A stretch of 32,419 nt of DNA, taken from a virus. This document shows positions 1 through 32,419 of the stretch, one piece after another. Numbering within the stretch: the stretch's first letter is position 1; every line of letters begins with the position of its first letter. The stretch is taken from positions 1 to 32,419 of IMG/VR virus record IMGVR_UViG_3300025674_000203. One strand, given 5' to 3'. The notes under the pieces were generated by a model that saw nothing but the letters and a program-made list of their open reading frames with translations, ran no database searches and was not told the DNA's origin. A program made the position numbers and the translations under genes.

Positions 1-1
1 T

Positions 2-1852
2 ACAGGTGTTGTACCAGCAAGAACAGGCTCAGTAGTTACTATTGACACTGGTCAAAACAGTAATATGTCTGGTAGTTTTTCTACATCAGCAGGTACAAGT
101 TCAACTGATACAGGTAATTATTCTTTTACTCAACAAAATGGTTTTAACAATCCTACATTTGCGACTACATATACAGTTAAAGCTGGTGATGACGCTCAAA
201 CAGTCATTGGAACTTTTACAGGGTCTGTTGCAAATGATACACAAACAGATGAATCTACTGTAAAAACTGCAATTGCTAATACAATTAATGCATACAAAGA
301 TGTTTCAGCTAGTCAAGATGCTAATGATAATGGTGCAAGCAGAAATATTGACTTTACTATTTCAGGCGCATCAGTAACAACAGCAGAACCAATGGTAATA
401 ACTAATGGTCGTGCTGGACCGCTATTAGGTTTATTTAGAGTTGATGTTAATAACAATGGTGCTAATATAAATGCTGCAGGTGATTTAACTTTCGGCACAG
501 CTACCCAAACAACTGCAGGAGTTAATGGTGGTAGTGTTACAGGTACGTTCTCATTAGGTTCTTCTAGTGATAGCTTTTATGTACCAAGCACATCATTTAC
601 AGCCTTTAATAGTCTTACAGGTAACAGTACTAATAATAGTATGTCATCAGATATTGCTATTGCTATTAACAATGCTATAGGACAATGGACGGTAGCTAGC
701 GCAACTAATTCTAATGATATTACTTTTACAGATACTACAAGCAGAAACATAACTCAATTATTTTCTCTTTCAGGAAACAGAAGTGATACGGGAACAATTA
801 CAGCTAGCACAGCGGTACGCACTACTAACGGTGTTGATGCTACTCGTGCAGGTTCAATTACATCAACTATAACTCCCGTCAGCGGAAGTCCTATTGTAAT
901 TACAACTACTCTAGATAATAAAACTCAAGCACAATGTGCAACTGAATTAAAAAATGATTTAGATGTTAGGAATGAGTTTACGGCTAAAGTAGTAAATACA
1001 AATACAGTAGAAGTTGAGTATACTCAGTTTGGTAATCTTGCACCACAACTATTAGTTGAGTTTGATTCAGGAACTGTTTTATCAGGAGATGATGCAGTTC
1101 AACCTACGCATACATTTACATTTGATACTTTAGGTACTCGTGATCTTGAAAGGCCTTGGCCTACTTCGTTTATTAACGAAGACTTTAACTTTCTAGTTGG
1201 TGCAACAAGTACTCAATTTTTTGCATTTGATTTAGGATCAGAAGCAGGAGCAGTGGCAGGAGTTGATGTAAGTAATATTACTCAAGCAAATCCAGGTGTA
1301 ATAACAACTGCAACTGCGCATAATCTTACTACAGGGCAAGAGGTTAGTTTGTCAAACGTAGAAGGAATGACACAAATTAATGGTGTTGTTTATTATGCTA
1401 AAGTGTTAACCCCAACAACGTATACACTTTGTACTGATTCTGCAATGACTTATTCAGTTGATACTACTTCTTTTTCTGCGTATACAGCAGGAGGTATTTC
1501 TGTTGGTACTGCAGATAAGATTCTTTCTTATGTTGAGCGTAAAAACATTCATGTTAGCCCTACAAAAGACACTGAAAACTATACTAGTTTTTATATGGAT
1601 ACTGAAGGTCAATCAAATGAATTTGATGTTAGACTAGAAATGACTAATGCAGCTGGAGAACAATCTGATTTAAGTAGTTCATCTACTACAGCAACCACAT
1701 ATAACTTTACTTATGGTGGTACTAATTCAAATTATGATATTGATACTAGGCTTAATGGTCGTATCGCTAATTATCGTATTGAAGATAATAGTAGGAATGA
1801 TTGGATTATTGCAGCAATTGGATTTGAGTTTGATAAAGGAGGAACTAGATAA
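2..1852 (+). CDS. Tail nozzle / stabilisation-like structural protein (5' end outside window)
   Basis: The reading frame is open from the first bases, so the true start lies upstream; 616 residues are visible. The visible part has repeated Thr/Ser/Asn-rich beta-type segments with a pattern of a charged stretch, an AIxxxI helix and an IDFT/ITFT/VEVEY strand. Near the middle is a segment (GVITTATAHNLTTGQEV followed by GMTQINGVVYYAKVLTPTTYTL) typical of small beta domains in phage nozzle and stabilisation proteins. The C-terminus (LNGRIANYRIEDNSRNDWI, then FEFDKGGTR) resembles the conserved end of T7 gp12-like and related head-tail proteins. Its place at the start of a virion gene cluster agrees. 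It could instead be another tail or fibre protein; the family call is by eye. Confidence 0.5.
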   Translation, partial: TGVVPARTGSVVTIDTGQNSNMSGSFSTSAGTSSTDTGNYSFTQQNGFNNPTFATTYTVKAGDDAQTVIGTFTGSVANDTQTDESTVKTAIANTINAYKDVSASQDANDNGASRNIDFTISGASVTTAEPMVITNGRAGPLLGLFRVDVNNNGANINAAGDLTFGTATQTTAGVNGGSVTGTFSLGSSSDSFYVPSTSFTAFNSLTGNSTNNSMSSDIAIAINNAIGQWTVASATNSNDITFTDTTSRNITQLFSLSGNRSDTGTITASTAVRTTNGVDATRAGSITSTITPVSGSPIVITTTLDNKTQAQCATELKNDLDVRNEFTAKVVNTNTVEVEYTQFGNLAPQLLVEFDSGTVLSGDDAVQPTHTFTFDTLGTRDLERPWPTSFINEDFNFLVGATSTQFFAFDLGSEAGAVAGVDVSNITQANPGVITTATAHNLTTGQEVSLSNVEGMTQINGVVYYAKVLTPTTYTLCTDSAMTYSVDTTSFSAYTAGGISVGTADKILSYVERKNIHVSPTKDTENYTSFYMDTEGQSNEFDVRLEMTNAAGEQSDLSSSSTTATTYNFTYGGTNSNYDIDTRLNGRIANYRIEDNSRNDWIIAAIGFEFDKGGTR

Positions 1853-2034
1853 TGCCTTTGATTCAACCGAAAGTTTCTCAAGATGCACAATTAGATTCAT
1901 GGTCTTTTAAAACTACAAATGAAATAAATAAGCTGGAGGAGCGTTTAGATGCGCTCCTTCAGGCTATGGAAGGCCTTGCTAATGGTTCAACTACAGACCA
2001 AATAAGAGACGCAATAAAGGATGCATTAAACTAA
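1852..2034 (+). CDS. Small coiled-coil protein, unknown function
   Basis: A 60-residue protein whose ATG overlaps the stop of the tail gene (TAATG) and has AGGAGG about nine bases upstream. Residues 22-45 (NEINKLEERLDALLQAME) look like a short amphipathic helix or coiled coil, followed by a polar linker and a second helix. Its position between tail and ejection genes suggests a small virion or assembly protein. No family is recognised. Confidence 0.7.
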   Translation: MPLIQPKVSQDAQLDSWSFKTTNEINKLEERLDALLQAMEGLANGSTTDQIRDAIKDALN

Positions 2035-2417
2035 TGAGGATACTAGATAATGATGAGCTTGCTTTACGATGGGGCGAAATAGAACCTAAAGTAAAAATAG
2101 CTTTAGATAGAGGTCAAGGTGAAAGCACAACTTATGATTTGTTTTTAGAATGTTTAAATAACGTTTCACAATGTTGGATGCATGAAGATGCAGTAGCAAT
2201 CACTAGGATAATTACATTTAATCAATATAAACAATTACAGGTTGTAACTACAGCATCTGATGATTGGTTTAAATATGGTTTTAAGTGTTTAAAAATACTT
2301 GAAGATTTTGCAAAAGATATTGGCTGTCGTAATATTTCACTTTGGGGACGCCCAGGATGGAAGCGCGTATTAAAAGATTACGAAGAGCCATATACCATCC
2401 TAGTTAAGGAGTTATAA
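2034..2417 (+). CDS. GNAT-like phage protein (tentative)
   Basis: A 127-residue protein starting on the TAATG overlap with the preceding gene. The order of elements resembles small acetyltransferase-fold proteins often found among podovirus structural genes: an early helix, a central ITRIITFNQYKQLQVVTTAS strand region, a helix FKCLKILEDFAKDIGC, then NISLWGRPGWKRVLKDY and a closing YTILVKEL strand. The GRPGWKRVLKDY piece is the most family-like feature. I see no clear acetyl-CoA loop, so enzymatic activity is uncertain. The gene ends directly against the next start (TAAATG). Confidence 0.5.
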   Translation: MRILDNDELALRWGEIEPKVKIALDRGQGESTTYDLFLECLNNVSQCWMHEDAVAITRIITFNQYKQLQVVTTASDDWFKYGFKCLKILEDFAKDIGCRNISLWGRPGWKRVLKDYEEPYTILVKEL

Positions 2418-3191
2418 ATGATCGATCAATTTGAAGACCTTATGGGAATTGTTATTGAGACTGGACACGCCCCACTTGATAAGAAACTCAATTCACATAT
2501 TTGTTATAAAGGGGGTGGAGGTAAAACTTCTACTACTGAAAGTGGTGTACCAAAAGAGTTTAGACCATATGTAGAAAGAGGTTTAGCAGATGCTGAATCT
2601 GCAAGGCAAGCAGGTGATCTTAGCTATGTAGCCGATATGACACCCGAACAAAAACAATCGCTTGCTATGCAAAGTAATCTTGCTACTGGTCAATTAAAAA
2701 CTATTGGTGATCAATCAGTAGCAGCACGAGATATTATGGGAGATGCTTCTCGTGGCCAAGGTATTTTTGGTACAGATGCATATAATATAGTTGCTAATGA
2801 TATGTCTAACCGTTTAGCAACACTAGGCAATCAAGCAAGAGGCCAAGCACAAACACAGTCTGCGCTAGGCGGTGGGCTAGGTTCGGCTCGGCAAACAGCG
2901 GCAACAGAGCGTGCTGTTATGGATACTATGTTTGATGAAGTAAGCAAAGAAGTTCAAGCGCAAAGAGCAGGGCGTATGGGCGCTGCAAAAGGTATAATTG
3001 GTTCTGGACAAGATGTTGCTGGTCAAGTAGGACTAGGCGCATCAGCATTAGAGCGTGTAGGTAAAGCTAAACAAGCACAAGATCAACGGGTAGGTGACGC
3101 AGAGTATCAGGGGCTACAACGTTTCTTTGGATTACTTGGTTCTCCTGCAGTTGGGCAAAGCTCAACAACAACTCAAAGTGGAGGTAAATAA
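2418..3191 (+). CDS. Structural / internal virion protein, Ala-Gly-Gln rich
   Basis: A 257-residue protein preceded by AAGGAG six bases before the ATG. After about 30 residues it has a GGGGKTSTTESG linker, then a long, mostly helical, Ala/Gln/Gly-rich stretch (RPYVERGLADAESARQAG; GQAQTQSALGGGLGSARQTA) and a Gly/Ser/Thr tail. This low-complexity helical make-up is usual for podovirus internal core or tail-needle-type proteins. GGGGKT is a glycine linker and not a credible P-loop, because no strand precedes it. It sits in an unbroken operon of virion genes. The exact role is unknown. Confidence 0.55.
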   Translation: MIDQFEDLMGIVIETGHAPLDKKLNSHICYKGGGGKTSTTESGVPKEFRPYVERGLADAESARQAGDLSYVADMTPEQKQSLAMQSNLATGQLKTIGDQSVAARDIMGDASRGQGIFGTDAYNIVANDMSNRLATLGNQARGQAQTQSALGGGLGSARQTAATERAVMDTMFDEVSKEVQAQRAGRMGAAKGIIGSGQDVAGQVGLGASALERVGKAKQAQDQRVGDAEYQGLQRFFGLLGSPAVGQSSTTTQSGGK

Positions 3192-4153
3192 TGGCTTATC
3201 TAGATATGTTTGAGGAAGATCCGCTAGCACCTACTTACAATGAAAAAGATGGTTTGCCTCAATTAAATAGGTCTGCTCAACCAGCTCAGATGTCACAAGA
3301 CCCTAGCGCAGGTGAACAGTTTGGTCAAATGGCTATGAATCGTGCAATGGAAGGGACACTTGATGCAGGACAAAACGCTATTACTGGTGCATTAGCAAAA
3401 CCTACTATGGCTAAAACAGCTACTGAAATTGCTACTGCGTCTCCTCAACTTGCTCAAATAGGACTTGGCGGTGCAGGTGAAGGTGCATTAATTGGCAATG
3501 CGCTTACAGGCAAAGCAGCAGGTGCAACACTAGGTACAGTAGGCACAGGCACAGGTGCTGCTGCAGGTGCAGGCGGTATGGCAGCACTAGGCGCAGCAAT
3601 GCCTTATGTTGGTGCTGGTATCCTTGCAGGTAAGGCTCTTGGTTTCTTTAATGACGGTGGACATGTTGGACCGTTGTATGCGGCGGATGGTAATTCAATA
3701 CCTACACCTGTAAGCCTTAAGGATGCTTTAATAAAATCACTGCAAGAAAAAGCTGATTTTAATGAAAGTATTTATACAGCTGGAGTTAAAGGTCAAACGC
3801 CTATGAAAAGAGCTAAGTATGCAGCTAAAAGAGATGCTATAAAAGAGTTAGCTAAAGAAAGCCCAGAGCTTATGCAAAGAGCAATGAACTATAAGTCAGG
3901 CGGAGGTCCATTGTATGCGGCAAAAGGCAAAGAAGCAAAAGATGAAGGCATGTTAGCAGCAGTTGCTCGTAAGTTAAATTCAGCTAAGAATTATGTTATG
4001 GGTGAAGATCGTAAAGGTTCTGACGCTAATGCTTTTCTTAAAGGTGAAGGCGTTCAATATAACGCTATGGGTGGTGGCCCACTATCTATTCGTAAAGTTA
4101 GATATAAACAAGACGGCGGTAAAATAGAGCTAGAAGCTACAATGGGAGACTAA
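3191..4153 (+). CDS. Virion-cluster protein with Gly/Ala hydrophobic segment and GG-PLYA motifs
   Basis: A 320-residue protein with GGAGG six bases upstream of the ATG, overlapping the previous stop by one base. Residues about 93-153 form a long Gly/Ala-rich, weakly hydrophobic segment that could insert into a membrane during DNA ejection. A short motif recurs: GGHVGPLYAADG (157-167), GGGPLYAAKG (237-246) and GGGPLSIRK (294-302). Related GG-P-Y motifs appear in the next protein, which suggests that both use it as an interaction or cleavage signal. Between the motifs lie Lys/Ala-rich helices. No known family is recognised; by position it could be a T7 gp14/gp15-type core protein. Confidence 0.55.
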   Translation: MAYLDMFEEDPLAPTYNEKDGLPQLNRSAQPAQMSQDPSAGEQFGQMAMNRAMEGTLDAGQNAITGALAKPTMAKTATEIATASPQLAQIGLGGAGEGALIGNALTGKAAGATLGTVGTGTGAAAGAGGMAALGAAMPYVGAGILAGKALGFFNDGGHVGPLYAADGNSIPTPVSLKDALIKSLQEKADFNESIYTAGVKGQTPMKRAKYAAKRDAIKELAKESPELMQRAMNYKSGGGPLYAAKGKEAKDEGMLAAVARKLNSAKNYVMGEDRKGSDANAFLKGEGVQYNAMGGGPLSIRKVRYKQDGGKIELEATMGD

Positions 4154-4154
4154 A

Positions 4155-6872
4155 ATGCATATAAAAAGCCTTAGTCAAAAAGATCGACATGGTAATATGT
4201 TTTCTGTTGAATACTTTGAACCAGAGACTAGTATACCTATGATGATGGTAATCCCCGATATGCCTGATGGATATAACGGGGCTGATACTGATAATCATCC
4301 AGGAGACCCTAAAGGAACTGATACAGTCCCTGCATGGCTAACTCCAGGAGAAAATGTAGTTAATGCTGAGGCGTCTCGAATTCCAGGCAATCAAGAAAAG
4401 ATTGATCAAATGAATGAAGAAGGTAGGCAAATACAAAAGGCACAAGGTGGACCTATTCCTACTTATGAGTCTGATGGCGGCTTTATTCAAGGTCTTGTAG
4501 ACACATTTACGCTACCTAAACCCCCTCCAGGAATTGAATATCGTAGACACAAAGACGGCTCTATTGGTATGTGGGCAGGTAATATTTATCGTGGCAAATA
4601 TAAAGAGCCAAAGAAAAAAGAAAGTTCTTTTTCAAAATTCCTTGGTGTTAACTATAATTATGATGGCGGTAGTATACCTCCTATGTATGCTCAAGAAGGC
4701 AATTACGTAATGCCTGAATTTTTAAGTGACAAAGCGTTAAATCCAATACTACAAGGTATGTATGCTACAGAAACAAGTTCAGGCGCTAATGTAAAACCTT
4801 CTTCTGCAGGTGCTATTGGTCCAATGCAAATACTACCAACTACAGCTGCAAATCCTGGAATGGGCGTTCAACCAAGAACAATTAAAGATATTTCTACTTT
4901 AGAAGGCTCACAGTCTTTTGCTAAAGATTATATGAGAGGTATTCATCAAGCAAACCCTGATTTTAATCTTGAAGAAGTAGTAACTGCTTATCATTCAGGA
5001 CCAGAAAATGTTCGTAAAGCAAAAGCAAATACAGAAGAACTTGGTCCTCAAGGACAATCTTATTTTGGTAAAGTTATGTCTGCAATAAATCCAATTTCAG
5101 AAGCACAAGCAGCTGGTAATATATCTAATGCTCAAATGCTAGAGCAAACAAAAGGACCAGATGATGGCACTCGTGGTGTTCCTCCTGTAGATCAAATACC
5201 TAAAAACAGAGAATTACCTATTGAAAAACCTAGTATAGTAGATCCTTTAATAGAGGGAATTCCAATTGGGCCTGGAGGAGCAGGTATTACAACTGCTGAT
5301 ATTGCAAGTGATATTGTTAATGAAGATCAAATTACTATTAAGCAAAACCAAGATGCTATTCCTGTTTTAGAATCTAATTTACAGAGTGCAAAAGAAGAAG
5401 AAGCTGCAGCTGCTAAAGTTATTAATGATAAGCAAGCAGAAGGCAATCCTATTTATCAAGATGAGATACTTAGACATCAGGAAGCTAAAGCAAAAGTTAA
5501 TTCTCTTTCTAAGACAGTTGAAAAAACTAAAGAAGAAACTAAAATTGCACAAGAAAATGTAGATCAAGCTGTTCCTCCTATTCAGAACTATAATACTGAA
5601 ACAGGTGAATTTGATATACCAGAAGCAAAGGATAAAGATATTCCTGATCCTTCGGTACAATCTAAAAAAGACGCAGCTATAACTGAAGCAATGAAAAACT
5701 TTAGAGGTAAAACATTTAGTCAACCTTCAGCAGATGAACTAAAAGAAGTAGAAAGACTTGGAAGTAGTTCTCAAGGTGAAGGTATAGGGACTACAGTTAT
5801 GGGTTACTTTAAAGATATGTTTAAAGACTTGTTTAGTGGACCTGAACTTGCACGTATGGCAGTTATGTACGCTGGTTCTCGCCTTATGGGATATGATCAT
5901 GGTGGCTCACTGCAATACTCTATGAAACAATACATTGATCGTGTAGACGCTGCAAATACTCAGTTCCAAAAAGATATTCGGGATGATGACTATCAAGATT
6001 TTACCGAAGAGTCTCGCAAAGAGTTTGAAGAAACAAGAGACTATTCTGTTCTTAAAAAGAAATCAACTCCAGTATCAATGACTGAAACAACAGGGACTAC
6101 CTATGTTCGTGGTGTTGGTATTGTAAATACTGTTAAGCTTAGCGATAAAACAGAAGGAGTTTTAATTGGTGGTAAGCCTGTTCGTATTACTCAAGTAATT
6201 GATAAAGACAGTGGTTTAACTCTTGCAGATATTATGGAACCCGTTGATAAAGAAGTACACAGTGTTCAATCAGTAAGAAAACGATTAGATGGGGTTGCTG
6301 AAGAAGCAAGAAAAAGTGCAAGTCAAAATATAGGGTTAGAAGAAGGCAAAGGCCTTTCAGATGATTCATCTTCAGTTGCAATGGAAGCCGCTTCTAAGTT
6401 TAATAAAATTCTTCTTAGGAATGGTGCAAGTATTGCTCAAGCAGAAGACATGGAAATTGTTGTTAACGGTGCTATAAAAGATTATTATAATGCTAAAGCT
6501 CAAGCTAAGCGTGATGGTACTAAAATGCCTCTTACAGTAGAAGCTTACATTGAACAACGAATGATTGAACCATTAACTAATAATACTATTACAGCAGATA
6601 TGGTTCGAGGTACTTCAGCTGATAATCTTCGAGCGCTTAATAAGCGTATTTATCGTGGTATGGATAATAAAGATAAACGAAATCCAGCTTTTCAAACCGA
6701 ATATAGGAATGAATGGGCAGCAACTAAAGCTGCTTGGCAATCGATTGGTGATGAGCGAGCAGAATGGATTAGGAAAGCAGAAAAGAAAGATGGATATTCT
6801 GCGTTTACTCTTTGGATGTCTAAAACAGCTGATGAAGATATTGATAAAATACTTGAAGAAGCTACAAAATAA
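4155..6872 (+). CDS. Internal virion protein with lytic transglycosylase (SLT) domain
   Basis: A 905-residue virion-cluster protein, ATG two bases after the previous stop, with GGGAG upstream. Residues 55-75 (GTDTVPAWLTPGENVVNAEA) match a motif frequent in phage tape-measure and ejection proteins. Residues about 198-310 form an SLT lysozyme-like domain: candidate catalytic E206 in ATETSSG, AGAIGPMQILP (218-228), AYHSGPENV (278-286) and YFGKV near 303. GG-P-Y motifs occur at 98-104 and 171-178. Residues about 395-480 are Glu/Lys/Ala-rich and probably coiled coil. The rest is helical and unknown. By analogy with T7 gp16 it would open the peptidoglycan locally as DNA enters, though here it is a separate, smaller protein. 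Confidence 0.75.
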   Translation: MHIKSLSQKDRHGNMFSVEYFEPETSIPMMMVIPDMPDGYNGADTDNHPGDPKGTDTVPAWLTPGENVVNAEASRIPGNQEKIDQMNEEGRQIQKAQGGPIPTYESDGGFIQGLVDTFTLPKPPPGIEYRRHKDGSIGMWAGNIYRGKYKEPKKKESSFSKFLGVNYNYDGGSIPPMYAQEGNYVMPEFLSDKALNPILQGMYATETSSGANVKPSSAGAIGPMQILPTTAANPGMGVQPRTIKDISTLEGSQSFAKDYMRGIHQANPDFNLEEVVTAYHSGPENVRKAKANTEELGPQGQSYFGKVMSAINPISEAQAAGNISNAQMLEQTKGPDDGTRGVPPVDQIPKNRELPIEKPSIVDPLIEGIPIGPGGAGITTADIASDIVNEDQITIKQNQDAIPVLESNLQSAKEEEAAAAKVINDKQAEGNPIYQDEILRHQEAKAKVNSLSKTVEKTKEETKIAQENVDQAVPPIQNYNTETGEFDIPEAKDKDIPDPSVQSKKDAAITEAMKNFRGKTFSQPSADELKEVERLGSSSQGEGIGTTVMGYFKDMFKDLFSGPELARMAVMYAGSRLMGYDHGGSLQYSMKQYIDRVDAANTQFQKDIRDDDYQDFTEESRKEFEETRDYSVLKKKSTPVSMTETTGTTYVRGVGIVNTVKLSDKTEGVLIGGKPVRITQVIDKDSGLTLADIMEPVDKEVHSVQSVRKRLDGVAEEARKSASQNIGLEEGKGLSDDSSSVAMEAASKFNKILLRNGASIAQAEDMEIVVNGAIKDYYNAKAQAKRDGTKMPLTVEAYIEQRMIEPLTNNTITADMVRGTSADNLRALNKRIYRGMDNKDKRNPAFQTEYRNEWAATKAAWQSIGDERAEWIRKAEKKDGYSAFTLWMSKTADEDIDKILEEATK

Positions 6873-6880
6873 ACTTATAT

Positions 6881-6932
6881 TCCCTAGTGAGCTAAAAACA
6901 CCCTTATAGGGGAGGCTCCCTAGGGATTTTTT
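6881..6932 (+). terminator. Intrinsic terminator whose loop holds a promoter
   Basis: The arm TCCCTAG (6881-6887) pairs with CTAGGGA (6920-6926). After one mismatch, GAGC (6889-6892) pairs with GCTC (6915-6918). The hairpin is followed at once by TTTTTT (6927-6932). The roughly 22-base loop contains the phage promoter-like site whose start would be G6909. RNA arriving from the upstream gene can fold the whole hairpin; RNA starting inside the loop lacks the left arm. Confidence 0.65.
6888..6910 (+). promoter_or_regulatory. T7-type phage RNA polymerase promoter (copy 1)
   Basis: The site reads CTAAAAACACCCTTATAGG and shares the 12-base core CACCCTTATAGG, with an A-rich element upstream, with two other sites in the window (29614-29634 plus, 26462-26483 minus). 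T7-class promoters have TATA just before a GG start, as here, giving G6909 as the likely first base. It would drive the two largest virion genes. The inner CCCTTATAGGG can also form a 4-bp stem with a TAT loop. Confidence 0.6.
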
Positions 6933-6948
6933 ATTTATGGAGGTCTAT

Positions 6949-9900
6949 ATGTCTAGACAATTTACAGGTGCAGATGGCGTTACCTATACATGGGTTGATG
7001 CAGACACCTTTACAGATGGGAAGGAGTCCTATCGTGTGCAAGGTTATAACGCCCCTGAAGAAGAAAAAATAGTTGCCGATGAAGAAAAAGGCCTCCGTTT
7101 TAAACAAGGTCAAGTAGGCGGTAAAGAAACTACTCGTGCAGTAGAACGAATTACTGAGGCTGGTGGCTTTAATATTGTAGAAGATTTAGGTAAGACAGAT
7201 TCTTTTGGTCGTAAAAGAGTAAAGCTTAAAAATGAATTTGGTGATGATTTAACCAATACTCTTTATAGATCAGGTGCAATTGATATTAATCTTTTTACCG
7301 ATGAAGAAGGAATTCAAGCAGCACAATCAGGTCGTGTATCTAAATTACTTAATGGTAAACGTCAATATGACAGTATTATTGCTGAAGAATTATCTGAAGT
7401 TCAAAACAGACCAGTTACATTTAAAGAAACTGCACTTAACGAAAGAGAATATCTTAACTCAGTTGTTGCTACTATTGCTTCACAGCAAGGGCTAGATTTA
7501 GCAGATGAAGATGATTATCGTACTGCTTTAAACTATGCACAAGATGGCACGTATGATATGCGTAGCCTTCCCTTCCAAGGAATTGAATTTAGAAGCCCTG
7601 ATAGGACTATTGAAGGCGTAGCATACAATCAATTTGGAACTGCATGGAATCAAGGTTGGGGAGGAATGTCAACTGGTCTTGCAGGGTTTGCAGAGCTTAT
7701 TGGTGTTGGTCTTGGCAGTGAAACCCTAGAACAGTGGGGTGCTGACAAAGTAGAACAAGCAAAAGATGATTTGCTAGATGCACCAATGCTACGTAATCTT
7801 GATTACAAAGACGTAGATGATGTATGGAGCGCTTGGGGTTATCTTACTAATAATGTAGCTATGTCTGCGCCTTATCTTATTACACTAACTGCAGGAACAC
7901 TTGCTGCTCCTGTAACAGGTGGCGCATCTGCTGCAATTGCTTATGGGTCAGTTGGCGGCAGTTATGCTGGTCAAGTATGGAACGATATTCAAGGTGAAAA
8001 AGGAAGAGCAGAAGCAGCAGGATCTATTCTTGCAGGTACAGGTATGGCTGTTCTTGATCGGTTAGGTCTTGCAGGGATACTCAAGCCTTCTCAATTGTTA
8101 ACTAAACAAGGCCGTCTTGAAGTCGCTAAAGCAGTAAAAGCTAAAAATCCTAAAATGACTTCTGAAGAAGCATTAGAAGCAGTAAACAAAGCAAGTAAGG
8201 CAGAAATTAAAGGCGTTATTGAAGGCATGGGTAACTTTGCTTCTGATAATATTAATAATAGTGCTATACTAAAACGTATACTAACAGGTGCTGGTCGTGG
8301 TGGCTTAACTGAAAGTATTACCGAAGCAGCACAAGAAGGATTAGGCTATAGTGCGTCTGCAGCAATGTCTGAAGGTGGACTAAAACAAAACTTTAATCCA
8401 AATGAGTTTACTAATCTTCTTACTTCAGCTGCAATTGCAGGGGGTACACTTGGTGCTGGGTTTAGTTCTGCAGGTCAAGTAATTGACGTTGGCGATCGTT
8501 ATGCTATGCAAAAAGGTTTAATGCTTGGCACATCTAAATCACTTAATGAATACGATAGATTATCTACTGATATTGGTAATGTAGGTAGTGTAGAAGATAT
8601 TATTTTTGGTAAAGATGGTTTGCTAGAACAAACTAAAAACAAAGACCCCGACAATACTAACGCTAATGTAACTGTTAATTATGCAGATAGAGGTAAAATA
8701 AATAGAGGAAATCTTTGGGATAAGGTTAAAAATGCCCCTAAGTATTTACCAGAACTTTATCGTGCTGCGGCTACAACAGCGTTTAGACCTGAGTTGTTAA
8801 GGCGTTCTGAAGCAGCTAGAAAATTATATGCGCTAGTAGGGCAACCGCTAGGTAAACTTTATTCAGGCAGAGACGTTCAAGCTAGAGAAGCACAAGTAAG
8901 GGCTGATCTTCTTGAAACAATAAACCCAAAGCGTACCTTTAAAAGATTTGGTATGCGTGACACAGTTAAAAGTTCTCAACGTATTTCGGATATGATTCGT
9001 AGATACATGAATGGTGAACGTGATATTGAAGTTGAAAATAATATTGCGGCTATTGAAGCTACAATTATTGAATTAGAAAACTTTGCTGAAAAAGATTATA
9101 TCTATAAAAACGCTACTTATCAAAATCAAAAGGCAGGTCGTGAGGCGCTTAAGAAAACAGATAAGTGGTGGCTTAAACACCAGTCTTGGGATTGGATGAA
9201 AGTAAGGCAAAATCGCGATGAGTGGTTTAAGTTTATGCGTGATAATACTGATTACACGACTGCGGAGTTAGATATTCTTTATAATAAAATATCTAATAAC
9301 GAACCTGCTACTGACTTTTCTCTTGTAGAAGGAGTAGAGTTTATTCCAGGGTCTACTAAAGGTAGGCGTGATGAAATTTCTGATAAACCTGGGTATGAAA
9401 AGTTTGCTAACACTAACATACTTCAAAATATGATTGACGCAGCAAGTCAAAATGCTAAGTATGTAGCTTATACTGAATACTTTGGGGCTGGCGGTAAATA
9501 TCTAGATCAGCTGTTTACAGATATGCGTAAAGATCTTTCAGATGAAGAAATTGCAGAGATAGCTTACCATACTAAATCTATTATTGATGCTGGCACAGGT
9601 AACTTTAATCCTATACAAAATAAAATGTTATCTAAACTTCAAAATACAGCGGCATTTTATTCGGCTATGGTAGGTCTTCCTTTATCTGCAATTAGCTCTT
9701 TTCCTGAATTTGGAATGATACTCTATCAAGGTAGAGGTGGTAAAGATGTTCAGAATGGAATTAATTCTGCAACAGGAACTATAGTAGACATGCTTAAAAC
9801 AGTAATGAATACCAAACAAAATAAAGCATTGTCAAATATTCCACATGCTAATGTAGATAATAAGGCTCAACAACGATTGACTAACTCAGGGTTATTTAAC

Positions 9901-10890
9901 GATGATGCCGCTATTGCTACACGTTTAGGTCTTGGTGAAACAGATATAAGTAAAGCATGGTGGCAAAAGCAGTTTTATAAGTTTTCAGGAATTGCAGGAA
10001 TTACTCAGCTACAAAGGGCAATTGCAGCGTCTGCTGTATCAGGCTTCGTAAGTGATCGCATTCGAATTCTTGCGGCTAAACCTGCAGATGCAGAGTATAA
10101 TCAAGACCAATTAGACGTTTATGTTCAGCTTAAGAATTTAGGTATGGACGTAGATAAGATGATTGAGTTGTACAATAAGTATAACAATCAAGAAATGTTT
10201 GACAGTCTTATGGATGCGGATAATGCTACTGCAGCTGATAATGAATTCATAAATGATCAAATGGATACTGTAACTTGGTATTTTACTAACGATAGAATAC
10301 AAAATCCACAAGCTTATAATCGTCCTTTGTTCTTTCAAGATCCGCATTATCAATTGTTTGTACAGTTTAACGGTTTTATTTCAACCTTTACTGCAAACAT
10401 TGTACCTCGTCTATACAATGACTATCTTAAAAATGGTAGCCCAACAATGAAGTATAATACTTTTGCTTTAATGGTTACTATGATGGCAATGGCAGGTGCT
10501 TCACAGTGGTTGAAAGATTATATTAAGTTTGGTCAAAGTACTCCTTATCTCTCAGATGCACAACTTGTTCAACGAGCAATCCAAGCTTCTGGTTTGTTAG
10601 GTACAGGTGAACGTATTGTTCAGATGGGATTACCGCTATACAAAAGCAGAGACCAAAGTCTTGTTGATCGTTTCTTTGGTGAAACAATTGGTGGATCTCC
10701 AGGTGTTAGAAACGTTGCTACTGCAATTAAAGGTATTGAAGCGCTTGGTGAAGGAGATACTAATCGTGCAGTTAAACAAGCAACAAAACTTATTCCAGGA
10801 ATAGGCCCAATTACGCCTGTTAGAAATACAATAACAGATTTAGTACACGGAAGAACACCAAATCCATATCCGTTTAGGGAGAATGAATAA
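6949..10890 (+). CDS. Large internal virion (ejection) protein with N-terminal SNase-like domain
   Basis: I chose the ATG at 6949 (MSRQFTG): GGAGG at 6939-6943 is well placed, whereas the in-frame ATG at 6937 overlaps that ribosome site. The protein has 1313 residues. Residues 10-115 resemble staphylococcal-type thermonuclease: VDADT (16-20), R29, E37 in YNAPE, and FGR (R88), matching SNase R35, E43 and R87 with the same R-to-E spacing of eight; the SNase D40 position is N34. A Gly/Ala-rich hydrophobic stretch lies at about 300-345. The C-terminus (WLKDYIKFG, AIQASGLLGTGERI, then TPVRNTI near the end) resembles the ends of other podovirus ejection proteins. It lies between the transglycosylase gene and the candidate virion polymerase. 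Confidence 0.7.
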   Translation: MSRQFTGADGVTYTWVDADTFTDGKESYRVQGYNAPEEEKIVADEEKGLRFKQGQVGGKETTRAVERITEAGGFNIVEDLGKTDSFGRKRVKLKNEFGDDLTNTLYRSGAIDINLFTDEEGIQAAQSGRVSKLLNGKRQYDSIIAEELSEVQNRPVTFKETALNEREYLNSVVATIASQQGLDLADEDDYRTALNYAQDGTYDMRSLPFQGIEFRSPDRTIEGVAYNQFGTAWNQGWGGMSTGLAGFAELIGVGLGSETLEQWGADKVEQAKDDLLDAPMLRNLDYKDVDDVWSAWGYLTNNVAMSAPYLITLTAGTLAAPVTGGASAAIAYGSVGGSYAGQVWNDIQGEKGRAEAAGSILAGTGMAVLDRLGLAGILKPSQLLTKQGRLEVAKAVKAKNPKMTSEEALEAVNKASKAEIKGVIEGMGNFASDNINNSAILKRILTGAGRGGLTESITEAAQEGLGYSASAAMSEGGLKQNFNPNEFTNLLTSAAIAGGTLGAGFSSAGQVIDVGDRYAMQKGLMLGTSKSLNEYDRLSTDIGNVGSVEDIIFGKDGLLEQTKNKDPDNTNANVTVNYADRGKINRGNLWDKVKNAPKYLPELYRAAATTAFRPELLRRSEAARKLYALVGQPLGKLYSGRDVQAREAQVRADLLETINPKRTFKRFGMRDTVKSSQRISDMIRRYMNGERDIEVENNIAAIEATIIELENFAEKDYIYKNATYQNQKAGREALKKTDKWWLKHQSWDWMKVRQNRDEWFKFMRDNTDYTTAELDILYNKISNNEPATDFSLVEGVEFIPGSTKGRRDEISDKPGYEKFANTNILQNMIDAASQNAKYVAYTEYFGAGGKYLDQLFTDMRKDLSDEEIAEIAYHTKSIIDAGTGNFNPIQNKMLSKLQNTAAFYSAMVGLPLSAISSFPEFGMILYQGRGGKDVQNGINSATGTIVDMLKTVMNTKQNKALSNIPHANVDNKAQQRLTNSGLFNDDAAIATRLGLGETDISKAWWQKQFYKFSGIAGITQLQRAIAASAVSGFVSDRIRILAAKPADAEYNQDQLDVYVQLKNLGMDVDKMIELYNKYNNQEMFDSLMDADNATAADNEFINDQMDTVTWYFTNDRIQNPQAYNRPLFFQDPHYQLFVQFNGFISTFTANIVPRLYNDYLKNGSPTMKYNTFALMVTMMAMAGASQWLKDYIKFGQSTPYLSDAQLVQRAIQASGLLGTGERIVQMGLPLYKSRDQSLVDRFFGETIGGSPGVRNVATAIKGIEALGEGDTNRAVKQATKLIPGIGPITPVRNTITDLVHGRTPNPYPFRENE

Positions 10891-13800
10891 TGGGAAAGAG
10901 AAGTAGTGGTGCATTTACCAAGATGCTTCGACAGCAACAATCGCTGGAAGCACAAGATGCACAACAACGTGCTGCAGAGATTGCTGATCAGCAGTCTAAA
11001 GCAGTCGAATTAAGTCTCCCTACGGAGCAATTAGAAGAAGCAGTGCCACAAGCAATGCCTATTGAAACTGGTCAACCTGATCCGCGTTATGAAGGTTATC
11101 AAGGGCCAGCTCGTGAAAACCTTCAACGTGCAGATCTTACTTTTGAAACAAATGTAAGCCCTAGCCAAATAGCTTTGGAAGAAGTTGGTCAACAACAGAT
11201 ACCTAAACTTGGTGAGCTAGGAGTTGCACCTACAACAGCTGGTATGCTATCACCTGAAGAACGTGGTGCAGCATTAGTTGAACAGCTTGAAGATGAAGGA
11301 GTTGTTCGTCCAGGGGCTTTTAACGAAGAAACTGCAGCACAATTTGGTAGGTTTGTTGATGATAGACTTATCAGAGATTATGCAGAAGGCGATGCTAAAG
11401 CTGAAGATGATGGGCGTTTACTTTTATCTAACACGTTAGAAGCTGGTGCTAAGAGTTTTCAAATTAGTGCAGGTAATATGAATTTATTTGGTCAAGAAAT
11501 TGATTTAAATACTGTACCTAAATTTGAAGATTCTGTTGCTGATCCACATGGTTTTCTTCGTAGATATGCAGGTGATTTTTCATATGCAATTAAGGGTGAA
11601 GATAAGCTTAACATGCTAGAAGACCCTGCTAATGTTAATTCAGAAATTAGACCTGAGATGGGCCGAGCCGCAGCATTAGCTGTAATACTTGAAGTAGGCA
11701 ATCGTCTTAACTCTCAAGCATTAGAAACAGATAAAGATGAAAGTCAACGTAGATTTGATGGTGCATTAGACCGTCTTAATATTGGTAAAGCAATTGGTCA
11801 ACGCATTGAGCGTCTTCTTTATCCAACCCAAACAGATAATCCTGCAGATGTATTTACAGGAGAAACCTCTGAGTTTGGTTATAATTATAGGCTAACCCCT
11901 GAAGAACAATCTATATTGGGTCAATCAGTGATACAAGGTTTTGCTCATAGCCCTGCTTTCGATTGGCTTATTCCTCAAATGATTAAAGATGAGAATGGTA
12001 AAAAGAAAGCTACGTTTAGAACCACTAGAGAAGGTGAAGTAAAGCTTGCTCAAATTAGGCGTGGTGCTAGGCTTGCTCTTGGTTTTAAAGACCATGACAG
12101 ACCTGTATCTCTTGTTCAAACATCACAAGGGCGGCTTCGGGGTGAAGGTGCTTATACACAAAAACAGCTTACTGCTGCAGTTAAGAAAAATCAATTATCA
12201 GATACTATTAAAAATGCAGAAGGTGTAGTAGAAACTCTAGGCGCTAAAAAAGCTATTGCAGCATTAGGTTCGGTAGCACATACTACTAGCCCTCATAAAG
12301 TATTATTGGCAAGGGGTATGTTTAATCGTGCTGAAACAGATCGTAATAGTATCTTTGCTAAGTTTTCTAAACAGAATCAAGCTTATATTGATAAGAAGTA
12401 TGGTGAGATACTTAGAAAATATGAAGCACAAGCTAGAAAAGACACTACTTTTACTGCTCAATCATTAGGTTATGAAACCTTTGCAGAAGCAGCTATGGCT
12501 GATGCAATGCGTATAACTGAAGAACATATGCGTATTCGTAATCAAACAGTTGATGATGCTATTTCTCGTATGGGTAACTCTTTTTATTATGGTTACACTG
12601 CTATTAATAACTCTGAACGCTTAATGATTACTCAGACTGAGCTTAACTATCAGGCTGATAAAGTTGCTCGCTTTGTGGTTGATGGTGCTGTACCTGCTAG
12701 GTTTAAAAAAGGAAGTAATAATAAAACTGAACAAGGTTTCTTTAAAATACTTGCAAGGTCTCTTGTAGAAGGCGCAGATAAAATGACTTCTGAAAGGCAG
12801 TTAGCCGAATTCGAAGCAAGAAAAGATGAGTTCGTTAACTACGGAAATCAAGTTCTTAATTATACACTTCAGAATGAAGGCAGGCTTGCAACAGCAAAAG
12901 AAAATGATCTTGCAGATCTTCCTCCATTAAAGCTTAGTGCAGACCTCGAAGAGTTTTTAGCGGATGCAGGTAAAGATGAGTTTTATTTTGTCTTAGATGC
13001 TTTACATGAGTTAGCTCGATATGAGCAAGCAACTGATGGTCAGACTTTTCAGACAAGAGTTAAAGCTGAAATAGATGGTAACGCTAATGGGGCTACTATT
13101 CAAGCTATGCAGATGGGTGTAGAAAATATCTTAAAGAAAGGAGGTGTTCTATATCAAGAAGCAGAGGCAATTGAAGCTGATATTCGAGATGATGTGTTTG
13201 ATTACTTAGTAACTGAAGAACAACTAGTCAAAGAGCCTGAGATTGGTCCTGTATTAGAGCAAATTAAAGCAACAGCAGGTAAAGTAAAAGAATTTATGAA
13301 AGTCCCTATTATGACTTCTATTTACGGAAAAGATCCTGCATTCCATAGAGACACAGCTAAAAAGTTTTATGATGAAAATTCTGAAATGTTTGCAGATGTG
13401 TTTCTTGATCCTAATCCAAATAAAAATAGAGAACTAATTATTACTAAGCTCCAAGAAAGGCTTCAGTATGGATTGGAACAAGGTCTAGGTGGCGCTCTTG
13501 AACATGCTAAAATGGCTAAACGAATTGGACGTATATTTGTTATTGCAAATGAAATTGCAGAAGTAGAAGGCGCTAATGGATTTATGGTTCAATCAGGTGG
13601 TCATGAATTTGTCGATGCTAGCACAACGCGTATTGCATTAGGTGAAGGTGCAAGACAAAAAGCGATTAAAGATGGTGTAACAGTAGAAGACAGAAATGTA
13701 ATGGATATTACTACTGCTCGCAGAGTTCCTACTGCATTAGCACAAGCTAGCCGTAAATCAATTGGTCCTGCAGAATATACTACTCCTGATATGGGTAGCA

Positions 13801-14450
13801 AGCTAATGAATCAATTTGCGGTTAATGCTACCCAAAACATTGATGCAACTATTGCTCAAAATACAGTAGCTAGAGTTATCCCTAAACAACCTGGAGCATT
13901 AGTAATGCAAGTATATGATGCTTTTATGGGTGATGCTAATTCTTTTGGTGATCTTATTGAAGTAGCAAACGAAGAATTCTATGAAGTAAATTCAAATTAT
14001 AATATGCTTGAAAAAGAAAGAGATGCTTTACGTAATCTTAAAGACACTGTTAAAGCAGAAGTTTCTCGTAGAGTTGCTTCAGGAGAAAAGTTTGATATTG
14101 GAACTGAAGGTGAATTTAAAGGTCTAGGCAACTTTATTTCTCGTGCCGTTGGCAAAGGCTCTATTATTATGCGTGATATGCCTGAAAGTAAAGCAAGATA
14201 TAAAGCACTTACTGATAATCGAGCTAGAGAGTCTGGCAGAGGCATAGCTAATTTTGCTAGAACTCAAGGATGGAGTCCTGATGCTAAAGAAGTATTAGTT
14301 ACACCTGAAACTTATCAGCAGATGTTTAATGCAATTCTTAATATGTTAAATGTTGAAAATGATCTTGATCAAATGATACGCGAAACAAACAAAGCAAGAA
14401 GTGAAATTCTTGCTCAAATAAAAAAGTCTTTAATTAGACAATACAGCTAA
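10890..14450 (+). CDS. Candidate virion-carried single-subunit RNA polymerase (N4 vRNAP-like)
   Basis: A 1186-residue protein, last of the virion gene cluster; the ATG overlaps the previous stop and GGGAG lies eight bases upstream. Residues 1-130 are Gln/Glu-rich and probably disordered. From about 560 the order matches single-subunit RNA polymerases: R577 followed by LNYQADKVARFVVDG (585-599), comparable to T7 R425 and NPQGNDMTKGLL; D729 in DGNANGATIQAM (motif A, T7 FDGSCSGIQHFSAM); K804 and Y812 in KVPIMTSIYG (motif B, T7 K631/Y639, same spacing of eight); AVNATQNIDATI (977-988) and D1010 in VYDAF (motif C, T7 VHSQDGS and HDSF). This is inferred by eye. If right, it would be packaged and injected, as in N4, to transcribe the first genes. 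The alternative is a plain ejection protein. Confidence 0.65.
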   Translation: MGKRSSGAFTKMLRQQQSLEAQDAQQRAAEIADQQSKAVELSLPTEQLEEAVPQAMPIETGQPDPRYEGYQGPARENLQRADLTFETNVSPSQIALEEVGQQQIPKLGELGVAPTTAGMLSPEERGAALVEQLEDEGVVRPGAFNEETAAQFGRFVDDRLIRDYAEGDAKAEDDGRLLLSNTLEAGAKSFQISAGNMNLFGQEIDLNTVPKFEDSVADPHGFLRRYAGDFSYAIKGEDKLNMLEDPANVNSEIRPEMGRAAALAVILEVGNRLNSQALETDKDESQRRFDGALDRLNIGKAIGQRIERLLYPTQTDNPADVFTGETSEFGYNYRLTPEEQSILGQSVIQGFAHSPAFDWLIPQMIKDENGKKKATFRTTREGEVKLAQIRRGARLALGFKDHDRPVSLVQTSQGRLRGEGAYTQKQLTAAVKKNQLSDTIKNAEGVVETLGAKKAIAALGSVAHTTSPHKVLLARGMFNRAETDRNSIFAKFSKQNQAYIDKKYGEILRKYEAQARKDTTFTAQSLGYETFAEAAMADAMRITEEHMRIRNQTVDDAISRMGNSFYYGYTAINNSERLMITQTELNYQADKVARFVVDGAVPARFKKGSNNKTEQGFFKILARSLVEGADKMTSERQLAEFEARKDEFVNYGNQVLNYTLQNEGRLATAKENDLADLPPLKLSADLEEFLADAGKDEFYFVLDALHELARYEQATDGQTFQTRVKAEIDGNANGATIQAMQMGVENILKKGGVLYQEAEAIEADIRDDVFDYLVTEEQLVKEPEIGPVLEQIKATAGKVKEFMKVPIMTSIYGKDPAFHRDTAKKFYDENSEMFADVFLDPNPNKNRELIITKLQERLQYGLEQGLGGALEHAKMAKRIGRIFVIANEIAEVEGANGFMVQSGGHEFVDASTTRIALGEGARQKAIKDGVTVEDRNVMDITTARRVPTALAQASRKSIGPAEYTTPDMGSKLMNQFAVNATQNIDATIAQNTVARVIPKQPGALVMQVYDAFMGDANSFGDLIEVANEEFYEVNSNYNMLEKERDALRNLKDTVKAEVSRRVASGEKFDIGTEGEFKGLGNFISRAVGKGSIIMRDMPESKARYKALTDNRARESGRGIANFARTQGWSPDAKEVLVTPETYQQMFNAILNMLNVENDLDQMIRETNKARSEILAQIKKSLIRQYS

Positions 14451-14453
14451 ACA

Positions 14454-14500
14454 AAAATACCCCACAGGGAATCCTATATGGAAACCTTGTGGGGTATTTT
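14454..14500. terminator. Bidirectional intrinsic terminator between convergent operons
   Basis: Perfect 13-base arms (14454-14466 and 14488-14500, with ACCCCACA/TGTGGGGT cores) enclose a 21-base loop. The left arm begins with A's and the right arm ends with T's, so transcripts from either strand get a hairpin followed by a U-run. It lies four bases past the last late gene and just beyond the end of the minus-strand operon, so it separates the two transcription units. Confidence 0.9.
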
Positions 14501-14503
14501 ATT

Positions 14504-14752
14504 TTACATAGATAAACCGTTAGCTTTTGCAGCTTTAACAGCTTCACTTCTACGTTTATCTGCCATCTTTTTTGCTTCATATTCAGTAAAGCCTTGTGTA
14601 ATATAGCCAGCTACGTTTTCTGCGTGTACTTTATCTAGCATAACACGATTAAAGTTGCCCTCTGATATTTCAGCTTCGCTTACATATTCGGTAAATTCAT
14701 TATCGTTAATTTTATTTCCCTTTTGAGAGAGCCAATTTTTATTTTCTGCCAT
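14504..14752 (-). CDS. Small charged protein, unknown, last gene of the minus-strand operon
   Basis: An 82-residue protein with AGGAGG five bases before its ATG, starting ten bases after the RNA polymerase stop. It is mostly charged and helical (HAENVAGYITQGFTEYEAKK, then ADKRRSEAVKAAKANG). No transmembrane segment and no recognised family. Its C-terminus lies against the shared terminator. Co-transcription with the polymerase suggests a middle or regulatory role, but this is only positional. Confidence 0.7.
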   Translation of the reverse strand: MAENKNWLSQKGNKINDNEFTEYVSEAEISEGNFNRVMLDKVHAENVAGYITQGFTEYEAKKMADKRRSEAVKAAKANGLSM

Positions 14753-14761
14753 AGTAACCTC

Positions 14762-16900
14762 CTAACAGAAGAAGTAATCTGAATCTTGTACGCCTTTAAT
14801 ATCTAGCGTACCGATTGTAGGCACAACGCCTGGATAGTCTCTTCCGAAAGGAATACTATCATAAAAGTTTTCTGTATCATAAATAGATACAAACTCATTA
14901 CGAGTTTTATTCATAAGCGACTCAACATCACTTGCATGTGTACTAAACGAATCATGTACAGCGCCGAAGTCGCCTTCCCAGTTAGCTACAGTAAGAGCCA
15001 TATGAGAGGCATCCATGCTATGTACAAAGTTAGGGCTGATACCACACATAAAGCCACGCCTATCAGGTATGTCTGTTTTCTCTCTGATGACATGCTTAAA
15101 GCGTATTTCACCATCAGGGGTATTAAATCCATAACAATCTACCTTTACTGGACGCGTACGATAGCACTCGTATATAACTGGGAATCCCGATGGGGTCACC
15201 CATTCAATGCCTTGACCTCTGTCTGTACCATATTCTCTGGCCCAGTTAGTGATCTCTTGGTCAGCAAGGCGTTGCAAGTACCTCATGGTATCAAGCGGTC
15301 CTGGACAGACTTCTTGAATAGCTCTGATAACTTGATTGCTTAGCTCGTCACAATCCCAAGTACTTATATTATACTCTTCGGTAAAGCCAAACTGGTAACA
15401 ATCGCTGTACATAGACTCAGACATTTTCTTTTGTCCACAGCTATAAGCACGAGTCATAGCGCCACGCTTAGCAATGCCTTTACGGATATGCTTCATAGGC
15501 ATTTGGCGTTCTTCAAACCACTCAGGCATACGTTGGGTAAGTCGCTTAGCCACTTGTACGTAAAAGTCATTTTGAACTTCGGTGGGTACAAGACCGACTA
15601 GCTGACCTGTGTTAGAGTCCTTAGACATAGCACCTAAATGTTGCCAACCATTATTAGCACCATCAATAGGTATAGGTAGCTGAGTATAAAAGTCACCTTC
15701 AGCTTTAGAGTATTTATACCATTCAACACAACAAGCCAGAAAAGAGATAGGCTTCTCAGCTTCATCAGCAAAGATTTTCATTTCGCCTAGCTCTAAGATA
15801 TCGTCAATGTTTTGTTGAGTCCACATTGCTCTATCTTCAAGTGTCATCTTGTCAACTGAGATAGTATCAAGTTCCTCTTGTTCAAGCACACTACGGTAAT
15901 CTGTAGTGACCCATTCAGGAATTTCATCAATGCCATAAGACTGGTTGTAAGAACAAGCTGTATGAACACCAAGCCAGAAGCTAGCAGTGCTATCAAATAG
16001 TTTACCTTTAGCAAATAACAACTGGCCTCTTGCAATATCAGAGCCTTGAAAGTTAAAGAAGGGTTCTGAGTAATACAATCGACCACGGTAATCTGCATCA
16101 AGATAAAAGCTAAACTCTTTGTGCAGCCACTTCGCTGCGATAGCCATTACCTCTTTTACTTCTCTATTCTTAGAGGCTTGACGCTGGTATAACTTCTCAT
16201 TTTCTTTTTCATCTTCACCAATAAATTCTTCATTCTTAATGAATGAATCCCATTGTTCCATGATCGCTTCATGCACATCAGGATTTACTAGCCAACGAGT
16301 TGATTGAAGCTTATCAATAGCCTTAACAAACGGTGCGTCTTTATGTTTAATAAAACGATATTCTTTAGACTTGTCCCATGTTTTAATTACGCTTCTACCG
16401 TTAGCTTGTATAAGACTAGTTATTGGGGATATTGGATCTGCACTAATACAAACGGTTCTTCCTGCAATAGCTTCCATTTCACCCCATTTATCGGTGGCAT
16501 GAATAGTTACTGGCTTACGGCTTTTCAAATGACCTACTTGTATAGTAAGATAGCCACACATAACAAAACCTTCAATAACAAGATCACCAACTCGAACATG
16601 ATCTCTAAAGTTTACATTAGTACTGTCCCAGCCTTCAACAATATATTTGCCTATTGCCATTGAAGCTTGTGTAATAGCAGTTTCACCTTCAGTTTTGCTA
16701 CGCTTAAAGCAGCGTTGTATTGTTTTTCTTGCGTATGTAATCATATCTTCAATTAAAAAGTCTAACATATCAACACCATCAGTGTCAATCATACGCATTA
16801 ATTGTAAGTTACGTCTTGGTTTGACACCTAAGTCTTCACCACGAATTTTATTCAGGAGATAGTCCTTCACATCTTCCATCTGTTTCTCTTTTCCAAACAT
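14762..16900 (-). CDS. T7-like single-subunit DNA-directed RNA polymerase
   Basis: A 712-residue phage RNA polymerase. The catalytic motifs are clear: DADYRGRLY (268-276), IPIDGANNGWQHLGAM (410-425, D413, motif A), KRGAMTRAYSCG (478-489, K478 and Y486, motif B), WVTPSGFPVIYECY (567-580), GISPNFVHSMDASH (620-633) and HDSF (649-652, motif C). T7 RNA polymerase has 883 residues; the shortage of about 150 lies before the first motif, so the promoter-reading N-terminal domain is reduced or diverged. The C-terminus SDYFFC ends in aromatic residues as T7's FAFA foot does. Starts at 16900 or 16879 are both possible; both overlap the preceding gene. It is next to last in its operon, whereas in T7 it is the first sizeable gene. 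It presumably reads the CACCCTTATAGG promoters. Confidence 0.95.
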   Translation of the reverse strand: MFGKEKQMEDVKDYLLNKIRGEDLGVKPRRNLQLMRMIDTDGVDMLDFLIEDMITYARKTIQRCFKRSKTEGETAITQASMAIGKYIVEGWDSTNVNFRDHVRVGDLVIEGFVMCGYLTIQVGHLKSRKPVTIHATDKWGEMEAIAGRTVCISADPISPITSLIQANGRSVIKTWDKSKEYRFIKHKDAPFVKAIDKLQSTRWLVNPDVHEAIMEQWDSFIKNEEFIGEDEKENEKLYQRQASKNREVKEVMAIAAKWLHKEFSFYLDADYRGRLYYSEPFFNFQGSDIARGQLLFAKGKLFDSTASFWLGVHTACSYNQSYGIDEIPEWVTTDYRSVLEQEELDTISVDKMTLEDRAMWTQQNIDDILELGEMKIFADEAEKPISFLACCVEWYKYSKAEGDFYTQLPIPIDGANNGWQHLGAMSKDSNTGQLVGLVPTEVQNDFYVQVAKRLTQRMPEWFEERQMPMKHIRKGIAKRGAMTRAYSCGQKKMSESMYSDCYQFGFTEEYNISTWDCDELSNQVIRAIQEVCPGPLDTMRYLQRLADQEITNWAREYGTDRGQGIEWVTPSGFPVIYECYRTRPVKVDCYGFNTPDGEIRFKHVIREKTDIPDRRGFMCGISPNFVHSMDASHMALTVANWEGDFGAVHDSFSTHASDVESLMNKTRNEFVSIYDTENFYDSIPFGRDYPGVVPTIGTLDIKGVQDSDYFFC

Positions 16901-17102
16901 CTACGCCCCAAGTCGGGGCAGGTGGGTTGTTAAGTGTATACGTGTCACACGTTAACGGATCATAGTTAGATTTAATTCCGACTAAAATCTCATAGTTTTC
17001 GACAGGAAACATTTGTCGAACTTCGTCTAGTTGCTCAGGCTCACATTGAACCCAAGCAACAAGGTTAGGTATTTCATTATCTAATCTGTAATGGATTTGC
17101 AT
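16848..17102 (-). CDS. Hypothetical acidic protein
   Basis: An 84-residue protein, overlapping the deaminase gene by 22 bases and the polymerase gene by 53. It reads like a small alpha-beta domain (IPNLVAWVQCEPEQLDEVRQ, then FPVENYEILVGIKSNYD) ending in a Trp/Pro-containing tail. The ribosome site is weak, with AAGG about 14 bases upstream, so translation may be coupled to the preceding gene. No family recognised. Confidence 0.6.
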   Translation of the reverse strand: MQIHYRLDNEIPNLVAWVQCEPEQLDEVRQMFPVENYEILVGIKSNYDPLTCDTYTLNNPPAPTWGVDVWKRETDGRCEGLSPE

Positions 17103-17512
17103 AATCGTATCATGCCTTTCTCTTTAAGGAGTGTATATGCTTCCATGTATCGGTCATCTGCTTGTTCAATGACAACTTCGCTGATCCCAGACTGCAGGAT
17201 AAGCTTAGTACATTCCATACAAGGCGCGAGCGTAGTGTAGAGTACGGCATCAGATCCGTTGCCTCCAGTACGAGCCAGCTTGCAGATAGCATTAGCTTCA
17301 GCGTGTATAACTGTAGGTAAAGTAACCCCAGTATGAGAATGCTTACAGTCATTAGGAAAGCCCGAAGGAGTTCCATTCCAACCCATCGAAATAATATTTC
17401 CATCTTTAACAAGTAAGGCTCCAACTTTAGTATCACTATCATAAGACATTTCGCTAACTCTTTTAGCAATATCCATATATAAGTCATCATATCTAGCTTG
17501 TTTCTGTGTCAT
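17081..17512 (-). CDS. Deoxycytidylate (dCMP) deaminase
   Basis: Converts dCMP to dUMP, feeding dTMP synthesis during phage DNA replication. The start at 17512 (MTQKQARYDD) has GGAG seven bases upstream and gives 143 residues; the frame is open further upstream without a good start. The zinc and catalytic motifs are intact: HAEANAI (70-76, H70 and E72) and APCMEC (96-101, C98 and C101). The neighbouring KDGNIISMGWNGTPSGFPND (37-56) is typical of phage and bacterial dCMP deaminases. It is co-transcribed with the replication genes. A less specific cytidine or dCMP deaminase-family role is possible. Confidence 0.9.
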   Translation of the reverse strand: MTQKQARYDDLYMDIAKRVSEMSYDSDTKVGALLVKDGNIISMGWNGTPSGFPNDCKHSHTGVTLPTVIHAEANAICKLARTGGNGSDAVLYTTLAPCMECTKLILQSGISEVVIEQADDRYMEAYTLLKEKGMIRLCKSITD

Positions 17513-17627
17513 TAGGTTTCTCCACGGCAGCAATAGCCTCAGACATTGGCCTGATTTTACCACCACCTTTTGAATCTGTATTCTGTATCTTAATTGCCTT
17601 GCGGCGAATAGATTTCTTGTAATTCAT
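17493..17627 (-). CDS. Small basic protein, unknown
   Basis: A 44-residue frame (MNYKKSIRRKAIKIQ through EKPNDTETS) with AAGGA seven bases before its ATG. It overlaps the end of the coiled-coil gene by 38 bases and the start of the deaminase gene by 20, and it fills what would otherwise be a gap in a tightly packed operon. The N-terminus is strongly basic, the middle has a GGGK linker, and the C-terminus is acidic. No family recognised. Confidence 0.55.
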   Translation of the reverse strand: MNYKKSIRRKAIKIQNTDSKGGGKIRPMSEAIAAVEKPNDTETS

Positions 17628-17775
17628 TTTGAAGTCCTTCAATTTTATTAGCACGCATTATTGCTTGACTACGGTACTTGTTACGCTCCGTAGTAAGCTT
17701 TGCATTAGCTTCTTTAACCAATGCAAGCTCTTGTTGTAGTAAACCTATCTGATTGTATAAGGCTGTTTCACTCAT
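17590..17775 (-). CDS. Small coiled-coil protein
   Basis: A 61-residue protein. Its ATG at 17775 overlaps the TGA of the primase-helicase gene, with GAGG seven bases upstream. Residues about 10-55 (LLQQELALVKEANAKLTTER and onward) form a continuous heptad-like coiled coil. It may be an accessory factor for the helicase upstream, but this rests on position only. Confidence 0.7.
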   Translation of the reverse strand: MSETALYNQIGLLQQELALVKEANAKLTTERNKYRSQAIMRANKIEGLQNELQEIYSPQGN

Positions 17776-19433
17776 CACATTACCTCAAAATCAATAGCAG
17801 TTTCATCGTGATACTTTAATCTAGTTGTATCATGGTCATACTTAGCGTGTCCAGAGGGGCCAGTTTTACCTGTAAACCTACTCTTAAGCACGATGAAATT
17901 AATTGTGTTTCTAATTTCTTCATCTTCGTTAGCCATGTCTCTAGCAAATCCGATGATATCAAATGATATTTGTTTGATTGAACCACTACCTTTGATGTCA
18001 TCCATGCTAGGCAATTTGCCTTGCTCGAAGGTCGAACCGCCCCCTTGAACTTTACGCAAGTGAGAGATAACTCCAAGCCATATGTTATGCTTTTTAGTAA
18101 GCTTAAGAAGGTCTGACATAACTTTATCGATAGCCTCGTTACCAGTGTAACCCTCTGCTCCTTCTGATACCGCGATTGTAATATGGTCAAGAATAAGGTA
18201 CTTGCACCCCATAAGAGCCATATACTCAATCTTATCAATGAGAGACTCATCACCAACAGAACCTTGATGATCGAGTAATACAAGCTGTTCGCTACCGAAT
18301 ACTGCACGGGATGCTTCCTCCTGTTCTTCAAGAGACACATCGTACTCTTGTAAATTACGTTCGAGTTTCATCTGAATAAACTTTTCTGCTGTATCACCAA
18401 CAGATTCTTCAAGTGAAATCATACCGATTTTATCTTCTGTTTTATCAAGAAGATCTAATACAATCTCTTTAATAACAGTTGACTTACCGCTACCAGTACC
18501 CGAAGTAAACAAAGTAATCTCACCAAAGCGCATACCTTTAGTCTTATCATTAATGCCTGTTAGACAAGCAGGATAAGCGACAGACTCAGTAGAGCGTCTT
18601 GCAAGATATTGTTCCCATACAGGGTCATGGCCTACTACGATACCAGCAGGACTAAATGGTTGTGCATCCCAGATAGCACGCATAACACCTTGATAGCCTG
18701 ATGCCTTGTAAAGCTCACAAGGATCTTTAGCTGTTGTTGTAGCAATTTTAACTTTATCAATACCGATAATGTTAGCAGCTTCTTTTATAGCCTTCTTTCC
18801 TGCTGCATCATTGTCAAAGAACAATACGACTTCTTCAAATGACCTAATCCACTCTCTTGCTTGCAACAAGCTTTTGAGGTTACTAGCCGAGGCAATACTG
18901 ATTGCAGGATAAATCTTATTATAATGATCCATAGAGGCTTGTGCAACGGACATTGCGTCAAATTCACCTTCCGTGATGACGAGACGCTTGCCTCCCATTC
19001 CAAAGCTTTGGCAACCAAAAGGCCAGACATCTTTAAAGTCTCCTACAGTTTTAAATTGTTTAGGTAGTGTTCTTACTTTATAAGCAATTAACTCATTGTC
19101 TTTGTAGTAAGGGTAGTTATAAGCAGTGATATTACGCTCACTGTCGTATGTAGCACGAACACCGTAATGTTCTGCAATTGATTTCTTAATGCCTCTATCT
19201 TGGCAACCACGATAGTCACCGAGTTGAGACTCAAATAATTCTAGGCTTGTGATTTGAGGTGCTGCTACAGCCATATCCTCTTCCTCTTCATTTATATTGC
19301 GTTCATAGTGATTACAAACAAAACAGTATCCATGACCATCATCGTATATAGCAAAGCCATCTGATGACGGACAAGCAGGACATTTAGTTTTGCCTACCTC
19401 TTTACTCTCCGTATAGTCGCTCTTCTTTGGCAT
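17775..19433 (-). CDS. Bifunctional DNA primase-helicase (T7 gp4-like)
   Basis: A 552-residue replication protein, close to T7 gp4 (566). An N-terminal Cys4 zinc-binding domain (C18, C21, C37, C40) would read the primer template. A TOPRIM primase core has EGEFDA (155-160) and FFDNDAAGKKA (205-215). The helicase half has Walker A GTGSGKST (312-319), LEESV (341-345), a Walker B-like YLILDH, KGSGSIKQISFDII, and RFTGKTG with a YD..TTRL end. The presence of the zinc domain means both activities should be made. It would form a ring on the lagging strand and work with the polymerase, exonuclease and ssDNA-binding protein in this operon. Confidence 0.95.
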   Translation of the reverse strand: MPKKSDYTESKEVGKTKCPACPSSDGFAIYDDGHGYCFVCNHYERNINEEEEDMAVAAPQITSLELFESQLGDYRGCQDRGIKKSIAEHYGVRATYDSERNITAYNYPYYKDNELIAYKVRTLPKQFKTVGDFKDVWPFGCQSFGMGGKRLVITEGEFDAMSVAQASMDHYNKIYPAISIASASNLKSLLQAREWIRSFEEVVLFFDNDAAGKKAIKEAANIIGIDKVKIATTTAKDPCELYKASGYQGVMRAIWDAQPFSPAGIVVGHDPVWEQYLARRSTESVAYPACLTGINDKTKGMRFGEITLFTSGTGSGKSTVIKEIVLDLLDKTEDKIGMISLEESVGDTAEKFIQMKLERNLQEYDVSLEEQEEASRAVFGSEQLVLLDHQGSVGDESLIDKIEYMALMGCKYLILDHITIAVSEGAEGYTGNEAIDKVMSDLLKLTKKHNIWLGVISHLRKVQGGGSTFEQGKLPSMDDIKGSGSIKQISFDIIGFARDMANEDEEIRNTINFIVLKSRFTGKTGPSGHAKYDHDTTRLKYHDETAIDFEVM

Positions 19434-19611
19434 AACGATTATTCCTTTTCTTCTGCCGAGTTTTACTAGACTTAGTTACCTTTTGTCGTCTTTCTTCTTT
19501 ACCGATAATATAATCAGATAAGTACTCATCATACTCAGAAACGTCAGGTTCATACTTCTTTCCGTCAATTATCTGTTGATTAGGTATCTTATTATACATT
19601 GGATTTCGCAT
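19402..19611 (-). CDS. Small basic protein, unknown
   Basis: A 69-residue protein with GAGG six bases before the ATG, overlapping the preceding gene by 20 bases and the primase-helicase start by 32. The first half has many Tyr and acidic residues (EPDVSEYDEYLSDYIIG); the second half is very basic (KEERRQKVTKSSKTRQKKR), which suggests nucleic-acid binding. No family recognised. Confidence 0.65.
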   Translation of the reverse strand: MRNPMYNKIPNQQIIDGKKYEPDVSEYDEYLSDYIIGKEERRQKVTKSSKTRQKKRNNRYAKEERLYGE

Positions 19612-20275
19612 TGTATTCCTCTATAAATGATTTAGTGAGCATCCATTTCTCACTGCCAAGTGTTTTATTATAATAAACTTTCTCTCCGTTCTCATCTACT
19701 TCAGTAAGAACATTGAGGTTTATCTGCCATTTTATTTCTAAGTAATTAAGCGAAGACTTGTCAGGTGCTTCAGCCATAATAAGATAATCAAATGCTTCAG
19801 GATTATCTGAAACTTTCTGTGAAGTATCTACACCAGATGAACCATAAGTTTTCCAGTTAGATTGTCTTACACGCTTACCTTTACTATAGTTCCAGTAAGA
19901 TTTCTTGCCTACATATTTCTTTCCAGTAGACTTTTCAGTAATCATGTAAACAAAGCCTTCATTCTCATATGGATTAATGTCAGCCATATTAGGAATTAAC
20001 TCCCATTGACCATGTGGTAATGCATCTGCACCTGTAGCTTGCCAAGCTTTCTGATCGAAGGCTACACATACAGTGCTACTCTTAGGGTTAACCCATACAG
20101 TCAGGTCACCTTCCCAGCCCTTCTTTAGCTTAAGTTTAGTTCTGAGGTTAGACTTACATCTAATCTCACCGTGTTCCTCAGTAGTAATGCCGACCCAACC
20201 TCCTGAGTCAACATTACTTACCTCTGTTATGATAACATCTTCATAACGTTGGTGGTCTTGTGTATTGGTAGTCAT
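19592..20275 (-). CDS. GIY-YIG-type endonuclease
   Basis: Start chosen at 20275 (MTTNTQ) with GAGG about seven bases upstream; 227 residues. The C-terminal half carries a GIY-YIG nuclease pattern: GFVYMITEKSTGKKYVGKK (107-125) with the VYM and KYVG halves, SNWKTYGSSG (139-148), a likely metal-binding E180 in NYLEIKWQ, and N203 in YYNKTLG. The N-terminal 95 residues look like a small beta domain (WVGITTEEHGEIRC, LTVWVNPKSSTVCVAF). It lies between the exonuclease and the primase, where T7-like operons often carry the junction endonuclease gp3, so a recombination or host-DNA-degradation role is as likely as homing. Confidence 0.75.
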   Translation of the reverse strand: MTTNTQDHQRYEDVIITEVSNVDSGGWVGITTEEHGEIRCKSNLRTKLKLKKGWEGDLTVWVNPKSSTVCVAFDQKAWQATGADALPHGQWELIPNMADINPYENEGFVYMITEKSTGKKYVGKKSYWNYSKGKRVRQSNWKTYGSSGVDTSQKVSDNPEAFDYLIMAEAPDKSSLNYLEIKWQINLNVLTEVDENGEKVYYNKTLGSEKWMLTKSFIEEYNAKSNV

Positions 20276-20276
20276 A

Positions 20277-20963
20277 TTACACCTCAAAGAAGTCAGTTGG
20301 ATCGCGCAAGATATGAATACCGTTTGCTGTTTCCAGTAACTTCTCCTTCCAATTTACTATGCCGTATTTAGCCCTGTAAGCAGCAATGACACGCTTCTTA
20401 CGTCTATTTATTGGCACACCTTTAAGCATTGCTTCTGCTTTCTTTGGACCAATCTTAGGGAGTCCAGGTAGATTATCTGTTGGATCACCTTTAAGCATTT
20501 GAGTCCAGTAAAGAAGGTCTGCGGTATCTTCATCGATTTCGTAGAACTCTTCCTTCTTAGGATTAAAATGTTTTCCTGGAATACAATCAAGGTCTTTATC
20601 GATATGTACTACAGTAAAGTCTAACCATTCATTAGCACATTCAGTTGCTTTAATACGAACCATGTCGTCAGCTTCCATACCGTCTGAAGGTATAGCAAGC
20701 TCTTTATCGATAAGCAATTGTATTAATGGCCTAAAGAATTTAGCCTTTTCAGGTGGGTCTTTACGATTAGACTTGTATTGTGGGCATAAGTTATAACGAA
20801 AGTTATCTTTACCTGCACAATAAATAATCTTCTCATCAGCCCACACAGGCTCAATCCAATACTTATTTAATATGTTTTGATAGTTCTCAAATGCAGCATC
20901 AAGATCGGGTTGATCCCAAGCTGACTGATAGATACAACTATCAGCATCAATAATAGCAATCAT
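20277..20963 (-). CDS. 5'-3' exonuclease (PIN/FEN-type, T7 gp6-like)
   Basis: A 228-residue nuclease of the family that removes RNA primers and resects 5' ends. Metal-binding acidic clusters are visible: IDADSCIY (5-12), EADDM (97-101) and IDKDLDCIPG (121-130). The helix-three-turn-helix KGDPTDNLPGLPKIGPKKA (158-176) follows. T7 gp6 is longer (300). It lies 12 bases after the DNA polymerase gene, the usual partner, and two bases before the endonuclease start. Confidence 0.92.
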   Translation of the reverse strand: MIAIIDADSCIYQSAWDQPDLDAAFENYQNILNKYWIEPVWADEKIIYCAGKDNFRYNLCPQYKSNRKDPPEKAKFFRPLIQLLIDKELAIPSDGMEADDMVRIKATECANEWLDFTVVHIDKDLDCIPGKHFNPKKEEFYEIDEDTADLLYWTQMLKGDPTDNLPGLPKIGPKKAEAMLKGVPINRRKKRVIAAYRAKYGIVNWKEKLLETANGIHILRDPTDFFEV

Positions 20964-20975
20964 AACGTATCCTTT

Positions 20976-22775
20976 CTAGTGTACGTCTGCGTAACAGTCA
21001 CCAATGACACCATCGCCATCCATACACTGTACGTTGAATTGTTTAGGCGCTTCACGGAATGCTTCAACACATATTTCTTTTACCCGTTCAGCGTGTTCTT
21101 CTTTGGCTACCCATGCCATCTCATCGTGGTAGAAGATAACAGGGTAAGCATCTAAGTTTTCATAAGCAATTGTTTCCATTGCATAACCTACAGCGGCCTT
21201 ACAAGTAATTGCTTCAGCACTTTGTAGAAGATAGTTGAGCGACTGGTGAGCCGATCCAACGTAAACCCTTCTACCATCTAATCCAGGAATGAAGGCATCA
21301 CCATATCCGTTCTTTGTTTGTTGAAAGATATGATCAAGTTTAGCTTTAATCTTACCTAGTCCAGGAATTGCTGACTGGTATTTCTGTTTGCTGGCATTAC
21401 CAGCTTTATCATCAGGCTTACCAGTGAGAATAGTGCCAAGCTTGCGGCCACCACCGCCAAATAGGTAGGCATAAAGCCAACGCTTAGCATCACCACGGCT
21501 ACTCCCAAGAATACTTGCGTTATAAGAATGAATGTCTCCATCTGTAACCTCCTTAGTAAACTTATCATCACCAATGTAGTGACACAAGGCTCTCATCTGA
21601 TTACCAGCTGAGTCAGCACCGACTACTCGATATCCGTCTTCACAGATAAATAGACTGCGCATCTCTTTGCCCCATGCTGCATCTACACTAGGTAAGTTAG
21701 TAATTACTTCGTGTCTTGCTCTGTATGTAGGCGTACCGATAACCCACATTCTTCCATGTAGCCTATCTCCCTTAACCTCTTTAAGCCAGCCTTCGAGAAT
21801 AGACCTTCTCGATCTTGTTGTGTAGTATCTGTCGATGTCTCGTCCGACTTCTCCGAGCAGTTCGAGGCTTGTTGTTGTAAGCTTTGGACTCGTCTTATGG
21901 AACTCATAGCCAACCTTCTTGTAATTCCAATCATCTGGTTTCCATCCTATAGTATAAAGATATTCTTTGACTTCTTCCATGTTACCAAGTGTAACTTGTG
22001 TAGTATAACTTCGTTGGAACTCTTGCTTTGGATCCCAGTCATCTACTTCAGGCTCATGTCCAAGATACTCAGTCAGAAGCCTACGAGTAACGGCAGTGAA
22101 GTCACCTTTCTTAGTGTACTTAGCTAACTTAGGTTGTTTGTCTACCATGATAGTCATCTCAGGTAGTTGAGGATGTATCCGAGATTCAATTGCTTCAATC
22201 TCAGTTGTCATTTCTTCGTGCAGCTTGTTGGCTGCATCAACATCAAACAACCAGCCCTTCATTCTTACTTTGGCTTCGAATACTGCAGCATCATGTTCTG
22301 CTCGTAAACCTTTAGATATCAAGGGTTTAGTTGTTGATTGTTCTTTGAATTCCTTCATCAAGATTTCGTAGACCTTAGTATTAAGCTCAACATCTCTTAC
22401 ACAGTATGTAAGCATCTCTTCAGAGAACTCAGACCAGTTATCAAACTCAAACTTACTGTAGCCGAGGTGTTCACCCCAACCACCGAGTCCGTGCTTGTGT
22501 GGTCTCTTGTACTTAAGAACCTGACTCATAATCCACGTATCATATACGCGTTTATCATATAGATCAATGCCATACAATTTATTTAGTATAGCCATATCAT
22601 AGCCAATAATGTTGTGACCGATTAAGGCCTCCGCATTAGCCAAGAAGTTTAAGCCAAGCTCAATAGCATCAGGCTTCCACTTATAAATCTTCTTGGTATC
22701 AACGTCTTGAGCTACGATACACCACACCTTTGTGGCATCGATACCGTCAGTCTCTATGTCGAATACTAGTTTCAT
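20976..22775 (-). CDS. Family A DNA polymerase with 3'-5' exonuclease (T7 gp5-like)
   Basis: The start at 22775 (MKLVFDIETDG) has AAGGA five bases upstream and puts Exo I at the N-terminus as in T7 gp5; an in-frame ATG 42 bases earlier lacks a ribosome site. The protein has 599 residues. Proofreading motifs: FDIETDG (D6, E8), LIGHNIIGYD and YCVRDVELN. Polymerase motifs: ADSAGNQMRALCHYIGD (A) with DGDIHSYNA, RGDAKRWLYAYLFGGGGRK (B), LDGRRVYVGSAHQSLNYLLQ, and YHDEMAW (C, HDE). T7 gp5 has 704 residues, so some thumb or thioredoxin-loop sequence is probably missing. Confidence 0.95.
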   Translation of the reverse strand: MKLVFDIETDGIDATKVWCIVAQDVDTKKIYKWKPDAIELGLNFLANAEALIGHNIIGYDMAILNKLYGIDLYDKRVYDTWIMSQVLKYKRPHKHGLGGWGEHLGYSKFEFDNWSEFSEEMLTYCVRDVELNTKVYEILMKEFKEQSTTKPLISKGLRAEHDAAVFEAKVRMKGWLFDVDAANKLHEEMTTEIEAIESRIHPQLPEMTIMVDKQPKLAKYTKKGDFTAVTRRLLTEYLGHEPEVDDWDPKQEFQRSYTTQVTLGNMEEVKEYLYTIGWKPDDWNYKKVGYEFHKTSPKLTTTSLELLGEVGRDIDRYYTTRSRRSILEGWLKEVKGDRLHGRMWVIGTPTYRARHEVITNLPSVDAAWGKEMRSLFICEDGYRVVGADSAGNQMRALCHYIGDDKFTKEVTDGDIHSYNASILGSSRGDAKRWLYAYLFGGGGRKLGTILTGKPDDKAGNASKQKYQSAIPGLGKIKAKLDHIFQQTKNGYGDAFIPGLDGRRVYVGSAHQSLNYLLQSAEAITCKAAVGYAMETIAYENLDAYPVIFYHDEMAWVAKEEHAERVKEICVEAFREAPKQFNVQCMDGDGVIGDCYADVH

Positions 22776-22896
22776 CTTCGTCCTTTCCGTTGACACATCT
22801 TGGACAACTAATTTCATCTGAGAGGAAGTCTAACGCTCCCTCATAATAGGTTGTGTTACAAACAAGACAACGGTTAGTAGTCCTTGACCTGTTCAT
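22747..22896 (-). CDS. Zinc-ribbon microprotein
   Basis: A 49-residue protein (start MNRSRTTNRCLVCN) with two CxxC pairs, C10/C13 and C31/C34, separated by a 17-residue linker: a zinc-ribbon layout. It overlaps the start of the DNA polymerase gene by 29 bases and the end of the preceding gene by 23. The ribosome site is poor, so coupled translation is likely. Function unknown; such small zinc proteins often bind host proteins or nucleic acid. Confidence 0.65.
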   Translation of the reverse strand: MNRSRTTNRCLVCNTTYYEGALDFLSDEISCPRCVNGKDEDETSIRHRD

Positions 22897-23089
22897 AAAG
22901 GTCTTTGTTGTTATTATACAACCATCCTTTTGCTTCATCAGAGATTTCTCCGTTCTTGACTTCTTTGTATCCAAGATACGCTGTAGCCAAGTGATTACAT
23001 TTGGGGTATCCACAGAACTGATCTCCTATCTTGTGTTGTTTACACTCTCTTCCAAGTGAGTCTTTATTATTGCATTTCACTATCGTCAT
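22874..23089 (-). CDS. Small Cys-containing protein, unknown
   Basis: A 71-residue protein (MTIVKCNNKDSLGRECKQHK). Cysteines at 6, 16, 26 and 31 with a histidine (CGYPKCNH) could bind zinc. The second half is charged and helical (EISDEAKGWLYNNNKDLYEQ). It overlaps both neighbours by 23 bases. No family recognised. Confidence 0.65.
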   Translation of the reverse strand: MTIVKCNNKDSLGRECKQHKIGDQFCGYPKCNHLATAYLGYKEVKNGEISDEAKGWLYNNNKDLYEQVKDY

Positions 23090-23210
23090 TGTATTCCACC
23101 ATAGCTATCATTATTTCTCTGCCATCAATCTGACATGAACACCATGCACAAGCAAACATAATTACTTTAAACGGTGTTGCCAGAAATGATTGTATGCTAC
23201 TCATATACCT
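23067..23210 (-). CDS. Short Cys-rich hydrophobic protein, unknown
   Basis: A 47-residue frame from ATG 23210 (MRYMSSIQ), with GGAG nine bases upstream; the ATG at 23204 is an alternative but only three bases after GAGG. The middle, SFLATPFKVIMFACAWCSCQ, is hydrophobic with three cysteines, so it could be a short membrane segment or a metal site; the end is acidic. It overlaps the next gene by 23 bases and the previous one by 14. The operon would have a gap without it. Confidence 0.5.
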   Translation of the reverse strand, partial: RYMSSIQSFLATPFKVIMFACAWCSCQIDGREIMIAMVEYNDDSEMQ

Positions 23211-23472
23211 CATAGTATACATCTCCATTATCTCTAATCTTAGTGTCTTCATAAGGCGCTACAAATCGTCTGTAGAATTCCATATTAGCACCTGTCAGCG
23301 CACCCATAACATCATTACAAGTCTGATAGTTAAGACCTTTTTCTTTTACAAAATGATGTATCATTGTAGCAATAAGATATTGAAGTTCACCTGCTGTAGT
23401 AGGTGGAGCATCATCAATTGCACTTTCAATCCACATAAAATCTGTACGGTTTTCCTTAGTAATATAAGGCAT
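23197..23472 (-). CDS. Conserved phage protein of the MPYI...GELQYL type
   Basis: A 91-residue protein with AAGGA six bases before the ATG. The sequence pattern (MPYITKENR, TTAGELQYLIATMIHHFV, GLNYQTCNDVMGAL, EFYRRFVAPYEDTKIRDNGD) matches a small conserved hypothetical family common in phages, which I recall as DUF6899; the number should be checked. Its function is not known. It lies among early small genes next to the deoxyribosyltransferase-like gene. Confidence 0.75.
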   Translation of the reverse strand: MPYITKENRTDFMWIESAIDDAPPTTAGELQYLIATMIHHFVKEKGLNYQTCNDVMGALTGANMEFYRRFVAPYEDTKIRDNGDVYYEVYE

Positions 23473-23484
23473 GATTATTCCTTT

Positions 23485-23922
23485 CTAATCAAAGTAATAG
23501 GTGCAAGCATCAAGACAGTCTTCTAGTGTATCGTGCTTTTCAGTGTAGATGCTCTCGTAGAACGGGTGTATAGAGTCATTTGGATTAGCCCACAAGATAA
23601 TAATTTTATTCTTCATGTGAGCAAACATAAGTTCCATTGCAGTGCCAGTGCCACGACCACTAGCCCTGCGTACATCAGCAAGTACTACAGTGCTGTTGGC
23701 GATGTCTTGCATGTCCATCTTAAAGATGCGTCTGCATACCGACTGTACTGGCACTCCCTTTTGTTCTAAAGTTAACTCATCGTGGAAAGTTACTCGTCTT
23801 GTTGGATCTAGGTATTGAATACCTGCATCATCCAAAACGTTCGACGCCTGAATCCTCCATCCCGTCATCCATTCTTCTGTGCAGTCCTCCATCGGACCTG
23901 CTAGATAAACGTAGTTCTTCAT
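23485..23922 (-). CDS. Nucleoside 2-deoxyribosyltransferase-like protein
   Basis: A 145-residue protein with an AAGGAAACAGG ribosome site. It has the family outline: YVYLAGPMEDCTEEW at the N-terminus (base and sugar pocket), KMDMQDIANSTVVLADV in the middle, and GRGTGTAMELMFAH with the acidic residue expected at the active site. The family moves or hydrolyses the N-glycosidic bond of deoxynucleosides or nucleotides. In a phage early operon this points to nucleotide salvage or turnover of host or modified nucleotides. The exact substrate cannot be read. Confidence 0.75.
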   Translation of the reverse strand: MKNYVYLAGPMEDCTEEWMTGWRIQASNVLDDAGIQYLDPTRRVTFHDELTLEQKGVPVQSVCRRIFKMDMQDIANSTVVLADVRRASGRGTGTAMELMFAHMKNKIIILWANPNDSIHPFYESIYTEKHDTLEDCLDACTYYFD

Positions 23923-24100
23923 CCTGTTTCCTTTCGTTCTCTAGGATATACATCTTAATTTCTTCTATAAGTTTTACTACTTTAACATAATGATTGTGGC
24001 CTGATTTACCTCGCATATTCATTTCAGACCAATAGTCTGCGCAATCACTTAGTGTTGTTATTGTTGGTTGCAAGCTCTCTCTCAATGTCTTTAAGCGCAT
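23828..24100 (-). CDS. Hypothetical protein with uncertain start
   Basis: A frame of 90 residues from ATG 24100; ATGs at 24022 or 24016 (MNMRGKSGHNHY) are alternatives that avoid the 56-base overlap with the previous gene, but none has a strong ribosome site. The central helix KVVKLIEEIKMYILENERKQ looks protein-like. The last 30 residues share 95 bases with the deoxyribosyltransferase-like gene and are rich in Arg, Asp and Gly. Without this gene, about 120 bases of the operon would be unexplained. Confidence 0.45.
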   Translation of the reverse strand: MRLKTLRESLQPTITTLSDCADYWSEMNMRGKSGHNHYVKVVKLIEEIKMYILENERKQDEELRLSSRSDGGLHRRMDDGMEDSGVERFG

Positions 24101-24371
24101 CTTGTAGTGCCTCTCTTAAGTCTGTGGCAATACTTAAACTGCCTTCCTCATCTATGATAATGTTTTCTTCTACCATATTATCGAAACATACACCAGAAAA
24201 TTGTAAGAAAAGAAAGAGATAGGCCAGCTCATCGTCTATTTTGTCTTTGAGCGATGGCCCATCTAATACTTCCCACAAGCTAACGATCCCTGCTTCCAGC
24301 AATCGTTGCTCGTCATTTTCTAGTTCTACTTCGACTTTATGTCTAGGTTTAAAGTCGATTACATCACCCAT
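24045..24371 (-). CDS. Hypothetical acidic protein
   Basis: A 108-residue protein starting on a TAATG overlap with the ssDNA-binding-like gene, so the two are translationally linked. It is acidic and helical (VEVELENDEQRLLEAGIVS; DDELAYLFLFLQFSGV; LREALQDALKDIEREL) and ends in an Asn-rich tail. No family recognised. Confidence 0.7.
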   Translation of the reverse strand: MGDVIDFKPRHKVEVELENDEQRLLEAGIVSLWEVLDGPSLKDKIDDELAYLFLFLQFSGVCFDNMVEENIIIDEEGSLSIATDLREALQDALKDIERELATNNNNTK

Positions 24372-24856
24372 TAAAAGTCTACCTGTGCATCACCTTCTGA
24401 TTCACCTTCAATGACATCAAAGTCTGTACCAGTGTTTGGTGTGTACTCTTTAAGGTCTGTTACTTGTACTTTAGACAAGATGCTTGCCACACCCTTACGC
24501 CCACCTACATCATACGGATACTGGAACAGCATAACGTTACCGACACTACCATTACCTACTTTGTTTCCGTCCATGCTTTTCTTAGCACCGTCTAGTACTT
24601 CGGGTGCATCGTTAGGCTCACCGTCTTTCTTAATGGCTTTACGCTTTACGTTTGTCTTATAGAATACACCGCTATCGTCTTCTTCTGTCTTGACATTGAG
24701 ATAGAAGTCTTCCTTCCACTTCTTTGCTTCGTCCTTATCACGAGTACGCATTTGTAGTTCCCACTGTAGTGTACCGAAAGGCTCTACAGGCTTTACTAGC
24801 TTTGCCCAGTGAAGTTCAGCATTACGAATAATCTCAGTACGTTTTTCATTAATCAT
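24371..24856 (-). CDS. Second ssDNA-binding-like protein (gp2.5-type paralogue)
   Basis: A 161-residue protein related to the one at 28179-28643. Both have an NAxLxWAK/LNFAKVY-like start, a PFG motif, GNGSVGNVM versus GNGSTGNIM, VQVTDLKEYTP versus VQVMDLKEYNP, and an acidic tail ending in DF. This layout, an OB-type core with an acidic C-terminus ending in Phe, is that of T7 gp2.5. It coats single-stranded DNA and recruits replication proteins through the tail. This copy has an extra insert (KKDGEPNDAPEVLDGAKKSM). Both copies are intact, so the two may have divided tasks. Confidence 0.7.
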   Translation of the reverse strand: MINEKRTEIIRNAELHWAKLVKPVEPFGTLQWELQMRTRDKDEAKKWKEDFYLNVKTEEDDSGVFYKTNVKRKAIKKDGEPNDAPEVLDGAKKSMDGNKVGNGSVGNVMLFQYPYDVGGRKGVASILSKVQVTDLKEYTPNTGTDFDVIEGESEGDAQVDF

Positions 24857-25013
24857 TTTTATATTCCTCTAGTTTAATCTCATTGTTACAAGAGTAACAG
24901 TACAGTCTCGAAGACAACTCTTTGAGTGCCTCCGAAACATACTGTACATTCTTACAGTGAATGCATTCTATTCTCGTTCTTTCAGTTCCTTTATCAGATA
25001 AGTCAGATACCAT
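24849..25013 (-). CDS. Zinc-ribbon microprotein
   Basis: A 54-residue protein from ATG 25013 (MVSDLSDKGTERTRIECIHC), with AGAAGG about four bases upstream. Two CxxC pairs, C17/C20 and C39/C42 (ECIHC and YCYSC), make a zinc ribbon. It overlaps the DUF3310-like gene by 46 bases and the ssDNA-binding-like gene by eight. The cysteine layout across the otherwise unassigned stretch argues that it is real. Confidence 0.6.
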   Translation of the reverse strand: MVSDLSDKGTERTRIECIHCKNVQYVSEALKELSSRLYCYSCNNEIKLEEYKND

Positions 25014-25204
25014 TGTACCTTCTCTAACTCCTGTATTTTAGAGTCTTTCTTACCGTATCTCATAAGATACTTGTAGATCTGACCCATTAAATGCGCTTCA
25101 ACACCGTCAAAGCCATCAAGCATATAAACCATCATGTCCATATACTCATATCCAGGCACTATTTCTTTGTAGTGCTTGGGACTAATTGCATTATTCTCTT
25201 CCAT
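24968..25204 (-). CDS. DUF3310-family protein (T7 gp1.7-related)
   Basis: A 78-residue protein with the family pattern ISPKHYKEI near the start and IYKYLMRYGKKDSKIQELEK followed by VQWYLTYLI at the end. The family is widespread in phages; T7 gp1.7, a nucleotide kinase, is a larger relative. This copy consists of little more than the core, so kinase activity should not be assumed. It lies among the early genes. Confidence 0.8.
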   Translation of the reverse strand: MEENNAISPKHYKEIVPGYEYMDMMVYMLDGFDGVEAHLMGQIYKYLMRYGKKDSKIQELEKVQWYLTYLIKELKERE

Positions 25205-25313
25205 CTTTAGCCTTTCTAAATCTGTGTTTAAAGAATACTATTGTGTTAAGACCTGTATTGAGAGTTACCATAGCAAGTAACCACCAATGTGTCCATGAGT
25301 CTAACCAATCTAT
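25191..25313 (-). CDS. Short membrane protein, start codon unusual or undetermined
   Basis: The frame encodes IDWLDSWTHWWLLAMVTL, then NTGLNTIVFFKHRFRKAKDG: a hydrophobic segment followed by a basic tail, the layout of a small membrane protein. The only in-frame ATG (25271) cuts it to 26 residues and removes half the segment. Upstream there is only ATA at 25313, with AGGGAG eight bases before it. Coordinates given are for the ATA start (40 residues). It overlaps the DUF3310-like gene by 14 bases. Confidence 0.4.
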   Translation of the reverse strand: MDWLDSWTHWWLLAMVTLNTGLNTIVFFKHRFRKAKDGRE

Positions 25314-25477
25314 TGTTCTATCTCCCTTCCTTCTACTACATAATTCTCTATTATTCTTTGACCATAGCCGTCACCACCATTCTCGTAGTAATCCTCAATG
25401 GCTTCATCTTCTGAGTCAGCTTCTATTTCTACGTAGTAAGCGGTGTGTTCACTTACTAAGAGTTGATAAGTAGGCAT
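25310..25477 (-). CDS. Small acidic protein resembling the DpnD/PcfM type
   Basis: A 55-residue protein (MPTYQLLVSEHTAYYVEIEA). The strand followed by VEIEADSEDEAIEDYYENG is the pattern of small DpnD/PcfM-like proteins, in which a V-x-A-x-S-x-x-E-A motif begins a helix. It overlaps the preceding gene by 29 bases. Function unknown. Confidence 0.6.
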   Translation of the reverse strand: MPTYQLLVSEHTAYYVEIEADSEDEAIEDYYENGGDGYGQRIIENYVVEGREIEQ

Positions 25478-25769
25478 CTATAACATCCTTTCCTATTATC
25501 TTTGCAAGACTTCTATCAGCATCACCTAACTCTGAGGTGAGACTATCTGCCTTGTCATGGGTAGATCCGATGAACTCATCAAAGAACTCATCGCTTTCTA
25601 TTGAGTCTACAAGGCTAAATATATCCATAGCCTTTAGGTATGCTGCTTCTACTCTGAGATAGTCTCTTATTTTCTTGTCTTCTACTTCATTCTTGAAGAA
25701 CGTATCCCAATTAATGTAGTTCCTTGATACGTGACTAAGGTACTTCTCTCTTAGCTCGTCATAAGTCAT
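25449..25769 (-). CDS. Hypothetical acidic protein
   Basis: A 106-residue helical, acidic protein (MTYDELREKYLSHVSRNYIN; EAAYLKAMDIFSLVDSIESD). Its start sits on a TAATG overlap with the preceding gene. No motif or family recognised. Its place in the early operon suggests a host-directed or regulatory role, on position alone. Confidence 0.65.
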   Translation of the reverse strand: MTYDELREKYLSHVSRNYINWDTFFKNEVEDKKIRDYLRVEAAYLKAMDIFSLVDSIESDEFFDEFIGSTHDKADSLTSELGDADRSLAKIIGKDVIDAYLSTLSK

Positions 25770-26083
25770 TACTTACTCCATCTACGGATCATATTCTCAA
25801 AGTCATCTCTCATAGTGTAAGAGGTAGGCTTAGCCCTAGTGAGCTTGATGATACGCTTCTTGTGAGTCTCATAGTGCTTACTATCTTTGGTGTAGTCAAT
25901 CCAATCATTTGTCATCGGACTAGGGTTCTTTACAAAGAGAGTTACTCTTTCTCTCATAGGTTCAAAAGCCCATATAGCACTTTTACATTCATAAGCTAAG
26001 CCACCGTCATCAGTGATACGCTTAATTTCTTCATAGGTTCTGATCATGTAGTTTGCTTGTCTATGTCCTAATACTCTACGCAT
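25769..26083 (-). CDS. Hypothetical basic protein
   Basis: A 104-residue protein (MRRVLGHRQANYMIRTYEEI) with a central AFEPMRERVTLFVKNP strand pair and a basic second half (HKKRIIKLTRAKPTSY). It overlaps the preceding gene by eight bases. The charge suggests nucleic-acid contact. No family recognised. Confidence 0.65.
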   Translation of the reverse strand: MRRVLGHRQANYMIRTYEEIKRITDDGGLAYECKSAIWAFEPMRERVTLFVKNPSPMTNDWIDYTKDSKHYETHKKRIIKLTRAKPTSYTMRDDFENMIRRWSK

Positions 26084-26387
26084 TGTAATCTTCCTTTGCT
26101 GCAGTTAATAGTTCCTCAAATTCATAGCTGCTAGGCCATGCTCTGTCTGCTAAGTAGCCTTGTTCATTCAGGACTACTATAGCTAGCCTCAAGTGTTCTT
26201 CTAGTAATGAGTGGTCACGACTAGCCTCTACGCTTTCTTCTATTACTTCGTTCCTTACTAGCGCTTCTCTGATATCATCAGGCGTATCTGCTAGTATCCT
26301 ATCGAACTCCTCCCAGTTTTCCTCGTGTATAGCCTGAGTGATACTGTTGAAGTAGAAGTGGTACATTCCAGGGATTCTCTTAGACAT
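26076..26387 (-). CDS. Hypothetical acidic helical protein, first gene after internal phage promoter
   Basis: A 103-residue protein (MSKRIPGMYHFYFNSITQAI) with AAGGA seven bases before the ATG. It is helical and acidic (NWEEFDRILADTPDDIREAL; HLRLAIVVLNEQGYLADRAW). It is the first gene after the minus-strand promoter-like site at 26462-26483, with a 76-base leader that contains a hairpin. No family recognised. Confidence 0.7.
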   Translation of the reverse strand: MSKRIPGMYHFYFNSITQAIHEENWEEFDRILADTPDDIREALVRNEVIEESVEASRDHSLLEEHLRLAIVVLNEQGYLADRAWPSSYEFEELLTAAKEDYNA

Positions 26388-26432
26388 TGTTTGTCCTTTC
26401 TTTCTGTTGGACGTTACTAAAGGGATCCTAAA

Positions 26433-26453
26433 GGGATACCTTAAGGATATCCC
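26433..26453 (-). other. Hairpin in the leader of the internal early transcript
   Basis: GGGATA (26448-26453 on the minus strand) pairs with TATCCC (26433-26438), and a further T-G and C-G pair extends the stem around a CTTAA loop. It begins about ten bases after the predicted start G26463, so it would cap the 5' end of the transcript. A short direct repeat, ATCCCTTTAG, follows it. It may stabilise or process the RNA. There is no U-run, so it is not an intrinsic terminator. Confidence 0.5.
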
Positions 26454-26461
26454 CTCTCCCC

Positions 26462-26483
26462 CCTATAAGGGTGTGTTTTAAGC
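26462..26483 (-). promoter_or_regulatory. T7-type phage RNA polymerase promoter (copy 2, minus strand)
   Basis: On the minus strand it reads CTTAAAACACACCCTTATAG followed by GGGG. It shares CACACCCTTATAGG with the site before the terminase and CACCCTTATAGG with the site at 6888-6910. The likely start is G26463. It lies in the only coding gap of this part of the operon (26388-26484) and would give the replication genes downstream, including the RNA polymerase gene itself, expression by the phage polymerase. Confidence 0.65.
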
Positions 26484-26484
26484 G

Positions 26485-26649
26485 TTACATGGGTTTCCCC
26501 CAGAACACTAGGTAGTTTGTTTGAGCCTGAGTGACAACAGTATCAAACCTACCCTCGTCTCTCATCTTCTCTGCTAACTCACCGCACTGGTCAAGGCCAC
26601 TCCGAGTGTCTGCCTTGTCTCTTGCAATGTATATTACTTGATATTCCAT
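26485..26649 (-). CDS. Small protein, unknown
   Basis: A 54-residue protein (MEYQVIYIARDKADTRSGLD ... NYLVFWGKPM). Its ATG overlaps the stop of the preceding gene (TAATG). It reads as a compact alpha-beta fold: YQVIYIARD strand, GLDQCGELAEKMRDEG helix, FDTVVTQAQTNYLVFW strands. It ends just before the phage promoter. No family recognised. Confidence 0.65.
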   Translation of the reverse strand: MEYQVIYIARDKADTRSGLDQCGELAEKMRDEGRFDTVVTQAQTNYLVFWGKPM

Positions 26650-26978
26650 TAGTGTACCTCTATGTTAGTTTCAGTGTCGTATGGTCCATCGTGTACAGCG
26701 TCGTCTTCAAGGTCTACATAGAGTGTTATATAGACTGCTTCATCGCGTACGTCTAGTGGACACTCTGTGCGATCCCCATCGATCCAGACGAACAGGGAGT
26801 CTCCTAGTGTAGCTGCAAACTTGACTACATCAGGGTCTGTGTCGTGACAAAGAGTGATTTCATTGTATGACCAGTCATAGGGATACCAGTGAGCGTCATC
26901 GAGTGTATTGCTTTTGAATTCGATATCGTAGTTAGCTGAATAGTAGTTACGCATATCGCAATTGATTTCTAGTGACAT
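26649..26978 (-). CDS. Very acidic, Asp/Tyr-rich protein
   Basis: A 109-residue protein (MSLEINCDMRNYYSANYDIE), preceded by AAGGACC. It is strongly acidic with many Asp and Tyr residues (DDAHWYPYDWSYNEITLCHD; YVDLEDDAVHDGPYDTETN). Small acidic early phage proteins often act as DNA mimics or bind host enzymes, but no specific family is recognised. Confidence 0.65.
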   Translation of the reverse strand: MSLEINCDMRNYYSANYDIEFKSNTLDDAHWYPYDWSYNEITLCHDTDPDVVKFAATLGDSLFVWIDGDRTECPLDVRDEAVYITLYVDLEDDAVHDGPYDTETNIEVH

Positions 26979-26996
26979 TGTAGTAGGTCCTTTCGG

Positions 26997-27077
26997 TTAT
27001 GTTATGATAATTATAAGTATTAGTGGTAGTGTACTCCAGAGTAAAACCTGAAGCCACCATGAAGGAGGAGGTATCAT
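26997..27077 (-). CDS. 26-residue hydrophobic membrane peptide
   Basis: The frame encodes MIPPPSWWLQVLLWSTLPLI, then LIIIIT, with AAAGGAAAC just upstream of the ATG, the same style of ribosome site as neighbouring genes. Residues 7-25 would span a membrane. It lies between the non-coding repeat region and the acidic protein gene. Too short for any family call; its ribosome site and the lack of another gene here support it. Confidence 0.5.
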   Translation of the reverse strand: MIPPPSWWLQVLLWSTLPLILIIIIT

Positions 27078-27346
27078 TTTTAGTTTCCTTTCGGTTCATC
27101 ACTCATGCACTCACAGTACACTCACAACCAGATTACTCCACGTAAACTCAAAAATAATCCCAAAGTGGTACTATTAATGCCCTAATAGTCACAAAGTGGC
27201 CCTACTAGTACACATAGCGGTTACTCAGTGTGCCTTGCTAGTACACATAGCGGTCATTCAGTGTCCTATTAGCTTGCAAGTGTCCTCACTCGGAAGACAC
27301 CCCTAACCCCTACGAGCGTAGCGAGCTGTGAATGTATTTGCAAGTG
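27078..27346. other. Non-coding block with degenerate repeats
   Basis: No plausible gene on either strand over 269 bases. It holds four copies of CAWAGYGG (27161, 27192, 27213, 27246), a 17-base exact repeat, a 6-bp hairpin CTATTA/TAATAG (27171-27188), GTGTC/GACAC arms (27280-27300), a CTACGAGCGTAG palindrome-like hairpin near 27308 and a repeated TTGCAAGTGT (27274 and 27338). It is flanked by two tiny membrane-peptide genes. Possible roles are replication origin, operator array or structured leader. Confidence 0.55.
27205..27266. repeat. Tandem direct repeat, 33-base period
   Basis: CTAGTACACATAGCGGT occurs exactly at 27205-27221 and 27238-27254. Each copy is followed by (A/C)-rich bases and TCAGTGT, so the similarity extends to about 28 bases. 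The preceding CAAAGTGG copies look like diverged units of the same series. Confidence 0.75.
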
Positions 27347-27430
27347 TTATCTGTTACCGAAGAATCCATTCCAGAAGAACAGGAATAGACAGATACAAAC
27401 TATACCTAGTAGTACATCTAAAGCCTCCAT
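27347..27430 (-). CDS. 27-residue hydrophobic membrane peptide
   Basis: The frame encodes MEALDVLLGIVCICLFLFFW, then NGFFGNR. The ATG overlaps the preceding gene's stop (TAATG) and AAAGGAG lies about ten bases upstream. Residues 6-20 and the aromatic end form one membrane segment. Such peptides in early operons may alter the host membrane or exclude other phages. A holin is unlikely at this size and in this early place. Confidence 0.55.
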   Translation of the reverse strand: MEALDVLLGIVCICLFLFFWNGFFGNR

Positions 27431-27648
27431 TACTTACTTCTCCTTTCTTGTACACGCTTAAGTGCTTCTTCTAGAATAGCACCTTCAATGGCGTTGAACA
27501 TAAAGTTAGCACTCTCAGTAGCACCGTGAGTACCTACAAAGTCATTGAATTGACGCTCAGTGAAGTTCATAGACCACTCTTCAAATGCACTGTCACATGC
27601 ATCATCGAGCATTTCAACGAGACCTTTAATTTCGTTTTCGATATTCAT
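27430..27648 (-). CDS. Hypothetical early protein
   Basis: A 72-residue, largely helical protein (MNIENEIKGLVEMLDDACDS ... AIEGAILEEALKRVQERRSK), starting two bases after the preceding stop with GGAGCG about seven bases upstream. The core is acidic and the C-terminus basic. No family recognised. Confidence 0.7.
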   Translation of the reverse strand: MNIENEIKGLVEMLDDACDSAFEEWSMNFTERQFNDFVGTHGATESANFMFNAIEGAILEEALKRVQERRSK

Positions 27649-27650
27649 AG

Positions 27651-27935
27651 TTACGCTCCTGTTGTTTTGCGTGATTGAATAATGTCCTCTTGGCTACAAT
27701 GGTCTTCCCATGCATCCAAGATTTCGTATGACTTAGGATGATGTGAACCAGCACCTTTAAGCCACTCTATATAACCTTGACGATACTCAAGGCTACATTC
27801 TTGTATGAGTATACCGTGGCATATTGCATCTTGGTAATACTCAGCGTGTTGACGTTCTTGTAACTCAACCATGGCATCATGGATGAGATCTTCGATCTGC
27901 CGATTAGACATATCAGTGATATCAATTGTCTTCAC
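27651..27935 (-). CDS. Hypothetical early protein, GTG start
   Basis: The start is taken as GTG at 27935, because GAGGAG (27943-27948) lies seven bases upstream; the next in-frame ATG (27911) has no ribosome site. This gives 94 residues beginning VKTIDITDMSNRQIEDLIHD. The middle has HAEYYQDAICHGILIQECSL and the C-terminus WEDHCSQEDI. It overlaps the preceding gene by 14 bases. No family recognised. Confidence 0.65.
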   Translation of the reverse strand: MKTIDITDMSNRQIEDLIHDAMVELQERQHAEYYQDAICHGILIQECSLEYRQGYIEWLKGAGSHHPKSYEILDAWEDHCSQEDIIQSRKTTGA

Positions 27936-28104
27936 AATAACACTCCTCAAGTTCAATTTGGTGTTCTAAGTTATCGATTTCATAAGCAACATCTGCGAAT
28001 GCTACCATTTCATCTTCGTCTTCAGGGTCTCTCATCATTGAGAGTACTGTCTGAAGATGTTCAAGACGTTTAATAGAAGCGCCTTGTCTACACATGCAAG
28101 ACAT
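27922..28104 (-). CDS. Small Cys-containing acidic protein
   Basis: A 60-residue protein with a strong AGGAGG ribosome site. The N-terminus is MSCMCRQGASIKRLEHLQTV with a CxC, the C-terminus LEECYCEDN with another; a possible metal site would join the ends around a helical hairpin (ADVAYEIDNLEHQIELEE). No family recognised. Confidence 0.65.
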   Translation of the reverse strand: MSCMCRQGASIKRLEHLQTVLSMMRDPEDEDEMVAFADVAYEIDNLEHQIELEECYCEDN

Positions 28105-28157
28105 AATAACCTCCTTTTGGTTTGTCTCATCAGAGAGTAAGTAACCAACTTACCCTG

Positions 28158-28173
28158 ACGCCCCGAAGGGCGT
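28158..28173 (-). other. UUCG-capped hairpin after the ssDNA-binding gene
   Basis: On the minus-strand transcript ACGCCC-UUCG-GGGCGU forms a perfect 6-bp stem closed by a stable C(UUCG)G tetraloop, five bases past the stop at 28179. No U-run follows, so it is more likely a 3'-end stabiliser or processing point than a terminator. Confidence 0.55.
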
Positions 28174-28178
28174 TTCGA

Positions 28179-28643
28179 CTAGAAGTCTTCTGCTGGAGCA
28201 GCTTGTGTATTACCTTCAGTAACCACTATATCGAAGTCTACAGTAGCCTCTGGATTGTATTCCTTAAGATCCATAACTTGAACCGCAATAAGAATAGTCT
28301 TACGACCTGTCTTACCTGCTACATTCCAGTCATAGCTATAGGCCATGATATTACCTGTAGAACCGTTACCGATACCATCAGTCATATCGTTCTTCTCAGA
28401 GTCTACAACTCTAATCTTGTTCTTTTGTCCTTTGTTATTCTTCGCAGGACGAGAAAGATTAAGAGCCATATTACCATTAGGTAACGCACGGATCTTACCA
28501 TACTGAGACATCTCATCAGAGCGTGACTTATCGAATTCGATCTGGATATCAAACTGATCCTTACCGAATGGATTAACCTCTGACTTGTAAACCTTAGCAA
28601 AGTTAAGAGTTACGTCACGAATGATTGAAGTTGAATTAGCCAT
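28179..28643 (-). CDS. ssDNA-binding protein (T7 gp2.5-like)
   Basis: The start is taken at ATG 28643 (MANSTSIIRDV), with AAGGAA about six bases upstream; 154 residues. The outline is that of phage gp2.5-type proteins: LNFAKVYKSEVNPFGKDQFD early, GNGSTGNIMAYSYDW and GRKTILIAVQVMDLKEYNP in the core, and an acidic tail ending AEDF. The terminal Phe is the feature gp2.5 uses to contact polymerase and helicase. A second, diverged copy lies at 24371-24856. Its leader (28650-28747) has a series of small hairpins, which suggests control of its translation. Confidence 0.75.
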   Translation of the reverse strand: MANSTSIIRDVTLNFAKVYKSEVNPFGKDQFDIQIEFDKSRSDEMSQYGKIRALPNGNMALNLSRPAKNNKGQKNKIRVVDSEKNDMTDGIGNGSTGNIMAYSYDWNVAGKTGRKTILIAVQVMDLKEYNPEATVDFDIVVTEGNTQAAPAEDF

Positions 28644-28649
28644 TGCCAA

Positions 28650-28747
28650 TTCCTTTCTGCGCTGTGCGCTTTAGTGGGCATGATTGCCCTAGGACGGAAG
28701 TGTCCTTTAGAAGACATAGGTGGGAGGAGGCCTATGCCCTCAGAAGG
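28650..28747 (-). promoter_or_regulatory. Structured leader of the ssDNA-binding gene
   Basis: A 98-base gap holding four consecutive small inverted repeats: GCGC/GCGC with a 3-base loop (28659-28669), GGGCA/TGCCC with a 4-base loop (28676-28689), AGGAC/GTCCT with a 6-base loop (28691-28706) and CATAGG/CCTATG with a 10-base loop (28715-28736). No U-run follows any of them. The ribosome site of the ssDNA-binding gene lies just after the last one in the direction of transcription. Confidence 0.5.
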
Positions 28748-28846
28748 CTACTTCTTAAATCGAGCTAGCCAGCAAACAGCACATAACCAGTACGTGCTGA
28801 AATCTGTTGCCACTGCTTTCTTATCACAAGAATCACAACCTTTCAT
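28748..28846 (-). CDS. 32-residue zinc-ribbon microprotein
   Basis: The frame encodes MKGCDSCDKKAVATDFSTYW, then LCAVCWLARFKK. CxxC at 4-7 and at 22-25 form a minimal zinc ribbon with a basic end. The ATG begins one base after the preceding stop, so it is probably translated by re-initiation. Confidence 0.6.
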   Translation of the reverse strand: MKGCDSCDKKAVATDFSTYWLCAVCWLARFKK

Positions 28847-28847
28847 A

Positions 28848-29078
28848 TTACCAATCACCTCTAGCTATACGTTTACGGATAGTGTCAGGCTTAAGCCTTT
28901 TAGGATAATCACGATCGCTAAGTGTTGCTTTTCTAAACTCATATTCACGCTTAGCCTTAGCGATTGCTGCAACAGCTGCATAACCAGCTAACCGTTCTTG
29001 AAGCTTTTCATGGTTACGTTTATTAGAAAAAGCTTCTGCCTCATCTTTCAGAGACTGCGTTGCATTACCATACCACAT
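28848..29078 (-). CDS. Hypothetical basic helical protein
   Basis: The start at 29078 (MWYGNATQSLKDEAEAF) has AAGGA six bases upstream; 76 residues. The protein is helical and basic (KRNHEKLQERLAGYAAVAAI, AKAKREYEFRKATL) with an Arg/Lys-rich C-terminus ending IARGDW. It may bind nucleic acid. It is the first gene after the internal terminator at 29173-29211. No family recognised. Confidence 0.65.
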   Translation of the reverse strand: MWYGNATQSLKDEAEAFSNKRNHEKLQERLAGYAAVAAIAKAKREYEFRKATLSDRDYPKRLKPDTIRKRIARGDW

Positions 29079-29172
29079 ATCAATTCCTTTCGTGGTTGTT
29101 GTTGCACAGGATTGTACAGGAGACCAGCTCAACGAGGAGGGAGGAAGCCTCGGAGCTAGTCACCTGTAAAAT

Positions 29173-29211
29173 CCAAAAAAAGAAAGAGACCCCACCCCCG
29201 AAGGAGCAGGG
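29173..29211 (-). terminator. Intrinsic terminator or attenuator with UUCG loop
   Basis: On the minus strand CCCUGCUCC-UUCG-GGGGUGGGG (29190-29211) gives a 9-bp stem with three G-U pairs, followed by UCUCUUUCUUUUUUU (29175-29189). It lies between the first and second genes of the minus-strand operon and would limit transcription from the outermost promoter into the rest of the operon. Confidence 0.65.
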
Positions 29212-29227
29212 CCAGTTGGGAGGAAAC

Positions 29228-29500
29228 TTAGTCATAAACGCGACCAGAATACTCGCCATCAGCAGACTCAAAGACACCTTTCCGAATACCACGCACAGTA
29301 GCTAAACACGTATCAAGAGCCTCAAACAAATCAGACTCGATAGCCGCCCACTCAGGGTGAACACCATCATAGCCACCCCCAGAACAAGTCCCATCCAGGA
29401 AATCATGAAAAGAGGCAGCATTATCAGAAAGACGAGAAAGACTCTCACGAAGACGCATTTCAAAAGACAACTCAGCATTAGAACAAGAACGAATAGACAT
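29228..29500 (-). CDS. First gene of the minus-strand operon, unknown
   Basis: The start is taken at ATG 29500 (MSIRSCSNAELSFEMRLRES) with GGAG seven bases upstream; 90 residues. It is helical at the N-terminus, has a GTCSGGGYDGVHPEW centre and a helical ESDLFEALDTCLATVRGI second half. An overlapping plus-strand frame exists but lacks a ribosome site and is Lys/Arg/Thr-rich, so this strand is preferred. Probably an immediate-early protein. No family recognised. Confidence 0.55.
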   Translation of the reverse strand: MSIRSCSNAELSFEMRLRESLSRLSDNAASFHDFLDGTCSGGGYDGVHPEWAAIESDLFEALDTCLATVRGIRKGVFESADGEYSGRVYD

Positions 29501-29655
29501 AACAACACTCCAAAACAAAAAGACGGGAACCGCCCGACACGGAAACAGGGGGGACCACAAAACAAACAAGGGTACCCAACAACACTCTACATCTTTTTTA
29601 AACACAGACAAAGACTTAAACACACCCTTATAGGAAAATTTTGAGGACTCCTACT
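29501..29655. promoter_or_regulatory. Divergent intergenic region
   Basis: Separates the leftward early operon from the rightward terminase operon. No gene seen. It holds the plus-strand phage promoter (29614-29634), a GGGTACCC palindrome, a weak CGGG/CCCG hairpin, and on the minus strand a weak sigma70-like pair (TTGTCT at 29606-29611, TAGAGT at 29584-29589, spacer 16). It is the natural place for the first early promoter, whether read by host or virion polymerase. Confidence 0.45.
29614..29634 (+). promoter_or_regulatory. T7-type phage RNA polymerase promoter (copy 3)
   Basis: Reads CTTAAACACACCCTTATAGG, nearly the same as the minus-strand copy at 26462-26483. The start would be G29633, giving a 23-base leader that carries GAGG before the terminase ATG at 29656. 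Confidence 0.65.
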
Positions 29656-31281
29656 ATGAACAACAAACGTAAGCTGGAATTGCTCAAAGAAGCCCAAAAG
29701 CGTAAGCAATTACAGGCCTACAAGGACGACTTTGAACTATTTTCCAAAGAACAAATTAGAATTATTACGAAGAATGCATCCCAAGGCTTTGTACCTTTCG
29801 AGTTCAACGAAGCACAATCGCAGATTAATGCGAAACTAGAGGCACAGCTACAAGAAACTGGTAAAGTCAGAGCAATTGTACTCAAAGCGAGGCAGCAAGG
29901 CATATCTACTTATTGCGCCGCTAGAGTTTTTTGGAAGACATTCTTCACCCCCTATACTCGGTCGGTAGTTATGGCACACGATAGTGCCACTAGTGATGCT
30001 CTTTTCAACATGAGTCGTAACATTATCGACAACATGGAGGAGCCACCCACGCTCAATAAGTCAAATGCTAAAGAAATTTTATTCGAACACAACAAAAGCG
30101 GCTATAGGCTGTACACAGCAGGTGCTAAAGAAGCTGGGCGAGGAACGACACCCACAATCGCACACCTTTCTGAGGTTGGATTCTGGCAATTTGACGAACA
30201 GATACTGGCAGGACTGTTCCAGGGTATTTCTCAAGAAGACGGAACTGAGGTAATACTGGAAAGTACCGCCAATGGCGCTTCGGGGGAGTTCTACAGACTG
30301 TATCAAGGTGCTATGCGAGGAGAAAATGAGTATATTCCTATTTTTCTACCATGGTTCATCACATCTGAGTACCGTAGAACAGCACCTGAAGACATGGAAC
30401 TTACAGAAGAAGAGTGGGATCTCTTAGAAAAGCACGATCTGGATAACGACCAGCTTTACTGGAGGCGTTTAAAGATAGCGGAGTCGGGGGAACGAAAGTT
30501 TAAGCAGGAATACCCTGCAACTCCTGAAGAAGCCTTTCTAGTAACTGGTAATTCTGTCTTTGATCAAGAGATCATTAACAGTATACAAGTAAAAGCACCA
30601 GAGTATGTAAGACACTTTGACGAAACCAGTAATTATTTTGAAGATGCTAGGGAAGGCCACCTTGAAATGTGGATTCCGCCAAATTTTGACGATAGATTTA
30701 TAATTGGTGCAGACGTAGCGCTAGGTGTAGGGCAAGATTATAGCACAGCGGTAGTATTAAATAAAGAGAGGCAAGTTTGTGCGCTATTTAGAGATAATTT
30801 CACGGATCCTAGTAATTTTGGCGATATTTTATTCTATCTGGGCAGATACTTCAACAATGCTTTATTGGCAGTAGAGAGTAATAGTCTAGGTATTGCTACT
30901 CTCAACAGATTAAAACAAATGAACTACGTTAACTTGTACTATCAGACCAAAGCAGCTAGTCTTCTTGACGATGAAGGTGGTAAACCTGGGTTTAGAACTA
31001 CAGTAGGCACTAAGCCTATGATCATCGGCAACCTAAAACGAGCTGTTGAAGAGTCAGACATCGATATACGCAGTGACGTCATTGTCGGAGAGTTAAGAAC
31101 TTATGTCTCAGCTGAAAACGGGTCCACTAATGCCCTCGCAGGAAACTTTGATGATACTGTTATGGCTCTTGCAATCGCATTCGAAGCCTACAGAACGCAT
31201 CAACACAGATTAACTGATAATACCGTATCATGGCGAGATAAAATAGGCTCGTTTGAACAGGAGAACACACAATGGCTATAA
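29656..31281 (+). CDS. Terminase large subunit
   Basis: The packaging motor ATPase and headful or end-cutting nuclease. ATG at 29656 with GAGG nine bases upstream; 541 residues. The ATPase half shows Walker A KARQQGIST (77-85), a variant common in phage terminases, Walker B IAHLSEVGFW (168-177, E173) and an LESTANG coupling motif (201-207). The RNase H-like nuclease half shows D353 in IIGADVALGVGQDYS, E407 in LLAVESNSLG and D499/D500 in NFDDTVMALAIA. It would dock on the portal, whose gene is not in this window. It begins the rightward operon, directly after the phage promoter. Confidence 0.93.
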   Translation: MNNKRKLELLKEAQKRKQLQAYKDDFELFSKEQIRIITKNASQGFVPFEFNEAQSQINAKLEAQLQETGKVRAIVLKARQQGISTYCAARVFWKTFFTPYTRSVVMAHDSATSDALFNMSRNIIDNMEEPPTLNKSNAKEILFEHNKSGYRLYTAGAKEAGRGTTPTIAHLSEVGFWQFDEQILAGLFQGISQEDGTEVILESTANGASGEFYRLYQGAMRGENEYIPIFLPWFITSEYRRTAPEDMELTEEEWDLLEKHDLDNDQLYWRRLKIAESGERKFKQEYPATPEEAFLVTGNSVFDQEIINSIQVKAPEYVRHFDETSNYFEDAREGHLEMWIPPNFDDRFIIGADVALGVGQDYSTAVVLNKERQVCALFRDNFTDPSNFGDILFYLGRYFNNALLAVESNSLGIATLNRLKQMNYVNLYYQTKAASLLDDEGGKPGFRTTVGTKPMIIGNLKRAVEESDIDIRSDVIVGELRTYVSAENGSTNALAGNFDDTVMALAIAFEAYRTHQHRLTDNTVSWRDKIGSFEQENTQWL

Positions 31282-31655
31282 GGGGTGATGAAAACCATCC
31301 AGGCTTAAAGAATCTTATCTCTATAAAAGATTCTGAAATGGCTGATGAGTGGCGCAAACGAGGACTAGAGGTGCGCCGCAAGAATAAAGAGAAGCGAGAA
31401 CTAGCCAAACAGACTATTATGGCTATGAAAGAGTTAGGTGACGAAGCACCTGATGCTATGCACGCACTTAACTACGTGCTGGTACAGGCAATGGAAGACG
31501 GTGACACAGATCAAATTGTGAAAGTAGCAAGTATCCTTGCGGAATACCAAGCACCTAAATTATCTCGTCAAGACGTTACACAAACGAACTTAGATGCTTC
31601 AGACTTATCGGACGAAGAATTAGAGGAAGAGCTACAAAAACTTTCTCTTCAGTAA
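31272..31655 (+). CDS. Possible terminase small subunit
   Basis: A 127-residue protein overlapping the end of the large terminase gene by ten bases, with AGGAG eight bases upstream. The basic N-terminal part (DEWRKRGLEVRRKNKEKREL), a helical middle and the EYQAPKLSRQDV then SDEELEEELQKL end resemble small DNA-recognition subunits of terminases. In most phages that gene comes before the large subunit, so the order is reversed. The call rests on context and composition. Confidence 0.45.
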   Translation: MAIRGDENHPGLKNLISIKDSEMADEWRKRGLEVRRKNKEKRELAKQTIMAMKELGDEAPDAMHALNYVLVQAMEDGDTDQIVKVASILAEYQAPKLSRQDVTQTNLDASDLSDEELEEELQKLSLQ

Positions 31656-31708
31656 AACTACCGTTGTCCTCACCTAGTCTGGGCCGCTAGGGGTAGGTAA
31701 GGCCCATT

Positions 31709-31840
31709 ATGAAAAGAAAAAAGAAATATAAAAGTCCTATCGTCAAACACATAGATAATGAAACTTGGGAGAGGATGAAAGATGACTACAAGAAAAGGAC
31801 CCTTGGCAAAAAAGAAAAGCACAGTAAACAGTTCAGGTAA
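31709..31840 (+). CDS. Small very basic protein
   Basis: A 43-residue frame (MKRKKKYKSPIVKHIDNETW ... GKKEKHSKQFR) with AAGG six bases before the ATG. It fills most of the gap after the small terminase and overlaps the next gene by 59 bases in another frame. About one residue in three is Lys or Arg. It may bind DNA; a chance frame in A-rich sequence cannot be excluded. Confidence 0.45.
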   Translation: MKRKKKYKSPIVKHIDNETWERMKDDYKKRTLGKKEKHSKQFR

Positions 31841-31982
31841 CTATACTAATCCTGCATTACGTAAAAAAATTTATAAGCAAGTTCTTGCAAGTAATAAAGG
31901 CGGTAAGCCTGGACAAAACAGTGCTAGAAAAATACAAAGAGTAGCTAAACTTTATAAGGCTGCAGGTGGAGGCTATACGTAA
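31782..31982 (+). CDS. Small basic conserved phage protein (SARK...GGGY type)
   Basis: A 66-residue protein with GAGAGG seven bases upstream. The pattern KKSTVNSSGNYTNPALRKKI, then PGQNSARKIQRVAKLYKAAG with a GGGYT end is one I recognise from many phages, function unknown. It is strongly basic. It shares its stop with the start of the next gene (TAATG) and the two are probably made together. Confidence 0.7.
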   Translation: MTTRKGPLAKKKSTVNSSGNYTNPALRKKIYKQVLASNKGGKPGQNSARKIQRVAKLYKAAGGGYT

Positions 31983-32239
31983 TGGGTCTCACAGCACAGC
32001 AAAAGTCTCTTAAAAAATGGACAAAACAAAAGTGGAGGACTCGAAGTGGTAACCCTTCTATACAAGGTCCGTTGGCTACTGGAGAGCGTTATATGCCAGC
32101 TTCAGCTGTTAAGTCTCTTACAGCAGCAGAACACGCTGCAACCACTAGGGCTAAGAGAAAAGCTACAAAAGAAGGAAAGCAATTTGCTGCAAACACTCCA
32201 AAGGCTAAAAAGAAAATAACCAAGGCGAGGAAAGCGTAA
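31982..32239 (+). CDS. Small basic conserved protein (KKWTKQKWRT type)
   Basis: An 85-residue protein. LKKWTKQKWRTRSGNPS, ATGERYMPASAVKSL and EHAATTRAKRKATKEGKQFA form a pattern known in phages and in some large eukaryotic viruses; I recall it as DUF5872, to be checked. The Lys-rich tail suggests DNA or RNA binding. It may help condense or package DNA, given the terminase next door, but no function is established. Confidence 0.7.
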   Translation: MGLTAQQKSLKKWTKQKWRTRSGNPSIQGPLATGERYMPASAVKSLTAAEHAATTRAKRKATKEGKQFAANTPKAKKKITKARKA

Positions 32240-32419
32240 TGTATTTAATTGAGGCAGTTAAAAAACATGCGGAAGGGCATATTCTTAAGCATAGAGCAAA
32301 TGTATTAGTATATTTAAATAACCCTGCAGGAATCGGTGAGCATAGCGATATTGTAGAAGCAATTGAGATTGAACTATCAGAAATGGCTAAGTATCAAGAT
32401 CAAATCGATATGCTAGATA
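32239..32419 (+). CDS. Conserved phage protein, cut by the window edge
   Basis: Starts on a TAATG overlap with GAGG eight bases upstream and stays open to the last base; 60 residues are visible (MYLIEAVKKHAEGHILKHRA ... ELSEMAKYQDQIDML). The pattern of a helix with KHAEGHI, then NVLVYLNNPAGIGEHSDIVE, is familiar from small proteins of marine phages. Function unknown. The 3' end lies outside the window. Confidence 0.75.
   Translation, partial: MYLIEAVKKHAEGHILKHRANVLVYLNNPAGIGEHSDIVEAIEIELSEMAKYQDQIDMLD

Follow-up and report, generated by a model that had tools for sequence, protein, structure and literature searches.

In IMG/VR virus record IMGVR_UViG_3300025674_000203, a predicted promoter of the type used by T7-like phage RNA polymerases is enclosed by a hairpin that has the features of an intrinsic terminator, and this nested site (6881-6932) is a conserved element under selection. 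The best explanation, with a probability of roughly 0.6, is that the site serves a T7-like phage RNA polymerase as a stop-and-restart element, at which RNA arriving from upstream would end and a new RNA would begin. The DNA analyzed, here termed the window, comprises positions 1-32,419 of the record (32,419 nucleotides).

Structure and genomic context of the nested site

The hairpin is composed of arms of 7 and 5 bp, between which T6888 and C6919 are unpaired (Table 1). Arms, T-run, and nested promoter are all found where the original prediction, made from the letters of the window, had located them. The computed fold energy of -21.1 to -21.9 kcal/mol corresponds to the stable GC-rich hairpin of intrinsic (class I) terminators, and the U-run follows directly after the stem, as is typical of this class. 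Pairing between the two flanks of the promoter amounts to -20.3 kcal/mol; of random positions with matching geometry, 0.13% attain this value. When the stretch was trimmed to the element, 1 of 200 shuffled sequences folded equally well (z -2.9); with wider flanks included, the z value was just -1.34. Terminators were rated with our own implementation of the d'Aubenton-Carafa score, which is of E. coli type and trained on the E. coli polymerase. On both strands of the whole window, just two structures score above 20, namely the convergent terminator at 14458-14496, with 25.0 and 23.9 on its two strands, and the nested site, with 20.4; none of 12 Markov sequences of the same composition scores above 15. 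An Rfam search of the window gave no match above the gathering score.

Table 1 Features of the nested site and of its genomic context in the window
Feature	Position	Strand	Basis
Upstream late gene, 905 aa, lytic transglycosylase (SLT) domain	4155..6872	+	ORF; Pfam PF01464, E=1.9e-7
Outer left arm TCCCTAG	6881..6887	+	Fold; covariation
Inner left arm GAGCT, overlapping the upstream edge of the promoter	6889..6893	+	Fold; covariation
Predicted T7-type phage promoter, ~-17 to +6, core ACACCCTTATAGGGG	6892..6914	+	3 copies in window; near-invariant in 15 relatives
Putative transcription start (+1), G6909	6909	+	Alignment with T7-type TATA-GGG core
Inner right arm GGCTC	6914..6918	+	Fold
Outer right arm CTAGGGA	6920..6926	+	Fold; covariation
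U-run TTTTTT, then ATTTA	6927..6932	+	Sequence; terminator score 20.4
Shine-Dalgarno sequence GGAGG for start 6949	6939..6943	+	Sequence; layout shared by relatives
Downstream late gene, large virion protein	6949..10890	+	PHROG 6958, virion structural protein, E=1.9e-30
1186-aa gene, second in the unit that the nested promoter would begin	10890..14450	+	ORF
Bidirectional terminator between convergent late and replication blocks	14458..14496	both	Scores 25.0, 23.9; kept in relatives
T7-like single-subunit RNA polymerase, 712 aa	14762..16900	-	Pfam PF00940, E=2.5e-59
Second promoter copy, +1 at 26463, start of leftward replication block; no enclosing hairpin	26452..26480	-
Third promoter copy, +1 at 29633, before terminase-like gene; no enclosing hairpin	29616..29638	+

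The nested site is located between the gene of the 905-aa transglycosylase-domain protein and that of the 1317-aa large virion protein, the latter length referring to the listed open reading frame from 6937 (~1313 aa from the ATG at 6949). The rightward late genes stop at 14450, and the polymerase gene lies within the leftward replication genes. A further rightward gene starting at ~29641 is called terminase-like by its position and our own reading; it had no Pfam match. Within the leftward gene block, two tandem 33-base copies that are 88% alike are present at 27199-27264.

The unit that begins at 6909 presumably extends to the convergent terminator. Its stem (CCCCACAGGGAATCC-loop-GGAAACCTTGTGGGG) is near-invariant including an AA/AA internal loop, even between relatives with polymerases that are 20% different, and this conservation seems to exceed the needs of a plain terminator. 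Only the apical loop varies among the relatives; the TATAGG that it contains in the window was considered as a second nested promoter and rejected on account of this variation.

The promoter and its copies

With up to three mismatches allowed, the promoter core has three matches in the window, compared with 0.01 expected, and each of the three copies just precedes a gene block on its own strand, one per block. A motif that recurs in this manner where gene blocks begin, together with a gene for a T7-like RNA polymerase in the genome, is characteristic of T7-type promoters, and a general scan for sigma-70 promoters gave no more matches than expected by chance. The promoter at 6909 is assigned from its sequence to the phage-polymerase type, and the 712-aa T7-like RNA polymerase is presumed to be its reader. 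Alignment with the T7-type TATA-GGG core places the putative start at G6909, the nucleotide that had been proposed before.

The layout with three promoters was found again in the relative G011, and in relatives that were mapped further, promoters and terminators divide the genome into few units, the late genes being split by the nested site. The leader of the replication block (26423-26463, minus strand) contains a second hairpin right after the promoter (GGGATATCCTTAAGGTATCCC), and similar leaders are present in the relatives L217, L223, L224, and L227.

Occurrence in related phages

Related loci were collected from IMG/VR with the polymerase as query (44 loci), with aligned sequences of the downstream protein (20 loci), and with a polymerase alignment, which gave further loci; a search of the viral contigs with the 1317-aa protein as single query found no relative. 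All 15 uncultured contigs that encode a close form of the downstream protein (47-68% identical to that of the window) and cover the junction have a hairpin in this position that encloses the promoter. As the elements of L051 and L053 duplicate others, 14 distinct sequences are available, the window included. Nine contigs encode a distant form of the protein (roughly 28-36% identical over the long aligned segments); here the two genes directly adjoin each other, and the promoter and a hairpin of this kind are both absent. Further distant-form contigs were scanned by pattern, and none has a nested promoter. One distant-form contig, L005, lacks the element and encodes a polymerase that is 91% identical to that of the window; the element therefore travels with the late gene module and not with the polymerase. 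Late and replication modules are mosaic in L005 and in other distant-form loci, the late module being only ~30% identical.

A search of bacterial and archaeal genomes with the polymerase alignment gave no match, and therefore no host was inferred. A 16-base promoter pattern run over all viral contigs was set aside, the hits being mostly unrelated palindromes. Many unrelated viral contigs (L071-L074, L094, L098, L108, and others) contain CCCCCCTTATAGGGGGG palindromes beside ACGTCA-type repeats; these palindromes probably serve another phage group as operators or origins.

Selection on the hairpin

The enclosing hairpin is under selection, since its arms covary in the 14 distinct phage sequences. 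The bases of the promoter are near-invariant, and the sequences of the arms vary between phages in step, the observed pairs including CCCTAG/CTAGGG, CCCTAAG/CTTAGGG, CCCTTGG/CCAAGGG, and CCCTAAAGG/CCTTTAGGG. Because the arms were misaligned by MAFFT, covariation was counted on a layout anchored at the arms, which revealed two-sided changes at 9 pair positions and a one-sided change at 1; in some cases the change is a matched insertion and not a point change. Arms paired with their own partners at a mean of -20.5 kcal/mol, whereas arms swapped between phages reached -14.7 kcal/mol, and 14 of 182 swaps were equally stable. As a control, the flanks of the family's other promoters, which are not enclosed, paired at just -3.4 to -12.5. 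When the nested elements were folded, 13 of 13 surpassed their own shuffled sequences (z -2.9 to -5.3).

The U-run and termination

A perfect U-run is present in 6 of the 14 distinct sequences (the window, L004, L007, L022, L031, and L035). In these six, the long RNA that enters from upstream scores 16 to 50 and is classified as an intrinsic terminator by the E. coli-trained score, and RNA beginning at +1 forms at best a poor hairpin at the U-run, with L004 as a borderline case (1.1). The short RNA of the window, beginning at 6909, contains no hairpin ending at the U-run, which bears out the reasoning of the original prediction that RNA from upstream includes both arms and RNA begun inside includes one. 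The remaining 8 of the 14 sequences have UACUUU (as in L018 and L030) or UACCUU in place of the U-run and score -25 to -45, non-terminator values of the same E. coli-trained score, with the hairpin intact. On a tree of the downstream protein, the quality of the U-run has switched at least two times and up to four times.

Given the scores of the eight sequences with broken U-runs, strong termination is not what these elements have in common. The hairpin around the promoter is rather the constant part, and the strength of the stop seems adjustable, since the U-run switches while the hairpin persists. We infer termination for the window and regard it as doubtful for the eight relatives with broken U-runs. 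The expectation that transcripts from upstream terminate agrees, for the window, with the score of its long RNA; it is weakened by the non-terminator scores of 8 of the 14 sequences and by the T7/T3 precedent, which is an RNase III site.

In two relatives with a weak nested U-run, a further strong terminator, GGGAAGTCAACATGGCTTCCC-TTTTTTT, lies elsewhere in the contig (L260, G008 38899-38919; L261, G010 2448-2468).

Interpretation and alternatives

In the proposed mechanism, RNA initiated at upstream late promoters would copy both arms and fold the 12-bp hairpin, and the polymerase would release it wholly or partly at the U-run, where the transcript of the 905-aa gene would end. Initiation at G6909 would copy the right arm only; no hairpin would form, and the polymerase would continue through the genes of the 1317-aa and 1186-aa virion proteins to the terminator at 14458-14496. 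Whether an RNA ends at the hairpin would be decided by its start site, and the last two late genes would be dosed by a promoter of their own. The hairpin, the nesting, its conservation, the covariation, and the lack of the hairpin in the short RNA were established computationally; activity of the promoter, the identity of the reading polymerase, and termination with its efficiency are predicted in this scheme. The function as an insulator between gene groups that had been suggested for the site is plausible, as the late genes form two units on either side of the site, and is likewise something that we infer. A stricter version can be put forward tentatively, and may well prove wrong: the site would be a promoter-in-terminator module in which the RNA start site alone decides on the stop, hairpin and promoter are fixed by selection, and the U-run is toggled between strong and weak, setting the leak of upstream transcription into the last virion genes.

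RNA processing is the main rival and a serious one, because promoter phi6.5 of phages T7 and T3 lies within the RNase III site R6.5. An RNase III-type cut of read-through RNA would separate upstream and downstream messages, and the promoter in the loop would add uncut transcripts. The arms around phi6.5 pair at -21.6 and -22.5 kcal/mol in T7 and T3, T3 phi13 overlaps R13, and in the present family the hairpin persists where the U-run is broken. The lower stem of R6.5 (AGUGAUAA/UUAUUACU), however, has no counterpart here, the flanks pairing at -2.67 compared with -3.12 for swapped flanks; the stem comprises just ~12-14 bp, and a perfect U-run in 6 of the 14 sequences is unexpected for a processing site. 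Altogether, we regard processing as unlikely to be the main function.

The persistence of the hairpin through the switches of the U-run would also suit a hairpin whose main role is to shield the 3' end of the upstream message or, as an attenuator, to slow the polymerase; termination would then be weak and set by the U-run, and the promoter would be nested to save space. This explanation largely overlaps with the stop-and-restart reading, leaves unexplained why only the promoter at 6909 is enclosed, and appears less probable still than processing. A chance overlap of promoter and terminator, or a structure devoid of function, would be in line with the modest z value obtained when wider flanks were shuffled along and with nothing else; it is contradicted by covarying arms in an element present in 15 of 15 relatives, and we give it hardly any credence.

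As a stop-and-restart element, a single site of ~50 bp could close one message and open another, as compact natural punctuation that is kept by compensatory changes in a group of environmental phages. It lends itself to experiments on the use of hairpins by phage polymerases when a clean U-run is present or missing, and it is a candidate insulator part for gene circuits.

Comparison with known systems

A search of open-licence papers gave no description of a promoter inside a phage terminator. The nearest named phage is Roseobacter phage CRP-7 (RNA polymerase 32% and large virion protein 23% identical), whose corresponding junction is without such an element. The class I terminator Tphi of T7 and T3 resembles the nested site in that a stable hairpin is followed by a U-run and is read, at the nested site presumably, by a T7-type polymerase, but it encloses no promoter; T3 phi11 is located just downstream of Tphi, side by side and not nested. 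A looser likeness exists to T3 phi13 with R13, phi13 preceding internal virion protein genes.

The arrangement is not categorically new, as T7 and T3 provide the nearest precedent in phi6.5, where a hairpin of near-equal pairing energy holds a promoter of the phage polymerase in its loop. In T7, we take the hairpin around phi6.5 to be R6.5; the annotation of R6.5 as an RNase III site comes from the T3 record. R6.5 possesses an upper and a lower stem with an internal loop and has no U-run, whereas the element of the window possesses a terminator-grade U-run, and support for a lower stem was not found in its flanks. Seen beside the nested site of the environmental phages, phi6.5 within R6.5 of T7 would appear to be a single instance of a broader design.
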